The position numbers were made by a program, and so were the translations under genes. 64,000 nucleotides of DNA, taken from Herbaspirillum sp. 3R11 (GTDB taxonomy: Bacteria; Pseudomonadota; Gammaproteobacteria; Burkholderiales; Burkholderiaceae_D). The notes beneath the pieces are model-generated. The model saw nothing but the letters and a program-made list of their open reading frames with translations, ran no database searches and was not told where the DNA came from. Where the stretch lies: contig NZ_SPNJ01000005.1 in NCBI RefSeq assembly GCF_004563925.1, forward strand, positions 186,001-250,000, given 5' to 3'. This document shows, piece by piece, positions 1 through 64,000 of this stretch (position 1 is the first letter of the stretch; every line of letters begins with the position of its first letter).

Positions 1-516
1 ATCAAACTGTTGCGCCTGGATCCGTCGGTGATCAATTCATCCTTCCTCGAAGGCCGCATCGATCTGGCCGAGTGCTGGGAAGGCGCCAACAAGCCGATCC
101 TCGAAGCACTGCTGCAAAAGGACGGCAAGAAGCTGGGCTGGATGCGCTATCGCGATTTCAACCTCAACCTCTACGGCAACGGCATCGTCACCACCGAGAA
201 GCTGGTAGCGAGCAACCCCGATCTGGTCAAGCGCTTCGTGCAGGCGACGTATCGTGGATTCGAGTATCAGCGTACCCACGCCAAGGAAGCCGCCGACGCC
301 ATCGCCGCGCAACAAAAGCTGATGGACAAGGGCATCCTGTTGCAGCAAATTACCGAAACCAATCAGATCATCGACGACCCTGAAGCCGACAATAAAAAAC
401 TGGGCTGGATGCGCGCCGACCGCATGCAGGCAACCGTCGATTTTGTGAAGAAGGCATTCAATCTGCAAGCGCCGATCAAAGCGAACGATATCTACACCAA
501 TAAGTTCGTCGAGTAG
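1..516 (+). CDS. ABC transporter substrate-binding protein, NMT1/THI5 type (3' part)
   Basis: The left edge cuts this gene; the frame is open from base 1 and stops at 514-516, leaving the last 171 residues. The sequence has the C-lobe look of the NMT1/THI5-like periplasmic proteins that serve nitrate, sulfonate, taurine or pyrimidine-precursor ABC importers (a SFLEGRIDLAECWEGAN stretch, then repeated GWMR segments and a FVKKAF helix near the end). The binding protein would deliver its ligand to the permease and ATPase encoded downstream. The true start lies outside the window, and the ligand cannot be told from sequence. The family call is fairly firm; the substrate is unknown. Confidence 0.8.
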   Translation: MKLLRLDPSVINSSFLEGRIDLAECWEGANKPILEALLQKDGKKLGWMRYRDFNLNLYGNGIVTTEKLVASNPDLVKRFVQATYRGFEYQRTHAKEAADAIAAQQKLMDKGILLQQITETNQIIDDPEADNKKLGWMRADRMQATVDFVKKAFNLQAPIKANDIYTNKFVE

Positions 517-547
517 GCGTCATTGAGCAAATCAAGGAGGAAATGAA

Positions 548-1102
548 ATGACAGCAATGCGGGAAACAATACGCCCAAAACGCCTCGGCCATCTGGTGCT
601 GGCCGTGCGCGACATCCAGGCCTCGGTCAAGTTCTATACCGAGATTCTTGGCTTGCAAGTGTCCGACTGGATCAGCGACCAGATGGTCTTTTTGCGCGCC
701 GGCACCGATCACCACGATCTGGCCTTGTCGCAGATTCCGAAGGATTCGCCGGACATCGACGACCTGCCGCGTTACAGCCGTCCCGGCATGGAACACTTTT
801 CCTATCTGGTGGAAGATCGCGCCGAGATGGATCGCGCAGCGGATTTTCTGCAACAGAAGGGCGTCGAAATCGTACGCGGTATTGGCAAGCACGGGCCGGG
901 TGAAAACCTGTTCCTGGTCTTCAAGGATCCGGATGGCAACAACGTCGAGATCTACTGCGAGATGACACAGATCACGCCGGAGACCAAATACGAACCCAAG
1001 GTCTGGGAGCGCAACATCGATTCTTTCGATCAGTACCGCTTCAAGCATTTCGTGGTGCCGCCACCGCAGGCCGTGATCGACGCCAAGACCAACAAAAAAT
1101 AA
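548..1102 (+). CDS. VOC (glyoxalase/extradiol dioxygenase superfamily) protein
   Basis: 184 residues, preceded by a strong ribosome site (AGGAGG just before the ATG). The N-terminal half reads as a VOC module: RLGHLVLAVRDIQASVKFYTEILGL, with the metal-type His in GHLVL, and the second half has FKDPDGNNVEIYCE with the typical C-terminal Glu. Such proteins bind a divalent metal and act as dioxygenases, isomerases or lyases on vicinal-oxygen substrates. It is embedded between the binding protein and the permease of one importer, so it probably acts on the imported compound or its product. Substrate not predictable. Confidence 0.8.
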   Translation: MTAMRETIRPKRLGHLVLAVRDIQASVKFYTEILGLQVSDWISDQMVFLRAGTDHHDLALSQIPKDSPDIDDLPRYSRPGMEHFSYLVEDRAEMDRAADFLQQKGVEIVRGIGKHGPGENLFLVFKDPDGNNVEIYCEMTQITPETKYEPKVWERNIDSFDQYRFKHFVVPPPQAVIDAKTNKK

Positions 1103-1202
1103 ACCTATAAAGCATGCGGATTCTTCAGCCGGCTGCAGCAACGCAACCGGCGTGGGAGCGTGTGCGCCAACGATTGTAAAAACCGAAAGCAGGAGGAGAC
1201 AA

Positions 1203-1946
1203 ATGAAACGCTGGATAGAGGCCATCGTTTTCTGGGGCGCGTTTGCGCTGTTGTGGGAGTACGGCGTCGCCGCACTCGGCGTGCGGCGTTATCTGCTGCC
1301 GCCGTTGAGCGCGGTGGTGCTGGCCGGCTGGGATGCACGCGACATGGTCGTCAGCGACACTTGGGTGACATTGACCGAAGTGCTGGTCGGCTTCGTTGCG
1401 GCAGTGGCCGGTGGCGTGCTGCTGGGCATGTTGATTCATTTCAGCGACTTCACGCGACGCACCTTGTATCCCTTCATCGCCGCGCTGCAAAGCATGCCGA
1501 AGATCGCGTTGGCGCCGCTGATGATCGTGTGGTTCGGTTACGGCTTCGCCTCCAAGATCGCGGCGACGTTCCTGTTTGCTTTCTTCCCGGTGGTGATTGC
1601 CACGCTGGGCGGCTTGTCCGGCATCGCGGCCAATCTGGACGAACACTTTCGCGCACTCGGCGCCTCGCGCTGGGACACCTTCTGGCGCTTGCATGTGCCG
1701 GCAGCGCTGCCGAGCTTCATCGACGGCATCAAGATCTCCATGCCGCTGGCGGTGATCGGCGCCATCGTTGGCGAGTTCATCGGTTCGGAAGAAGGTCTCG
1801 GCCATCTGATCACGCTGGCGACCGCCAACGCCAAGACAGATCTGATGTTTGCCGCGATCCTGGTGATCACGGTGCTGGCCACCTTCCTGTACTGGATCGT
1901 GGAAGTGGTGTCGCGCCTGGTGTGGTGGCGCGGGAAGGCGGTGTAA
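1203..1946 (+). CDS. ABC transporter permease, SsuC/TauC/ThiX-like
   Basis: 247 residues, about six hydrophobic segments, of the binding-protein-dependent inner-membrane permease family. The cytoplasmic EAA-type loop is visible in the second half (FRALGASRWDTFWRLHVPAALP). The ATG at 1203 (MKRWIEAIVFWGAF) follows AGGAGGAGACAA; an open frame extends further upstream but that part has no membrane character, so the ATG is preferred. It forms the channel of the importer whose binding protein ends at 516 and whose ATPase starts 3 bases after its stop. Confidence 0.88.
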   Translation: MKRWIEAIVFWGAFALLWEYGVAALGVRRYLLPPLSAVVLAGWDARDMVVSDTWVTLTEVLVGFVAAVAGGVLLGMLIHFSDFTRRTLYPFIAALQSMPKIALAPLMIVWFGYGFASKIAATFLFAFFPVVIATLGGLSGIAANLDEHFRALGASRWDTFWRLHVPAALPSFIDGIKISMPLAVIGAIVGEFIGSEEGLGHLITLATANAKTDLMFAAILVITVLATFLYWIVEVVSRLVWWRGKAV

Positions 1947-1948
1947 CG

Positions 1949-2767
1949 ATGGGACAGACAATGACGCTCAGAAACCTGAAAGCCGTACCTGCGGACGAAA
2001 CCATGAACGAAGCCGGCGCCATCTGCGTACGCAATGTAGTGAAACGCTACCCCGGCAAGCATGCCGTCAACGCGCTAGAAGACGTCTCGCTGACGATCCG
2101 CGAACGTGAATTCGTCTCCATCCTCGGCCCCAGTGGCTGCGGCAAGAGTACCTTGCTGCGCATCGTCGCCGGTCTGGTGCCGCACAACGAAGGCGAAGTG
2201 CTGGTCAACAACAAGCCGGTCAAAGGGCCGTCGCCGGAGATCGGCGTAGTCTTCCAGACCAGTAACATGCTGCCGTGGCTGACGGTGGAAAAAAACATGA
2301 TGCTCGGCGCGCAGTTGCGCAAGCTGCCGGCGGAACAGACCGCAGAAAAAGTGCGTGGCCTGATCAAGATGCTCGGCCTGTCCGGGTTTGAACAGAATCA
2401 TCCGCACCAGCTCTCCGGCGGCATGCGCCAGCGCGCGTCGATCGGCCAGATCCTCGCGCTTGATCCCGGCATCCTGCTGATGGACGAACCGTTCGGTGCG
2501 CTCGACGCCCTGACGCGCGATTTGCTCAATGTCGAGCTGCTGCGCATCTGGCAAGAGCGCATGCAGACCGTGATGCTGATCACGCACAGCATTCAGGAAG
2601 CAGTCTTCCTGTCGGATCGCGTGCTGGTGATGTCGGGCCGTCCGGGCCGTATCCTGCATGACATCAAGATCGACCTGCCGCGTCCGCGCCTGCCGGAAAA
2701 CATCAAAGGCAATCCGCGCTACGGCCAGTACATCGCCGAGATCAGCAAGATCATGGGAGTGTACTGA
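1949..2767 (+). CDS. ABC transporter ATP-binding protein, nitrate/sulfonate/taurine type
   Basis: 272 residues. Walker A GPSGCGKST, the Q-loop (GVVFQTSNMLPWLTV), the ABC signature LSGGMRQRASIGQ, Walker B ILLMDEPFGALD and the switch His in LITHSIQEAV are all present, so it should hydrolyse ATP and power the importer. The ATG at 1949 lies just after the permease stop; the same frame is open far upstream through the permease gene, but that stretch has no ABC homology and is an overlap artefact. The stop and the next start share a base (TGATG), indicating translational coupling to the hydrolase. Confidence 0.92.
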   Translation: MGQTMTLRNLKAVPADETMNEAGAICVRNVVKRYPGKHAVNALEDVSLTIREREFVSILGPSGCGKSTLLRIVAGLVPHNEGEVLVNNKPVKGPSPEIGVVFQTSNMLPWLTVEKNMMLGAQLRKLPAEQTAEKVRGLIKMLGLSGFEQNHPHQLSGGMRQRASIGQILALDPGILLMDEPFGALDALTRDLLNVELLRIWQERMQTVMLITHSIQEAVFLSDRVLVMSGRPGRILHDIKIDLPRPRLPENIKGNPRYGQYIAEISKIMGVY

Positions 2768-3681
2768 TGCGGGACAAGCTTTTCCCCGGCCTGTCGGACC
2801 AAAGCGCAGAAGCCTTGCTGGCGCTGGGGCCGGTCTGGCGCAACGACATCAATCGTCATCGCCAGGCCGTGGTCGACATTTATACGCCGCTGCTCAATGC
2901 CGTCGACAAGGACGGCATCATCGTCACGCGCGACATTGCCTATGGCGAGCACGTGCGTCAAAAGCTGGATGTCTATCTGCCGGGTGGCGTCTCCACGCAG
3001 CGGCGTCCGGTGGTGATGTTTGTCCATGGCGGCGCTTTCCTGCGCGGCAACATGAACGCCAACGAGCAGATTTACGGCAACGTGCTGTACTACTTTGCGC
3101 GTCAGGGCATGGTCGGCATCAACGTCGAATATCGTCTCGCGCCGGAAGCGCCGTATCCAGCCGGCTCCGACGATGTCGCCGCCGCAGTGGCATGGGCCAG
3201 GGCGCACGCACATGAATACGGCGGCGATCCGGAGCAGATCATTCTGATCGGCCACTCCGCGGGCGGCGCCCATGCCGCCAGTTACATCGCCGATCCGCGC
3301 GTGCGTCCGGCGACAGGGCATGGCGTGGCCAAGCTGGTGTTGATCAGCGCACGTCTGCGGGCCGACGTGCATGCCGACAATCCCAATGCCGGCGGCGTCA
3401 GGGCTTACTGGGGCGAGGATATGGATCGGTATGAGCAAGTCTCACCGGTTACGTATGCCGCCAGCATCGACGTGCCGCTGATGATCGCCATCGCCGAACA
3501 TGAGAATCCCTATCTCGATGTCTATGCCGCCGAGCTGTTCTGGCGCGTCGGCCAGGCACGTGGCCGCGCGCCGCGTTTCGTGCAGGTTCGGCATCACAAC
3601 CACACCTCCATCGTCGCCCATATGGATACCGACGACGACGTGCTGGGGCGGCAGATTCTGGACTTTATCGAAGCCGCCTGA
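2767..3681 (+). CDS. alpha/beta hydrolase, carboxylesterase/formamidase-like
   Basis: 304 residues with the features of the esterase/arylformamidase branch of the alpha/beta fold: the oxyanion motif FVHGGAFLRG, the nucleophile elbow LIGHSAGGAH (Ser), and a late HHNHTSIV likely holding the catalytic His. The YGEHVRQKLDVYLP lead-in also resembles arylformamidase-like enzymes. It is coupled to the ABC ATPase by a one-base overlap, so it probably hydrolyses an ester or amide in the imported compound. The exact substrate is not predictable. Confidence 0.82.
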   Translation: MRDKLFPGLSDQSAEALLALGPVWRNDINRHRQAVVDIYTPLLNAVDKDGIIVTRDIAYGEHVRQKLDVYLPGGVSTQRRPVVMFVHGGAFLRGNMNANEQIYGNVLYYFARQGMVGINVEYRLAPEAPYPAGSDDVAAAVAWARAHAHEYGGDPEQIILIGHSAGGAHAASYIADPRVRPATGHGVAKLVLISARLRADVHADNPNAGGVRAYWGEDMDRYEQVSPVTYAASIDVPLMIAIAEHENPYLDVYAAELFWRVGQARGRAPRFVQVRHHNHTSIVAHMDTDDDVLGRQILDFIEAA

Positions 3682-3726
3682 CCGGCGGTGATCCGGTGGT
3701 GAACATTTCATTCTGAGAGAACGTTT

Positions 3727-4647
3727 ATGAACCAGGTATCTTCCGTACTATCCGGCGTGTTCGCACCCGTCGTCACGCCGTTCAAGTCCGACCTCAGCGT
3801 CGACGCCGACTTGTTCGTCCGTCACAGTCGCTGGCTGCTGAGCCAGGGTGCCGGGCTGGCGATCTTCGGCACCAATAGCGAAGCCAATTCGCTGACGGTC
3901 ACCGAGCGCAAGCAACTGCTTGATCGCCTGACCAGCGAAGGGCTGGATCCTGAGCGCATGTTGCCGGGCACCGGCTGCTGCGCCCTCGACGATACCGTCG
4001 CACTGACGCGCCATGCCGTCGATGCCGGTTGTGCCGGCGTGCTGATGTTGCCGCCGTTTTACTACAAGGGCGTTTCAGACGACGGCCTGTACAAGTACTA
4101 CGCCGAAGTCATCGCGCGCGTCGATTCGCCCAGGCTCCGACTTTACCTGTATCACATCCCGGCCTTCACCGGCGTGTCTATCACGCTGACCTTGATCGAG
4201 CGTCTGATCAGGGATTTCCCCGAGACCGTGGTCGGCATCAAGGACAGTTCCGGCGATTGGGACAACGTCGCCGCGATGCTGAACGCATTTCCCGGATTTG
4301 CGATTTTCCCGGCATCCGAATCCTTCCTGTCGCGCGCCCGGCCGCTGGGCGCGGCCGGTTGCATTTCGGCTACCGCCAACATCCATCCTGCCGGCATCGG
4401 CAAGCTGTGCGCCGATTGGGACAAGGACCACGGCGCGCAATTGCAGCAGCAGGCCGACGCCGTGCGCCAGATCTTCCAGAAATATCCGATGATCGCCGCA
4501 CTCAAGTTCGCCACCGCGCACTACAGCGACAACCCGGTGTGGGAAAACGTCCGTCCGCCGCTGAGCGGCCTGAATGCGCAGCACAAGTTGCAGTTGCTGG
4601 ATGAGCTGAAGCAGATCGGTTTCGGCATGCCGGGATTGGCGGGCTGA
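3727..4647 (+). CDS. DapA/NanA family Schiff-base aldolase (dihydrodipicolinate synthase-like)
   Basis: 306 residues, the usual length of the family. GVFAPVVTPF at the N-terminus, GTNSEANSL in place of the usual GTTGE(S) strand, LYHIPAFTGV with the conserved Tyr, and GIKDSSGDW carrying the Schiff-base Lys are visible. Members condense or cleave pyruvate-containing keto acids. The catabolic neighbours argue against lysine biosynthesis and for a retro-aldol or hydratase step. Its stop overlaps the start of the RidA gene by one base. Confidence 0.85.
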   Translation: MNQVSSVLSGVFAPVVTPFKSDLSVDADLFVRHSRWLLSQGAGLAIFGTNSEANSLTVTERKQLLDRLTSEGLDPERMLPGTGCCALDDTVALTRHAVDAGCAGVLMLPPFYYKGVSDDGLYKYYAEVIARVDSPRLRLYLYHIPAFTGVSITLTLIERLIRDFPETVVGIKDSSGDWDNVAAMLNAFPGFAIFPASESFLSRARPLGAAGCISATANIHPAGIGKLCADWDKDHGAQLQQQADAVRQIFQKYPMIAALKFATAHYSDNPVWENVRPPLSGLNAQHKLQLLDELKQIGFGMPGLAG

Positions 4648-5021
4648 TGAGTACTACTGCAACGCAAGCCAAGCCGTTGGGAAAATATCCCTACGTCAAA
4701 CGCGCCGGCGACTACCTGTTCGTCTCCGGCATGAGTGCGCGGCTGGCCGACGGCAGCGTGCCCGGCGACGTGCGCGAACAGACGCATGTCGTCATCGGCA
4801 AAATTCGCGACGCCTTGCAGACACTCGATGCCGATCTTGCCGATTGCGTGGCCATCACCAGCTATCTGGTGAACATGCGCGACTTCGACGGCTATAACGC
4901 CGTCTACGGCGAATACTTCAGCCAGCAGGGACCGACGCGCACGACCGTGGCGGTGCATCAGCTGCCGCATGCCGACATGCTGGTCGAGTTGACCGCGACC
5001 GCTTACAAACCAATCGAGTGA
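4647..5021 (+). CDS. RidA/YjgF/UK114 family enamine/imine deaminase
   Basis: 124 residues, typical trimeric RidA size. The Arg of the active site is seen in GPTRTTVAV and the downstream Glu in MLVELTATAY, the pair that binds the carboxylate and activates water. RidA proteins hydrolyse reactive enamines/imines released by PLP enzymes or amine catabolism. The gene is coupled to the upstream DapA-like gene (TGATG), so it probably clears an imine made in this pathway. A pathway-specific deaminase such as a RutC-like enzyme is an alternative. Confidence 0.85.
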   Translation: MSTTATQAKPLGKYPYVKRAGDYLFVSGMSARLADGSVPGDVREQTHVVIGKIRDALQTLDADLADCVAITSYLVNMRDFDGYNAVYGEYFSQQGPTRTTVAVHQLPHADMLVELTATAYKPIE

Positions 5022-5026
5022 AAAAG

Positions 5027-5620
5027 ATGACCGATGTGATTTCCGATCAGGCGCTCGACCGCCTGTTTCGCCAGGCGCGTACGCAGAACGGCTGGTTGCC
5101 GACGGCGGTCAGCGACGATGAACTACACCAGCTCTATGCGCTGATGAAACTGGCGCCGACCAGCGCCAATTGTTCGCCGGCGCGTATGCTGTTTTTGCGT
5201 AGCGAGGAGGCGAAAGAGCGGCTGCGGCCGGCGCTCAATCCGGGCAACGTCGACAAGGTGATGACCGCGCCGGTGGTGGCGGTGATCGCTTACGACACGC
5301 AGTTCTACGACTTGCTGCCGCAATTGTTTCCGCACAATCCGGGTATGCGTGATCTGTTTGCGTCCAAGCCGGCGTTGGCTGAAGCAACCGCATTCCGCAA
5401 CAGCAGCCTGCAGGGCGCTTACCTGATGCTGGCGGCGCGCAGCATCGGGCTCGACGTCGGGCCGATGTCGGGTTTCGATGCGGACAAGCTCAATGCGATT
5501 TTTTTCGCCGACGGCCGCCATCGCGTCAATTTTCTGTGCAATCTCGGCCACGGCGATAGCAGCAAGTTATTTCCGCGCAGTCCGCGTTTGTCGTTTGAGC
5601 AGGCTTGCCAGCTTCTTTGA
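5027..5620 (+). CDS. RutE/HadB-like nitroreductase-family oxidoreductase
   Basis: About 197 residues resembling the RutE/HadB subgroup (malonic semialdehyde reductase-like, FMN-dependent): ALDRLFRQARTQNGWL near the start, APTSANCSPARM for flavin phosphate binding, and GLDVGPMSGFD with FLCNLGHGD near the end. A GTG at 5018, overlapping the RidA stop, would add three residues; the ATG at 5027 is chosen as the more usual codon. In the Rut pathway of uracil breakdown a RutE and a RidA-like protein (RutC) work together; the other rut genes are not here, so only the reaction type is suggested. Confidence 0.78.
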   Translation: MTDVISDQALDRLFRQARTQNGWLPTAVSDDELHQLYALMKLAPTSANCSPARMLFLRSEEAKERLRPALNPGNVDKVMTAPVVAVIAYDTQFYDLLPQLFPHNPGMRDLFASKPALAEATAFRNSSLQGAYLMLAARSIGLDVGPMSGFDADKLNAIFFADGRHRVNFLCNLGHGDSSKLFPRSPRLSFEQACQLL

Positions 5621-5643
5621 TTTTTTGATTCCGATGATTGATC

Positions 5644-6447
5644 ATGCAATTTCTTCCTGAACTGATTTCCTATCTTCTCCTCGGTGCCGGCACCGGCATC
5701 CTCGCCGGCTTGCTTGGCGTCGGCGGCGGCACCGTGATCGTGCCGGCGCTGGTGTTCATCTTTGCCGCGCACGGCTTTCCAACGGAATACATTCAGCACA
5801 TGGCGCTGGCGACCTCGATGGCGTCGATCCTGTTCACCTCGATCTCCAGCCTGCGTGCGCACCATGCGCGCGGTGCGGTGGACTGGGCGATCGTTCGGCG
5901 CATGACGCCCGGCATCATGCTGGGCACTTTGCTCGGCGCCTGGCTGGCGGCGCAGATGTCGAGCCAGTTGCTGAAGATGATCTTCATCGGCTTCGCCTAT
6001 TTCGTCGCGGTGCAGATGCTGCTCAATCTGAAACCAAAGGCCAGCCGGCAGTTGCCGCAGACGCCAGGCTTGCTGAGTGCTGGCGGCGCCATCGGCGTGT
6101 TCTCCAGCTTCGTCGGCATTGGCGGCGGCACCTTGTCGGTACCGTTCATGACCTGGTGTAACGTACAGTTGCACACGGTGATCGGCACCTCGGCGGCACT
6201 GGGTTTCCCCATCGCATTGGCGGGCACGATCGGGTTTGTCGTCAATGGCTTGCGCATCGAGAGTCTGCCGTCGCCCAGTGTTGGTTTCGTCTATCTGCCT
6301 GCATTGATCGGCATTGCCGTGGCGAGCGTATTCACGGCGCCGCTGGGCGCGCGGATGGCGCATGCCTTGCCGGTGGCGAAGCTGAAAAAATTGTTCGCAC
6401 TGATGCTGATTGCGGTCGGCACCAAGATGCTGGTAGGCATGCTGTAG
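5644..6447 (+). CDS. TauE/SafE family sulfite/anion exporter
   Basis: 267 residues with about eight hydrophobic segments and the two family repeats: GAGTGILAGLLGVGGGTVIVPAL near the N-terminus and GVFSSFVGIGGGTLSVPF in the middle. These inner-membrane proteins export sulfite, sulfoacetate or other organic anions. ATG 5644 is used; a TTG two codons earlier is possible. It follows the RutE-like gene by 23 bases and may end the operon; together with an importer of the sulfonate/nitrate class it hints that a sulfur-containing compound could be handled, but this is inference. Confidence 0.82.
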   Translation: MQFLPELISYLLLGAGTGILAGLLGVGGGTVIVPALVFIFAAHGFPTEYIQHMALATSMASILFTSISSLRAHHARGAVDWAIVRRMTPGIMLGTLLGAWLAAQMSSQLLKMIFIGFAYFVAVQMLLNLKPKASRQLPQTPGLLSAGGAIGVFSSFVGIGGGTLSVPFMTWCNVQLHTVIGTSAALGFPIALAGTIGFVVNGLRIESLPSPSVGFVYLPALIGIAVASVFTAPLGARMAHALPVAKLKKLFALMLIAVGTKMLVGML

Positions 6448-6491
6448 ATCATGATGGCATTATCGGGAATATCTTTTTTATGGAGCAGAAC

Positions 6492-6914
6492 ATGAGCGCA
6501 TTGCATCCTTTTCACCTGGCTTTCTTCGTGCGCGACCTCGACGAGGCGCGCAGTTTTTATGGCGGCGTGCTGGGCTTCTCGGAGGGCCGCAGCACCGAAC
6601 GCTGGGTTGACTTCGATTGCATGGGGCACCAATTGTCCCTGCATCTGAAAAAGGACTTGGTCGTGCCGCAGGGCGCCGGCAACGTCGACGGCAACAATGT
6701 CCCGATTCCACATTTCGGCATCATCCTTGACCAGGTCTCGTGGGATGCATTGGCCCGGCGCATCGCGGCGGCGAAGGTGCCTTTCCTTCTCGAGCCGCAG
6801 ACGCGCTTCAAGGGGGAGCCGGGCGAACAGTCGACGATGTTCTTCCAGGATCCGTCGGGCAACTCGCTGGAGTTCAAAGGCTTTGCCTCGATGAACCAGA
6901 TTTTTGCCAGATGA
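6492..6914 (+). CDS. VOC family protein (glyoxalase-like)
   Basis: 140 residues. HPFHLAFFVRDLDEARSFYGGVLGF opens a VOC fold and FQDPSGNSLEFKGF closes it, with the metal-binding His and Glu positions conserved. The ATG at 6492 has GGAG six bases upstream; an ATG at 6480 in the same frame has no ribosome site and is less likely. It is separated from the exporter by only 44 bases and could belong to the same transcript. Substrate unknown. Confidence 0.78.
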   Translation: MSALHPFHLAFFVRDLDEARSFYGGVLGFSEGRSTERWVDFDCMGHQLSLHLKKDLVVPQGAGNVDGNNVPIPHFGIILDQVSWDALARRIAAAKVPFLLEPQTRFKGEPGEQSTMFFQDPSGNSLEFKGFASMNQIFAR

Positions 6915-7111
6915 AATTGAAATAAATGCCTGCTATATTGGATTACAAGGTGAGGGTTTCTTTTGTCGCAGCGTTTGGCCGTTCGCGGTTGTCGTCGATA
7001 TAAAGTTGTCGCAGCTCAACAATGCTTTCCGGCATTGAGGAGGCGACGCACATTTGCGCATTTGCATCCGTTGTATCCATTGCGTCTGCTGCATCACTCG
7101 GGGGAAATATC

Positions 7112-9085
7112 ATGCTGTCCTCACTTCGGACCCGCCTTATCGTTATTTGCGTCCTGATCGTGGCGTTCGCCATGATTGCCTTAAGCGCTGCCAATATCTA
7201 CGGCGTGCGGCGCGACACGTTGGAAACCCTGAATACGGAGATGGAGCAGCTGACGGATAGTCATGCTGCGAACATTGCCGAGTGGGTCCGCAGCAAGCGC
7301 ACCATCACCGGATCGATGAAGCAGGCGCTCAAGCAGAATGACGTGGTGCCCATCATTGCCGCGGCCAAAGAAGCGGGGGCTTTTGACGACGCCTACATCG
7401 GCTATCCGGACAAGCGCATGCTGGCCCTGCACGATATGCCGCCGGGGTATGACCCGACCGGGCGACCCTGGTACGTGCAGGCCGTCAATGCAGGCGCACC
7501 GGTACTGACGGCGCCCTATGTCGATGCGACAACCGGTAAGCTGGTGGTGACCTTTGCTGAAGCCGTCGGCGGCAAGAGCGATCTCAAAGCGGTGGTTGGA
7601 TCCGACGTGCAGCTCGACAATGTCGTACGCAATGTGGCCGGCATCAAACCAACGCCGGGCAGCTTTGCCTTCATCGTCGGCAAGGACGGGGTGATCATTA
7701 CGCATCCGAACAAGGAACTGGCGTTGAAGCCGATCTCTGCTCTGGATCAATCGCTGACGCCGCAAACGTTGGCGGCAATGGGACAGCAGGGCGGTGAGGC
7801 GAGGATTAACGGCGTCCGGGTATTGCTCTTCGTACGCGCGATCGAAGGTACGGACTGGTCGCTGGTCGTGGCGCTGAACTATGCCGAAGCAACCCATTCG
7901 ATCCGCTCTCTGATCGTCACATCGGCGATCGCCGCGATTCTCGCAATTGCCGCCGCCGCAGTGTTGCTGACATGGACGATCACCAGCTTGCTGAAACGGC
8001 TTGGACTGGTGCGTGATGCGCTGGAAGATATCGCGTCCGGCGAAGGCGATCTGACTTGTCGCCTCAATGCGGAAGGGCGTGATGAGCTGTCTCAGATTGC
8101 CGGCGCCTTCAATCGTTTCACAGGAAAGATCGCTGCGACATTGCTGGAAATCCGTCACGCGAGTGAGTCCGTCAAAACCTCGTCGAGTGAAATCGCCAGC
8201 GGCAATCTCGATCTGTCCGGCCGCACCGAGCAGCAAGCCGGTTCATTGGAAGAAACCGCTTCGGCGATGGAGGAACTTACCTCTACCGTCAAGCAGAACG
8301 CAGACAATGCGCGTCAAGCCAACCAACTGGCCGTCTCCGCATCCGAAGTTGCGGTGCAGGGAGGAGCAGTGGTGGCGCAAGTGGTCGATACCATGGGATC
8401 GATTAACGCCTCCGCGCGCAAGATCGTCGATATCATCAGCGTGATCGACGGTATTGCTTTCCAGACCAATATCCTGGCCCTCAATGCCGCGGTAGAAGCG
8501 GCACGGGCCGGCGAGCAGGGCCGAGGCTTCGCGGTGGTGGCGTCGGAAGTGCGCAGTCTCGCGCAACGCAGCGCTACTGCGGCCAAAGAGATCAAGTCAC
8601 TGATTGATGCTTCCGTGCACGAAGTCGACGCTGGAAGCCAGTTGGTCGAACAGGCCGGCCACACCATGACCGAGGTGGTCTCCAGCGTGCGTCGCGTGAC
8701 TGACATCGTGGGAGAAATCAGCGCTGCCAGCCAGGAGCAGAGTTCTGGCATCGCCGAGATTGGTCGCGCCATTACACAGATGGATGAGGCCACGCAACAG
8801 AATGCTGCATTGGTGGAGCAAGCCGCCGCCGCTGCACAATCCTTGCAGGATCAGGCTGCGCATCTGGCCGAGGTGGTGGCCGAGTTCAAGCTGGAAGACA
8901 GGGCCGTTGCGCCAGTCGGCCGCGTCGCCAAGCGCACCGTCGATATCACGCTATCGGCGCCGTCGATCAAAGCCAAGCCTGCTGTCAGGAAAGAGGTCGC
9001 CAAGATCGCTACCGCCAAGCCCGCCAGCGAGAGCAAGGCGATGAAAACGGGTGGTGACGAGAACGGATCCTGGGAAGAGTTTTGA
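7112..9085 (+). CDS. methyl-accepting chemotaxis protein with periplasmic dCache domain and CheR-tether-like C-terminus
   Basis: 657 residues from the ATG at 7112 (GGGGGA ribosome site); the open frame continues upstream without receptor features. Order: first membrane segment (about residues 10-30), a dCache_1-type periplasmic sensor ([25 protein letters not shown]), second membrane segment near residue 280, HAMP, then the signalling hairpin with its highly conserved tip ([21 protein letters not shown]). An Ala/Lys-rich linker ends in SWEEF, which fits the aromatic-x-x-aromatic pentapeptide that tethers CheR/CheB in receptors such as Tar. Ligand unknown. It stands alone, outside the che operon. 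Confidence 0.93.
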
Positions 9086-9107
9086 GCAGAGCAGCTAGAA
9101 ATGAAAA

Positions 9108-9141
9108 CGGCGTCGCTAACGTAGCGGCGCCGCTTTTTTTT
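9108..9141 (+). terminator. Rho-independent terminator after the chemoreceptor
   Basis: An 11-pair stem (9108-9118 with 9122-9132, one G-T wobble) with a three-base ACG loop is followed by a C and a run of eight T. It lies 23 bases after the receptor stop. Confidence 0.9.
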
Positions 9142-9159
9142 CACGTAACGGAAATGCTT

Positions 9160-9954
9160 CTACGCCTGCTTCTTCAGCAAGTGCATGGCGCCGAACAGCT
9201 CCTGCATGCCGCTATGGGCGATGAAGCTCAGATTGTAGGGATGTTCCGCTACCGCGCGCGGGAAGCGCTCAACTACCGGCAAGCCGTGCAGCTCTTCGGC
9301 GATCTTGCCCCACAGGACCAGTGTCGGCAGTGTCTTTTTTTTATCCTCGGCGTGCTGCGCCAATCCCTTCAACACGGTTTCAAAGAACGGCTTCCAGGCT
9401 TTGGCGTCCTTGACCGGTTTCACGTGCGTGCGGAACACCAGGCTGGCGTTGAGCAGCAGGAAACCCTGCGCAGTCAGGTTGTCCTGCAGATCGGCCAGCG
9501 TCTGGATGGTGCCGGCAGTGTCGGCCTGCGCCTTGGCGGCGATGTCGAGCAAGGCGTCGCCGCTGGTCTTGTCGACCGGCACGCGCCCATCGGCGACCAG
9601 CAGCATCTTCATGAAGTTGCGCAGCGACGTCGCGCGGTTAACCTGTTTGGACAAGCCCTTGTCCGACCACAGCGAACCGACCGCGCCATCCATGAAACAG
9701 ACACCGGTGGCGCTGGCGGCGCGCGGGTAAGGGCCTTCGCCGACCAGTACGTAACGGACCTCTTCAATCGGTTGTTTGAACGCGGCGAAGAGGCGGCCTT
9801 CGGTCGGCAGATAGGTGGCGTCTTGCACCAGCGCCGGCAAATAGTCGGAGTCGAGAGCGGCAATGGCTTGCAGGCCGGTTTTCAGGATGGCGTGCCAGGA
9901 CGGATCGGCGCTGGCGCAGAGATCGAGCAGGGCGGTGGGGACGGTAGCCGGCAT
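9160..9954 (-). CDS. uracil-DNA glycosylase superfamily-like protein with altered active site
   Basis: 264 residues from the ATG at 9954. It follows the family 1 UDG plan in order: GEGPYP (residues 72-77) where UDG has GQDPYH, LLLNASLV (166-173) for the LLLN strand, LWGKIAEEL (214-222) for the LWG strand, and HPYNLS (238-243) where UDG has HPSPLS. The His of the last motif is kept, but the water-activating Asp of the first is Gly and its His is Pro. Ordinary uracil excision by the known mechanism is therefore doubtful. A longer start at 10011 (TTG) would run into the uvrB terminator and is rejected. Confidence 0.75.
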   Translation of the reverse strand: MPATVPTALLDLCASADPSWHAILKTGLQAIAALDSDYLPALVQDATYLPTEGRLFAAFKQPIEEVRYVLVGEGPYPRAASATGVCFMDGAVGSLWSDKGLSKQVNRATSLRNFMKMLLVADGRVPVDKTSGDALLDIAAKAQADTAGTIQTLADLQDNLTAQGFLLLNASLVFRTHVKPVKDAKAWKPFFETVLKGLAQHAEDKKKTLPTLVLWGKIAEELHGLPVVERFPRAVAEHPYNLSFIAHSGMQELFGAMHLLKKQA

Positions 9955-9985
9955 GATGAAGGATTGCTGAAGGTTGATCGGAAAT

Positions 9986-10021
9986 GAAAAACTGCCCGCA
10001 TCATAAATCAATGCGGGCAGT
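9986..10021 (-). terminator. Rho-independent terminator of uvrB
   Basis: A perfect 11-base inverted repeat (9991-10001 with 10011-10021) with a nine-base loop; read on the minus strand the stem is followed by a run of five T. It begins 27 bases after the uvrB stop. Confidence 0.88.
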
Positions 10022-10047
10022 CCAGGACGCTTCTTGGTTGTCTCGAA

Positions 10048-12147
<2,100 letters not shown>

Positions 12148-12257
12148 TCGACCTTTGGTAAAATTACGTGTTGCAAAACGGTGCTCGGCTCGCGGCTTTG
12201 CCCTGCATCCATCCCGACTGCAATCTACGTTTGCAGCTAACTTTTTATGTTATCACG

Positions 12258-13481
12258 ATGAACGCACCTCTCTCAGCCTCCTCCTCCCTTTTCACCGCCA
12301 TCGAAATGGCGCCCCGCGACCCTATTCTCGGCATTACCGATGCATACAATGCCGACAAGAATCCGGGCAAAACCAATCTCGGCGTTGGCGTCTACTACGA
12401 CGATAACGGCAAGGTGCCGCTGCTGGAGTGCGTGAAAAAAGCGGAAGCTGAACTGGCCGCCAAACTGGCGCCGCGTACCTACTTGCCGATCGATGGTCTG
12501 GCAACGTACGACAAGGCAGTCCAGGAATTGGTATTTGGTGCCGACAGCGCAGTTGTTCAAGAGAAGCGTGCGATCACCGTGCAAGCCTTGGGCGGCACCG
12601 GCGCACTGAAGCTCGGCGCCGACTTCATCAAACATTTCTCGCCGGCATCGACCCAGATCTGGATCAGCGACCCAAGCTGGGAAAACCATCGCGCGCTGTT
12701 CGAGATGGCCGGCTTCACCGTCAACAACTATCCTTACTACGACGCGGCCACTCGCGGCGTGAACTTCGCCGGCATGCTGGATGCGCTCAAGACCATGGCC
12801 TCCGGCTCGGTCGTGCTGCTGCACGCGTGCTGCCACAACCCGACCGGCGCCGACCTGACTGCCGATCAATGGACGCAAGTCATTGAAGTTGTGACCTCGC
12901 GCAGCCTGATTCCGTTCCTCGACATGGCCTATCAAGGCTTCGGCGACGGCATCGAAGAAGACGGCAAGGTGGTGCGCCGCTTCGCCGAAGCAGGCGGTCC
13001 GCTGTTCGTGTCGAACTCGTTCTCGAAGTCGTTCTCGCTGTACGGCGAGCGCGTCGGTGCGTTGAGCATCGTCGCCTCGACCAATGAAGAAGCCACTCGC
13101 GTGCTGTCGCAACTCAAGCGCGTGGTGCGCACCAACTACTCCAACCCGCCGATCCACGGTGGCCAGGTTGTGGCTACTGCACTGGCTTCGCCGGAACTGC
13201 GCGCTCTGTGGGAAAGCGAACTGGCCGAGATGCGCGTGCGCATCCGCGAAATGCGCCAGCTGCTGGTCGCGAAACTGAAAGAAAAAGCGCCTGCGCACGA
13301 TTTCGACTTCGTCATCAAGCAACGCGGCATGTTCTCGTACTCGGGCCTGACCAAGGCGCAAGTCGAGCGCCTGCGCAATGAGTTTTCGATCTACGCCGTC
13401 GACACCGGCCGCATCTGCGTGGCTGCACTGAACACCAAGAACATCGATGCCGTCGTTGACGCCATCGCCAAGGTGCTCTGA
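12258..13481 (+). CDS. aromatic amino acid / aspartate aminotransferase (TyrB/AspC family)
   Basis: 407 residues of PLP fold type I, subgroup Ialpha. The start MNAPLSASSSLFTAIEMAPRDP aligns with the family N-terminus, so the ATG at 12258 is used even though the frame is open from 12168. DAYNADKNPGKTNLGVGVYYDD, HACCHNPTGADLT, and the PLP-lysine segment SNSFSKSFSLYGERVG are visible. The enzyme transfers amino groups between aspartate or aromatic amino acids and 2-oxoglutarate. Whether it is the tyrosine- or aspartate-preferring form cannot be settled by eye. It is followed by the tRNA-Asn promoter. Confidence 0.92.
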   Translation: MNAPLSASSSLFTAIEMAPRDPILGITDAYNADKNPGKTNLGVGVYYDDNGKVPLLECVKKAEAELAAKLAPRTYLPIDGLATYDKAVQELVFGADSAVVQEKRAITVQALGGTGALKLGADFIKHFSPASTQIWISDPSWENHRALFEMAGFTVNNYPYYDAATRGVNFAGMLDALKTMASGSVVLLHACCHNPTGADLTADQWTQVIEVVTSRSLIPFLDMAYQGFGDGIEEDGKVVRRFAEAGGPLFVSNSFSKSFSLYGERVGALSIVASTNEEATRVLSQLKRVVRTNYSNPPIHGGQVVATALASPELRALWESELAEMRVRIREMRQLLVAKLKEKAPAHDFDFVIKQRGMFSYSGLTKAQVERLRNEFSIYAVDTGRICVAALNTKNIDAVVDAIAKVL

Positions 13482-13529
13482 TCGGGGGAGTGCATTCCAG
13501 CCTGAAAATGGCCGGGATGCAAAAAGGTT

Positions 13530-13558
13530 TTGACAGTAATTAAAATTCCGGTCATAAT
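13530..13558 (+). promoter_or_regulatory. sigma-70 promoter of the first tRNA-Asn gene
   Basis: A consensus -35 TTGACA (13530-13535), a 17-base spacer and CATAAT (13553-13558) lie 15 bases before the tRNA. Confidence 0.8.
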
Positions 13559-13573
13559 CTTTTTCTCTGCTGT

Positions 13574-13649
13574 TCCCTGATAGCTCAGTTGGTAGAGCGA
13601 CGGACTGTTAATCCGCAGGTCCCTGGTTCGAGTCCAGGTCGGGGAGCCA
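13574..13649 (+). tRNA. tRNA-Asn (anticodon GTT), copy 1
   Basis: A 76-base cloverleaf: acceptor TCCCTGA/TCGGGGA (one wobble), D arm GCTC/GAGC, anticodon loop CTGTTAA giving GTT, T arm with GGTTCGAGTCC, and encoded CCA. The top pair of the anticodon stem is an A-C mismatch, the same in both copies. The sequence is identical to copy 2. Confidence 0.97.
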
Positions 13650-13663
13650 AAAAATTCGAAGAA

Positions 13664-13688
13664 GCCTCGCATCCGTGCGGGGCTTTTT
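13664..13688 (+). terminator. terminator of tRNA-Asn copy 1
   Basis: Stem GCCTCGCA/TGCGGGGC (one wobble), loop TCCG, then five T. The same hairpin with nearly the same lead-in recurs at 17078-17102, beyond the island. Confidence 0.85.
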
Positions 13689-13894
13689 CAATTCCGGAAA
13701 GTCGTTTTCGTGTGTCGCCGATATGCATCGCGGCGAGCACGCGCGGCCTGTTCCGGCATCGTTTTTCCTTGTCGCGCATTGCCCGCAAGGCGTGATGAAG
13801 AAGAGGGCGGCGCGTAGCGAGTTATTTAGCAATTTTCTGTCGTGGAGATATAGCCGCGAAGGAAAATTTAGTTCATAATCGCGCCCTCTGCTGT

Positions 13895-13970
13895 TCCCTG
13901 ATAGCTCAGTTGGTAGAGCGACGGACTGTTAATCCGCAGGTCCCTGGTTCGAGTCCAGGTCGGGGAGCCA
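13895..13970 (+). tRNA. tRNA-Asn (anticodon GTT), copy 2; island attachment site
   Basis: Identical over 76 bases to copy 1, including CCA. Ten bases upstream are duplicated too (CTCTGCTGTT) and a CATAAT -10 box sits at 13874-13879, but no good -35 is seen. Its 3' end is the left boundary of the A+T-rich island: the terminator that follows copy 1 directly is, for this copy, found only at 17078, after the island. The tRNA remains whole. Confidence 0.97.
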
Positions 13971-13986
13971 TAATTACTTTAGTTTT
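13961..13986 (+). repeat. att-like repeat, left copy (3' end of tRNA-Asn)
   Basis: GGGGAGCCA of the tRNA followed by TAATTACTTTAGTTTT. The middle copy at 15991 matches over about 25 bases with two or three differences; the right copy at 17055 shares only the tRNA-derived part. Confidence 0.75.
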
Positions 13987-14118
13987 AGAAAACAATGAGT
14001 TACGCCATTTTGGCGAAGCTCATTTTTTTTTGTCCAAAATTCGAGTATTTCTTTAAGTCTTTGAGTTGTAAGGCAATTTGCGTTATTTTCACGGTTCTTC
14101 TTCCGATCGGGGTAGACC

Positions 14119-14455
14119 ATGAAAAGCGAAACTGGCGGCAAAAAGATCAAACGCTCACCTCCGAGCGCCAAAATAATCAAGAACATGACAGTGGAAAGCG
14201 ATCTTCCTGAAAGGGCTGAGATTGTGGGTTTGGCTCAAACTTTTGTAAGCCTCTTTAAAAAAGATATTCAGGAAAAATTTCTTCCGAAATTTAAAAAGAC
14301 TGATCGCCGTTGATTCGACTGAAGATTTGGTTCGTAGAGAAAATCGATATCCCTCACCAATCGTTCCTACTGCAAGCCTACGCAGGTATGTTGCGACGGT
14401 GCAATGCGAATTAGAAAAATTAAAAGTTAGAGTCTTTTTTGGGAAAATAAAATGA
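14119..14455 (+). pseudogene. small unknown gene, apparently frameshifted, coupled to the downstream gene
   Basis: The ATG at 14119 (MKSETGGKKIKRSPP) opens a 64-codon frame that stops at 14313. A second frame, open from 14249, continues with protein-like sequence (AVDSTEDLVRRENRYPSPIV, then ASLRRYVATVQCELEKLK) and stops at 14453-14455, sharing ATGA with the start of the next gene. That coupling suggests the second frame is the true C-terminus. The frames would join if one base were removed in the A-rich stretch around 14257-14297 (runs of six, five and five A), giving about 110 residues. It may be a disrupted gene, a sequencing error or a +1 recoding site. No family recognised. Confidence 0.5.
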
Positions 14456-15804
14456 GTGCTCGGCCCACTTTTACACAGATCGAACCTGAGCATGAAAACT
14501 ACGGAGTTGATCGCAACCTAACTCGCAAAGAGTGGCAGGCGCTCTGCCTGAATAAATTATTGCAGGGACATCTAGTTTTCAATGAATGGCAGCAGGTTTT
14601 AATTTCCGCAGAAAACGCGGATCCTCAACACAGAACTGAATATAGATGGTCTCGGCAAGATGGCGACACAAATGAGGTCACAATATGGATGTGGACTGAG
14701 GCACGTCGAGCCTACGTCATTGATATTGGCGATCATGTGTTTGAAGACGGTTTTTCACTGGGAAGATACGAATTTCATACCGGAATCATCTTTACCAATA
14801 CCTGTTTTAAAGGAGGGCTATCAATCTTTAATTCAAGATTTTTCGGCCCGGCGCGATTTCTAGGAGTTAGGTTCGAAAATCAATTTTCAGCTGAGTGTAA
14901 ATTTGAAAGGGATGTACTTTTCGATAGCTGCGAATTTCGAGGTCGCACTTTTTTCCGTCATTCTGATTTATATTCGGCCAATTTTAGAGGCAGCATTTTT
15001 TGCGACTCGACATATTTCTCGAACACTAAATTCGGAACAATATGTTTTGACAGGGCGCATTTTGCGAAAGACGTCGATTTTTCAGGCCAGCAACAACCAG
15101 ATGGAAAGTTAGGAACTTTTGGGCGAGCTTCTTTCAGGGACGTTGAATTTGGTGGCTGCGCAGATTTTAGCAATCGAAAGTTTCTTCACGAAACTACATT
15201 TATAGGTGCAAAATTTAAGGTGGCTCCTTGGTTTCATAACTGTGATTTGCATCAAAATACTTCCTTCGATGGTGCAGAATTTTCTAGAGTGGAAATTGCT
15301 GATCCGTCAGTCGCAAAAGCGTTTAGCACATTAAGACACGCGATGAGCAAGCATCAAATAACACGTGAAGAACAACGCTTTTTAGTACTTGAGTTAGATG
15401 CAGAGAAAAGGGGCTCTAAGCTGGGTGTCGCAGCGTTGTATTTTCTATATGAGCGCGTAGCTGGTTATGGATTCTCGATTGCTAAACCTCTGTTCTTTCT
15501 AATTGTATTGCCCCTGATCTTCTTTTTTGCACTCTACTGCGGTTTAAGCGCGTATACGAATTGCCCCTCGATAGCCAGTTGTCGATTCGATACGCTAACG
15601 TTATTAGGCACAATAGAATTTTCTGTGTTGCAAAGCCTTCCTCCACTTGGCATTGAAAAAGCAAGCGATGCATTGCGTGAATCGATATTCGGTGGTGAGC
15701 ACATTGGAATCGTAATCCCGTTTATTGTGGTTCAAAAAGTTATGGCTTTAGCAGGATGGTTTTTTGTCGCATTGGCTTTGCGCAACTTATTCAAGATGAA
15801 GTGA
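14452..15804 (+). CDS. pentapeptide-repeat-like membrane protein of unknown function
   Basis: 450 residues. Residues about 100-285 form a degenerate pentapeptide-repeat region, with Phe recurring every five residues and A/C/S two before it (for example SADFSNRKF-like units, TTFIGAKF, TSFDGAEF). Residues about 285-330 are a polar helical linker (KHQITREEQRFLVLELDAEKR), and the end has a hydrophobic pair near residues 345-370 and 415-445 (FFVALALRNLFKMK) as in two-helix, channel-like membrane domains. Low G+C and the island setting point to recent transfer. Its start overlaps the stop of the upstream frame. Function unknown; phage defence or ion flux is only a guess from context. Confidence 0.7.
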   Translation: MSARPTFTQIEPEHENYGVDRNLTRKEWQALCLNKLLQGHLVFNEWQQVLISAENADPQHRTEYRWSRQDGDTNEVTIWMWTEARRAYVIDIGDHVFEDGFSLGRYEFHTGIIFTNTCFKGGLSIFNSRFFGPARFLGVRFENQFSAECKFERDVLFDSCEFRGRTFFRHSDLYSANFRGSIFCDSTYFSNTKFGTICFDRAHFAKDVDFSGQQQPDGKLGTFGRASFRDVEFGGCADFSNRKFLHETTFIGAKFKVAPWFHNCDLHQNTSFDGAEFSRVEIADPSVAKAFSTLRHAMSKHQITREEQRFLVLELDAEKRGSKLGVAALYFLYERVAGYGFSIAKPLFFLIVLPLIFFFALYCGLSAYTNCPSIASCRFDTLTLLGTIEFSVLQSLPPLGIEKASDALRESIFGGEHIGIVIPFIVVQKVMALAGWFFVALALRNLFKMK

Positions 15805-15990
15805 TTTTTGCGAGGGCAAAATTCATAGTCTTAAGATTGCCACCGGAATCAACGTGCGGGAGTTGTTGTGATCAAAGTCGTGATGAGCGAGGACAGATTT
15901 TGTTGAGATACCTTTTTGAGTACGGCAAAGCCAGAAGGGGGAGCTAGATGCATCGCGTTAAAACCTCGAAAGCTCCTAGCGGGTATGGTT

Positions 15991-16016
15991 TGGGGAGCCA
16001 TAATCACTTTATTTTT
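15991..16016 (+). repeat. att-like repeat, middle copy
   Basis: TGGGGAGCCATAATCACTTT and following T-rich bases repeat the sequence across the tRNA-Asn/island junction at 13961, including non-tRNA bases. It has no tRNA sequence upstream, as expected for an internal junction between two tandem elements. Confidence 0.65.
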
Positions 16017-16056
16017 GCCAAAGTTTTTAAACTCCTTTTCTGCATGCGTAACCACC

Positions 16057-16902
16057 ATGTCTAGAGAGCATCTATTGGAGGTGCTACAACAACACATGCG
16101 GCGCGAGAGTGTACATGGTCTATATAGTCTTTCTATGGATCACTCTCCGAGTGAGCAGCTAACCGGCGAAACGTGGCATACGACCGTATTAATAATGTCT
16201 TCTCACATGCAGCACGCAATGCTTGCTGCTCGGCTCGCTCATAGGCTTCGCCATAAGACCGGAATTTTGATGAAGTGGAAAAATGCTTCAAAAAAATATC
16301 GAGACTGTTTTCTATCTGTTTTTTTTGAAGAACTAAATGTAAGCCCAGCTGTTTCGATATTTGCGATTTCGGCGAAAGAGGAGGCAATCAGAGATTCGGC
16401 GGAGCATTTCATTCGAGAACTTGGTTTGCAACGACACTACAGCAGAGCTGAGACTTCAGAGGGGAAAATTCGTGTTGAAATTGGGCCGCTTATCAATGTT
16501 ACCAAAGGAGAGAGGCTCACTATTTCGCTGTCTGAAAATAGAGCGTTAATGGGGCTTCATATTGCTCATTTCGTGATCAGAATGCAGAGTTGTATGTATG
16601 AGGCTGCGAAAAATATTGATCAGGTCTCTATGATTAATTTTAATTTTCTGGGAGACAAATTTCCTGGTCCGCCCGGACAAGAAATGGATTTAATGTTTCA
16701 AGCACTAACGAGTTTTAGTAGGGAAAAAGGACGAATTGCGTGGGGCTATTTCGGTGAAAGCGATACTGAGGAAACGGACTTGTTAGCAGACAATTTAGCT
16801 GGCGCTTTGAACGCCACACATCGCAAACAATGCGATTTTTCAGGATCTAATAGCAACACAATGGATTCTGGATTGTTTTATTGGGAAGTCTGGTCGGTAT
16901 AG
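16057..16902 (+). CDS. hypothetical island protein
   Basis: 281 residues from the ATG at 16057 (MSREHLLEVLQQHMRRES). I do not recognise a family. The protein looks soluble, with a helical N-terminus, a Met/His-rich segment around residues 45-60 (LIMSSHMQHAMLAARLAHRL) and a central mixed region. The same frame is open back to 15916, but those upstream codons run through the att-like repeat at 15991 and give an artificial hydrophobic stretch, so they are not included. No good ribosome site precedes the ATG. A+T-rich, like the rest of the island. It is the only gene in the second, 1.1-kb unit. From 16903 to 17181 there is only att sequence and the tRNA terminator. Confidence 0.6.
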   Translation: MSREHLLEVLQQHMRRESVHGLYSLSMDHSPSEQLTGETWHTTVLIMSSHMQHAMLAARLAHRLRHKTGILMKWKNASKKYRDCFLSVFFEELNVSPAVSIFAISAKEEAIRDSAEHFIRELGLQRHYSRAETSEGKIRVEIGPLINVTKGERLTISLSENRALMGLHIAHFVIRMQSCMYEAAKNIDQVSMINFNFLGDKFPGPPGQEMDLMFQALTSFSREKGRIAWGYFGESDTEETDLLADNLAGALNATHRKQCDFSGSNSNTMDSGLFYWEVWSV

Positions 16903-17054
16903 GTTCGCAGATCAGCGATCAGTTGGAGTCTTGCTTAAGGAAAGAACTTCGGTTTTTGGATGTCTTGGACAGGAGTGCATGCTTGGGCGCGATGACGTGA
17001 GGCGGGAGTTGAACCACTAGTGTTAAAATTCTAAAGGTTCGTAGTGAGTGCGGC

Positions 17055-17065
17055 TCGGGGAGCCA
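17055..17065 (+). repeat. att-like repeat, right copy
   Basis: TCGGGGAGCCA, the last 11 bases of tRNA-Asn, followed by A-rich sequence and TTCGAA exactly as after tRNA-Asn copy 1. A GGTTCG at 17036 may be a further trace of the tRNA T arm. Confidence 0.7.
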
Positions 17066-17077
17066 AAAAATTCGAAA

Positions 17078-17102
17078 GCCTCGCATCCGTGCGGGGCTTT
17101 TT
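17078..17102 (+). terminator. tRNA-Asn type terminator displaced beyond the island
   Basis: Same stem-loop as at 13664-13688 (GCCTCGCA, TCCG, TGCGGGGC, five T). It was presumably the terminator of tRNA-Asn copy 2 before the insertion. Confidence 0.85.
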
Positions 17103-17181
17103 CGTTGGTCGGCGCCAAAGCGCTCGCCTGCAGGTTGGGAATTTTGCAGGTATGCTGGCGCACTTCGACGGGAGATTTTGC

Positions 17182-17661
17182 ATGATAGAAATCGAGGCAA
17201 GCATCTTGTGGACGCGCGGCAGCGACGAAGTGTTCACCGACAATCGCTACAGCAGGGTGCACCGCTGGCGTTTCGACGGCGGCGTGGAAGTGCCGGCGTC
17301 ATCATCGCCGCATATCGTTCCCTTGCCGTATTCCTCGGCCGACAACGTCGATCCGGAAGAGGCTTACCTGGCGTCGCTGTCGAGTTGCCATATGCTGACT
17401 TTCCTGGCCATCGCGGCCAAGCAGGGTTTTGTGGTCGATAGTTATGTCGACCGTGCAACTGCTGTCATGGAAAAGAATGCCAAGGGCAAACTGATGGTCA
17501 GCAAGGCGACCTTGCAGCCGGCCATCGCCTACCGCGGCCGCGTGCCGACGCCGGATGAAGACGAGGCCTTGCATCATGCGGCGCATGAGCAGTGCTTCCT
17601 GGCCAATTCGGTGCTGACCGAGATTGCGGTTGTGCCGACGTCAACGGCCACGGAAACCTGA
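17182..17661 (+). CDS. OsmC family peroxiredoxin
   Basis: 159 residues, the size of OsmC/Ohr proteins. The two redox Cys are present: LASLSSCHMLTFLAIA (about residue 71) and HEQCFLANS (about residue 136). The dimeric enzyme would reduce organic hydroperoxides through a thiol-disulfide cycle. The ATG at 17182 has GGGAG eight bases upstream; a frame open from 17044 begins inside the att/tRNA terminator region and is discarded. It is the first core gene after the island and stands 85 bases before an Rrf2-type regulator. Confidence 0.85.
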   Translation: MIEIEASILWTRGSDEVFTDNRYSRVHRWRFDGGVEVPASSSPHIVPLPYSSADNVDPEEAYLASLSSCHMLTFLAIAAKQGFVVDSYVDRATAVMEKNAKGKLMVSKATLQPAIAYRGRVPTPDEDEALHHAAHEQCFLANSVLTEIAVVPTSTATET

Positions 17662-17711
17662 CGGGACTTGCAGTTTTTTTGCAGAGGTATAAGCATATTC
17701 GGACAAGTTGC

Positions 17712-17745
17712 TTGACTTGGGTATCTGTATCGAATATAAATACAG
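17712..17745 (+). promoter_or_regulatory. sigma-70 promoter with overlapping inverted repeat, upstream of the Rrf2 gene
   Basis: TTGACT (17712-17717), a 17-base spacer and TATAAA (17735-17740) form a near-consensus promoter. CTGTAT (17725-17730) and ATACAG (17740-17745) form an inverted repeat across the -10. The start codon is at 17747, so transcription would begin at or next to the ATG, giving a leaderless or nearly leaderless message. The repeat is a good candidate operator for autoregulation. Confidence 0.7.
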
Positions 17746-17746
17746 T

Positions 17747-18169
17747 ATGAAGTCGAGTCGATTTGCCGTGGCGGCACACATATTGGTCAGCGTCGAGCAC
17801 GCGACCCGGGGAGGAGAAGCGTTTTTGTCCTCCGCCGCCATTGCGGCCAGCGTCAACACCAATCCGGTGTTCGTGCGCGAACTGCTGCGCAAGTTGTCGA
17901 AGGCGCATCTGGTCGTGACCAAGGAAGGCAAGGGCGGCGGCGCACAGTTGGCGCGCGCGGCCTCGCAAATAAGCCTGGCTGAAATTTACCAGGCGGTGGA
18001 AGAAGAGCCGGTGCTCAAGCACAATACCCGGCCCAAAGATCCATGTTGCCGCGTCAGTTGCGGCATGGACATGGCGCTGGATCCGGTGATTTCCGAAGTC
18101 GAAGGCGCGATGTTGAAAGTATTAAAGGGCAGGAAGCTTTCCGAACTGGTCAGCACGATCTGCGATTAG
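17747..18169 (+). CDS. Rrf2 family transcriptional regulator
   Basis: 140 residues. An N-terminal winged helix (MKSSRFAVAAHILVSVEH, then SSAAIAASVNTNPVFVRELLRKLSKAHLV) and the Gly-rich wing GKGGGAQLAR are typical of Rrf2 proteins. The C-terminal part has DPCCRVSCGMD followed by AMLKVLKGRKLSELV, which aligns with the YwnA-like branch rather than with the three-Cys cluster of IscR. A thiol or electrophile sensor is plausible given the OsmC neighbour. The frame is open 13 codons further upstream, but that would place the start inside the promoter, so the ATG at 17747 is used. Confidence 0.85.
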   Translation: MKSSRFAVAAHILVSVEHATRGGEAFLSSAAIAASVNTNPVFVRELLRKLSKAHLVVTKEGKGGGAQLARAASQISLAEIYQAVEEEPVLKHNTRPKDPCCRVSCGMDMALDPVISEVEGAMLKVLKGRKLSELVSTICD

Positions 18170-18286
18170 CAAGCAGGCAGGATCGCACCAGGTTCACAAG
18201 GAAATTCACGACAAGGCCAATTGTTCAACTATCTGGCCTTGCACATAGATAAGGCGAAAAGCCACATTCAGGGATGCTCGAAAAAG

Positions 18287-18312
18287 GAGGATCGGTCAAC
18301 GGTCCTCATTTT
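18287..18312 (+). terminator. weak terminator-like hairpin after the Rrf2 gene
   Basis: A seven-pair stem GAGGATC/GGTCCTC with a seven-base loop, followed by ATTTTTATTT. It lies in the 332-base gap between the Rrf2 and MFS genes, 118 bases after the Rrf2 stop. Confidence 0.45.
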
Positions 18313-18319
18313 TATTTCA

Positions 18320-18346
18320 AAACTGTCATTAAAAATAAGACAGTTT
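18320..18346 (+). promoter_or_regulatory. inverted repeat upstream of the MFS gene, possible operator
   Basis: AAACTGTC (18320-18327) and GACAGTTT (18339-18346) form a perfect eight-base inverted repeat with an 11-base A/T-rich spacer, the layout of a TetR/MarR/LysR-type operator. No regulator gene other than Rrf2 is adjacent. The remaining 155 bases up to the MFS start contain no gene I can support. Confidence 0.4.
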
Positions 18347-18501
18347 GAGCGATGAGCATCTGCAAGACGGACGACGAAACAGGCAGGACATTGCATTTCA
18401 CCGCAGCCGGCATCACTGGTTGGCGGCGGCTGCATGCATTCATAGACAATCGGTTCAACGCGCTGGGGTGGCGCAGGGCCAAACAGATTCAGGAGTTTTC
18501 A

Positions 18502-19749
18502 ATGGAAAAGAATATCGCGGTGAATAACGCGTCGGTCGAGGTCGCACACGACCCGCTCAGCGCAGCGGAAAACGCGGCCTCGCCTTTGCGTTCGTGGTTG
18601 TCGGTGGTCGCAGTGGCGACCGGCGCCTTCGCGTTCGTGACGACCGAGTTCTTGCCGGTCGGCCTGTTGCCGCAGATCGCCCATGACCTCGGCGTATCGC
18701 CGGGCACTGCCGGCCTGATGGTGACGACGCCTGGCGTGGTCGCCGCCATTTCTGCGCCGGGCCTGATGCTGGGAGCAGGGCGCATCAATCGTCGCTTCAT
18801 CTTGTTGATGCTGTCGGTGCTGTTGCTGGCGTCGAACCTGGTATCGGCGTTCGCACCGACCTTCGGCGTGATGCTGCTCGGCCGTGCACTGCTGGGCGCG
18901 GCGCTGGGTGGTTTCTGGACGCTGGCGCTGGCAACTGCCGGCCGGCTGGTGCGGCAGGAGCACGCGGCCAAGGCGACCGCGATGATCCTCAGCGGCGTGA
19001 CGTTCGCAACCGTGATCGGCGTGCCATTGGGTACCTTCATCAGCGGCTTGTCGTCGTGGCGTGCATCGTTCATCGCGACCGGGATCCTGGCCGCGCTGGC
19101 GCTGGCGGCGCAAACCTTGCTGTTGCCGTCGCTGCCGTCCAAGGCGGCGATCCGCTTCCGTGACCTGACTACACTGGTAAGCCGTCGCAATCCACGCAAG
19201 AGCTTGCTGATGGTGGCACTGGTGTTCGGCGCGCATTTTTCGTCGTACACCTATATCGCGCCTTTCCTCGGTCAGAATGGTTTCACCTTGACGCAGATTA
19301 CCTCAGTGCTGCTGGCGTTCGGCTTTGTCGGTTTTGTGTCCAACCTGGTGATTTCGGCCTTTGTCACGCGCCACCTGCAGGCATCGCTGTTCTCCGTGGT
19401 GGTGTTGCTGATGCTGGCCTTGTTAGCCATGCCGCTGGTGCATGCGTCGCAACTCGGCGTGACCGCGATGGTGATTGCCTGGGGCGTGGCTTTCGGCGCG
19501 ATTCCGCTGTGCCTGAGCATCTGGCTGCAACTGTCGTCGCCGGATTTGCCTGAAGCCGGTTCGGCGCTGTTCGTCAGCATCGTGCAGGTCGCCATCGCCG
19601 TCGGTTCCTTCGTCGGCGGTGTCGTGGTTGATGCCGCTGGCATTCCATCCACCTTGTGGTTGGGCAGTGCACTGGGCCTGCTGGGTCTGATTGCGATTGC
19701 CAGCTTCGGCATGGGCAACAAGAAGCTTGATGAAATATTGAGCAAGTAA
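18502..19749 (+). CDS. MFS transporter, DHA1 drug/sugar efflux family
   Basis: 415 residues with about twelve membrane segments. FVTTEFLPVGLLPQIAHDLGVSPGTAG near the start and GRALLGAALGGFWTLALATAGRLV in segments 4-5 are typical of the arabinose-efflux/chloramphenicol-resistance-like DHA1 group (YdhP/NepI-like proton antiporters). The ATG at 18502 has AGGAG ten bases upstream; the frame is open 50 codons further upstream without transporter character. A strong terminator follows. The substrate is unknown. Confidence 0.87.
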   Translation: MEKNIAVNNASVEVAHDPLSAAENAASPLRSWLSVVAVATGAFAFVTTEFLPVGLLPQIAHDLGVSPGTAGLMVTTPGVVAAISAPGLMLGAGRINRRFILLMLSVLLLASNLVSAFAPTFGVMLLGRALLGAALGGFWTLALATAGRLVRQEHAAKATAMILSGVTFATVIGVPLGTFISGLSSWRASFIATGILAALALAAQTLLLPSLPSKAAIRFRDLTTLVSRRNPRKSLLMVALVFGAHFSSYTYIAPFLGQNGFTLTQITSVLLAFGFVGFVSNLVISAFVTRHLQASLFSVVVLLMLALLAMPLVHASQLGVTAMVIAWGVAFGAIPLCLSIWLQLSSPDLPEAGSALFVSIVQVAIAVGSFVGGVVVDAAGIPSTLWLGSALGLLGLIAIASFGMGNKKLDEILSK

Positions 19750-19755
19750 CAAACA

Positions 19756-19787
19756 AAGCCCGTGCGCTGAAACGCACGGGCTTTTTT
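19756..19787 (+). terminator. Rho-independent terminator of the MFS gene
   Basis: An 11-pair perfect stem (19756-19766 with 19773-19783), loop CTGAAA, then T-rich sequence. It could also act on the other strand. Confidence 0.92.
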
Positions 19788-19911
19788 CATTGGCGAAGTC
19801 GTCGCGCCGAACGCGGAACTAGTCGCGGCAGCGCCTCTCACATCATCATGAGGTGCGGTTATATTGCGCGGTCCTGTTGACCGTGTTGTCGTTCCAACAA
19901 GGAGTCATTCC

Positions 19912-20295
19912 ATGAGCATACGACCTGTCAAGGTTCCCGGACCTGATCATCCCATCACCATCACGCCGACTGCGGCCCGCGTGGTCGTCTCGCTGGCCGG
20001 CCGCACCATTGCCGACACGCGCGCCGCGTTGGCGCTGAAGGAGGCGAGTTATCCGCCCGTGTATTACATCCCGCGCGCAGACGTCGACTTCAGTCTGCTC
20101 GAACGGACCGATCACCAGACCTACTGTCCCTACAAGGGCGAATGCTCCTACTACAGCATCCCGCTCGGGGCTGACCGCTCGGTCAACGCCGTTTGGAGTT
20201 ACGAGGAGCCCTATGATGCCGTGGCGGCGATCAAGGGCTATGTCGCTTTCTATCCGGATCGCGTCGATGCGCTTGAGGTGCGCGACGTCGCCTGA
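19912..20295 (+). CDS. DUF427 domain protein
   Basis: 127 residues. RVVVSLAGRTIADTRAALAL, YPPVYYIPRADVDFSLLE, the Cys pair in YCPYKGECSYYS, and AVAAIKGYVAFYPDRVD match the compact DUF427 (NTP_transf_9-like) fold found widely in bacteria. No biochemical role is established that I can name. The ATG at 19912 has AAGGAG eight to thirteen bases upstream. It appears to be transcribed alone. Confidence 0.82.
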   Translation: MSIRPVKVPGPDHPITITPTAARVVVSLAGRTIADTRAALALKEASYPPVYYIPRADVDFSLLERTDHQTYCPYKGECSYYSIPLGADRSVNAVWSYEEPYDAVAAIKGYVAFYPDRVDALEVRDVA

Positions 20296-20366
20296 TTGTT
20301 CACGTACTAAAGATGTAGCGACGGCGGCCGTTACCTGAGGATCACAATAATCAGCGGGAGCAAGTC

Positions 20367-20765
20367 ATGTTGATCGGCGCAAACGGTAATTTGCCGCAAT
20401 CGGCGTACGCGGACAACGCGGCGGAAGCCAAAACTGCCAGCGTCGCGCCTGTCCCGGCCGCCACTGCTGCGCCGTCTGCGCCGCTCGACAAGATCACGCT
20501 CTCGGCCGCTGCGTTGAGGCTGATCGAGGAAAACGACCAGCTCGCACAAATTGCTTCCAGCGCCAGCCAAATTCCTCCGCCGGTAAGTTCGGACAGCCGC
20601 AAGGCAAAGAAGCGCCAGCCCAGCGCCTCGCCGATGCTCGACGTCGACGCGTTCCGCCTGATTCGCGACAAGCTGCGCGCACAGAATCTGGAAATCAAGG
20701 AGCCGGGCCCGCAAGACAAGAAGAACAAGGACGACAAGGACCAGGCCACGGCGGTGTCGCTGTAA
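20367..20765 (+). CDS. hypothetical small protein, Ala/Pro-rich with charged tail
   Basis: 132 residues, ribosome site GGGAG before the ATG. Low-complexity and probably disordered: an Ala/Pro-rich first third, LDKITLSAAALRLIEENDQLAQIAS as one likely helix, LDVDAFRLIRDKLRAQNLEI as a second, and a Lys/Asp-rich end. No family recognised. High G+C codon use agrees with a real core gene. The next feature is tRNA-Pro. Confidence 0.6.
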   Translation: MLIGANGNLPQSAYADNAAEAKTASVAPVPAATAAPSAPLDKITLSAAALRLIEENDQLAQIASSASQIPPPVSSDSRKAKKRQPSASPMLDVDAFRLIRDKLRAQNLEIKEPGPQDKKNKDDKDQATAVSL

Positions 20766-20841
20766 GCAGAGGGAGGAAATCGTCGCGATGGATGTTGGCA
20801 GAGACAAAACAAATTCCACTCTGCTATAATTGTCGGCTCGT

Positions 20842-20918
20842 CGGGGCGTAGCGCAGCCTGGTAGCGTACTTGCATGGGGTGCAAGGGGTCGAGTGTTCGA
20901 ATCACTCCGTCCCGACCA
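20842..20918 (+). tRNA. tRNA-Pro (anticodon GGG)
   Basis: 77 bases. Acceptor CGGGGCG/CGTCCCG (one wobble), D arm with GCGCAGCCTGGTAGCG, anticodon stem CTTGC/GCAAG around loop ATGGGGT giving GGG, T arm with GTTCGAATC, encoded CCA. A TATAAT box at 20824-20829 lies 12 bases upstream; the -35 is poor. Confidence 0.97.
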
Positions 20919-20953
20919 ATAGATCCAAACCTTGCGGAGCAATCCATAAGGAA

Positions 20954-20995
20954 AAACAGCACTGAATCGGCATCGCCGGCTCAGTGCTGTTTTGT
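20954..20995. terminator. bidirectional terminator between tRNA-Pro and the barrel protein gene
   Basis: A perfect 12-base inverted repeat (20954-20965 with 20981-20992), flanked by A-rich sequence on the left and TTTTGTTTT on the right. It serves the convergent tRNA-Pro (plus) and the gene ending at 21035 (minus). Confidence 0.88.
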
Positions 20996-21034
20996 TTTGC
21001 GCGGTCGAAAAACACCCGTCGGTGTGCCTGAATT

Positions 21035-21793
21035 TCAGAACGCGTACTGCACCCGCATCGTAAAACTCTTCGCCGGACGCCCGCTGTTTTTGCCGATCAG
21101 GTACGCGCTTTCGTACAGGATCTTGTGTGCGTTGGGCAGGTACCAGGTGCCGAACAGGGCAGGGCCGACGCGATGCGATTGGTCGGCCTTGCTGCTCCAG
21201 TTGTCCCAGCGGCCGAGTTCGCCGAAGCCTTGCACGCCGAAGTTGAGCAGCGGTTTCCAGTGCTGGCGGACCTGCCATTGATATACCAGTTGGGTGGCGT
21301 TGTTCTGGCTGGTGCGGTAGTCGCGTTGCAGGAAGATGTTGGCGTTGAGCTGCGTGCGCCAGATTTCGGTCTGGAAAACCGGGCCCCATTCCAGGCCGTA
21401 GCCGTCGCGCCGCGTGTATTGCTCGATGTTGGTGTGGATGGCCAGGTCGAACCAGTATTGACCCTGCGTCAGCAAGAAATCGTTTTGCCAGTTGAGGCTG
21501 CCGAAGCGCGTGCCTTGCGCTGCGGTCTGCGAGTAGACGCCGTAGACTTCGGTGTACCACTGCGAGGTAACGCCATAGCCGATGCCGATTTCGGGCGAGC
21601 CGAACGGCGCGCTGTCGTGTTTCTTGGCGTTCCAGTATTTGTAGTCGACGGAGAGTTGATTTTCGGCGCTGTAGACGGAGACGAGGTAGTAGCCGGTGGC
21701 GGCATGCGTACTGCCGCAGGTGATCGCACCAGCGGCAAAGACCAGCGCTGCGGCGCAAAGCCGTGTCGCGCCGGTCAGCGTTTTTACCTGCAT
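21035..21793 (-). CDS. outer-membrane beta-barrel protein of unknown function
   Basis: 252 residues. A signal peptide (MQVKTLTGATRLCAAALVFAAG, cleavage near THA-A) precedes alternating aromatic/polar strands typical of a transmembrane barrel (GYYLVSVYSAENQLSVDY, then WYTEVYGVYSQ, YWFDLAIHTNIEQY) and the chain ends in VQYAF with the C-terminal Phe used for barrel assembly. Proteins of this look are common as single genes in Burkholderiales; no function can be given. Confidence 0.72.
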   Translation of the reverse strand: MQVKTLTGATRLCAAALVFAAGAITCGSTHAATGYYLVSVYSAENQLSVDYKYWNAKKHDSAPFGSPEIGIGYGVTSQWYTEVYGVYSQTAAQGTRFGSLNWQNDFLLTQGQYWFDLAIHTNIEQYTRRDGYGLEWGPVFQTEIWRTQLNANIFLQRDYRTSQNNATQLVYQWQVRQHWKPLLNFGVQGFGELGRWDNWSSKADQSHRVGPALFGTWYLPNAHKILYESAYLIGKNSGRPAKSFTMRVQYAF

Positions 21794-22006
21794 CGGTATT
21801 TTCCCTTCCCGTTTTTCGCCGCGTCGTTGTGCAGCCGGCTGTGCAAGATTATCTGCTTCCCCGTATATGTCTTATCGCGTTCTAACGCGTATTGTCAGGG
21901 GAGTATAGCGTGCCCGCGCACCTGCCTGCGCTGTTGGGGGGTATCTTTTCTGCCTCTGCGCGTAAAGGTTTTCATGCTAGGATTCTGCGACTTTATGGAG
22001 ATCGAC

Positions 22007-22246
22007 ATGGACACACCTGATGCATGGAAACTGCGCGCCGATGAACTCCGGTTGGAGATAGAGGCGCTGCTGGAAGCGCAACTTTGCGAGTACGAGCTGT
22101 TGAATGCAAAGCTGGAAGAGTGGAAGAAGAATCCCGGCGCCGAATGGTTGACGATGGCCGACTATGAACCCTGGCAGGCAGCGCTCAAGTCGCTTGAGCT
22201 TGCACAGCGCGCACTGGATGAGCACATCAGCGTTCGTCCCAAGTAA
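22007..22246 (+). CDS. small hypothetical protein
   Basis: 79 residues, acidic and helical (KLRADELRLEIEALLEAQLCEYELL, then LKSLELAQRALDEHI), probably a coiled coil or helical hairpin. GGAG lies seven bases before the ATG at 22007; an in-frame ATG a few codons upstream is possible. No family recognised. Confidence 0.55.
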   Translation: MDTPDAWKLRADELRLEIEALLEAQLCEYELLNAKLEEWKKNPGAEWLTMADYEPWQAALKSLELAQRALDEHISVRPK

Positions 22247-22614
22247 TCATCCTGCATCATCCCGTCGCCCCGGCCTGATCGGCGGGCGGCGGCGACCTTT
22301 CTTCGTTCCTCAATATCACCGGCTGCAGGGCCTACCTGCGAGTATGGCCGGAGCGGTATACATTTTCCCTGAGCGCAGTTCCGGGAGAATCCCCCACCAA
22401 ACCGTTCCGCATAAGTTACGCGTAAGTTATCCCTTGTAAGCTGGGCCAAAAATAGGGGAAGGCTGCGCGTCGGTTTGCTCGAACGAGAACAACGGATAGC
22501 GGACCGCGCGGCGTATTCATAATTTCCTTCCTGATAAAAGTTGTTCGGATGACATCCGTACATGCCAATCAGACCAAGACCAGGCATGACGGCAACTCGT
22601 GAGGAGACTGCTGT
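22247..22614 (+). other. 368-base intergenic region before the chemotaxis operon
   Basis: No gene is seen. It holds an 11-base tandem repeat (GCATAAGTTAC, GCGTAAGTTAT, near 22410), a CGGATG-A-CATCCG palindrome near 22546-22558, and a possible FliA promoter (next entry). A ribosome site (GAGGAG) precedes the receptor start. Confidence 0.5.
22536..22562 (+). promoter_or_regulatory. possible sigma-28 (FliA) promoter of the chemotaxis operon
   Basis: AAAAGTTG, 11 bases, TCCGTACA. This matches TAAAGTTT-N11-GCCGATAA at six of eight and four or five of eight positions, with the exact spacing. It is weaker than the flgM and flgK promoters. Confidence 0.35.
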
Positions 22615-24303
22615 ATGTTCGAGAGGAAAAGCAGGGCGCTGTCGCGCTCGCTGGACGTGCTGATTCAGGTGGTTGTTCCCATTGCGGTCGGCGTCGGCAT
22701 TTTCGCCGGTCTCGGCGCGTTGGCGCTGCCGGTACCTCTGTCGCCCTTGTGGCTGGCGGTGATTGCGACGGCGGTGGCGGTGATCCTGTCGCGCCTGGCG
22801 CGGCGCGGCGAGTCCGACCAGGGCGGCGGCTTCGTCGACAAGATCGGCAGCGAGATCGACCACATCATGATCGGCGCCGCTGAGACCTCCTATTTCGTCG
22901 ACTCCATCAAGAACAAGATCGCCCAGGACGTGCAGGCCGCCAACGGCATCGTCACCGGTTCGGAGCAGAACGCCAGCACCACCGAGCAGATCGCCGCCAA
23001 TGCCGAGCGCGCTTCCAAAGTGGCCGCCGACGTGCGCGCCGAAAGCGTGGCCGGCCGCGCGGAAGTGGACCTCGGCCTGGAACAGATCGGCAAGGCGCGC
23101 ACCGATGCGCAGAACGCGTCGGCGATGATGTCGGCGCTACAGGAAAAATCCAAGCGCATCCACGGCATCACCGAAGTCATCAGCGAGATCGCTGCACGCA
23201 CCAACCTGTTGGCGCTCAACGCTGCCATCGAAGCGGCGCGCGCGGGTGAACACGGGCGCGGTTTTGCGGTGGTGGCGGGCGAAGTGCGCCAACTTGCCCA
23301 GCGCACCAAGGAAGCCACCGACGACATCGGCGCCATGGTGCGTTCGATCACGGAAGAAGCCGAGCGCGCTTCCGGCGGCATGCAATCCCTGAGCGCCAAG
23401 GTGCTGGAAGCGTCGCAGAACGTCGAGCGCGTGCATGGCTTCCTCGGCAACATCGAACGTTCCGCCGGGATTTCGGAAGAGGAGATCCAGCAGATCGCCC
23501 GCGCTTCCCGCGAGCATGTCGAGACCACACACCGCATCGCCGAAGCCATCCTCAAAATCCGTGACGGCATGCTGGCGACCGACATCGAGTTGCCACGTGT
23601 GGCTGCGTCCGCCATGGCCTTGTCCGAACGCGCCGAGCTGGTCTATGACGCCATCGCCGCGAGCAATGCCAAGACCCAGCACGACGACATCCAGAAAGTC
23701 GCCGCCGCTGCCGCCAAGCGTATCGGCAAGTTGTTCGAGGAGGCCATCGGCGCCGGCCGGATCAGCGAAGGGGCCTTGTTCGACCGCACCTACAAGCCGC
23801 TGCCGAACACCAATCCGCCCAAGCACACGACGCAATTCGACGCCTTCACCGACCGTGTATTGCCGGACGTCCAGGAAGCTATCCTCGAGTCCATGCCGCA
23901 ACTGGCGTATGCCGGTGCGGTGGACAACAACGGTTATTTCCCCACGCATAACAAAAAATTCTCCAGGCCGCTGACCGGCGACTACGACACCGACCTGGTC
24001 AACAACCGCACCAAGCGCATCTTCAGCGATCGTACTGGAAAGCGTTGCGGGGCGAATACAAAACCGTTCCTGTTACAGACGTATAAACGCGATACCGGCG
24101 AAGTCATGCACGATCTTTCCGTACCGATTTATGTGAACGGCAAGCATTGGGGAGGCTTCCGGGTCGGCTATCGCTCCAGCCAGGCGCAGGAGGCAGCGCC
24201 TGTCCAAGCGGTCGCATTGGCGGCGGCGCCGACGCCAAAGCAGCTTAAGCAAACGGGTAAGACGGAGAACAGCAAGGGATTGGTGCGCCAGATCTCGGCT
24301 TGA
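22615..24303 (+). CDS. methyl-accepting chemotaxis protein with C-terminal cytoplasmic sensor-like domain
   Basis: 562 residues. Two N-terminal membrane segments (about residues 15-60) are joined by almost no periplasmic loop. The signalling hairpin with tip [21 protein letters not shown] follows at about residues 175-250. The last 160 residues are unusual: after the receptor helices comes a globular domain with [34 protein letters not shown] and [17 protein letters not shown], a PAS/Cache-like sensor after the signalling module. It should thus sense an internal signal or redox/energy state. First gene of the operon leading to cheR, cheD, cheB. Confidence 0.88.
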
Positions 24304-24354
24304 ACAGCTTGACCGGGCAGGGCAGGTTGATAGACTATTCGACAACGGGGGTAA

Positions 24355-24383
24355 CCTATCGAGAATGCTGAGAATGCGATAGG
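24355..24383 (+). promoter_or_regulatory. inverted repeat between the receptor gene and cheR
   Basis: CCTATCG (24355-24361) and CGATAGG (24377-24383) with a 15-base interior containing GAGAATG twice. It may form a processing or translational control hairpin upstream of the cheR TTG start. Confidence 0.35.
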
Positions 24384-24408
24384 TCCGGATTAGAAAAGGA
24401 ACAACAAC

Positions 24409-25272
24409 TTGAAACCTGCTCCGCAGAATAAGCTCGATTCTGTCAAAGAATTCGATTTTACGAATCGCGATTTTGACAGGGTGCGGGATCTTATCTATAA
24501 GCGCGCCGGCATTGCGCTGGCCGAAAGCAAGCAGGAAATGGTCTATAGCCGCCTGGCGCGGCGCCTGCGTGCGACCGGCATCGCTTCCTTCGTGCAATAC
24601 CTGGACCTGCTTGAACGCGGCGGCGACAGCGACGAGTGGGAGGCATTCACCAATGCGCTGACCACCAATCTGACGTCGTTCTTCCGCGAGTCGCATCATT
24701 TCCCTATCCTTGCCGATTTCGTCAAGACGCTGAAAGAGCCTGCCACGGTCTGGTGTTCGGCCGCCTCCACCGGCGAAGAACCCTACACCATCGCCATGAC
24801 GCTGTGCGAAGCCTACGGCACTCTGACGCCGCCGGCGCAGATCATCGCCACCGACATCGACACCAACGTGCTGGCCACCGGCGCCAACGGCGTCTATCCG
24901 ATCGAGCGCATCGACAAGCTGTCGCCCGAGCGCATCAAGAAATTCTTCCTGCGCGGCAAGGGCAACCAGGAAGGTTACGTACGGGTGCGTCCTGAATTGC
25001 GCAAGCTGGTGACCTTCAAGCAACTGAATTTGCTGGGTGACAACTGGCCCGTGACCGGGCAGTTCGACGTCATCTTTTGCCGCAACGTGATGATCTATTT
25101 CGACAAGCCGACGCAGAGCAAGATCCTGTCCCGCTTCGTGCCGCTCATGAAACCGCATGCGCTGCTGTTTGCCGGCCATTCCGAAAACTTCCTGTATGTC
25201 TCCGACGCCTTGAAGCTCAAGGGAAAAACGGTCTACGAGCTCGGTGCAGCACAACGCAAGGCGGGGAAATAA
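24409..25272 (+). CDS. cheR: chemotaxis protein methyltransferase CheR
   Basis: 287 residues. The N-terminal helical domain has FDFTNRDFDRVRDLIYKRAG, and the SAM-dependent domain has VWCSAASTGEEPYTIAM, IIATDIDTNVL and FDVIFCRNVMIYF. It methylates receptor glutamates with S-adenosylmethionine. The start is read as TTG at 24409, nine bases after AAAAGGA; no ATG is available before the conserved domain begins. It is followed after 3 bases by cheD. The SWEEF tail of the receptor at 7112-9085 could be its docking site. Confidence 0.95.
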   Translation: MKPAPQNKLDSVKEFDFTNRDFDRVRDLIYKRAGIALAESKQEMVYSRLARRLRATGIASFVQYLDLLERGGDSDEWEAFTNALTTNLTSFFRESHHFPILADFVKTLKEPATVWCSAASTGEEPYTIAMTLCEAYGTLTPPAQIIATDIDTNVLATGANGVYPIERIDKLSPERIKKFFLRGKGNQEGYVRVRPELRKLVTFKQLNLLGDNWPVTGQFDVIFCRNVMIYFDKPTQSKILSRFVPLMKPHALLFAGHSENFLYVSDALKLKGKTVYELGAAQRKAGK

Positions 25273-25275
25273 GTC

Positions 25276-25872
25276 ATGAACCAGGACCAATTCGCTTCCA
25301 ACGTCTACTACGACCGCACCTTCGATTGCGACGCGGCCAAGATATTGCCGGGCGAATACTATTTCACGCACAAGGACATGATGATCGTCACGGTGCTGGG
25401 TTCGTGCGTGTCGGCATGCATCCGCGACCGCGTCACCGGCATCGGCGGCATGAACCACTTCATGCTGCCTGACAGCGGCGACGGCGACAGCCCGATTTCG
25501 GCCTCGATGCGCTACGGCACTTACGCCATGGAAATTCTGATCAATGACGTGCTCAAGGCCGGCGCCCGGCGCGAGAACCTGGAAGCCAAGGTATTCGGGG
25601 GCGGCAACGTGCTGCGCGGCTTCATCGCCATCAACGTCGGCGAACGCAACGCGCAATTTGTACGCGATTACCTGAAGGCGGAAAATATTCGCGTGACGGC
25701 GGAAGATCTGAACGATATCTGGCCGCGTAAGGTATATTTCTTCCCCCGCACCGGCAAGGTGCTGGTCAAGAAGCTCAAGCAATTGCACAACAATACACTG
25801 GTGAATCGCGAACAGGATTACGCCAGCAAGCTGGTCGCCAAACCGGTGGGCGGGGCAGTCGACCTGTTTTAA
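25276..25872 (+). CDS. cheD: chemoreceptor glutamine deamidase CheD
   Basis: 198 residues. The catalytic Cys and His are seen in [11 protein letters not shown] and GGMNHFMLP, with KVFGGGNVL and [10 protein letters not shown] in the expected order. CheD converts receptor Gln to Glu and can interact with a CheC phosphatase; CheC is absent here and CheZ is present instead. It lies between cheR and cheB in a single transcription direction. Confidence 0.95.
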
Positions 25873-25952
25873 GGTCGGTTGCGTCGGCAGAGAAGGGTTT
25901 TATCGGCCCGGGCGGAGACCGCAGGGGCCAGTTTCAGGAAAGTACGCATCGT

Positions 25953-27029
25953 ATGAAAATAAAAGTATTGATCGTCGACGACTCGGCATTGATCCGCAGC
26001 GTCATGAAAGAGATCATCGGCAGCCAACCTGACATGGAAGTCGTGGGCGTTGCTCCCGATCCCATCATTGCGCGCGATCTGATCAAGCAGACCAATCCCG
26101 ACGTCCTTACGCTGGACGTCGAAATGCCGCGCATGGACGGCCTCGACTTCCTCGAGAAACTGATGCGCTTGCGACCGATGCCGGTGGTGATGGTGTCGTC
26201 GCTGACCGAGCGCGGTTCGGAAATCACGCTGCGCGCGCTGGAGCTGGGGGCGGTCGACTTCGTCACCAAGCCAAAGATCTCGATCCAGAGCGGTATGCAG
26301 GAATACACCGACATGATCGCCGACAAGATCCGCGCCGCGTCCAAGGCCAGCATCCGTCCGCGCGCCATTCCGCATCCGGACGCGCACAAGGCGAGCAGCG
26401 AGCCGTTGCCGCAGATGCGCAACCCGCTGCTGTCGAGCGAAAAGCTGATCATCATCGGCGCCTCTACCGGCGGCACCGAGGCAATCAAGGAATTCCTCAT
26501 CCGCATGCCGTCCGACTGCCCGGGCATCCTGATTACCCAGCACATGCCGGAAGGCTTCACGCGTTCATTCGCGCAACGTCTCGACAACCTGTGCAAGATT
26601 TCGGTCAAGGAAGCTGCCGGCAACGAGCGCGTCCTGCCGGGCCATGCCTATATCGCACCTGGACACTCGCATCTCAAGCTGGTGCGCAGCGGCGCCAACT
26701 ACATGACCCAGCTCGACCAGGGGCCGCCGGTCAATCGTCATCGGCCGTCGGTCGACGTCCTGTTCAATTCGGCGGCGGCCTGCGCCGGCAAGAACGCGGT
26801 CGGCGTGATCCTGACCGGCATGGGCAAGGACGGCGCCCTGGGCATGCTGGAAATGCGCAACGCCGGCGCCTATAATTTTGCGCAAGACGAAGCGTCCTGC
26901 GTGGTCTTCGGCATGCCGCGCGAAGCAATCGCAGTGGGCGGGGCGCACGAGGTGCTGGCGCTGCAGGCCATGCCTGGCCGGGTGTTGAGTTATCTTGCCG
27001 AGCACGGCAGTCGTGCATTGCGGGTGTAG
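25953..27029 (+). CDS. cheB: chemotaxis response regulator protein-glutamate methylesterase CheB
   Basis: 358 residues. The receiver domain has acidic residues D9-D10 and phospho-acceptor D55 ([12 protein letters not shown]); the linker is Pro/basic-rich; the esterase domain has [12 protein letters not shown] (Ser), [10 protein letters not shown] (His) and [13 protein letters not shown] (Asp). Phosphorylated by CheA, it removes methyl groups from receptors. The gene is 80 bases after cheD. Confidence 0.96.
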
Positions 27030-27083
27030 TTCGAGTACCATTCGGCCATCCGGGAAATTTGACCGGTTGCTAGTTGCTGGGCC

Positions 27084-27111
27084 TTAAGTTTTGCCGAATT
27101 AGTGTCGTTAT
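27084..27111 (+). promoter_or_regulatory. possible sigma-28 (FliA) promoter upstream of cheY
   Basis: TTAAGTTT (seven of eight to the -35), 12 bases, GTCGTTAT resembling GCCGATAA/GCCGTTAT. The spacer is one base longer than usual. It sits in the 118-base gap after cheB, 37 bases before the cheY start. Confidence 0.35.
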
Positions 27112-27147
27112 CGTCAACAATAGTTTCGAATCAATGGAGTAATAATC

Positions 27148-27543
27148 ATGGCAGGCCCTAATACCAAGTTTCTCGTTGTAGACGATTTCTCCACGATGCG
27201 CCGCATTGTCCGTAACCTGCTCAAAGAGCTCGGTTATACCAATGTGGATGAAGCTGAAGATGGCGTGCAAGGGCTGCAGAAGCTGCGCGCCGACCAGTTT
27301 GACTTCGTGGTTTCGGACTGGAATATGCCGAATATGGATGGCTTGACCATGCTGCAGGAAATCCGCAAGGATCCGGCGCTGGCGAAGTTGCCGGTGCTGA
27401 TGGTCACTGCCGAAGCCAAGAAGGAAAACATCGTTGCCGCTGCGCAAGCCGGCGCCAATGGTTATGTGGTCAAGCCGTTCACGGCCGCGACTCTGGACGA
27501 AAAGCTCGGCAAGATCTTCGAAAAGCTGGCCGCCGGAGGCTGA
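27148..27543 (+). CDS. cheY: chemotaxis response regulator CheY
   Basis: 131 residues, a single receiver domain. D12, D13, D57, T87, Y106 and K109 fall at the same numbers as in E. coli CheY. Phospho-CheY binds FliM/FliN on the C-ring to change rotation. cheZ begins directly after its stop. Confidence 0.97.
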
Positions 27544-27544
27544 C

Positions 27545-28195
27545 GTGGATAGCGCATCCCAGGGAGCAGTGCCGTCGGGCGCGCCGGTAGCTGATCAGCA
27601 GGATCAGTTCCTCTCGCGTATCGGTCACATGACGCGCAGCTTGCATGACAACCTGCGTGGGCTCGGTTTCGATCGTTTGCTGGAAAAAGCGGCCAGCGAC
27701 ATGCCGGACGCGCGCGACCGCCTCGAATATGTGGCGATGATGACCGAGAAGGCTGCCCAGCGCGTCCTGACGGCGACTGAGACTGCCGGTCCGATGCAGG
27801 ATGCTATCGGCGAAGGTGCTGGCACGCTGGCTGCGGAGTGGAAGGCAGTCACCGACGCGCCGTTTTCGGAGGGCGATTACCGCGCTTTGGCGGAAAAGAC
27901 CCAGGCTTACCTCGGCGCAACGCGTGAAAACGTCAGCCTGACCAAGCAGCAACTGCTCGACATCATGATGGCGCAGGATTTCCAGGATCTGACTGGGCAA
28001 GTGATCAAGCGCGTTACCGAGGTGGCGCACGATATTGAAAGCCAGTTGGTGCAACTGCTGGTCGATTATTCCCCGCCGGAAGCCAAGCGCGAAGATTCCG
28101 GGCTGCTGAATGGTCCGCAGATCAATCCGACCGGTCAAAACGTGATCGCCAATCAAAGCCAGGTTGACGATTTGCTGGAAAGTCTGGGCTTTTAA
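27545..28195 (+). CDS. cheZ: CheY phosphatase CheZ
   Basis: 216 residues, starting with GTG at 27545, one base after the cheY stop, with GGAGG six bases upstream. The catalytic helix segment MAQDFQDLTGQVIKRV carries the Asp and Gln used for dephosphorylation, and the C-terminal CheY-binding peptide SQVDDLLESLGF is intact. CheZ accelerates phospho-CheY turnover. The frame is open further upstream inside cheY, but that is overlap without meaning. Confidence 0.95.
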   Translation: MDSASQGAVPSGAPVADQQDQFLSRIGHMTRSLHDNLRGLGFDRLLEKAASDMPDARDRLEYVAMMTEKAAQRVLTATETAGPMQDAIGEGAGTLAAEWKAVTDAPFSEGDYRALAEKTQAYLGATRENVSLTKQQLLDIMMAQDFQDLTGQVIKRVTEVAHDIESQLVQLLVDYSPPEAKREDSGLLNGPQINPTGQNVIANQSQVDDLLESLGF

Positions 28196-28221
28196 GTTGT
28201 TTTAACGATAATTTTCCTGCT

Positions 28222-28351
28222 TGCGGTGTTGCTGCGTGTGGTTTTTTACGACCACCCGACAACACCGCAGACCGCCGTCCCGTCTGCCTTCGCCCCCTGA
28301 AGGCAGATATGACGCGCTTCCCCTGCCCCGAAATACGGGGCGTTTCGCCCC
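28222..28351 (+). other. three successive inverted repeats between cheZ and flhB
   Basis: The 258-base gap holds TGCGGTGTTG/CAACACCGCA (28222-28231 with 28260-28269), TCTGCCTTC/GAAGGCAGA (28283-28291 with 28299-28307) and GGGGCG/CGCCCC (28337-28342 with 28346-28351), all perfect. The last is followed by TTATT and may terminate the che transcript; the others may be leader structures of the flhB operon. No gene is seen. Confidence 0.55.
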
Positions 28352-28453
28352 TTATTCCCGTGATGATTCGAGGCTTCCCTCGCCAATAATTCTGCCTGAT
28401 AGTCTCAAAATTCCGCCTTCATCAGCGGAAAGAAGCAATACAGGGGAACGGCA

Positions 28454-29635
28454 GTGGCCGAAGATAGCGATCAAGAACGGACCGAACAGCCCACCAGCAA
28501 ACGCATTGAAAAAGCGCGTGAGCAGGGCGACGTGCCGCGCTCGCGCGAGATGGCGACGTGCGTCATGCTGCTGATCGGCGGTTGCACCCTGTGGATGTTT
28601 ACCGGTCCGCTGGTGACCAGCCTGAACCGTTTCATGGTCTCGACCATGACCTTCGAACGCGAAATGGCCTTCGATCCGGCCTTGCTGTTCGAACGCATGA
28701 GCGGCCACTTCATGGAAGTGGCGATCGCCTGCATCCCCGTCGCCTTCCTGATGACCCTGGCGGCCGTGGCGTCGCCGCTGATCCTCGGCGGCTGGCTGTT
28801 CAACGGCAGCTCGCTGGAACCCAAGTTCGACCGCCTCAATCCCATCAAGGGCATCATGAATCTGTTCTCGCTCAATTCGCTGGTCGAGTTGGGCAAGGGC
28901 ATCCTGAAGAGCGTGCTGGTCGGCTTCATCGCCTGGTTCGCCATGCGCACCCATCTCGACGCCGTCCTCAACCTGAGCGTCGAACCGCTCAAGGTGGCCA
29001 GCAGCCATATGCCGAATTTGCTGTGGACCTGTTTCATCATGATGGTGTGCGCCATGATCGCGATTGCGGCCATCGACGTGCCGTATCAATTGTGGAATTA
29101 CACCCGCAAGCTCAAGATGTCGCGTCAGGAAGTCAAGCAGGAACACAAGGAATCCGACGGCGACCCGTTGATCAAGGGCAAGATCCGCGCTCTGCAACGC
29201 GCCGCCGCACGTCGCCGCATGATGTCGGCAGTGCCGACTGCGGACGTGGTGGTGACCAACCCGACCCACTTTGCCGTGGCGCTGAAGTACAGCGAAGGCG
29301 GCATGTCGGCGCCGCAGGTGGTGGCCAAGGGCACCGAAGCGGTGGCGGCCAACATCCGCAAGATCGCCGCAGAGAACAACGTACCGATTCTCGAAGCGCC
29401 GCCGCTGGCGCGCGCATTGCACTACCACACCGAAATCGGCGACGAGATCCCGGAATCGCTCTACACAGCGGTCGCCGAAGTCCTCGCCTATATCTTCCAG
29501 CTGCGCACCTACAACAGCAACGGCGGCGTCCGTCCGGACGAGCCGAGCGACCTGGAAGTGCCGAAAGAGCTGGACGATCCACTGTACAAACGCAAGGCCG
29601 CCATGGCTGCCGCACAAGCTAAGGCTGCACAATGA
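28454..29635 (+). CDS. flhB: flagellar type III export switch protein FlhB
   Basis: 393 residues from a GTG at 28454 with AGGGGA upstream. Start MAEDSDQERTEQPTSKRIEKAREQG is the family signature; four membrane segments follow; the cytoplasmic domain has the self-cleavage site NPTH (VVVTNPTHFAVALKY). FlhB helps form the export gate and switches specificity from rod/hook to filament substrates with FliK. Its stop overlaps the flhA start (ATGA). A short paralogue of its C-terminal domain lies at 62139-62426. Confidence 0.97.
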   Translation: MAEDSDQERTEQPTSKRIEKAREQGDVPRSREMATCVMLLIGGCTLWMFTGPLVTSLNRFMVSTMTFEREMAFDPALLFERMSGHFMEVAIACIPVAFLMTLAAVASPLILGGWLFNGSSLEPKFDRLNPIKGIMNLFSLNSLVELGKGILKSVLVGFIAWFAMRTHLDAVLNLSVEPLKVASSHMPNLLWTCFIMMVCAMIAIAAIDVPYQLWNYTRKLKMSRQEVKQEHKESDGDPLIKGKIRALQRAAARRRMMSAVPTADVVVTNPTHFAVALKYSEGGMSAPQVVAKGTEAVAANIRKIAAENNVPILEAPPLARALHYHTEIGDEIPESLYTAVAEVLAYIFQLRTYNSNGGVRPDEPSDLEVPKELDDPLYKRKAAMAAAQAKAAQ

Positions 29636-31722
29636 ACATCAACAGCATGAAACTGCCGACCTGGGTGCCGGTCAAGCACGCCAAGGCGCTCACGGCGCCG
29701 GTCCTGATCGTCATGATGCTGGCGATGATGGTGCTGCCGCTGCCGGCCTTTGCACTCGACATCCTGTTCAGCTTCAATATTTCGTTGTCGGTGATCGTGC
29801 TGCTGACGGCGCTGTACACAGTCAAGCCGCTCGACTTCGTGGCGTTCCCGGCGGTGCTGCTGGTGAGCACCATGCTGCGTCTGTCGCTCAACGTCGCCTC
29901 CACCCGCGTCGTGCTGACCGAAGGCCATACCGGTCCCGACGCAGCGGGTAAAGTGATTGAGGCCTTCGGCCACTTCCTGATCGGCGGCAACTACACCGTT
30001 GGTATCGTCGTGTTCATCATTTTGACGATCATCAACTTCACCGTCGTCACCAAGGGCGCCGGTCGTATCGCCGAAGTGGGCGCACGCTTTACCCTTGACG
30101 CGATGCCCGGCAAGCAGATGGCGATCGACGCCGATCTCAATGCCGGCATGATCGGCGAGCCGGAAGCCCGCGCCCGTCGCAAGGAAGTCGCGCAGGAAGC
30201 AGAATTCTATGGCGCCATGGACGGTGCGAGTAAGTACGTGCGCGGCGATGCCGTGGCCGGCATCATCGTGACCGTGGTCAACATCGTCGGCGGTCTGGTG
30301 GTCGGTATGGTCCAGCATGATCTGGCCTTTGACTTGGCGTTGAAGAACTACACGCTGCTTGCCATCGGTGACGGCCTGGTCGCGCAGATCCCTTCCCTGA
30401 TCATCTCGACTGCTGCCGGTGTGGTGGTCTCGCGCGTGGCCAATGACCAAGACGTCGGCGGTCAGCTGATCAACCAGTTGTTCGCCAAGGCGGAAGTCCT
30501 GTACCTGACCGCCATCATCATCGGCGGCATGGGCTTGATCCCGGGCATGCCGCACGTCTCCTTCATCATCATCGCCAGCCTGCTGGCTGCTGCGGGTTAC
30601 TCGGTGAACAAGCGCAAGCAGGAGGCCGGCGCTATCGCCGAATTGCCTGCTCCGGTCACGACGCCGCAGGAAATCGAAGAAGCCACCTGGCAGGATATTC
30701 TCCCGGTCGACACGCTCGGTCTGGAAGTTGGTTATCGCCTGATCCCGCTGGTGGATAAAGGGCAGGGCGGCGAACTGCTGCGCCGGATCAAGGGCATCCG
30801 CAAGAAATTCGCGCAGGAAGTCGGCTTCCTGTCGCCGCCGGTCCATATTCGCGATAACCTGGAGCTCAAACCTTCGGCCTACCGCATCGCCTTGAAGGGC
30901 GTGGAAATCGGCAAGGGCGAGGCTACTTTCGGCCAGTTCCTGGCGATCAATCCGGGTATGGTCACCGGTCCGTTGCCGGGCCTGATGACCACCGATCCTG
31001 CGTTCGGTCTGCCGGCGGTCTGGATCGAAAGCAACATGCGCGAAATGGCGCAGACCATGGGTTATACCGTGGTCGATACCGGCACCGTTATCGCTACGCA
31101 CCTGAACCACTTGATCACGGTCCACGCAGCCGAATTGCTGGGTCGTCAGGAAGTGCAGCAATTGCTGGATCACATCGGCAAGGATGCGCCGAAGCTGGTC
31201 GAAGATCTGGTGCCGAAGGCGTTGCCGCTGGGCACAGTGCAAAAAGTGTTGCAAAACCTGCTCATCGAAGGCGTGCATATCCGCGATATGCGGACTATCA
31301 TCGAAACCCTGGCCGAGCATGCGCCACGCGTGCAGGAGCCGAATGAATTGACCGCCATCGTGCGCATTGCCTTGGGCCGCGCGATCGTGCAGCAGATTTT
31401 CCCGACCGAGAGCGAGCTGTCGGTCATGACGCTGGACAACAAGCTGGAACGTCTGCTCATGCAGGCGATGCAGGCCAGCGGGCCGGAAGGCGGCGGCATC
31501 GAGCCTGGTCTCGCGGATACACTGATTACGCAAACAGAAAACGCAGCACGTCATCAAGAGCAGTTGGGTTTAACCCCGGTATTGTTGGTCCCGGGTCCTT
31601 TGCGAGCATTGCTGGCGCGCTTCTTGCGACGCGCAATGCCACAACTCCGGGTGCTTTCACACGCTGAAGTTCCTGATTCGAAAACGATTAAAGTTACTAG
31701 CCTAGTTGGAGGGCAAGCATGA
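29632..31722 (+). CDS. flhA: flagellar export gate protein FlhA
   Basis: 696 residues. Eight membrane segments are followed by the FHIPEP-type loop (RLSLNVASTRVVLTEG, MPGKQMAIDADLNAG) and a large cytoplasmic domain. FlhA forms the nonameric gate ring that docks chaperone-substrate complexes and uses the proton gradient. It overlaps flhB by four bases and flhF by four bases, so flhB-flhA-flhF are translationally coupled. Confidence 0.98.
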   Translation: MNINSMKLPTWVPVKHAKALTAPVLIVMMLAMMVLPLPAFALDILFSFNISLSVIVLLTALYTVKPLDFVAFPAVLLVSTMLRLSLNVASTRVVLTEGHTGPDAAGKVIEAFGHFLIGGNYTVGIVVFIILTIINFTVVTKGAGRIAEVGARFTLDAMPGKQMAIDADLNAGMIGEPEARARRKEVAQEAEFYGAMDGASKYVRGDAVAGIIVTVVNIVGGLVVGMVQHDLAFDLALKNYTLLAIGDGLVAQIPSLIISTAAGVVVSRVANDQDVGGQLINQLFAKAEVLYLTAIIIGGMGLIPGMPHVSFIIIASLLAAAGYSVNKRKQEAGAIAELPAPVTTPQEIEEATWQDILPVDTLGLEVGYRLIPLVDKGQGGELLRRIKGIRKKFAQEVGFLSPPVHIRDNLELKPSAYRIALKGVEIGKGEATFGQFLAINPGMVTGPLPGLMTTDPAFGLPAVWIESNMREMAQTMGYTVVDTGTVIATHLNHLITVHAAELLGRQEVQQLLDHIGKDAPKLVEDLVPKALPLGTVQKVLQNLLIEGVHIRDMRTIIETLAEHAPRVQEPNELTAIVRIALGRAIVQQIFPTESELSVMTLDNKLERLLMQAMQASGPEGGGIEPGLADTLITQTENAARHQEQLGLTPVLLVPGPLRALLARFLRRAMPQLRVLSHAEVPDSKTIKVTSLVGGQA

Positions 31723-33197
31723 ACGTCAAAAAATTTATAGCAGGTTCGTCGCGAGACGCATGGCGCCAAGTGCGCGAAGCGCTGGGTCCTGACGCCGTCA
31801 TTCTCTCCAACCGGAATATCGACGACGGTGTCGAGATCCTGGCCATGGCAAACGAAGACATGTCGTCGCTGGTGGTGCCGGCCATGTCCAAGGATGCCAT
31901 GCCGCGTCCGGCCGTGCGCCGACCGCCTGCCCAGCCTGCGCCGCAACAGTCGCTGCAGGCCGCCGTGCCGCGCACACGCGTCGAACAGCAACCGCAGGCG
32001 CCCGGTGCATCCATGCCGGTCGAACACAACACGGCGCAAGCCGATGCCCGCGTCTGGCGTACCCGCAACGCAGCACGCGCCAGCGCCAAGGAGCAGCAGG
32101 TACAAGCTCTGACGCCGACGCAGGTGGCTGCCGGTCCCAAGGCCGCTGTCGCTGCTGCAGCTGCAGTTGCAGCTCGTCCGCAACAGCCCGGCGTCATGGC
32201 TGAATTCGACGGCAAGGACTACGACGAAATCCTGTCCGACGTCATGACGGAGATCCGATCCATGCGCGGCGTGCTGGAAACCCAACTGGCGGAAATCTCC
32301 TGGGGCGGCACGCAAAAGCGCGAACCGGCCAAGGCGGCGATCATGCGTGAAATGCTGGCCGCCGGTTTCAGCGCCAGCCTGTCGCGCCTGATCACCGAGA
32401 ACTTGCCGCAAAGCCCGAAATCGCAAGACGCCATGTTCTGGGTCAAGTCGGTGCTGGCCAAGAATCTGATGACCATGGCCAACGAAAACGAATTGCTGGA
32501 AGAAGGCGGCGTCTACGCGCTGGTCGGTCCGACCGGTGTTGGCAAAACGACCACGACCGCGAAACTGGCGGCGCGTTGCGTGATGCGCCACGGTCCGGGC
32601 AAGCTGGCGCTGATCACCACCGACGGCTACCGTATCGGCGGCTACGAGCAATTGCGCATTTACGGCAAGATTCTCGGCGTGATGGTGCACTCGGTCAAAG
32701 ATGAATCCGATTTGCGTATCGCACTCGACGAACTGCGCGGCAAACATACTGTCCTAATCGATACTGCCGGCATGGGCCAGCGCGATCAGATGGTGGCCGA
32801 ACAGGCCGCCATGCTGTCGGGCGCAGGTACCGACATCAAGCGCCTGTTGTGCCTCAATGCAACGGCGACCGGCGGCACGCTCAATGAAGTCGTGAGCGCG
32901 TATTCGGGCGATGGCCTGGCGGGTTGCATTATTACCAAGCTCGACGAAGCGGCAACCATCGGCAACGTGCTGGATGTTGTCATCCGTCAAAAACTGAATC
33001 TGTATTACGTGGCGAACGGTCAGCGCGTGCCGGAAGATTTGCACGTTGCCAACAGGTTGTATCTGGCTGACCGCGCTTTTAAACTGAAGCGAGAAACAGC
33101 ACCGTTCGAATTTCAGGATGCCGAGTTGCCGGTTGTTGTCGGACCGACGGCCACGGCCATGAATGACAAAAGCCTGCGGGAGGTGATCCTTGGCTAG
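31719..33197 (+). CDS. flhF: flagellar placement GTPase FlhF
   Basis: 492 residues. A short N-terminal B domain (MNVKKFIAGSSRDAWRQVREAL) is followed by a long low-complexity Ala/Pro/Gln linker (about residues 65-150), then the SRP-type NG domains: GPTGVGKTTTTAKLA (G1), TTDGYRIGGYEQL, IDTAGMGQRDQM (G3) and ITKLDEAATIG (G4-like). It recruits early flagellar parts to the pole. Its GTPase is normally triggered by the N-terminus of FlhG, whose gene overlaps its end by eight bases. Confidence 0.95.
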   Translation: MNVKKFIAGSSRDAWRQVREALGPDAVILSNRNIDDGVEILAMANEDMSSLVVPAMSKDAMPRPAVRRPPAQPAPQQSLQAAVPRTRVEQQPQAPGASMPVEHNTAQADARVWRTRNAARASAKEQQVQALTPTQVAAGPKAAVAAAAAVAARPQQPGVMAEFDGKDYDEILSDVMTEIRSMRGVLETQLAEISWGGTQKREPAKAAIMREMLAAGFSASLSRLITENLPQSPKSQDAMFWVKSVLAKNLMTMANENELLEEGGVYALVGPTGVGKTTTTAKLAARCVMRHGPGKLALITTDGYRIGGYEQLRIYGKILGVMVHSVKDESDLRIALDELRGKHTVLIDTAGMGQRDQMVAEQAAMLSGAGTDIKRLLCLNATATGGTLNEVVSAYSGDGLAGCIITKLDEAATIGNVLDVVIRQKLNLYYVANGQRVPEDLHVANRLYLADRAFKLKRETAPFEFQDAELPVVVGPTATAMNDKSLREVILG

Positions 33198-34029
33198 CTA
33201 TGACGTTGATCAAGCGGAAGGACTGCGACGGATGCTGGAGCGTCCGACGCCGCGCGTGTTCACTTTCTTCTCGGTTCTTCCCGACGATGAAAAAGGCGCG
33301 ATGCTGATCAATCTGGCAGCCTCTCTTGCCGCCGCCGACCACAACGCATTACTGGTCGACGCTTGCATGACGCCCTCGGTGATCTTGTCGCGTTTCGGCG
33401 GTGTCGCCGTGGCGACACTGCTTGACGTTGCCCGTCAGGAGCGGCGTTTGGACGAAGCGGTACGCATGGTGCCGGAAGGTTTCGCACTGGCGCGCCTGTC
33501 GCGCAAGAATGTATCGGCTTCCACGCATCCGCAAGCCTCACGGCTGGCACAAATTTTCGACGGACTGACGGAAGAGTCGGACATCACGCTCATCAATGGT
33601 GAGTTGAACGACGACGAACTGCTGCCGGTGCCGGCCATGGAAATGGGCGAAATCGTGGTGCACATGTCGACCAGCCCGACCTCGATCAAGGCGGCTTACG
33701 TCTTGCTCAAGGGCCTCAGCGACAAGCTCGGCCGCCGTCCTTTCAACCTGCTCGTGAGCGGTGGTTCGGACGCGGAAGCCCAGATGGTGTATGCCAACAT
33801 GGCGCAGGCGGCCAATCGCTACCTGGCGGCGCAATTGCATTTCATGGGCTCCATCCCGGCAGATGAACATATCCGTCGCGCATCGGGACAGGGCCGCACC
33901 GTGCTGGAAGCATTTCCGCTGGCCGGCGCGACGCTTGCGTTCAAGCGTCTGGCCGATCAGTTTTCGTTGTCCAATCTCACCAAAGGCACGTACGGTATGG
34001 CAACCGATGGTGCAAGTCTCGGAGTATGA
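33190..34029 (+). CDS. flhG: FlhG/FleN-like MinD-family protein without a recognisable P-loop
   Basis: 279 residues from a TTG start at 33190, preceded by GGGAGGTGATCC, an almost perfect Shine-Dalgarno. The N-terminal FlhF-activating motif DQAEGLRR (residues 7-14) is present. The MinD-type KGGVGKT expected near residues 25-35 reads LPDDEKGAML, and the DAD of the A' motif reads DAC. The fold otherwise follows MinD (NLAASLAAADHNALLVDA, a strand with STSPTSIKAAYVLLKGL). ATP-driven dimerisation is therefore doubtful while FlhF activation may be kept. Position between flhF and fliA is the standard flhG place. Confidence 0.85.
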   Translation: MASYDVDQAEGLRRMLERPTPRVFTFFSVLPDDEKGAMLINLAASLAAADHNALLVDACMTPSVILSRFGGVAVATLLDVARQERRLDEAVRMVPEGFALARLSRKNVSASTHPQASRLAQIFDGLTEESDITLINGELNDDELLPVPAMEMGEIVVHMSTSPTSIKAAYVLLKGLSDKLGRRPFNLLVSGGSDAEAQMVYANMAQAANRYLAAQLHFMGSIPADEHIRRASGQGRTVLEAFPLAGATLAFKRLADQFSLSNLTKGTYGMATDGASLGV

Positions 34030-34035
34030 CGTGTT

Positions 34036-34770
34036 ATGTATAACGTCAAGGGAAAGACGACCAAGAACGATTTGCTCGAGCTGCATGCGGCGCTTGTAAA
34101 AAAGCTGGCGCATCAGATGAAGGCAAAGCTTCCGCCGAGCGTGGAAGTGGACGACTTGATTCAGGCAGGCATGATCGGTCTGCTTGATGCCGTCAATCGC
34201 TATGAAGAAACGCACGGCGCGCAGTTCGAAACCTATGCCGTGCAGCGTATCCGCGGCGCCATGCTGGACGAACTGCGCAGCAGCGACTGGCTGCCGCGCA
34301 GCATCCGCCAGAATACCCGCAAGATCGAAGAGGCCATCCATGTCCTGCTGCAACAACTCGGCCGTCCGCCGCAGGAGACCGAGGTCGCCACGCAGCTCAA
34401 GCTGAGCTTGCCGGAATACCAGGACATGCTGACCGAATGCGGCGGCCACCAGCTGATTTACTACGAAGATTTCCACGATGCCGATGGCGGTCACGAGCAT
34501 TTCCTCGATCGTTATCAGACCCGTGATACCGATGACCCGTTGCAGAACCTGATCAACGGTGGTTTCCGCGACGCCGTCATCGATTCGATCAAGGCCCTGC
34601 CTGAGCGTGAAAAAATCCTCATGGGCCTGTACTACGAACAGGAAATGAACTTGAAGGAAATCGGCGCCGTCATGGGCGTCTCCGAGTCGCGGGTTTGCCA
34701 GCTGCACAGCCAGGCCATCGCCCGCATGCGCTCGACCTTGAGGGAGCAGGCGTGGACTGGAGTAGCGTAG
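34036..34770 (+). CDS. fliA: RNA polymerase sigma-28 factor FliA
   Basis: 244 residues. Region 2 has DDLIQAGMIGLLDAVNRYE and FETYAVQRIRGAMLDELRSSDW; region 3 has RKIEEAIHVL; region 4 has LPEREKILMGLYYEQEMNLKEIG and the helix-turn-helix SESRVCQLHSQAIARMR. It transcribes late flagellar and chemotaxis genes and is held by FlgM until the hook is finished. A perfect target site lies before flgM, another before flgK. Start ATG 34036, six bases after the flhG stop. The C-terminus overlaps the motC start. Confidence 0.97.
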   Translation: MYNVKGKTTKNDLLELHAALVKKLAHQMKAKLPPSVEVDDLIQAGMIGLLDAVNRYEETHGAQFETYAVQRIRGAMLDELRSSDWLPRSIRQNTRKIEEAIHVLLQQLGRPPQETEVATQLKLSLPEYQDMLTECGGHQLIYYEDFHDADGGHEHFLDRYQTRDTDDPLQNLINGGFRDAVIDSIKALPEREKILMGLYYEQEMNLKEIGAVMGVSESRVCQLHSQAIARMRSTLREQAWTGVA

Positions 34771-35498
34771 GAGGGATACTGCTGGCGTTGGGAGGCATCC
34801 TCCTGGGCTTGCTGCTTGAAGGCGGTCATCCCGGTTCTATCCTGCAGCCGACCGCTTTCCTGATCGTCTTCACCGGCACCGTCGGTGCCGTGCTGCTGCA
34901 AACCAGGCTCGACAACTTCGTCCACGGCATCAAGTTGCTGTCCTGGGTATTTTCTCCGCCGGTTCACAATCACCGCAAACTGATCGACAACATCACGGTC
35001 TGGAGCGGCATCTCGCGGCGCGAAGGTCTGCTGCATCTCGAAGAGCACATGAACGACAGCAGCGACCCCTTCGTCAAGAAGGGCCTGCGCCTGCTGATCG
35101 ACGGCATCACACCGGCCAAGTTGCTCGAGATCCTCGAGGTCGATACTACCGCTTACGAAACCCGCCAGCGCCAGGCGCTCAAGATATGGGAAGCCGCCGG
35201 CGGCTATTCGCCGACGATCGGCATCCTTGGCGCGGTGCTCGGCCTGATCCATGTGATGGAAAATTTATCCGACCCCGCCAAGCTGGGCGGCGGCATCGCG
35301 GTGGCGTTTGTGGCGACGATTTACGGCGTCGGCCTGGCTAATCTGTTCTTCCTGCCGGTGGCCAACAAGCTCAAGGAGTTGCTCGCCGTGGAAGTGAATC
35401 GACGCGACATGGTGGCCGACAGTCTGTTCGGCATTGCCAGCGGCGACAATCCGCGCGTGATCCAGGAGCGCGCCGAATCCTATTTCACCACCGCATGA
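34752..35498 (+). CDS. motC: flagellar stator protein, MotA/PomA type (MotC)
   Basis: 248 residues from a GTG at 34752 with AGGGAG upstream, overlapping the end of fliA by 19 bases. DWSSVGGILLALGGILLGLLLEGGH is the first membrane segment; FLIVFTGTVGAVLLQT the second; the third and fourth are near AAGGYSPTIGILGAVLGLIHVM and GIAVAFVATIYGVGLANLFFLPV. Sequence and place (after fliA, before a MotB-like gene) match the MotC/MotD stator pair described in pseudomonads, here used as label. Energised ion flow through the pair turns the motor. Confidence 0.9.
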   Translation: MDWSSVGGILLALGGILLGLLLEGGHPGSILQPTAFLIVFTGTVGAVLLQTRLDNFVHGIKLLSWVFSPPVHNHRKLIDNITVWSGISRREGLLHLEEHMNDSSDPFVKKGLRLLIDGITPAKLLEILEVDTTAYETRQRQALKIWEAAGGYSPTIGILGAVLGLIHVMENLSDPAKLGGGIAVAFVATIYGVGLANLFFLPVANKLKELLAVEVNRRDMVADSLFGIASGDNPRVIQERAESYFTTA

Positions 35499-35521
35499 CC
35501 TACTGACGCACAACGCACATC

Positions 35522-36343
35522 ATGGCGCGCAAAAAACATGAAGAAGAGCATGAGAACCACGAGCGCTGGCTGGTTTCCTATGCCGACTTCATTACGCTGC
35601 TGTTCGCGTTTTTCGTGGTCATGTATGCCATTTCCCAGGTCAACGAAGGCAAGTACAAGATCCTTGCCGACTCGCTGATCAACGCCTTCGGCAAGGAGCC
35701 GGTCTCGACCGCGCCGATCATTGTTCAGGCTGGCGGGCAGGGCGCCCAGCAATCCGTCGCACCCAAAATCACGCTGCAGAAACCGCGCAACAACGAAGCG
35801 CTACGCCGTGAAAAAGAGCGCATGACCGACATGGCGCGCGACATCATGCAGGTACTGGCGCCATTGGTCCAGGAAGGCAAGGTGCGTGTGACCCAAACGA
35901 GCGTGGGCGTCAATGTCGAGATCAACGCCAATGTATTGTTCGCACCCGGCGACGCCAAGGTCAGCAAGGAGTCGGAAGAAACCCTGATTGCCATCGCGCG
36001 CGTGCTGAAGAATGACGATCACGCCATCCAGATCGAAGGGCATACCGACAATACGCAGATCAACACCAGCGTGTTTCCTTCCAATTGGGAACTGTCGGCG
36101 GTGCGCGCGAGCACGGTGGCGCGACTGTTCAACAACCAAGGCATCGCCGACCTGCGCTTGACGGCGGTCGGGCATGGATCGAACCAGTCGGTGGCTTCCA
36201 ACGATACGCCGGAAGGGCGGCTGCGTAATCGTCGCGTTGACGTGATGATCTTGTCGCGATTGGCGGAACAGGCAACCGAGGTGCCGTTTGCGGACGAGGG
36301 CGGCAAGGCTGCGCTACCGGTCCAGCCCAAGTCGGCGCCCTAA
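35522..36343 (+). CDS. motD: flagellar stator protein, MotB type (MotD)
   Basis: 273 residues. One membrane segment near the N-terminus has the ion-binding Asp at residue 22 (SYADFITLLFAFFVVMYAI); a linker with basic residues follows; the C-terminal OmpA/MotB peptidoglycan-binding domain has IEGHTDNTQI and NWELSAVRASTVAR. It anchors the stator to the wall. Last gene of the flhB-to-motD run; a terminator follows at once. Confidence 0.93.
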   Translation: MARKKHEEEHENHERWLVSYADFITLLFAFFVVMYAISQVNEGKYKILADSLINAFGKEPVSTAPIIVQAGGQGAQQSVAPKITLQKPRNNEALRREKERMTDMARDIMQVLAPLVQEGKVRVTQTSVGVNVEINANVLFAPGDAKVSKESEETLIAIARVLKNDDHAIQIEGHTDNTQINTSVFPSNWELSAVRASTVARLFNNQGIADLRLTAVGHGSNQSVASNDTPEGRLRNRRVDVMILSRLAEQATEVPFADEGGKAALPVQPKSAP

Positions 36344-36346
36344 AGC

Positions 36347-36375
36347 AAAAAGCCCGTTCTTGCGAACGGGCTTTT
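36347..36375. terminator. bidirectional terminator between motD and flgN
   Basis: A 12-pair perfect stem AAAAGCCCGTTC/GAACGGGCTTTT with a four-base TTGC loop. It serves the convergent motD (plus) and flgN (minus) transcripts. Confidence 0.92.
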
Positions 36376-36396
36376 CAAATTCCGGGCTGTCGAAAA

Positions 36397-36870
36397 TCAG
36401 CCGATGCCGAGGGGGCGACCAGAGCTGCGCAGGCTGGACTGGCCGTCAGGACCATAAAAGGAGCCGTTGCTCTTGCCTTGCAGGATGTTCATGGCGTTCT
36501 GATTGATTGCCATTTGCTTGCCGATCAGCAAGCCGTTCAGGCGATTCAGTTCGCGTGCAGATTGGGCCAGTGCGAACAATTCATCCCACACTTGCTTGTC
36601 TTCAGCCGAACCGTGTTGTTCGATCCATGACTGCATGCCGTTTTCGCCGGCAGTGAATCCCAGCGCAGCCAGAATTTTGTGACGCTGATCCGCCAACGTC
36701 GCCATGTTGGCAACAATATTGGCCTTCTCGTTGATGATGTCGGGAATCTTGTCGGCATCACCATTGCCGCTGAGCAAATCCTGCTCTTGCTGCAACGCCG
36801 CCACCAGGCGTGACGTGACCAGCTTTTCGTCAGCGAGTGTCTGGGATGGCAGAAGCGAATTACTTGTCAT
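36397..36870 (-). CDS. flgN: flagellar export chaperone FlgN
   Basis: 157 residues, mostly helical. TLADEKLVTSRLVAALQQEQDLL and LNGLLIGKQMAINQNAMNIL are typical of FlgN, which escorts FlgK and FlgL to the export gate. It follows flgM by four bases on the same strand and is transcribed from the sigma-28 promoter in front of flgM. The tail is rich in Gly/Ser (GPDGQSSLRSSGRPLG). Confidence 0.9.
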   Translation of the reverse strand: MTSNSLLPSQTLADEKLVTSRLVAALQQEQDLLSGNGDADKIPDIINEKANIVANMATLADQRHKILAALGFTAGENGMQSWIEQHGSAEDKQVWDELFALAQSARELNRLNGLLIGKQMAINQNAMNILQGKSNGSFYGPDGQSSLRSSGRPLGIG

Positions 36871-36874
36871 TACA

Positions 36875-37195
36875 TTAAGCCCTGCGTGAACCGATCAGAT
36901 CTTTGACAGTATCGAGCAAACCGCTGGCGACTTTCTCGGGATCAACCTGAAAGGTGCCGTTAGCGATGGCAGCCTTGATTTCAGCAACTTTTTTGGCGTC
37001 GAAAGTGCCGCCGGTCGCAGTGGCTTTCACACCCAGTGATTGATATTGCGAGGACAGCTGGACATTGGCGGCGGTAGAAGCGTCGCTGCCTGTCTTGGCT
37101 GTTGTTGTACCGGCATTGCTGTTTGCGGAGCGCGCCTGGGGTTGCGCGATTTCCGGTAAGCCTTTGCCTGTTTTGAGGGCGTCATTAACGTTCAC
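36875..37195 (-). CDS. flgM: anti-sigma-28 factor FlgM
   Basis: 106 residues. A disordered Ala/Thr/Ser-rich first half and a C-terminal sigma-binding half (VAEIKAAIANGTFQVDPEKVASGLLDTVKDLI) are typical. It binds FliA in the cell and is exported when the hook is complete. A perfect FliA promoter lies about 50 bases upstream, so it is under feedback control by its own target. Confidence 0.95.
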   Translation of the reverse strand: MNVNDALKTGKGLPEIAQPQARSANSNAGTTTAKTGSDASTAANVQLSSQYQSLGVKATATGGTFDAKKVAEIKAAIANGTFQVDPEKVASGLLDTVKDLIGSRRA

Positions 37196-37244
37196 GGCAT
37201 CATCCTTAATGGGTTAGGGTTCTGTGACCCGCCTGTTGCCTAGA

Positions 37245-37271
37245 TTATCGGCCATTTTTCCGCAAACTTTA
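37245..37271 (-). promoter_or_regulatory. consensus sigma-28 (FliA) promoter of flgM-flgN
   Basis: Read on the minus strand: TAAAGTTT, 11 bases, GCCGATAA, an exact match to the consensus and spacing. The -10 lies 50 bases before the flgM ATG. Confidence 0.93.
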
Positions 37272-37302
37272 ATTCTTTTATCGCCCGTCAGGATGTTTCT
37301 TG

Positions 37303-38025
37303 TCAGTAATTGATTTCGAGTATGCCGCCGGCCTTCGCTATCCCGCTCACGACCTGGCCTGCAGGCGTTTTGGCTTGCACCATTTGGCCTTCGCTACCGT
37401 TCGTCAGGGCGCGCGCTTCGGTAGAAATCTGGAAGCCGGGGCCGGTGGATACCACGCGTACGGTTTGCCCCTGCTGGACTACACGATTGCTGCGCAATGC
37501 ATCCTGGCGGATCGGGGCGCCCATCGCCAGCGAAATGTTGGCGGTGCGGCCGATGGCCTGGGTTGGATCGGTAATGATGCTGCTGGGCAAATTCGAGAGG
37601 TCACCTTTCATCTTGGTGATGTCATTCGGGCCGATGATCTGGCCTTGTGCCAACGGCGCTGCGGTGACAATATATTCTGCAATGACCTGTACCGTGGCGC
37701 GCACGTAGATTGTCCACGGCGACGGCGCGATGCACTTGATGCCGATGGTGGTGCGGCCCCACAGGCGGCCGCCGTTCGGCATGAAGGCTTGCGGCGACGT
37801 GCAGGCGGCAAGGTTCAGGCGGCTGTCGACCGGTTCGACGGCAATATTGACAGTGCCGGACAAACCGGTTGTCTGTACTTTCATGAATTGTTCTGCAATC
37901 TTTTGCAGGGCGCCAAGATCCTGGCGCGGCGGGGTGTTCTGTTCAGCAGTTTGCGCCAGCGCAGACAGCCCGAATACGGGCAGCAACAGCAGCAAAGGCA
38001 ACAGCGCTTTGGACAATAATTTCAT
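37303..38025 (-). CDS. flgA: P-ring assembly chaperone FlgA
   Basis: 240 residues. A signal peptide (MKLLSKALLPLLLLLPVFGLSALAQ) precedes the FlgA N-terminal region and the C-terminal SAF-like beta-clip domain (GQIIGPNDITKM, GAPIRQDALRSNRVVQQGQTV, VSGIAKAGGILEI). It works in the periplasm helping FlgI assemble into the P ring. Gene is divergent from flgB. In the gap upstream a GCCGATAA box exists on the minus strand at 38189-38196 but its -35 is poor. Confidence 0.95.
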   Translation of the reverse strand: MKLLSKALLPLLLLLPVFGLSALAQTAEQNTPPRQDLGALQKIAEQFMKVQTTGLSGTVNIAVEPVDSRLNLAACTSPQAFMPNGGRLWGRTTIGIKCIAPSPWTIYVRATVQVIAEYIVTAAPLAQGQIIGPNDITKMKGDLSNLPSSIITDPTQAIGRTANISLAMGAPIRQDALRSNRVVQQGQTVRVVSTGPGFQISTEARALTNGSEGQMVQAKTPAGQVVSGIAKAGGILEINY

Positions 38026-38235
38026 AACAACAACTTTTCAACCCGGGTGATCGGAGGCAGGGCCATCCTGTCAGCAATAGTACTGGCGGCCGACTCTGTC
38101 AAAAGGTCGAACAAGGCATAGTTTTCTCTCTTTCTCGGGCATTAGAGTTTGAGGGGTAGCCTTATGATCCAATGGTGTGTAAATCCCATTATCGGCGTAA
38201 AGCGTACTTTATGAAGGGTACGTCAGGAGGATTAG

Positions 38236-38658
38236 ATGGCTGCAAAACTGGATGATTATCTGCGATTCAATGAAACGGCGCTGAATTTGCGCGCCCAGCG
38301 TCAGCAATTGCTGGCGTCCAATATCGCCAACGCGGATACGCCGAATTACAAGGCGCGCGACATCGACTTCGCCAAAACGCTGGAAGGCGCCATGGCGGGC
38401 AAGTCGAGCACGGTGCCACCGGTCGAGCTGGCGCGCACCTCGTCGGCCCACATTTCCGGCAAGGCTGCGGGCGACGGCGGCATCGGCGGTTCGCCGCTGC
38501 TGTATCGGAAGGAAACGCAAAGCAGTGTGGACGGCAACACCGTCGACATGGACGTCGAACGTAACCAATTTACCGACAACGCGGTGCGCTACGAAGCAGG
38601 CATCACCGCCGTCAATGCGCAGATCAAAGGTCTGCTCGCTGCCATCCAACCAGGCTGA
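38236..38658 (+). CDS. flgB: flagellar proximal rod protein FlgB
   Basis: 140 residues. [17 protein letters not shown] near the N-terminus is the rod-protein signature and [12 protein letters not shown] the C-terminal helix. First gene of the flgB-flgJ operon, with AGGAGG nine bases before the ATG. No sigma-28 or sigma-54 promoter is recognised in front of it; a class II sigma-70 promoter is expected. Confidence 0.96.
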
Positions 38659-38663
38659 TCATC

Positions 38664-39068
38664 ATGTCTCTTTCCAATATTTTCAACGTCGCCGGTTCTG
38701 CCATGAGTGCGCAATCCCAGCGCCTCAATACGGTCGCCAGCAACATCGCCAACGCCGACAGCGCAACCGGTCCGGACGGCAAGCCGTACAAGGCCAAGCA
38801 AGTGGTATTCAAGGCGGTCCCGTTCGGTAATATCGAGAACAGCGGTGTGCAGGTCAGCCAGATCGTCGAAGACCAGGCGCCGCCCAAGCTGATGTACGAC
38901 CCCAAGCATCCGATGGCCGACAGCAACGGCTACGTCGCCATGCCCAACGTCAATCCGGTAGAGGAGATGGTCAACATGATCTCCGCATCGCGTTCGTATC
39001 AGACTAACGTCGAAACGATGAATACCGCCAAGAACATGTTGATGAAAACCCTCACCATCGGTCAATAA
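38664..39068 (+). CDS. flgC: flagellar proximal rod protein FlgC
   Basis: 134 residues. [21 protein letters not shown] and the C-terminal [21 protein letters not shown] are typical FlgC motifs. Starts five bases after flgB. It assembles with FlgB, FlgF and FliE in the proximal rod. Confidence 0.97.
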
Positions 39069-39083
39069 GGAAGATCTTAAATC

Positions 39084-39803
39084 ATGACTACTGTCTCCAA
39101 CGATCTGCTGTCGTCAATGAATGGCACGTCGACATCGACCTCCAATACTTCGAGCCTGAACGACAATAGCCCCGAAGCGATCCAGAATCGCTTTCTGAAG
39201 CTGCTGACCGTGCAGATGCAGAACCAGGATCCGACCAATCCGATGGACAATTCGCAGCTGACCACACAGCTGGCGCAGCTGTCGACCGTGTCGGGCATCA
39301 GCCAGCTGAACACCACGCTGGCGTCGCTCATGTCCAACCTGGGTTCGGCGCAGTCGCTGCAAGCAGCCAACATGATCGGCCACAGTGTGCTGGCCGCGGG
39401 CAACAACCTGACTCTGACTTCGGATACCGTCAAGGCTGCCGACGGCACCGAGACAACCACACAAAAAGCCGTGTTTGGCGTGCAGCTCGGCGCCAACGCC
39501 GACAGCATTCAGGTCACCATCCGTGACGCGACCACCGGCGCCGTCGTGCGTCAGATGGATCTGGGCAGCCAGGCTGCGGGCACCGTGCCGGTCATCTGGG
39601 ACGGCACCAACGACGCCGGCACCAAGGCGGCCGACGGTCAGTACACCTTCACTGTCGCAGCGACCAGCGCCGGCACCGCCGTGGACGCCACGGCGCTGTC
39701 CTTCGGCACGGTTGCCAGCGTCAGCACCGGCACCGACGGCGTCAAGCTGAATGTATCGAATATCGGCACCATCAAGCCGACCGACGTTATCCAAATCCTG
39801 TAA
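39084..39803 (+). CDS. flgD: hook capping protein FlgD
   Basis: 239 residues. The N-terminal region has NRFLKLLTVQMQNQDPTNPMD and the C-terminal part is the Tudor/FnIII-like hybrid domain (GTVPVIWDGTNDAG). It forms the scaffold at the growing hook tip and leaves when FlgK is added. Confidence 0.96.
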   Translation: MTTVSNDLLSSMNGTSTSTSNTSSLNDNSPEAIQNRFLKLLTVQMQNQDPTNPMDNSQLTTQLAQLSTVSGISQLNTTLASLMSNLGSAQSLQAANMIGHSVLAAGNNLTLTSDTVKAADGTETTTQKAVFGVQLGANADSIQVTIRDATTGAVVRQMDLGSQAAGTVPVIWDGTNDAGTKAADGQYTFTVAATSAGTAVDATALSFGTVASVSTGTDGVKLNVSNIGTIKPTDVIQIL

Positions 39804-39836
39804 TCCACTGACTGCTTCCAGCACAAGGAGAATCAA

Positions 39837-41117
39837 ATGAGTTTTCAACAAGGCCTGAGCGGTCTGGCAGGGGCATCGAAGAGCCTCGACGTGATCGGCA
39901 ATAACGTTGCCAACGCCAGCACAGTGGGTTTCAAATCGGCACAGGCGCAGTTCGCCGACATGTACGCCAACTCGATGAACCGTTCCGGCAACTCGCCGGT
40001 TGGTATCGGCGTTGCGGTGGCGAACGTGGCGCAGGCATTTACGCAGGGTAACGTCACCACGACCAACAATCCGCTGGACATCGCCATCAACGGCGATGGT
40101 TTCTTCCGCATGCAGGGCAGCCTGACCGACCAGTCGCCGATGTACGGCCGCAACGGTCAGTTTCAGCTGGACAAAGACGGTTACATCATCAATCCGAGTG
40201 AAAAGGGCGCATACCTGACCGGCTGGCTGGGCAACGTCGTCGGCGGTGATCCTGTTCCTCTGAAGATCGACACATCGAATATTCCTGCCACCGCGACCAC
40301 GCTGATCAGCACCAAGCTGAACCTGGATTCGCGCCTGACCGGCATCGTGCCTGCGACGACGCCATTCAGCACGACCAATGCGGCCAGCTACAACAGTACT
40401 ACCGGTGTCACCATGTATGACAGCCTGGGCAACTCGTACAACGTGCAGACGTACTACGTCAAGAACGCGACCACATCTACTGCTACCCAGACCAATTGGG
40501 ATGTCTACGCGACCATTGACGGCGTCACTTATCCTGCCGCCGGTGCACCGGTGAAGATTGATACATTGTCGTTCAACAGCTCTGGTGTGTTGACTGCCGG
40601 TGCAACAGGCAGCACCTTCACCGCAGCGGTCCTGAATGGCCCTCCAGGCTACGTCAAGCCGGGCGCAACCTTCCCTGCAGCCGTTGCTTTCGATTACACC
40701 GGTACGACGCAAACCGGCCAGGCTTTCACGCCGGTCGCGCAAGACCAGAACGGTAAAGCGCCTGGCGTGCTGTCGAGCTTCTCGATCGGCAAAGATGGTC
40801 AGATTCTCGGTAGCTACTCCAACAACGACACCAAAGTGCTCGGTCAGGTTTTGCTGGTGAACTTCGCCAATCCGAACGGCCTGTCGCCGCTGGGCAGCAA
40901 CCTGTACACCGCGACCGCTGACGCCGGCGAGCCGCTGGTCGGCAAGCCGACCACGGGTCAGTTCGGTGTCCTGCAAGCGCGCGCCGTGGAAGACTCCAAC
41001 GTCGATCTGACCACTGAACTGGTCAACATGATTGTGGCGCAACGCGTTTATCAGGCCAACTCGCAGACCATCAAGGTGCAGGATACCGTCCTGCAGACGC
41101 TGGTCAGCCTGCGCTAA
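39837..41117 (+). CDS. flgE: flagellar hook protein FlgE
   Basis: 426 residues. It begins SFQQGLSGLAGASKSLDVIG with ANASTVGFKSAQAQF, and ends with the conserved LVNMIVAQRVYQANSQTIK. The central Thr/Ser/Gly-rich part is the exposed D2-type domain. Length is near E. coli FlgE (402). The ATG has AAGGAG upstream. Confidence 0.97.
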   Translation: MSFQQGLSGLAGASKSLDVIGNNVANASTVGFKSAQAQFADMYANSMNRSGNSPVGIGVAVANVAQAFTQGNVTTTNNPLDIAINGDGFFRMQGSLTDQSPMYGRNGQFQLDKDGYIINPSEKGAYLTGWLGNVVGGDPVPLKIDTSNIPATATTLISTKLNLDSRLTGIVPATTPFSTTNAASYNSTTGVTMYDSLGNSYNVQTYYVKNATTSTATQTNWDVYATIDGVTYPAAGAPVKIDTLSFNSSGVLTAGATGSTFTAAVLNGPPGYVKPGATFPAAVAFDYTGTTQTGQAFTPVAQDQNGKAPGVLSSFSIGKDGQILGSYSNNDTKVLGQVLLVNFANPNGLSPLGSNLYTATADAGEPLVGKPTTGQFGVLQARAVEDSNVDLTTELVNMIVAQRVYQANSQTIKVQDTVLQTLVSLR

Positions 41118-41179
41118 GCAATTTGAAATAAGTGGGGAAGCGCGCGGCAGCGATGCCGCGCGCACACAAAGGGGTAATT

Positions 41180-41923
41180 ATGGATCGTGTGATTTACACC
41201 GCCATGTCCGGCGCCAAGCACACAATGGAGCAGCAGGCCACCGCCAGCAACAACCTGGCGAACGCGACAACGACCGGCTTCCGTTCCCAGCTCGACACCT
41301 TCCGCGCCGTACCGGTGGTGGGCGGCGAAGGGCTGGCGACGCGCACGTTCGTGGTCGATTCTACTGCGGGTAGCAACTTCGCGTTGGGCCCGATACAAGA
41401 CACCGGCCGTGCGCTGGACGTCGCTGTGGCGGGAGATGGCTGGATTGCAGTGCAGACCGCCGATGGCGGCGAAGCCTACACCCGCAACGGCAGCTTCAAG
41501 ATGAGCGAAAACGGCATTCTGCAAACGCAGACCGGCCTGAGCGTCATGGGCGACGGCGGTCCGATCAGCATTCCTCCTGATGTGACGATCGCGATTGCAC
41601 CGGACGGCACGGTCTCCTCGATCCCCACTATGGGTACGCCCAACGCGGTGAACATCCTGGGCCGCATCAAGATGGTCAATCCGGATGAGAAGTCGCTCAA
41701 GCGTGGCGACGACGGTCTGTTCCGCCTGACCGCAGGCACCCAGGCCCCGCCCGACGCGAACGTTCGCCTGGTCGGCGGCGCGCTCGAAGGCAGTAACGTC
41801 AACGTGGTCGATTCCATGGTCAACATGATCAACCTCGCGCGCCAATTCGACCTGAACATGAAGGTGGTGACAACCGCCCAAAGTGATGCAGACAAAGCCA
41901 ACCAAATTCTGTCGTTGTCCTGA
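41180..41923 (+). CDS. flgF: flagellar rod protein FlgF
   Basis: 247 residues. MDRVIYTAMSGAKHTMEQQA and NNLANATTTGFRSQ are FlgF signatures; the end has NVNVVDSMVNMINLARQFDLN. The ATG at 41180 follows GGGG; the frame is open back to 41132 but conserved sequence begins at 41180. Confidence 0.96.
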   Translation: MDRVIYTAMSGAKHTMEQQATASNNLANATTTGFRSQLDTFRAVPVVGGEGLATRTFVVDSTAGSNFALGPIQDTGRALDVAVAGDGWIAVQTADGGEAYTRNGSFKMSENGILQTQTGLSVMGDGGPISIPPDVTIAIAPDGTVSSIPTMGTPNAVNILGRIKMVNPDEKSLKRGDDGLFRLTAGTQAPPDANVRLVGGALEGSNVNVVDSMVNMINLARQFDLNMKVVTTAQSDADKANQILSLS

Positions 41924-41956
41924 CGCTAGACCGACTATTCAGGTACTGGAGAAAAC

Positions 41957-42739
41957 ATGATTCGTTCCCTGTGGATTGCCAAAACCGGCCTCGATGCGCA
42001 ACAAACGCAACTCGACGTCATTTCGAATAACCTCGCCAACACCAGCACCAACGGCTTCAAGCGTTCGCGCGCCGTGTTCGAGGATCTGATGTACCAGACC
42101 CTGCGCCAGCCGGGTGCGCAGTCGTCGCAACAGACACAACTGCCGTCGGGCCTGCAAATCGGTACCGGTGTGCGTCCGGTCGCGACTGAGCGTATCCATA
42201 CGCAAGGCAACACCAACCAGACCAGCAATGACAAGGACGTCGCGATTCAAGGCGCCGGCTTCTTCCAGGTGCTGATGCCGGACGGCACGACGCAATACAC
42301 ACGCGACGGTTCGTTCCAGTCGGATGCCCAGGGCCAACTGGTGACGTCGAGCGGCTATGTGGTTCAGCCGCCGATCACGATGCCTGCCAACATGACCAAG
42401 CTGACCATCGGTCGCGACGGCACCGTCTCGATCATGCAAGCCGGTTCGACTGCGACCACGCAGATCGGCACGCTGCAGATCGCCACCTTCATCAATCCGG
42501 CCGGTCTCGAAAGCAAGGGTGAAAATCTCTACGCTGAAACTGCCGCCTCCGGTACGCCTGCACCAAATACTCCGGGCACCAACGGCGCCGGCGCATTGTG
42601 GCAAGGCTATGTCGAGACCTCGAACGTGAACGTGGTCGAGGAAATGGTCAACATGATCCAGACCCAGCGTGCGTATGAAATGAACAGCAAGGCGATCACG
42701 ACATCCGACCAGATGCTGGCCAAGCTGTCGCAGTTGTAA
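41957..42739 (+). CDS. flgG: flagellar distal rod protein FlgG
   Basis: 260 residues, the usual length. [35 protein letters not shown] and [20 protein letters not shown] are diagnostic. It forms the distal rod inside the L and P rings. Confidence 0.98.
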
Positions 42740-42780
42740 TCTGTTTTTGTAATGCTTTGATGAAATGGGATGAGGCAAAC

Positions 42781-43440
42781 ATGAAAAGCCTGCTGAAACT
42801 TGCCGCCATCGTAGGGATGATTGCTCTTGCCGGATGTGAAACGGTGCCGGATTCGATCGTCAAAACGCCGTTGACGGCCAGGCCGCAGCCGGCTGCTTAC
42901 GCACCGGCAACCAATGGCGCGATCTTCCAGTCGGCCGCATATCGTCCCTTGCTGGAAGACCGCCGTGCACGCCTGGTGGGCGACACCCTGACTATCGTCA
43001 TCAATGAAAAGACCAGCGCCGCCAAATCGGCGGGCAGCTCCGGCAGCAAGACCGGCAGTGCTACTGCCGTCGCGCCGACGCTGTTCGGCATGTCCATCAA
43101 GGAACTGTCCGGCAGTGGCGGCAGCACCAACAAGTTTGAAGACAAGGGCGCGATCAGCTCCAGCAACAACTTCACCGGCACCATCGGCGTGACCGTCATT
43201 GAAGTGATGCCAAACGGTAATATGGTTGTCAGCGGCGAGAAGCAGGTGGCGCTCGACAAGGGCGTCGAATACGTGCGCTTCTCGGGCACCGTCAGCCCGG
43301 ACAACATCGCGACCGGCAATACGGTGTCGTCGACGCTGGTGGCCGACGCCAAAGTCGAGTACCGAACCAATACACGTGTGGATATGGCGGAATTCATGTC
43401 TTCTTTGTCACGCTTCTTCTTTAGCGTGTCGCCGTTCTAG
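42781..43440 (+). CDS. flgH: flagellar L-ring lipoprotein FlgH
   Basis: 219 residues from the ATG at 42781; an ATG at 42757 in frame is less likely because the lipoprotein signal MKSLLKLAAIVGMIALAGC starts cleanly here, with LAGC as lipobox. Later, LVGDTLTIVINEKTSAAKSAG and SGTVSPDNIATGNTVSSTLV match FlgH. It is anchored in the outer membrane as the L ring. Confidence 0.96.
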   Translation: MKSLLKLAAIVGMIALAGCETVPDSIVKTPLTARPQPAAYAPATNGAIFQSAAYRPLLEDRRARLVGDTLTIVINEKTSAAKSAGSSGSKTGSATAVAPTLFGMSIKELSGSGGSTNKFEDKGAISSSNNFTGTIGVTVIEVMPNGNMVVSGEKQVALDKGVEYVRFSGTVSPDNIATGNTVSSTLVADAKVEYRTNTRVDMAEFMSSLSRFFFSVSPF

Positions 43441-43456
43441 TCCCAAGGTGGTATCC

Positions 43457-44608
43457 ATGATTTTCCGTTCGCTTTCTCTGTCTTTGTCTCTGTTCCGCTC
43501 CAACCGCCTGGCGACAACGCTGGTGGCTGCGGCATGCCTGCTCAGCGCCGGCATCAGCCATGCGGAACGTCTCAAGGACCTGGCCAGCATCCAGGGCGTG
43601 CGGCAGAATCAACTGGTGGGTTACGGTTTGGCCGTCGGTCTCGACGGCAGCGGCGACCAGACCACCCAGACACCGTTTACCGTGCAGAGCGTGATCAGCA
43701 TGCTGCAACAACTGGGCGTCAATCTGCCCAGCACTTCGACTAGCAACATGCAGCTCAAGAACGTCGCTGCAGTGATGGTGACGACTTCTTTGCCGGCATT
43801 TGCTCAGCCGGGACAAACGCTGGATGTCACCGTTTCCTCGATCGGTAACGCGAAGAGCATCCGTGGCGGCACGCTGCTGATGGCGCCGCTGAAAGGCGCC
43901 GACGGTCAGATCTACGCGATCGCCCAGGGCAACATCGTGGTCGGCGGCGCGGGTGCTTCCGCGGCCGGCAGCAGCGCCACCATCAATCATCTGAGCGTCG
44001 GCCGCATCTCCGCCGGCGCCACCGTCGAACGTTCGGTGCCATCGGCGCTGGGGCAGGGCGATACGGTCAATCTGGAACTCAACGACAACGATTTTTCCAC
44101 CGCCAGCCGCGTAGTGGAAGCAGTGAACAAACGTTTTGGCTTTGATACGGCCATGGCGCAGGACGGTCGCGTGATCCGGATCCGTGCGCCGATCGGCAGT
44201 GGCGATCGCGTGGCTTTTCTTGGCGCGCTGGAAAACATCGACGTCATTCCTTCACGCGTGCAAGCCAAGGTAATCCTGAATGCGCGCACCGGTTCGGTGG
44301 TGATGAACCAGGCGGTGACGCTGGACACCTGCGCGGTATCGCACGGCAATCTGTCGGTGGTGATCAACGCGGAAAACAGCATCAGCCAGCCCGGCGCCTT
44401 GTCCGGCGGCCAGACCGCTGCCAACCAGAACGCACAGATTTCCATTAGTTCGGCTCCCGGCAAGGTCATGTACCTGAAGGGCGGCGCCTCGCTGGCCGAA
44501 GTGGTCAAGGCGCTCAATGCCATCGGCGCGACGCCGCAGGATCTGCTGGCGATTCTGCAAGCCATGAAGGCTGCCGGCTCCTTGCGCGCCGAGCTGGAAA
44601 TCATCTAA
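43457..44608 (+). CDS. flgI: flagellar P-ring protein FlgI
   Basis: 383 residues. Signal peptide (LATTLVAAACLLSAGISHA) then ERLKDLASIQGVRQNQLVGY and GLDGSGDQT, the invariant start of mature FlgI, and DLLAILQAMKAAGSL at the end. Forms the P ring in the peptidoglycan layer with help from FlgA. Confidence 0.97.
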   Translation: MIFRSLSLSLSLFRSNRLATTLVAAACLLSAGISHAERLKDLASIQGVRQNQLVGYGLAVGLDGSGDQTTQTPFTVQSVISMLQQLGVNLPSTSTSNMQLKNVAAVMVTTSLPAFAQPGQTLDVTVSSIGNAKSIRGGTLLMAPLKGADGQIYAIAQGNIVVGGAGASAAGSSATINHLSVGRISAGATVERSVPSALGQGDTVNLELNDNDFSTASRVVEAVNKRFGFDTAMAQDGRVIRIRAPIGSGDRVAFLGALENIDVIPSRVQAKVILNARTGSVVMNQAVTLDTCAVSHGNLSVVINAENSISQPGALSGGQTAANQNAQISISSAPGKVMYLKGGASLAEVVKALNAIGATPQDLLAILQAMKAAGSLRAELEII

Positions 44609-44620
44609 CCGGGGCAGTAC

Positions 44621-45571
44621 ATGATCAACAACATCAAACCGGGTAATCCAACCGAAAGCCTTGCCGCTGACGCCAACAGCCTCAACAGCTTGCGTTCCGC
44701 CGCGGCTACGCAATCGCCGGAATCGCTCAAGGGTGCGGCCAAGCAGTTCGAAGCGCTGTTCCTGAACATGATGTTGAAGAGCATGCGCGATGCGACACCG
44801 CAGGACGGCATGTTCGACAGCCCGCAGACCAAGATGTTTACCAGCATGCTCGATCAACAGCTGAGCCAGAACATGGCCCAGCGCGGCGTTGGCCTGGCCG
44901 ACATGCTGGTGCGCCAACTGTCCAGCAGCCTGAATAAGCCGTTGCCGACCGACGAAGACGGCGCATCGGCCTTGCCGCTGGACATTCCGCTGGCCAACAC
45001 GCTGAGCGATCTCGACAAGTCGCGTCTGGTGCAAGGCCTTGCCAATGCGGCCGTTTACGACAGCACATCTTCGCAAGGCGGCAACAAGCGCAAGGGCGGT
45101 CAGCAGCGTCCGGCGCACGTCGAAGCCTTCCAGAATCGTTTGCAGGCTGATGCCGAGGCCGCCAGCCGCGTCACCGGCATCCCCGCCAAATTCATGCTGG
45201 CGCAAGCCGCACTGGAAACCGGCTGGGGCAAGAAAGAAATCCGCGCCCGCGACGGCAGCTCCGCGCACAATCTGTTCGGCATCAAGGCGACCGGCAACTG
45301 GACCGGCAAGACGGTCGACGCGACAACGATCGAATACGTCAACGGCGTGGCGCAGCGCAAGGTGGAAAAATTCCGCGCATACGATTCTTATTCCGAAGCC
45401 TTCCAGGATTACGCCAAGCTGCTGCGCAGCAACCCGCGCTATGAAAAAGTGTTGGCCAATGCGCAAGATGCTCACGGTTTTGCTTACGGACTGCAACGCG
45501 CAGGCTATGCAACCGATCCACATTATGCGGAAAAGCTATCGCGCATCATCCGCCAGTCGCTGTCGGTCTGA
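44621..45571 (+). CDS. flgJ: flagellar rod-assembly muramidase FlgJ
   Basis: 316 residues, the dual-domain form. The N-terminal half is the rod-binding part (AAKQFEALFLNMMLKSMRDA); the C-terminal half, after a basic linker, is the glucosaminidase domain with AQAALETGWGKKEI (catalytic Glu) and AHNLFGIKATGNW. It clears peptidoglycan for rod growth. Confidence 0.96.
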   Translation: MINNIKPGNPTESLAADANSLNSLRSAAATQSPESLKGAAKQFEALFLNMMLKSMRDATPQDGMFDSPQTKMFTSMLDQQLSQNMAQRGVGLADMLVRQLSSSLNKPLPTDEDGASALPLDIPLANTLSDLDKSRLVQGLANAAVYDSTSSQGGNKRKGGQQRPAHVEAFQNRLQADAEAASRVTGIPAKFMLAQAALETGWGKKEIRARDGSSAHNLFGIKATGNWTGKTVDATTIEYVNGVAQRKVEKFRAYDSYSEAFQDYAKLLRSNPRYEKVLANAQDAHGFAYGLQRAGYATDPHYAEKLSRIIRQSLSV

Positions 45572-45588
45572 TGCTCGGCCTGACGGGC

Positions 45589-45624
45589 GGGCTGATGCAT
45601 GGGCTGACACATGGGCTGATATCG
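45589..45624 (+). repeat. 12-base tandem repeat, three units, after flgJ
   Basis: GGGCTGATGCAT, GGGCTGACACAT and GGGCTGATATCG follow each other between flgJ and the flgK promoter. Possible relic of slippage; no gene in the 190-base gap. Confidence 0.6.
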
Positions 45625-45701
45625 GCCCGGGCGGGTCTTTCCATACGCTGTGGGGAACATCAGGCGCTTCCCGCACTCTCAAAATCATTGGTAACGCGTC
45701 C

Positions 45702-45728
45702 TAAAGTTTCCCTGCAGGATGCCGTTCA
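45702..45728 (+). promoter_or_regulatory. sigma-28 (FliA) promoter of flgK-flgL
   Basis: TAAAGTTT (perfect -35), 11 bases, GCCGTTCA (five of eight to the -10, with the GCCG core). The -10 lies 33 bases before the flgK ATG. Confidence 0.8.
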
Positions 45729-45761
45729 CTAGGTTATTCCGTTAAAGAACAGACAGCTAGC

Positions 45762-48029
45762 ATGGCAACCAATATCTTCAGTATCGGGCAAAGTGCACTG
45801 GCCGCAGCTCAGGCGGCCCAGGCGACCACCAGCCATAACATTTCCAATGCGACAACCCCGGGCTATAACCGCCAGGTAGTCGTACAAAGCACGGCCGGCG
45901 GCATCAACTACGGTTACGGCTTTATCGGGCAGGGTACGCAGGTTGCCGAAATCAAGCGCGTCTATAACGATTTCCTCAACAAGCAGGTCATGGCGTCGCA
46001 GACCACTGCGAGCTCGCTCGACTCCTACCTGTCGCAGATCAGCCAACTGAACAATCTGGTCGCGGATACGTCGGCAGGCCTGTCGCCTGCGCTGCAGGAT
46101 TTTTTCAAGTCCATGCAGAACCTGGCATCGACACCGAACAATGACGCCGCCCGTCAGGCCGTGCTGTCCGCCGGTTCCACGCTGGCTGCGCGTTTCCAGA
46201 GCCTGAATGACCAGATGGCGCAGAGCCGCACCAGCGTCAACGCCCAGATTACATCGAGCATTGGCTCCATCAATTCCCTGGCGACACAGATCCAGGAGCT
46301 GAACCAGGCCATCATCAAGGCCCAAGGCAGCGGCGGCGGCGCAGCACCAAATGATTTGCTTGATCAGCGCGATCAGGCGGTTGCCGATCTGAACAAGATC
46401 GTCAAGGTCACGACATTGCCGCAAAGTAATGGATCGTTGAGCGTGTTCGTCGGCAACGGCCAGCCTCTGGTGCTGGGTGATCAGGTTGCACAACTGGTGG
46501 CGACCCCGGCGGACGATGATCCGACGCGCCTGCAAGTGTCGATCAAGACCAGCAGCAACGCCACCATCCTGCTGCCGGACGGTGCATTCACCGGCGGTAG
46601 CTTGGGCGGCATCCTGCAATACCGCACTGAGACACTCGATACTGCGCAGAACACCTTGGGCCGCGTTGCGATCGCGATGGCCAGCGCGTTCAACGCGCAG
46701 CACAAGCTGGGGCAGGATCAGAACGGTGCGCTGGGTACCGACTTTTTCAATGTGCCGGTGCCGTCCGTCGTGGCCAACACGAAGAATCACACCGTGGCAC
46801 CACTGGCTGCTGCTACGGCTACCATCACCAATCCATCTGCGCTGTCGACCAGCGACTATCGTCTGGACTTCGATGGCACCAATTATTCGGTGACGCGTCT
46901 GTCGGACAACAATAAAACGAGTTCGACGACGGTGCCCATCACCATTGACGGTGTGCAGTTCGGCTCGACCAACATGGTGGCCAACGACAGCTTCTTGATC
47001 AAGCCGACCATCAACGGTGCCAACGGCATCAGTGTCGCAATCACCAATACACAAAAGATCGCTGCAGGAACACCAATCGTGACGTCGACCAATGCGGTCA
47101 CCGATATGGGCCTGGTCACGACGGGTAACACCGGTACCGGCGTGGTGACCTCGGCGTCGGTCAACAAGGCAGCATTCACGCCGAACTCGACGCAGACTTA
47201 CACTTATAGCAGCGGTCCGAACACGCTTACATTGACGCCATCTCCAACCGGAAACGTTACGGTCACCACGACGGCCGGAGTGACGACGCCTTACACACCC
47301 GGCACGCCGATTCCTTATTCGCCCGGCGCCACTATTACCGCGGACGGCGTTAGTTTCGTGCTGAGCGGAACGCCTGCGAACAACGACAAATTCGTCTTTT
47401 CTCCGAAACCGGCAAATACTGGCACCGCGACAATTTCGGCAGGGACTATTGATACCAACTATGCGGCTACGCCGCTGGGACCAACAGTCAAGTTGGGTTT
47501 TACATTCAATTCGACAGGTAGCACGTTGACCCCGAACGGGTCGGTAGGTGCCGTCGTGGTCACTCATACTGACGGCACTACTACTAACTACGCTGCAGGT
47601 GCGAATATCGGCTTTACGCCTGGCGACAAGCTCACCACCGGTGGCATCAGTTTTACCATCACCGGCCAGCCAGCCAATGGCGATCAATTCTACGTCTCAC
47701 CGAATACCAATGGTGTGACCGACAATCGTAACGCGCTGGCCTTGAATGCATTGCAGACTGCCAACACGATCGGCAATACCTCGTTCCAGGGTTCGTATTC
47801 GCAGCTGGTGAGCCTGATCGGCAACAAGACCAACGAGATCACGGTCACCAACAAGGCTGAGAATGCGCGTCTGACCGCGATTCAGCAAGAGCAGCAATCC
47901 GAATCCGGCGTCAACCAGGACGAAGAATTGTCCAACATGATCAAGAATCAGACGGCCTACCAGGCTGCGGCAAAAATCATTCAGGCTGCCAGCGACATGC
48001 TGAATGTCTTGTTCACGCTCGGCGGCTAG
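45762..48029 (+). CDS. flgK: hook-filament junction protein FlgK (HAP1), long form
   Basis: 755 residues, against about 550 in E. coli. The ends are normal: NIFSIGQSALAAAQAAQATTSHN, ISNATTPGYNRQVV, and QDEELSNMIKNQTAYQAAAKII. The excess is in a Thr/Gly-rich central part (about residues 360-650) with three related units of the type I-DG-V/I-F-x-G-x-P-x-N-D-x-F-x-x-P. The variable domain is surface-exposed in FlgK. FlgN should be its export chaperone. Confidence 0.96.
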   Translation: MATNIFSIGQSALAAAQAAQATTSHNISNATTPGYNRQVVVQSTAGGINYGYGFIGQGTQVAEIKRVYNDFLNKQVMASQTTASSLDSYLSQISQLNNLVADTSAGLSPALQDFFKSMQNLASTPNNDAARQAVLSAGSTLAARFQSLNDQMAQSRTSVNAQITSSIGSINSLATQIQELNQAIIKAQGSGGGAAPNDLLDQRDQAVADLNKIVKVTTLPQSNGSLSVFVGNGQPLVLGDQVAQLVATPADDDPTRLQVSIKTSSNATILLPDGAFTGGSLGGILQYRTETLDTAQNTLGRVAIAMASAFNAQHKLGQDQNGALGTDFFNVPVPSVVANTKNHTVAPLAAATATITNPSALSTSDYRLDFDGTNYSVTRLSDNNKTSSTTVPITIDGVQFGSTNMVANDSFLIKPTINGANGISVAITNTQKIAAGTPIVTSTNAVTDMGLVTTGNTGTGVVTSASVNKAAFTPNSTQTYTYSSGPNTLTLTPSPTGNVTVTTTAGVTTPYTPGTPIPYSPGATITADGVSFVLSGTPANNDKFVFSPKPANTGTATISAGTIDTNYAATPLGPTVKLGFTFNSTGSTLTPNGSVGAVVVTHTDGTTTNYAAGANIGFTPGDKLTTGGISFTITGQPANGDQFYVSPNTNGVTDNRNALALNALQTANTIGNTSFQGSYSQLVSLIGNKTNEITVTNKAENARLTAIQQEQQSESGVNQDEELSNMIKNQTAYQAAAKIIQAASDMLNVLFTLGG

Positions 48030-48046
48030 TTTTAAGGAAGATCAAA

Positions 48047-49186
48047 ATGCGTATCAGCACAAGCATGCTCTATCAACTGAGCAACACTGAATTGACCAGC
48101 ATGCAGGGTTCCATCCTGAAGCTGAACCAGCAAGTGACCCAGCAGCAAACCGTGTTGCTGCCGTCCGATGACGCCGTGGCTGCCGCGCGCGCGCTGGATC
48201 TGTCGCAGACGCAGGGGCTCAACGATCAGTACAAGATCAATCGCAACAATGCCGACAGCTCGCTGTCGCAGGTGAACGCGGCCCTGACCAACGTCACGGC
48301 GATGCTGACCAAGATCAAGTCGAACATAACCCAAGCCGGCAACGCGGCATACTCCAACAGCGAACGCGCCAACATGGCGACCGAGCTCAAGGGCAACCTG
48401 AAAGAAATGCTGGGCTTCGCCAACGCCACCGATGCGCTGGGCAACTATCTGTTCTCGGGTTTCAAGGCCACCACGCAGCCGTTCGATTACGACAGCATGG
48501 GCAATATCGTCTATAACGGTGACCAGGGCCAGCAGTCGTTGCAGGTGGATTCGACCCGCAACATGGAAATCAGCGTGTCCGGTCAGGCGGTGTTCCAAGG
48601 CGCAGGGCAGGACACCTTCAAGAACATGCAGGATCTGATCACACTGTTGCAGGTACCTGTCACCGAGGCTGCCAACAACGCGGATACTCAGGCTGCCAAT
48701 ACGTTCAATTATCCTGTGGGTTCGTTGCCGGCACAATATCCCATTCAAGCCTACAAGACGGCGCAAGCTGCGTTGGATGCGGCTGCGCCAACTGACCCGA
48801 ATTACAGCACGTTGCTGACACAGGCGGCCAACGCCAAGCTGTTATCGGACAAGGCAGATGCCGCGCGCACACCGATTCCAGGCAGCCAGGCGGCATTGAC
48901 CCGTGGCCTGAACAAGCTCGGTGGAGCGATCGACCTGCAGATGAACAGCGTCGGCGCAGCGACCGCCTCGGTAGGGGCGCGCCAGTCTGAGATTGACAAT
49001 CTGAACGCAACCGGCGATGTGCTCAAGGTGCAATACGAGCAAAGCGTGAACGATCTGCTGGGCCGCAACCCATCGGACCTTGCTGCAAACATCAGCGCGC
49101 TGTCGCTGCAGCAGACTTATCTGCAGGCTGCGCAAAAATCCTTCGTCACCACCAGCAGCCTGACGCTGTTGAACTATCTGAAGTAA
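48047..49186 (+). CDS. flgL: hook-filament junction protein FlgL (HAP3)
   Basis: 379 residues. MRISTSMLYQLSNTELTSMQ at the N-terminus, SSLSQVNAALTNVTAMLTKIK, and the C-terminal LQQTYLQAAQKSFVTTSSLTLLNYL are flagellin-like ends. It joins FlgK to the filament. 17 bases after flgK, same transcript. Confidence 0.96.
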   Translation: MRISTSMLYQLSNTELTSMQGSILKLNQQVTQQQTVLLPSDDAVAAARALDLSQTQGLNDQYKINRNNADSSLSQVNAALTNVTAMLTKIKSNITQAGNAAYSNSERANMATELKGNLKEMLGFANATDALGNYLFSGFKATTQPFDYDSMGNIVYNGDQGQQSLQVDSTRNMEISVSGQAVFQGAGQDTFKNMQDLITLLQVPVTEAANNADTQAANTFNYPVGSLPAQYPIQAYKTAQAALDAAAPTDPNYSTLLTQAANAKLLSDKADAARTPIPGSQAALTRGLNKLGGAIDLQMNSVGAATASVGARQSEIDNLNATGDVLKVQYEQSVNDLLGRNPSDLAANISALSLQQTYLQAAQKSFVTTSSLTLLNYLK

Positions 49187-49195
49187 TTCTTCCGG

Positions 49196-49219
49196 CCGGG
49201 CGAACTGCGGTTCGTCCGG
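49196..49219 (+). terminator. hairpin after flgL
   Basis: Stem CCGGGCGAAC/GTTCGTCCGG (one G-T wobble), loop TGCG, nine bases after the flgL stop. No T-run follows, so it is weaker than the other terminators here. The rest of the gap up to the fliR stop at 49380 has no gene. Confidence 0.5.
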
Positions 49220-49379
49220 TGTCTCAATCTTCCCCGTAACAGTCCTTCTCCCGCTTATTCATTTGTCCGCTATCAGGGCGTGATGAGTCTTGTCCTGTCC
49301 CGAGCAGGATCCTTTGTCTGGTCAAGCTTGAAAAGTGTTTGTGGCTACGTTGCAAACCGACGGCTCGCCCGCCGTATGG

Positions 49380-50183
49380 CTAGTGTTTGGGGATCGGCGG
49401 GATGGTCGCCATGCCGCCGAGCATACGCACGGTTTCGATGGTGTCGTTGAGGAAGTGCTGCAGCGGCGTCAGCATGTAGGGCAGGCAGATTGCGATCAGC
49501 AGGAAGCCGGCGACCATCGTGATCGGAAAGCCGATGCCGAAGAGATTCAGTGCCGGCGCCGCGCGCGTCAGGATGCCCAGCGCCATGTTGGTGATCAGCA
49601 GGGCGACGATCATGGGCAGTGATAATTGCAGTCCCATGCTGAAGATGCGCGCGCCGGAAAGCGCGATGTAGTGGAAGCCTTCGGCCGTCACCGGCGCCGC
49701 AGTGATCGGCAGGGTGTTGAAACTGTCCGCGATGACGGCAACCAGCACCAGATGGCCGTTGATGCTCAGGAAGACCAGTGTGGCAAGCAGGGAAAACAAC
49801 TGGCTGATGGCGGACGTGCGTCCTTGAGATTGCGGATCGAAGAAGACGGCGAAGCCGAGGCCCATGGTGTTGCTGGTCATTTCCCCGGCCATTTCCACTG
49901 CGGCAAAAACCAGGCGGACGGAGAATCCCATGGCCGCGCCAATGATGAATTGCTGGACCAGGATCAGCAGTCCCGTCATCGACATCGGATCGAGCGCCGG
50001 CGGCACCGGCACGTTGGGTGCGATGACCAGCGAGGTCATGACCCCAAGCAGGATTTTCACCAGCATCGGCACGCTGGCGCTGCCAAACGGCGGCGCGACA
50101 GCCAGCAATCCGAGGATGCGCGTCAGCGGCCAGATGAATGCGGCGATCCAGATGTAGAGCTGAGCGCTGGTGACGTTGATCAT
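49380..50183 (-). CDS. fliR: flagellar export gate protein FliR
   Basis: 267 residues, hydrophobic with about six segments (LYIWIAAFIWPLTRILGLLAV, and VAPPFGSASVP). The ATG at 50183 (MINVTSAQLYIW) is used; the frame is open another 37 codons upstream across the fliQ boundary with no matching sequence. FliP, FliQ and FliR form the export gate core. Last gene of the fliF-fliR run. Confidence 0.95.
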   Translation of the reverse strand: MINVTSAQLYIWIAAFIWPLTRILGLLAVAPPFGSASVPMLVKILLGVMTSLVIAPNVPVPPALDPMSMTGLLILVQQFIIGAAMGFSVRLVFAAVEMAGEMTSNTMGLGFAVFFDPQSQGRTSAISQLFSLLATLVFLSINGHLVLVAVIADSFNTLPITAAPVTAEGFHYIALSGARIFSMGLQLSLPMIVALLITNMALGILTRAAPALNLFGIGFPITMVAGFLLIAICLPYMLTPLQHFLNDTIETVRMLGGMATIPPIPKH

Positions 50184-50224
50184 GATGTTGCGATTGCCTG
50201 TGGGCGTGGCAATCCTTGCATGCC

Positions 50225-50494
50225 TTACTGCACCATGGCGGGAATGCCGGTAAACATCAGGCGCATGTAATCGAGCATGATGCTCAGCATCCACGGGCCG
50301 GCAATGATGAGTGCAAGGAAGACCCCAACCAGTTTCGGAATGAAGGTCAGCGTGGCTTCATTGATCTGTGTCGCGGCTTGAAAAATACTGACGATCAGGC
50401 CGATGATCAGCGCGGTGAACAGCATCGGCGCGGCGATCATCAGAGTGACTTCCATGGCCTGGCGGCCGAGGGTCATTACGCTTTCTGGTGTCAT
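50225..50494 (-). CDS. fliQ: flagellar export gate protein FliQ
   Basis: 89 residues with two membrane helices: MTPESVMTLGRQAMEVTLMI and LIVSIFQAATQINEATLTFIP are the family signatures. It lies between fliP and fliR as usual. Confidence 0.97.
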   Translation of the reverse strand: MTPESVMTLGRQAMEVTLMIAAPMLFTALIIGLIVSIFQAATQINEATLTFIPKLVGVFLALIIAGPWMLSIMLDYMRLMFTGIPAMVQ

Positions 50495-50503
50495 GGCGGG
50501 GCC

Positions 50504-51283
50504 TTAGTAAAAACTTTCTGCCAGCGATCCGATCAGCAGCTGCCAGCCGTCAACGAGGACGAACAGCATCAGCTTGAACGGTAGCGACACGATTGCCGGC
50601 GACATCATCATCATCCCCATCGACATCAGGATACTGGCGACCACCATGTCGATGATCAGGAAGGGGATGAAAATGGCGAAACTGATCTGGAATGCAGTCT
50701 TCAGTTCGCTGGTGATGAATGCCGGGATCAGCAGGCGCAGCGGTACATCTTCCGGGCCTTGCAGGTCGGGGCTGTGGGACAGCTTGACGTACAGGGCGAG
50801 GTCGGACTGGCGCGTTTGCTTGAGCATGAACTCCTTGAGCGGCCCGGCGCCTTTTTCCATTGCATCGATCATGGAAATCTTGTTCTCGGAGAAGGGCAGG
50901 TAGGCGTCGGCGTAGATCTTGTCGAACACCGGACCCATCACGAACAGGGTCAGGAACAGCGACAAGCCGACCAGCACCTGCGTCGGCGGCGTCGACTGCG
51001 TACCCAGCGCCTGGCGCAGCAGCGACAGCACGATGACGATGCGCGTGAAGCAGGTCATCATCAGCAGCGCGGCCGGGATGAAGGACAGCGACGTGAGCAA
51101 CAGCATCGTCTGGATGCTGAGGTTGTAGGTCTGTCCGCCGCCTGGGGCCGGTGTGCTCGTGAATGCAGGCAAGCCCTGTTGTGCGGCTGCCGCGAGCGGC
51201 AGACAGAGCAGGAAAACCGGCAGCAGGCGCAGCCAGCGAGACGAGCCTGAAGGGCGCGCCGAAGAAGTTCTAACTGCTGCCAT
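50504..51283 (-). CDS. fliP: flagellar export gate protein FliP
   Basis: 259 residues with a signal peptide ([18 protein letters not shown]) and four later membrane segments. [43 protein letters not shown] and [20 protein letters not shown] are characteristic. FliP forms the pentameric core of the gate. Its start overlaps the end of fliO by 14 bases. Confidence 0.97.
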
Positions 51284-51737
51284 TACGTTTGTCGATCGTG
51301 TTTTTCAGCCAGGAAGAGAAGTTGGCAGAGACGGCCGAGGCCGGTGCTGTAACGTGTTCCTGGCGTGGCATGGTGGCCAGTGTATTGACGCGTCCCGGCG
51401 CAACGCCGACGACGATCCATTGGTCCGCGACTTCGATGACCATCACACGCTCGCGCGTGCCGACGCTGACGCCGCCGATGATCTTGGCGACCGCATTGCC
51501 CTGTGCGCGCTGGACCAGCCCGCTGCGCTTGAACAACCATGCGATGCCGGCCATGATTGCCAGCACGGCAGTCAGTCCCAGCAGCATGGTGAACACGCTG
51601 CCGGTAGTGGAAGGCAATGCCGGGGCTGTTTGCTGTTCCGCCGCATGCACTGCACCGGCGGCAAATGCTGCCGGCACGAAGACAATGCTGCAGCGGATGC
51701 AGGTCAGGAAATTGCGGAGACGGCGCGGACGGTTCAT
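51270..51737 (-). CDS. fliO: flagellar export accessory protein FliO
   Basis: 155 residues. One signal-like and one strong membrane segment ([21 protein letters not shown]) are followed by the FliO cytoplasmic motif [22 protein letters not shown]. It helps FliP assemble. Overlaps fliN by four bases and fliP by 14. Confidence 0.92.
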
Positions 51738-52183
51738 CTATTGAGTTTGCGGATGCGCTCGGCAGGAGTGATGATGTCGGTCAGACGGATACCGAACTTG
51801 TCATTGACCACCACCACTTCACCTTGTGCAATCAGGCAACCGTTGACAAGCACGTCCATCGGTTCACCGGCCATACCGTCGAGTTCCACCACCGAACCCT
51901 GCGCCAGTTGCAGCAGATTCTTGATGGCAATCTTGGTGCGGCCCAGTTCCACTGTCAGCTGAACCGGGATGTCGAGGATGAAGTCGATGTCGTTGGGCGT
52001 GTTGGTCTGGATATCCGACGCGCTCAGATCCTTGAAGATGGTTGCTTCGGCCGGTTTGGTCGTCAGGCCTTCTTCTTCAGGAATGTGCTTCTTCTGCGAC
52101 TCTTCCGCTTCTGTTTGCTCGGCCAACGCGGCGCCCCACGGATCGTCTTCCGCCGCTGTTTGGTCAACGTTATCTTCAGCCAT
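51734..52183 (-). CDS. fliN: C-ring switch protein FliN
   Basis: 149 residues. The C-terminal 80 residues are the SpoA-type domain (ILDIPVQLTVELGRTKIAIKNLLQLAQGSVVELDGMAGEP, given in parts: LDIPVQLTVELGRTKI, LAQGSVVELD, VNGCLIAQGEVVVV). An acidic Glu/Ala-rich N-terminal extension of about 60 residues is common in betaproteobacteria. Works with FliM as CheY-dependent switch. Its start overlaps the fliM end by eight bases. Confidence 0.95.
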   Translation of the reverse strand: MAEDNVDQTAAEDDPWGAALAEQTEAEESQKKHIPEEEGLTTKPAEATIFKDLSASDIQTNTPNDIDFILDIPVQLTVELGRTKIAIKNLLQLAQGSVVELDGMAGEPMDVLVNGCLIAQGEVVVVNDKFGIRLTDIITPAERIRKLNR

Positions 52184-53189
52184 TCTGCTCTCCTTGAATA
52201 CTTTCTGGTGTTTCGTTGTGCGTGATGGATAGCAGTTTTTCTACGCGCAACGCGTATTGACCATTCAATTTGCCATAGCTGCACTCCATCACGGGAACGC
52301 CATCGACTTGCGCAGTGACGGGATTGGCCGTCTGCAACTGGATGACGTCGCCGACTTGCATGTTCAGCAAATCGGTAAATGTGACGCGGGCGGTGCCGAA
52401 GTTGGCGATCAGCTCAACTTCCGCGGTCTGGATCTGCTGCTTCATCAGGCGGATCCAGCGTTTGTCGACTTCCAGGGCTTCACCTTGCATGCTGCTGGTG
52501 AGCTTGTCCCGGACCGGTTCGATCATCGAGTAGGGCGTGCAGATGTGAATTTCGCCACTGACGGGTCCCAGCTCGATCGTGAACGACGTCGACACCACAA
52601 CTTCATTGGGCGTGGCGATGTTGGCGAACTGCGTATTCAGTTCCGAGCGGATGTACTCGAATTCAATCGGGTAAATCGGCTCCCAGGACTTGGAGTAATT
52701 TTCAAACACGATATCCAGCACGCGCATGATGATGCGCTGCTCGGTCGGCGTGAATTCACGGCCTTCGATACGGGTATGGAAGCGTCCGTCGCCGCCGAAC
52801 ATGTTGTCCACCAGCAGGAACACGAACTGCGGATCGAAGACTACCAGGCCGATGCCGCGGAACGGTTTGATGTGGACCAGGTTCAGGTTGGTCGGCACCA
52901 CCAGGTTACGGATGAATTCGCTGTACTTCGAGACTTTCACAGGGCCGACCGAAATTTCGGCGGTGCGGTGCAGGAAGTTGAACAAACCGATGCGGAACAG
53001 GCGGGCGAAACGTTCGTTGATGATTTCGAGCGTCGGCATCCGGCCGCGAACGATACGCTCTTGCGTTGCAAGATTGTAGTTGCGTACCGTCCCGGGGGTT
53101 TCTTCGACGCTTTTTTCTTCGTCTTCGTCCCCCGTCACTCCTCTTAGGAGTGCATCGACTTCTTCCTGCGATAGAAAGTGTTCTGCCAT
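52176..53189 (-). CDS. fliM: C-ring switch protein FliM
   Basis: 337 residues from the ATG at 53189, four bases after the fliL stop. The N-terminal CheY-binding helix has LSQEEVDALL; the middle domain has FNFLHRTAEISVG and MFGGDGRFHTRIEGREFTP; the C-terminal SpoA domain has LNMQVGDVIQLQ. Frame continues upstream of 53189 through fliL without meaning. It passes the CheY signal to FliG. Confidence 0.97.
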   Translation of the reverse strand: MAEHFLSQEEVDALLRGVTGDEDEEKSVEETPGTVRNYNLATQERIVRGRMPTLEIINERFARLFRIGLFNFLHRTAEISVGPVKVSKYSEFIRNLVVPTNLNLVHIKPFRGIGLVVFDPQFVFLLVDNMFGGDGRFHTRIEGREFTPTEQRIIMRVLDIVFENYSKSWEPIYPIEFEYIRSELNTQFANIATPNEVVVSTSFTIELGPVSGEIHICTPYSMIEPVRDKLTSSMQGEALEVDKRWIRLMKQQIQTAEVELIANFGTARVTFTDLLNMQVGDVIQLQTANPVTAQVDGVPVMECSYGKLNGQYALRVEKLLSITHNETPESIQGEQNG

Positions 53190-53193
53190 GATG

Positions 53194-53715
53194 CTACTGC
53201 TGTTGAATGACGAAAGAGGTGTAGAACACGTCGGTGATCGACGGACCCTTGCCGCCGCCGGCAAACGGCTCGCCCAACTGATCGATGATCTCGTCGGTCA
53301 GGTTGCGCTTGCCTTCGCTGGTCAGCAGCTCGGAAGCCTTCTTGCTCGACAGGACCATCAGCAAACGGCTGCGTACTTGCGGCATGAAGACCTTGAGGCT
53401 TTCAGCGGTTTCGGCGTTTGCCACTTGCAGGGTCAGGGCGACTTGCAGGAACTGGTCGCCGGTTTCCTGCTGCAGGTTGACCACGAACGGTTCGATGACA
53501 ACGAATACGGGCACCTTCGAAGAGGCCTTTTCTTCGACATGTTCCTCATCGGCTTTTTTGGATTTGCCGCCCATCAGCATGAAGGCTGCGCCCCCGCCGA
53601 TTGCCAGCACCAGCACTGCACCGATGATGATGAAGAGCATTTTCTTCGATTTCGCCGGTGCCGCCTCTGCAGCGTCCGCCCCCTTGGCTGCCGGTTTTGC
53701 TGCTTTTGTTGCCAT
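53194..53715 (-). CDS. fliL: flagellar basal-body protein FliL
   Basis: 173 residues. A Lys/Ala-rich cytoplasmic start, one membrane helix (KKMLFIIIGAVLVLAIGGGAAFML), and the periplasmic FliL domain (VFVVIEPFVVNLQQETGDQFLQV). It associates with the stator and supports torque. The gap of 112 bases to fliK upstream holds no gene. Confidence 0.94.
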   Translation of the reverse strand: MATKAAKPAAKGADAAEAAPAKSKKMLFIIIGAVLVLAIGGGAAFMLMGGKSKKADEEHVEEKASSKVPVFVVIEPFVVNLQQETGDQFLQVALTLQVANAETAESLKVFMPQVRSRLLMVLSSKKASELLTSEGKRNLTDEIIDQLGEPFAGGGKGPSITDVFYTSFVIQQQ

Positions 53716-53827
53716 CTAATTTTCCCTTTCGTGCGTGTTCGTTGAGCACATCACAATACTATCGGCAAGAAACCGCCGATATTGATACTGCCGGCTGAAC
53801 ACCTGTTTTTATTGAATGCTGTCCGAC

Positions 53828-55084
53828 TTATGCAAATGTGTCCACGAGGCCTTGTCCGCCGCGGGCGACTGGACGAGGCACGACGGCCACATTGACGTCT
53901 GTTTCATTGTCGCGGCCGCCGAAGTTCGACGAGTTGCCGCTGCTGCTGCGCGCCTGTTGTTGCTGGTTCGCGCCTTGCTGTTGATTCGGGGTGCCGGTGT
54001 TGACGGTGGCCTGACCCAGCTGGATGCCGGCCTGCTCCATCATTTCGCGCAGCTTCGGCATGGCGGCTTCGAGCGCCTGCTTGACTTCCGGCTGCGCGGT
54101 GATGAAGGTCGCATCGGCTTGTTGATTGTTGACGTGCAAGACCACTTGCAACGGGCCCAGATCCGGTGGATTGAGCGTCAGTGACGCGCTTTGCAGACCG
54201 CCGTTGGCCATCCACAATACCTTCTGGCCGACAGCCTGATCCCAACCCTGGCTGCCAACGGCCGGTGTCAGGCGTTGAACGGCCTGGCCGCTCATGGCGG
54301 CTTGCTGGCTCAACGACATTGCTTGCTGCAGCGCAGGAACCACGGTGGCGGCGGTTGGCTGCACCGGTGTTTCGATTGGTTTGACAGCGACTTCCGGCGA
54401 GACCTTGGCGGCGCGGGCTGCAGCGGCGGAGTCTTGCAAATCAGCCTGGAAGGATTTGGCGGATACCGGCGATTCGGCCTGGCTCTTTTCGGTGGTGGCG
54501 CGGGTCGGCAGGGCCGATTTGCCGTCCGCCGGATCTTTTTCGCTGTCCTGCAATGCGGCGAGGTCGAGCGGGTTGTTCTTGCCCTTGCTCTTGTCGTCAC
54601 TCTGGGCATCAGTCAGTGCCAGGTCGGTCTTCGCATCAGCGCCAATCTGGCCGATCGGCTTCTTGCCTTTCTGACCGGCCAGTGCATCCATGTCCTGGTC
54701 AGTGGTTTTCTTGGAAACCGGCTGGGTGATCATCTGGCCCATGTTGGTGACCAGCGCCAGCATTTGCTGCGCAGAGGCGGCGTCGGTAGCGGCGCTGGCG
54801 TCCTCGGCGGCCTGGTCTTCGTCCTGCTTGTCGTCGGACGACGCCGTCTTGTCCGCATCTGATTTTGGCGCGGTCGACGCGGTCGGTGCAGGAGCGGCTT
54901 TGGCCGGTTCCGGCGACTTATCCTTGGCGGCATCGTTCGGCTTGCTTTGATTTTCGCGGTTGCTGACTTCCTTGTTCAACACCTGGTTGAAAGGAACATC
55001 GGCCGTGAACGAGTCGGCTTGCGTGGCGGGGCGTGCAGAATTCTGCAGGTTCGCGACGTTCAAGATCGGCAATTGTGTTTTCAT
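53828..55084 (-). CDS. fliK: hook-length control protein FliK
   Basis: 418 residues. A long Ala/Asp/Lys/Pro-rich disordered N-terminal ruler is followed by the C-terminal Flg_hook domain (ASLTLNPPDLGPLQVVLHVNN, then KLREMMEQAGIQLGQATV) that signals FlhB to change export specificity. Low-complexity length is expected to set hook length. A second FliK-like gene is at 62413-63591. Confidence 0.93.
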   Translation of the reverse strand: MKTQLPILNVANLQNSARPATQADSFTADVPFNQVLNKEVSNRENQSKPNDAAKDKSPEPAKAAPAPTASTAPKSDADKTASSDDKQDEDQAAEDASAATDAASAQQMLALVTNMGQMITQPVSKKTTDQDMDALAGQKGKKPIGQIGADAKTDLALTDAQSDDKSKGKNNPLDLAALQDSEKDPADGKSALPTRATTEKSQAESPVSAKSFQADLQDSAAAARAAKVSPEVAVKPIETPVQPTAATVVPALQQAMSLSQQAAMSGQAVQRLTPAVGSQGWDQAVGQKVLWMANGGLQSASLTLNPPDLGPLQVVLHVNNQQADATFITAQPEVKQALEAAMPKLREMMEQAGIQLGQATVNTGTPNQQQGANQQQQARSSSGNSSNFGGRDNETDVNVAVVPRPVARGGQGLVDTFA

Positions 55085-55104
55085 CGTTTCCGCCAGTTCC
55101 TAGC

Positions 55105-55545
55105 CTACCGTTTGTAAAACGTGATCCGCGACGCTTGTTCATCCGTCTGCTTTTGATCAAGTCGTGTTTCGCGCAATTGCGCCGTTTGTTTTGCCCGCGT
55201 CGCCAGTGTGTCATAAGACATTCGTTTGCGCTCGCATGCCTGCCATGCCGCCCGTGCTTCCGCCACACGTTGCTGGGCATTTTTCACCACATTTTGCTGC
55301 CCGGTGATGGCGCTGTCGATTTTTTCAATGAACAACTGAAAATTTCGATAGCTCATCGCCGTCAAACCGGAGGACAGGCTTTCCTGAAAACGCAAAGCGT
55401 AGTCGTCACGGTATTGTTCCAGAATGACAAGTTTCTGCTGCGCCTCTTCGCTCGTGCGAACAGACCGGCCCAAGCGTTTGGTCGCTTCGTCGGTCTCTTT
55501 GGTCGCCAATTCGATCAGCGTTTCGAGTGCAGTGGTCGTAGCCAT
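55105..55545 (-). CDS. fliJ: flagellar export protein FliJ
   Basis: 146 residues, an almost continuous coiled coil (LETLIELATKETDEATKRLG, YRNFQLFIEKIDSAITGQQ). FliJ sits in the FliI hexamer like a rotary shaft and recycles chaperones. Between fliI and fliK as usual. Confidence 0.93.
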   Translation of the reverse strand: MATTTALETLIELATKETDEATKRLGRSVRTSEEAQQKLVILEQYRDDYALRFQESLSSGLTAMSYRNFQLFIEKIDSAITGQQNVVKNAQQRVAEARAAWQACERKRMSYDTLATRAKQTAQLRETRLDQKQTDEQASRITFYKR

Positions 55546-55582
55546 GGTAGCTTTGATTATATTTTCGGGGCGAAGTGCTCAA

Positions 55583-56986
55583 TCACTGGAATAGAGCGGT
55601 AAGTTGCCCCAAGCTCTCGGAAACACCTGCGCGTTCGGGGATGCCCTGCTGCAAGAACGCCTCGATACGCGGCATCAACTGGATCGCCTGATCCAGTACC
55701 GGGTCGGATCCGGCCGAATACGCCCCCACGCTGATCAGGTCGCGATTGCGTTGATAACGGGAGTACAACTGCTTCAGCCGGCGCGTGTCGCGTTGATGTT
55801 CCGCGGAGGTAATGCTGTGCATGGCGCGGCTGATCGATTGTTCGATATCGATCGCCGGATAGTGCCCGGCCTCGGCCAGCACCCGGTTGAGCACGATGTG
55901 GCCGTCGAGAATCGCACGCGCCGCATCGGCGATCGGGTCCTGTTGATCGTCGCCTTCGGTCAGTACGGTGTAGAACGCCGTGATCGAGCCGCCGCCGACG
56001 TCGCCGTTACCGGCGCGTTCGACCAGCGCCGGCAGTTTGGCGAAGACGGAAGGCGGATAACCCTTGGTGGCCGGCGGTTCGCCGATGGCCAGGGCGATTT
56101 CACGTTGCGCCATGGCGTAACGCGTGAGCGAATCCATGATCAGTAGCACGTTCTTGCCCTGGTCGCGGAAGTATTCGGCGATCGCAGTCGCATAGGCGGC
56201 GCCTTGCAGGCGCATCAGCGGCGGTGTGTCGGCAGGTGCCGCAACCACCACCGAACGGACCATGCCTTCGTCGCCGAGGATGTGCTCGATGAATTCTTTC
56301 ACTTCGCGGCCGCGTTCGCCGATCAGACCGACCACAATGACGTCGGCGCTGGTGTAGCGCGCCATCATGCCGAGCAACACGCTCTTGCCGACGCCGGAGC
56401 CCGCAAACAGGCCCATGCGCTGGCCGCGCCCGACGGTCAGCATGCTGTTGATGGCGCGTACGCCGACGTCGAGGATATCTTCGATGGGCGCGCGTCCCAG
56501 CGGATTGGCTGCGCGCACGCTGAGCGGCGCGGAATTTTCGGTGTGGAGCGGGCCGAGATTGTCGAGCGGGCGGCCGGCGCCGTCGAGCACGCGTCCCAGC
56601 AATTCATCGCCGACCGGCAGGCGACGTGTGTGTTCATCAGTGCGGCGGATATAGGCAATCGGCCCCGTGCGCGGCGGCGGTTTGACCGGTTCAACGGGAT
56701 AGACGCGGGTGCCCGGGACGATGCCTTCAACGTCGCTCTGTGGCATCAAAAACAGGCGTTCGTCCTGGAAACCAACGACTTCTGCTTCGATCAGGGTGCC
56801 ATTCGGCAAAGGCACCGTACATGGGCTACCGACCGGCAATTTCAGGCCGACCGCTTCCATGACAAGCCCGGCGACGCGCGTAATGCGTCCCGAAAGCTGG
56901 GTCGGTTCAGTCATCGCCACCAGGCCGCTGCAATTGTGCAGATAGGCCTGCCAGCGGCTGAAATGTGAGGGCATCGGTGAGTTCAT
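55583..56986 (-). CDS. fliI: flagellum-specific ATPase FliI
   Basis: 467 residues, F1-beta-like. Walker [28 protein letters not shown], Walker [21 protein letters not shown] and the arginine-containing DEHQRDTRR-like region ([15 protein letters not shown]) are present. It powers the start of export with FliH and FliJ. ATG at 56986; an in-frame ATG four codons later (MPSHF) is possible. Confidence 0.97.
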
Positions 56987-57046
56987 CGTTGCACCTTGTA
57001 GGCGGGGCGTAAAACGGAGGGCAGGGAAGGCGGGAAGCGCATGGCG

Positions 57047-57745
57047 CTACTCCAGCCAGTCCAGTTGTTTGCTGAGCGATTCGGTGATGCGACGCCAGCG
57101 GGTTTGCATGGTGGCGTCAACTTGATTGGTGCCGGTTTCCATGCGGCAGCCGCCGCGTTGCAGTTCGGGATCTTCGACCAGGCGCCAGCCGTTCTGGGTG
57201 AGCTCTTCACCGAGATGTTCGCGCACCAGCACGGCGTCGTCTGGTTGCAGATAGAGCAGGGCGGGCAATTGCAAACTGGGCAAGGAATGGATCGCCGCGC
57301 TGATGGTCGGCAGAATCAGTTCCGGCTTGACGCTGAGCGCGGTCTTGATCATTGCCTTGCTGATGTCGAGACCCAGATTGAGCAATTCCGGCGCCATGGT
57401 TTCGCTGGTCTGCGAGACTTCAGTGCCGAAGGACACGGCGATCTGGCGCAGATGCTGGATGGTTTCGTTGATTTCCGTCTGGCCCAGCTGCAAGCCGGCC
57501 ATGTAGCCTTCCGAGCGGCCGGCCTGAAGGCCTTGCTGCTGGCCTTCGGCGTAGCCTTCCTGGCGTGCCTGCTCGCGGATGGCCTCGATTTCTTCGAGGG
57601 TCAGCGTCGGCGGCGGCGGGATTTCTTCCACAAACTGTTCTTCGGGCGCAGGAATTTCTTCGCGCGGCTCATCGAAGGACGCCATTTCCCAACGCTGATA
57701 AGGCGTCATCTGTTCTTTGGGAATGATGTTGTTTCTTGAAGCCAT
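57047..57745 (-). CDS. fliH: flagellar assembly protein FliH
   Basis: 232 residues. A Glu/Pro-rich N-terminus (MTPYQRWEMASFDEP), a helical centre with GxxxG-like spacing (GYAEGQQQGLQAGRSEGYMAG) and a C-terminal V-ATPase subunit E-like domain (GGCRMETGTNQVDATMQTRW). It inhibits and docks FliI. Sixty bases before fliI. Confidence 0.93.
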   Translation of the reverse strand: MASRNNIIPKEQMTPYQRWEMASFDEPREEIPAPEEQFVEEIPPPPTLTLEEIEAIREQARQEGYAEGQQQGLQAGRSEGYMAGLQLGQTEINETIQHLRQIAVSFGTEVSQTSETMAPELLNLGLDISKAMIKTALSVKPELILPTISAAIHSLPSLQLPALLYLQPDDAVLVREHLGEELTQNGWRLVEDPELQRGGCRMETGTNQVDATMQTRWRRITESLSKQLDWLE

Positions 57746-57825
57746 TTCAGATCCGGTAAGACTGAGCCATGAATGCGATCGGCGTCATGCGGCCGCTGAG
57801 GCTGCATGCACCGGTCGCAGCGGCG

Positions 57826-58821
57826 TTAGACGAATGCATCTTCGCCCTTCGCGCCAAGCACGATCTGGCCTTCGTCGGCCAGGCGGCGGACGATTTGCAG
57901 GATGGCCTTTTGTTGCGCGTCGACTTCCGACAGCCGCACAGGTCCCTTGGATTCCAGGTCTTCCCGCATCATTTCCGCAGCACGTTGCGACATGTTGCCG
58001 AAAATCTTGTCGCGCAGCGCCTGCGAGGCGCCCTTGAGTGCGACGATGAGTGATTCCGATTGCACTTCGCGCAGCAGCAGTTGGATACCGCGGCCGTCGA
58101 TTTCGTTGATGTTCTCGAACACGAACATTTCGTCCATGATCTTTTGCGCCATGTCTTCGTCGTAGGCGCGCAGGTTGCTCATCACCGATGTTTCGCTCTC
58201 GCCCGACATGAAGTTGAGGATTTCCGCAGCAGTGCGGATACCACCCATTTGTTGCTTCTTCAGGCTTTCGTTGCCGGTCAGCAGCTTGGTCAGCACGTCG
58301 TTCAGTTCGCGCAATGCCGTCGGCTGCACGCCATCCAGGGTTGCGATACGCAAAATGACATCGTTGCGCAGGCGCTCGGTGAAATTGTTGAGAATATCGC
58401 AAGCGTGGTCGCGTTCGAGGTGAACCAGGATCGTTGCAATAATCTGAGGGTGTTCATTGCGAATAAGTTCAGCGACCGATTGCGCATCCATCCATTTGAG
58501 GCTTTCGATACCACTGGCATCGCGACCGCCCAGGATGCGGTTGAGCAGGGACGTGGCCTTGTCGTCGCCCAGCGCCTTGGTCAACACGCTGCGGATGTAT
58601 TCGTCCGAATCGAGGCCGATCGACGAAGCCTGGCCGGTCTCCGCCAGGAAATCATCGAGCACGCCGTTGATTTCCTCGAAACTGATGTTTTTCAAGGTGG
58701 TCATGGCCGCGCCCAGCTTCTGGACTTCCTTGGGGCCGAGGTATTTCATGACCTCGGCGGCCTCATCCTCACCCAGCGCCAGCATCAGGATGGCACCTTT
58801 TTGAATGCCTTCGTTACTCAT
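57826..58821 (-). CDS. fliG: C-ring rotor protein FliG
   Basis: 331 residues. ILMLALGEDEAAEVMKYLGPKEV, LRNDVILRIATLDGVQPTAL, and the C-terminal torque domain with LKGASQALRDKIFGNMSQRAAE and LSEVDAQQKAILQIVRRLADEG, carrying the charged residues that meet the stator. Its start overlaps the fliF end by eight bases. Confidence 0.98.
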   Translation of the reverse strand: MSNEGIQKGAILMLALGEDEAAEVMKYLGPKEVQKLGAAMTTLKNISFEEINGVLDDFLAETGQASSIGLDSDEYIRSVLTKALGDDKATSLLNRILGGRDASGIESLKWMDAQSVAELIRNEHPQIIATILVHLERDHACDILNNFTERLRNDVILRIATLDGVQPTALRELNDVLTKLLTGNESLKKQQMGGIRTAAEILNFMSGESETSVMSNLRAYDEDMAQKIMDEMFVFENINEIDGRGIQLLLREVQSESLIVALKGASQALRDKIFGNMSQRAAEMMREDLESKGPVRLSEVDAQQKAILQIVRRLADEGQIVLGAKGEDAFV

Positions 58822-60580
58822 TATTCACCCACGACTTGATGATGCTGGCAACAAGCTTCGGATCGGACTTGGCCAGTTGTTTGACGGATTCGAGGTTCTT
58901 CTTGTACTCGGAGCGAGCGTCGGCCTCTGCGGCTTCGGGCGACAACTCGACGATGGCGTCCGGATTGTCCGGATCGTACATCGCTGCTGCTGCGGCGGCT
59001 TCTGCCTTGGCTTCGGCTTCTGCACGTTCCTTGGCTTCGCGTTCTTCGCGGCCCGACAGCTTCCAGATGATGGGGCGCAACACACCGAAGTAGAGGTACA
59101 GCAACACCGCCGCCAGCAGGACGTATTTGCCGATTTCCTTGGCCAGCTGAATCATGTCCGGCTGTTTCCACAATGGCAATTCCGGTTCCATTTCGCTGCT
59201 GAACTGGGTGTTGACCACATTCAGCGAGTCGCCGCGATCCTTGTTGAAGCCCATCGCTTCCTTGACCAGGTCCGAGATCTGATTGCGCTCGGCTTCAGTC
59301 AGTGGCTTCATCACGACCTTGCCGGTCTGGTCCATGGTGCGCTTGTAATTGACCACCACTGCGACCGTCAGGCGTTTGACGCCGCCCATCGGTTGCTGGA
59401 CGTAACGTACGGTCTTGTCGACTTCGTAATTGATCGTTGCGTCTTTATGCGAGGTGCCGGAGCTGGTTGCCGGTGTGGCAGCAGCGGCGCCAGCAGCACC
59501 AGGCGCACCCGCAGCCACTGGAGGATTGACGATCGGTGCGGTGGCTGGAGCAGGCGGCTGGTTGGTCAGTGCACCTGGAATGCCGGAAGTGCTCGAATTG
59601 CCGTTTTGCGATTCGCTGCTTTGTTTGCTGCGAACGGCGGCAGTATCGGCAGTCTGGTTCGGCTTGTAGGTTTCTGCAGCTTGTTCGCTGCGCGAGAAAT
59701 CGACGTCGGCGGTCGCTTCGGCGCGGACGTTGCCGGTACCGACGATAGGCGCAATGATCGATTCGACGCGCTTGATGATGTCTTGCTGCAGATCCTGAAC
59801 GTACTTGAGCTGGGTCGGATCGAGGCCGTTGGCGGGCTGCTTGGTAGTGTCCGACAGGAGATTGCCGTTCTGGTCGACGATCGTGACACTTTTGGGCGAC
59901 AGTTCAGGAACGCTGCTGGCGACCAGGTGGACGATGGCGCTGACTTGCTGCGCATCCAGTCCGCGGCCCGGGTACAGGCTCAGGATGACGGATGCGGTCG
60001 GCTTTTGCTGATCGCGCACGAATACCGAAGCCTTGGGCAAGGCCAGGTGGATACGGGCCGCCTGCACTGCCGACAACGATTGGATGGAGCGGGCCAGTTC
60101 GCCTTCAAGGGCGCGCTGGAAGTTGACTTGTTCGAGGAACTGGGACACGCCCAGTTTCTGGTTTTCCATCAGCTCGAAACCGACGTTGCCGCCCTTGGGC
60201 AGGCCTTGCGACGCCAGTTTCAGGCGTGCGTCGTGCACCATGGTTTCAGGTACCAGAATGGCGCTGCCGCCTTCGGAATACTTGTACGGCACGTTCATCT
60301 GCTGCAGCGAGGCAACGATGGCGCCGCCGTCGCGGTCGGAGAAGTTGGAGAACAGGACACGGTATTCGGTCTTCTGGCTCCACATCCAGATGCCGATCAT
60401 CAAGGCGATGACCGCTGCTGCTGCGACCATCAGCAGGACGCGACGACCTTGGGGCGACTGCGCATAGCGGACGACGCCGTTGCGTGACGACTCCTGGGAC
60501 GAATGCTCTCCCGAAGTTGCGCCTTCCGTGGCTGAGGCGTTGCTGTCGTTGGTCAGCGTGCCATCGGCTGCTACCGCCAT
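58814..60580 (-). CDS. fliF: MS-ring protein FliF
   Basis: 588 residues from the ATG at 60580, with AAGGGGA eight bases upstream; an ATG five codons earlier overlaps that ribosome site and is rejected. Two membrane segments (about residues 50-70 and 480-500) bracket the ring-building periplasmic part (YRVLFSNFSDRDGGAIVASL, EGELARSIQSLSAVQAARIHLALP). The C-terminal tail (KNLESVKQLAKSDPKLVASI) binds FliG. First gene of the minus-strand fli run, divergent from fliE. Confidence 0.97.
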   Translation of the reverse strand: MAVAADGTLTNDSNASATEGATSGEHSSQESSRNGVVRYAQSPQGRRVLLMVAAAAVIALMIGIWMWSQKTEYRVLFSNFSDRDGGAIVASLQQMNVPYKYSEGGSAILVPETMVHDARLKLASQGLPKGGNVGFELMENQKLGVSQFLEQVNFQRALEGELARSIQSLSAVQAARIHLALPKASVFVRDQQKPTASVILSLYPGRGLDAQQVSAIVHLVASSVPELSPKSVTIVDQNGNLLSDTTKQPANGLDPTQLKYVQDLQQDIIKRVESIIAPIVGTGNVRAEATADVDFSRSEQAAETYKPNQTADTAAVRSKQSSESQNGNSSTSGIPGALTNQPPAPATAPIVNPPVAAGAPGAAGAAAATPATSSGTSHKDATINYEVDKTVRYVQQPMGGVKRLTVAVVVNYKRTMDQTGKVVMKPLTEAERNQISDLVKEAMGFNKDRGDSLNVVNTQFSSEMEPELPLWKQPDMIQLAKEIGKYVLLAAVLLYLYFGVLRPIIWKLSGREEREAKERAEAEAKAEAAAAAAMYDPDNPDAIVELSPEAAEADARSEYKKNLESVKQLAKSDPKLVASIIKSWVNNE

Positions 60581-60836
60581 GATTTCCCCTTGCATGTGCT
60601 GCCGAGCTTGTGGCTATGTATGATTTGCTTCACTGCTTCCCTACCCATATAGGTTTTTTGCTTAGTGTGGATTGTCCTGCCAGAGCGAAAATTTGATCTC
60701 TGGAACAGAATGGCTATTTCCCCGCTTATTGTTGCGAAATGCAGGGGATGGCATGCTAATCTGCCGTTGTAGAAGCGGGAATTGTGATTGCGACAGGTAG
60801 TCGCAAATGCTTGATTGAATTCGAAGAGGTGCAAAA

Positions 60837-61190
60837 GTGGCAACAAGTATGATCGATACGAGCAGGATTGAAGCGATGGTATCCCAGCTGAAGGCGGCCG
60901 CTGCGCGCGCTCAAGGAAACGTTGCTCCAGTGGAAAGCATCACCGGCGGTGAAAAACCGGCCACCCGGGTCGATTTTGCCAGCGTTCTGAAAAATTCGCT
61001 GGATGAAGTGAATGCCTCGCAAGAAAAATCCAAGAAAATGTCCGAAGCATTTGCCATGGGTGACGACAACATCAATTTGTCGGACGTGATGATTGCCATG
61101 CAGAAATCGAGCATCTCATTCCAGACCAGTATCCAGGTGCGCAATAAGCTGGTTTCGGCCTATCGCGATATCATGACGATGCAAGTGTGA
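60837..61190 (+). CDS. fliE: MS-ring/rod junction protein FliE
   Basis: 117 residues from a GTG at 60837 with AGAGG eight bases before; an ATG at 60849 is the alternative. RVDFASVLKNSLDEVNASQE and INLSDVMIAMQKSSISFQTSIQVRNKLVSAYRDIM (parts: LSDVMIAMQKSS, QVRNKLVSAYRDIM) are diagnostic. The 256-base gap to fliF holds the divergent promoters; no sigma-28 or sigma-54 site is evident. Confidence 0.96.
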   Translation: MATSMIDTSRIEAMVSQLKAAAARAQGNVAPVESITGGEKPATRVDFASVLKNSLDEVNASQEKSKKMSEAFAMGDDNINLSDVMIAMQKSSISFQTSIQVRNKLVSAYRDIMTMQV

Positions 61191-61234
61191 CCCTCACTTT
61201 CGCACGATCTGGCTGCGCGTCACCGGGTCGTAAC

Positions 61235-61264
61235 AAAAAAGAGCTGCCAAGGCAGCTCTTTTTC
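61235..61264. terminator. bidirectional terminator between fliE and the ycgR-like gene
   Basis: A-run, GAGCTGCC/GGCAGCTC stem with a two- to four-base AA-centred loop, T-run. It serves the convergent fliE (plus) and PilZ gene (minus). Confidence 0.88.
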
Positions 61265-61301
61265 ATTGTGCAATGCTTATTGCATTGTTCATTTTCATGG
61301 C

Positions 61302-62057
61302 TTACATCATGCCGGATGCCTTGGCGTTCTGTTCGCGTTCCAGCTTGGTGATGAAACGCTGGACTGCCGCCAGAACGGCGCGGGGCAGGTCGACGAATTC
61401 ACAGCCGAAACGATTGACGGTCTTGCCGGAAGTCAGCTTGGCTTCCTTGCAATCGCGCACCACCAGTTTTACGGTCACGATAGTGTTGTCGGTCATCTCG
61501 AGCGATACATCTTCGTAAATACGACCGACGGTGCTGTCCAGAATCTTCTTTTCATCAGTCAGGCCGACGCCGCCGGCACTGATATTGTTAAGCAGGGTGA
61601 CAATGGTGGTGAACGAACCGTCATCCTGCGTCACGCGGAAGGTGCAGCGCAAAGGCTTGGCGATCGGCGTGGGAATGCGGAAGTATTCACGGCGCTGCAG
61701 GCGCACCAGACTTTCAGGAATGTCGATCTTGAGCGCAGGGCGCGACTGAAACTCGCAATGTTTCGCCTTGTCGACATTGAACGTGATGCGAATATTGTTG
61801 TACAGCGCCTCAAAGCCGATGCGATTACTTTGCAAAATGCTGAGATTGAGCGAAGCGCTTGGCGCAGCATCAATGACGACGCTGTTCTCATCTTCATCGA
61901 TATCCAGGATGGACGTAATAATAGACTCTGAGCCACCCTTGATGAGCAGGCTCAGCAGCTGATTGCGTTCCATCATGCTATTCAGCAGGGACACGATTTC
62001 CCGGCGCGAATGTACGCGGTACGGGCTGTCGTCTTTAATCTCGTCGGTATTTGCCAT
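61302..62057 (-). CDS. flagellar brake protein YcgR-like (PilZ domain, cyclic-di-GMP receptor)
   Basis: 251 residues from the ATG at 62057. The N-terminal half is a YcgR-N barrel (YRVHSRREIVSLLNSMMERNQ). The PilZ domain has the RxxxR motif in LQRREYFRIP and the NxSxxG motif in LNNISAGGVGL, both needed to bind cyclic-di-GMP. Bound, such proteins slow the motor at FliG/MotA. A TTG at 62111 in the same frame is a weaker start. It follows an FlhB-like gene on the same strand. Confidence 0.9.
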   Translation of the reverse strand: MANTDEIKDDSPYRVHSRREIVSLLNSMMERNQLLSLLIKGGSESIITSILDIDEDENSVVIDAAPSASLNLSILQSNRIGFEALYNNIRITFNVDKAKHCEFQSRPALKIDIPESLVRLQRREYFRIPTPIAKPLRCTFRVTQDDGSFTTIVTLLNNISAGGVGLTDEKKILDSTVGRIYEDVSLEMTDNTIVTVKLVVRDCKEAKLTSGKTVNRFGCEFVDLPRAVLAAVQRFITKLEREQNAKASGMM

Positions 62058-62138
62058 CTGTGCGTCTATGCGTCTCAAATCAAAGGATAAAAGGGTAGAC
62101 TTATATCCCAAAAGGGCAGTATTTAATCTAACCCCTAA

Positions 62139-62426
62139 TCATACATCACTGCGGTCCAATTGCATATTTTCAATGCGATACAACCAGGCCAAAAGTTCCG
62201 CCACCGCACGATACAGTGCGGGAGGAATTTGTTGATCGAGGTCAACCTGCATCAGCAGCGAGACGAGTTCCTTTGATTCATGCACAAATACGCCGCTTTC
62301 CCTGGCGCGCGCGATGATGGCTTCGGCGACCAGGCCGCTGCCTTTGGCAACGACTTTAGGGGCTGCCTGGTTGGTGTTGTATGCCAGGGCAACGGCATTT
62401 TGATAGGGCAGCTTAGGTTTGTTCAT
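62139..62426 (-). CDS. FlhB C-terminal domain paralogue (FhlB-like)
   Basis: 95 residues that align along their length with the cytoplasmic domain of FlhB encoded at 28454-29635: AVALAYNTNQAAPKVVAKG against AVALKYSEGGMSAPQVVAKG, and IPPALYRAVAELLAWLY against IPESLYTAVAEVLAYIF. The NPTH self-cleavage motif is replaced by LPYQ and no membrane part exists. In other bacteria such short paralogues can replace or assist the cleaved FlhB C-terminus in export switching. It overlaps the upstream FliK-like gene by 14 bases. Confidence 0.88.
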   Translation of the reverse strand: MNKPKLPYQNAVALAYNTNQAAPKVVAKGSGLVAEAIIARARESGVFVHESKELVSLLMQVDLDQQIPPALYRAVAELLAWLYRIENMQLDRSDV

Positions 62427-63591
62427 CCCGCTTCACAATCAATGAGTCGAGGGAGGAGCCGGCTGCTTCCATGGAGTCGGACAGCATGCTGCCGTTGGCG
62501 CGCAGAGCAGCCGCGGTGACGTCGTTATCGGTGCGAACCTGCATGTGGATCTGCTGGCCAATCAAGCGTATCGAGGCCGATACCGACCCCAGATGTTCAA
62601 AGTTGAAACGCACCACGCTGTGCCAGGATGGTGCGTGCTCGTCTTCCTGGGTGTTTTGTTGCTGCTGGTCGGGGCTGTCCCGGTTGATTTCCCATTCCAT
62701 CTGCTGGCCTGGCCAGACTTCGCCGTGCCAGACAATGCGTTGCTGCTCCAGCGCATTGAGCTGCAGGTTGATCAGCTGACCCATTTGCGTATTGGCGGGA
62801 TCGGTGGTGTTGAGCAGGCTGGAGGCGCCTGCTTGGACCTGTTGGCCCAGTTGCGCCTGCGGCTCTTTGAGCAGTTCTGCGGCGGGACGTTTGCCGTCGG
62901 CCCATTCGGCCACGTGGGATTCGTAAAAAGCGCCGCTGTAGGCTACGGAGTCGCGCAGGGCGCCGGCCAGTTGCGGGGTATTGTTCGGATTGGCGACCAG
63001 CGGACTGCCGGGCTTGATGGCGCTCGGCAGATCGCTTTCTTCAGAGGCATGGAGCAGGGCATCGACCAGTTTGCCGGCGCTGCTGAGTGAGGTTTTTGTG
63101 CTTTCGGGCGCGAGCTGCTGGTTCGGCGCCGCATTCTTGGCGTCACCCTCTTCGAGCTGAGTGTCGCGTGTGACGACGTTGGTAAAGCCTTGTTGAGCCG
63201 CCTTGAGCGACTTCATGTCCTTTTCCATCGCCCGGCCGGCAGTGCTCAGCGAGACGTCGGCACTTTCACCTTCGTCATCTTCGCCGCGGCGGCTTTCCGT
63301 GAGCAGGAAAGTGGGGCGCGGGTCCTTGCCGACCATGGTCAGCTGAAGGGTGTCGCCGGTGCGCGTCGAGGTCGGCAAGACCATGCGGGCTGCCGTATTG
63401 GCAATGCGTACGAGATAAGTGCCGTCGTTGTAGGTCGAGAGAACCTTGCCCTGCAATTGCTGGCCGTTGGCGATTTGCGCGAGGCGGCTGAAGGCTTCCT
63501 GTTTGGCGTCGGCGACGGAGACTATCGCCGTTGGCGCATCGACGGCGGCTACGGGCTGGACGGTCATGGAGATGTCGGCCCGGGGGATCAT
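62413..63591 (-). CDS. second FliK-like hook-length/export-switch protein
   Basis: 392 residues. Early part ALRLAQIANGQQL-like (FSRLAQIANGQQLQGKVLSTY) then RTGDTLQLTMVGKDPRP; a Gln/Glu-rich middle; and a C-terminal Flg_hook-type domain (WHSVVRFNFEHLGSVSASIRL, IGQQIHMQVRTDNDVTAAAL). It differs from the FliK at 53828-55084. Coupled to the FlhB-like gene, with which it may interact as FliK does with FlhB. Three bases separate it from fliT. Confidence 0.82.
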   Translation of the reverse strand: MIPRADISMTVQPVAAVDAPTAIVSVADAKQEAFSRLAQIANGQQLQGKVLSTYNDGTYLVRIANTAARMVLPTSTRTGDTLQLTMVGKDPRPTFLLTESRRGEDDEGESADVSLSTAGRAMEKDMKSLKAAQQGFTNVVTRDTQLEEGDAKNAAPNQQLAPESTKTSLSSAGKLVDALLHASEESDLPSAIKPGSPLVANPNNTPQLAGALRDSVAYSGAFYESHVAEWADGKRPAAELLKEPQAQLGQQVQAGASSLLNTTDPANTQMGQLINLQLNALEQQRIVWHGEVWPGQQMEWEINRDSPDQQQQNTQEDEHAPSWHSVVRFNFEHLGSVSASIRLIGQQIHMQVRTDNDVTAAALRANGSMLSDSMEAAGSSLDSLIVKRDEQT

Positions 63592-63593
63592 TG

Positions 63594-63929
63594 CTAGCCT
63601 CGTTGATTCATGCCGTAGGTGTTGGCCAGTTTGCGTTCAGTGCTGGTGCTCTGGATCAGGGAGGAGAGTTTCTGCAGACCAGGCTCGGTGAGTTTGCGAA
63701 TGTCGCGATCGTCTTCCAGAATTTTCTTCAGGATCTCGATTTTGCGGTCACGCCGGTCGTTACTCAGGACGACTTCCAATTCATTGCGCTTGAGGAAGTC
63801 GACGACATGGGCGCAATCGGCTTCCAGCTTGGTCAGCAAGGTCCAGTCTTCTTTGCGCGCTGCGGCCAGCATCTGGTCGGTCAGGTCGGCAATCGACTCG
63901 TAAAGGGAGATGACTTCTGCACCGTCCAT
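63594..63929 (-). CDS. fliT: flagellar protein FliT
   Basis: 111 residues, helical (VISLYESIADLTDQMLAAARKE, IEILKKILEDDRDIRKLTEP). Size, composition and setting at the end of the region fit FliT, the chaperone of the filament cap FliD. The sequence is poorly conserved in this family so the name rests partly on context. Confidence 0.8.
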   Translation of the reverse strand: MDGAEVISLYESIADLTDQMLAAARKEDWTLLTKLEADCAHVVDFLKRNELEVVLSNDRRDRKIEILKKILEDDRDIRKLTEPGLQKLSSLIQSTSTERKLANTYGMNQRG

Positions 63930-63981
63930 GGTGTTTTGCTTTCGGGTGACTGTGAGTGAAGAAAAGCGTCGCTTGCCGTGA

Positions 63982-64000
63982 TCAGGCCGCAGCCTGGGAG
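63982..64000 (-). CDS. possible 3' end of fliS
   Basis: On the minus strand the last bases of the window read as SQAAA and a TGA stop at 63982-63984, 53 bases before the fliT start. FliS normally precedes FliT. Only five codons are visible, so the assignment is a guess from gene order. Confidence 0.3.

Follow-up and report, generated by a model that had tools for sequence, protein, structure and literature searches.

FlhG takes part in controlling how many flagella a bacterium has and where they stand. Can it work in flagellar assembly without its ATP site? The question is raised by the flhG gene in a 64,000-nucleotide stretch of Herbaspirillum DNA (the whole stretch that was analysed, here called the window), which a preliminary description had read as encoding an FlhF activator without an ATP-driven cycle. 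The excerpted text of a 2025 review treats FlhG as an ATPase throughout, with an ATP-dependent dimer and membrane cycle underlying numerical control (PMC12826062), and our literature search, which covered open PubMed Central papers only, found no published FlhG without an ATP site.

The gene is located at 33190..34029 on the forward strand as the third gene of flhA-flhF-flhG-fliA. It is an ORF of 279 amino acid residues with a TTG start, and this start overlaps the stop of flhF by 8 bases. The flhF gene (31719..33197, +) encodes an SRP-type GTPase (TIGR03499, 279.5 bits against a cut-off of 174) whose G motifs are intact by reading, and fliA (34036..34770, +), the standard neighbour encoding sigma-28, was matched by FliA models above cut-off. 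With flhF before it and fliA behind it, flhG is in its standard place, as had been stated. FlhF was also detected in the flanking sequence read at 254 of the 268 helix-bearing flhG loci described below. The best phmmer matches of the flhG product were FleN (6e-19) and FlhG 4rz3 (2e-7). An antisense ORF of 389 amino acid residues covers flhG and fliA (33538-34707, −) and is probably a side effect of codon usage in genes rich in G+C. Elsewhere in the window, two tRNA genes with equal scores lie at 13574-13646 and 13895-13967 (+), and a simple coding pick gave no ORF in 13481-17044.

Residue equivalences were obtained by aligning a profile of 63 relatives to Geobacillus (Gt) FlhG (4rz3), with a chain numbering offset of 8 that was deduced from the fit of both K36 and D60. 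According to the excerpted text of PMC12327844, Gt FlhG K36A cannot bind ATP and D60A cannot hydrolyse it. As shown by the alignment, the FlhF-activating (enhancer) helix motif DQAEGLR of the window FlhG (residues 7-13; 33208..33228, +) corresponds to DQAEQLR of Geobacillus FlhG, and DQAEGLRR, earlier reported as intact, is indeed present as residues 7-14. Where Geobacillus FlhG has S-GKGGVGKS, the window protein has S28-VLPDDEKG, and these residues 29-36 (33274..33297, +) replace the deviant Walker A motif GKGGVGK[ST], in agreement with the LPDDEKGAML noticed at this place before. The claim that the P-loop was lost held, with one correction: neither the glycine loop nor the signature Lys (Gt K31 position) is left, but K35 stands at the exact position of the Walker A Lys (Gt K36). 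DxD is replaced by DAC (residues 57-59; 33358..33366, +), with C59 at the hydrolytic Asp (Gt D60), as the description of DAC for DAD had implied. Two further losses had escaped that description. The Walker B Asp is replaced by Asn136 (33595..33597, +; residue count across rows), and in the C-terminal tail (residues 263-279; 33976..34026, +) a crude pattern scan found no amphipathic membrane helix of the FFxERL[IL] type. Two residues of the FliY-binding face have equivalents by the 4rz3 mapping, namely Lys174 (33709..33711, +; Gt K177) and Tyr211 (33820..33822, +; Gt F215).

The fold was predicted with AlphaFold2 as a single chain from a 63-sequence alignment without P-loops, a model that cannot show nucleotide or ligand. 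The modelling that had been suggested as a check gave a full MinD-type (SIMIBI) domain (pLDDT 85.9, pTM 0.83), so that the FlhG/FleN fold is predicted to be retained, with a helix where the P-loop was expected. Strand 1 spans residues 22-28, and helix 1 (residues 32-48) starts inside the phosphate-loop position. The DQA helix was modelled at residues 8-17 with low confidence (block means of 52 and 60 for residues 1-20), and residues 263-279 were unordered (pLDDT <50). The structure closest to the model was FleN-AMPPNP (5j1j; Z 25.8, rmsd 2.6 over 239 residues), followed by Geobacillus FlhG (4rz2; Z 25.4), both by Foldseek and VIA-align 2. We also considered, and rejected, that a P-loop might lie hidden at another place in the sequence: no Pfam or NCBIfam family scored above its cut-off for the window FlhG, and the model consists of one SIMIBI domain.

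The preliminary description had proposed an alignment with FlhG of Oxalobacteraceae and other Burkholderiales. We read 309 loci (L001-L310), a set that covers part of the 399 genomes of the GTDB order Burkholderiales and leans to Oxalobacteraceae; 268 distinct rows, nearly all betaproteobacterial, had the helix, 14 lacked DQA and 27 were dropped as duplicate or short. The DQA motif was used as the filter for the 268 rows and as the pattern in one search, so its presence in 268/268 is circular; 203 of the rows came from searches without that pattern. Named loci account for 65 of the 268, two of them with non-betaproteobacterial titles (L192 and L194). The contig of L192, titled as an Alistipes senegalensis MAG, bears a betaproteobacterial-type flhG and is probably misbinned.

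The full Walker A motif (GKGGxGK[ST]) was found in none of the 268 helix-bearing rows. A generic GxxxxGK[ST] was present in 34, the Lys was lost with G-x-[ST] kept in 72, and 162 had no such loop. At least one generic Walker A was found in 14 of the 40 order families having a helix-bearing FlhG. The window gene is therefore not the single-gene oddity that had been implied, since the ATP site has been changed to different degrees across the order. The signature Lys was kept in 11/268 and the hydrolytic Asp in 21/268, while D57, the first Asp of the pair, was kept in 257/268 and the Walker B Asp in 208/268. On the C-ring face, the Lys174 position was Lys in 265/268 and the F215-equivalent position was Tyr in 184 and Phe in 63 (247/268). 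The membrane-helix motif was found in 29/29 rows with full Walker A (all outside the order), 30/34 with generic Walker A, 42/72 with the Lys lost and 8/162 without the glycine loop, 7 of these 8 being doubtful. Thirteen of the 14 betaproteobacterial rows without DQA had a canonical Walker A, four of these thirteen lying beside a divergent FlhF and FliA, and the remaining one was cut short.

Several other loci were observed in this set. At L287, L289, L297 and L301, an FlhG-like protein with a canonical Walker A but no DQAxxLR is flanked by a divergent FlhF and FliA; these loci probably represent another kind of flagellar cluster. L290-L293 and L296 (GTDB family f49) and L245 (f18) carry canonical MinD-like proteins (KGGVGKT and DADLGLANLD), and neither FlhF nor FliA was present in the flanking sequence read there. 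FlhG of Sulfuricellaceae (L130 and L183, Sulfuriferula; family f34) is of the Oxalobacteraceae type, being 53 and 47 percent identical to the window protein, and this likeness may reflect transfer of a flagellar cluster. Genome G162 has an FlhG with the helix but no normal P-loop (L063) and a second, MinD-like match (C22:29381-30067) with no helix in the matched part.

We consider it about 60% probable that the window protein is an ATP-independent FlhG, composed of an FlhF-activating helix and a probable C-ring face and having no membrane cycle. It is proposed because the parts for nucleotide-independent jobs were kept and the ATP-dependent parts were lost. In the excerpted literature, the DQAxxLR motif activates the FlhF GTPase through its Gln, and a change of this residue to Ala (Q8A) resembles flhG deletion in B. 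subtilis, and FliY binding by Gt FlhG is nucleotide-independent, with K177 in the FliY-binding face (PMC12327844, PMC12826062); ATP-dependent FlhG dimers contact the membrane via the C-terminal helix, and FliM/N are not taken by FlhF-bound FliG until FlhG acts. In the proposed mechanism, the DQAEGLR helix would enter the FlhF homodimer and supply the Gln that speeds GTP hydrolysis, the MinD-like body would be a rigid scaffold probably presenting a C-ring (FliM/FliN) face, and the former phosphate loop would form the acidic, N-capped start of helix 1. Such a scaffold with its C-ring face could enable one and the same monomer both to free FlhF from FliG and to pass on FliM/N. Because the P-loop, the hydrolytic and Walker B Asps and the membrane helix are lost, ATP-driven dimerisation and membrane shuttling should not occur, and we infer from the sequence that ATP binding and the membrane cycle are lost. 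Flagellar timing and place would then rest on the FlhF GTP cycle and C-ring assembly alone.

The likely second partner of FlhG is the N-terminus of the C-ring protein FliM. The window encodes FliM at 52176..53189 (−; PF02154, 237.7 bits), and its N-terminal sequence reads MAEHFLSQEEVDALLRG, with EEVDALL there. A simple C-ring claim meets a counterpoint, as the position equivalent to R207, a further FliY-face residue of Gt FlhG, is Asn in 217/268. According to the excerpted text of PMC7226244, Walker A changes in Vibrio abolish localisation at the pole and lead to hyperflagellation, so a working ATP-free FlhG would need a changed circuit. From the sequence, the fold, the spread, the conservation and the selection described here, we infer a protein that would bind no ATP, be a monomer, activate FlhF and bind FliM. 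The earlier reading as an FlhF activator without an ATP cycle is thus supported in part: by sequence and model, the ATP site is lost together with the hydrolytic Asp and the membrane helix, the DQA helix is intact, and the gene is under purifying selection. A restriction to FlhF activation alone probably says too little, since both the Lys and the aromatic residue of the C-ring face are kept, even with Asn at the R207 position.

The conservation of the replaced loop bears on this reading and on its alternatives. The 122 Oxalobacteraceae-type rows have in common the motif S-x-x-x-[DEQ]-[DE]-[DE]-K-[GS]-A-M-L-x-N, with Asn41 invariant. Among 45 thinned family rows, pairwise identity was 0.94 in the helix, as against 0.65 for residues 22-46 and 0.53 for residues 48-261. 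In two Herbaspirillum subclades, pN/pS was 0.04 and 0.07 for residues 28-46 as against 0.18 and 0.19 for residues 47-279, and because it is lower in the replaced loop, this loop is a selected feature. Constraint and shared motif together point to a new guarded motif at the former P-loop and not to a ruin. The former P-loop could accordingly have become a new protein-protein contact (to FlhF, FliM or some other partner), in which case its conservation would reflect a gained function and not only tolerance. The motif, the higher identity and the low pN/pS would all agree with this, but the region is core strand 1 and helix 1, and packing could explain its constraint. We regard such a contact as rather unlikely to be the main explanation, and it is compatible with an ATP-independent FlhG.

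The same constraint on residues 28-46 could be expected of a rebuilt site, in which K35, D57 and new residues hold nucleotide or another phosphate ligand; the protein would then still switch, perhaps without hydrolysis. Among the Oxalobacteraceae-type rows K35 is Lys in 120/122 and residue 34 is Asp or Glu in 122/122, and the conservation of K35 and of D57 (in the 257/268 given above) is more than a dead site needs. As the Walker A Lys is so conserved, there is room for residual or altered nucleotide binding. However, every one of the 122 rows places acidic residues at 32-34, where the phosphate would be expected (three in 57 rows, two in 52 and one in 13). There is also no glycine loop, the signature Lys is rare in the order, and in the model a helix replaces the loop. 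On this balance a rebuilt site seems unlikely.

A decaying gene, drifting because FlhG is no longer needed, would fit the variety of ways in which the site is damaged across the order. Within the genus, dN/dS was 0.05-0.14 in nine pairs, the gene was detected in 34/34 genomes without an internal stop in any of the 34 matches, and the neighbours are intact. To judge from these ratios flhG is under purifying selection, and decay, being rejected on them, is very improbable. In the FlhF proteins of the 80 best named relatives, G1 (GPTGVGKTT) was intact in all 80, DT[any]G was present in 80 and TK[LM]DE in 79. The G3 motif of these relatives (L116-L195) was DTVG in 59, DTIG in 14 and DTAG in only 7. 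A sequencing, assembly or start-site error hiding a normal P-loop, which was to be recoverable by correction, is refuted by the relatives and had nothing in its favour: GK[ST] was found at the site in 0/30 and DQAxGLR in 30/30 of the genus copies read (30 of 34), a generic Walker A in 0/80 of the named relatives from independent loci (67 titled Oxalobacteraceae; nearest named record H. lusitanum P6-12, 99 percent), and intact P-loops in four paralogues of the own genome, which we take to be ParA, MinD, a BY-kinase-like protein and Mrp.

The order of the losses was traced on a quick tree of 173 rows, built with the P-loop columns left out and weak in its deep branches. The minimum number of changes on this tree was 1 for the full motif, 11 for GK[ST] and 13 for the glycine loop. 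With regain forbidden, 20 losses of GK[ST] and 16 of the glycine loop were counted, and the root fell inside the outside rows. Of the losses, those of the signature Lys and the second Asp probably date from near the base of the group, and the others came later and repeatedly. Joint loss of GK[ST], the glycine loop and the membrane helix beyond shared ancestry was not significant (4 to 6 independent pairs on supported branches). The membrane-helix motif was absent in 42/61 FlhC-positive as against 21/77 FlhC-negative order rows, a comparison with only 3 independent pairs in which FlhC-negative genomes are those not listed among the FlhC search matches. The P-loop was also lost in 54/77 FlhC-negative order rows, and FlhDC is therefore not a sufficient cause. 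Singly flagellated Comamonadaceae exist and would speak against ATP-site loss causing polar tufts. One matching case only was found for ATP-site loss with polar tufts, that of B. glumae, which has a Lys-less FlhG and, according to the excerpted text of PMC3885665, multiple polar flagella. The FlhG-binding proteins of lophotrichous systems are called unclear in the excerpted review (PMC12826062).

The ATP site was kept in the Gammaproteobacteria read outside the order. We took the best 29 of 147 matching genomes in a class search and added 40 hand-picked from lower ranks. Each of the best-scoring 29 loci combined the full motif and both Asps with the helix and the membrane motif. The 40 lower-rank rows all had the full Walker A and DxD, with the membrane motif in 28/40 (crude pattern) and the end of FlhF adjoining in 37/40; the helix was seen in 9/40, which is no frequency because the rows were hand-picked, partly for matches starting behind the helix. 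The full Walker A was thus kept in 69/69 outside FlhG proteins examined, and it occurred together with the helix in 38/69 outside rows as against 0/282 beta-set rows, both being existence counts and not frequencies because of the helix filter and the hand-picking.

In Pseudomonas, FleQ is a target of ATP-FlhG, and FleN K19A still binds FleQ in cells (excerpted text of PMC10723142). The FleQ domain PF06490 (E <1e-10) was found in 0/27 order genomes, the own genome included, as against 15/20 other Gammaproteobacteria, and this absence of FleQ is one event. Two of the genomes outside the order, G727 and G582, gave only weak FleQ matches and have retained the full Walker A. FlhC was found in 13 of the 27 FleQ-tested order genomes, including the own genome.

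By descent the window protein is FlhG, lying behind flhF and having the DQAxxLR helix and a predicted MinD-like fold. Like Geobacillus/Bacillus (YlxH) and Shewanella FlhG, it shares the order behind flhF, the DQAxxLR helix, the fold and the C-ring-face Lys, but unlike them it lacks the deviant Walker A, D60, the Walker B Asp and the membrane helix. P. aeruginosa FleN provides the closest solved structures by sequence and fold, and as it keeps the ATP site but is described in the excerpted text of PMC12713375 as having no DQAxxLR motif, it is the mirror image of the window FlhG. The window protein does not fit FleN in the sense of a FleQ antiactivator, no FleQ partner having been found by PF06490 at this threshold in the 27 order genomes. 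FlhG of Burkholderia glumae and the Cupriavidus metallidurans homologue (L114, L115) share the DQA helix and the absence of the membrane-helix motif; their Walker A Lys is lost (GVGCT, GAGAT) with the glycine loop kept, whereas Herbaspirillum has none. The protein at L312, presumably the MinD of the own genome, has the same superfamily fold but an intact GKGGVGKT, and since MinD is this separate gene the flhG product is not MinD. Nor should it be filed as an FlhG ATPase, because it lacks the Walker A motif, the hydrolytic and Walker B Asps and the membrane helix. An FlhG without an ATP site is by descent a known protein, and the variant is new to the open PubMed Central literature searched. 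It is a warning against annotating such FlhG proteins as ATPases.

The two jobs of FlhG appear to have been separated by nature here, the ATP site being lost and the partner-activating part kept. From a lineage with the helix but without the ATP site it would be seen which part of the switch cannot be dispensed with, and its proteins are natural separation-of-function variants for testing the FlhF/FlhG switch. More broadly, and with about as much doubt as belief, we suggest that FlhG may be two separable machines. Betaproteobacteria would have given up the ATP switch and membrane cycle at their base, no row having the full motif, and repeated erosion would then have left an ATP-free, GTPase-activating and C-ring-loading protein; many other Gammaproteobacteria would have lost the FlhF-activating helix while the ATPase stayed. 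If so, flagellar number and place could be set without an ATP cycle of FlhG, by the GTP clock of FlhF alone.
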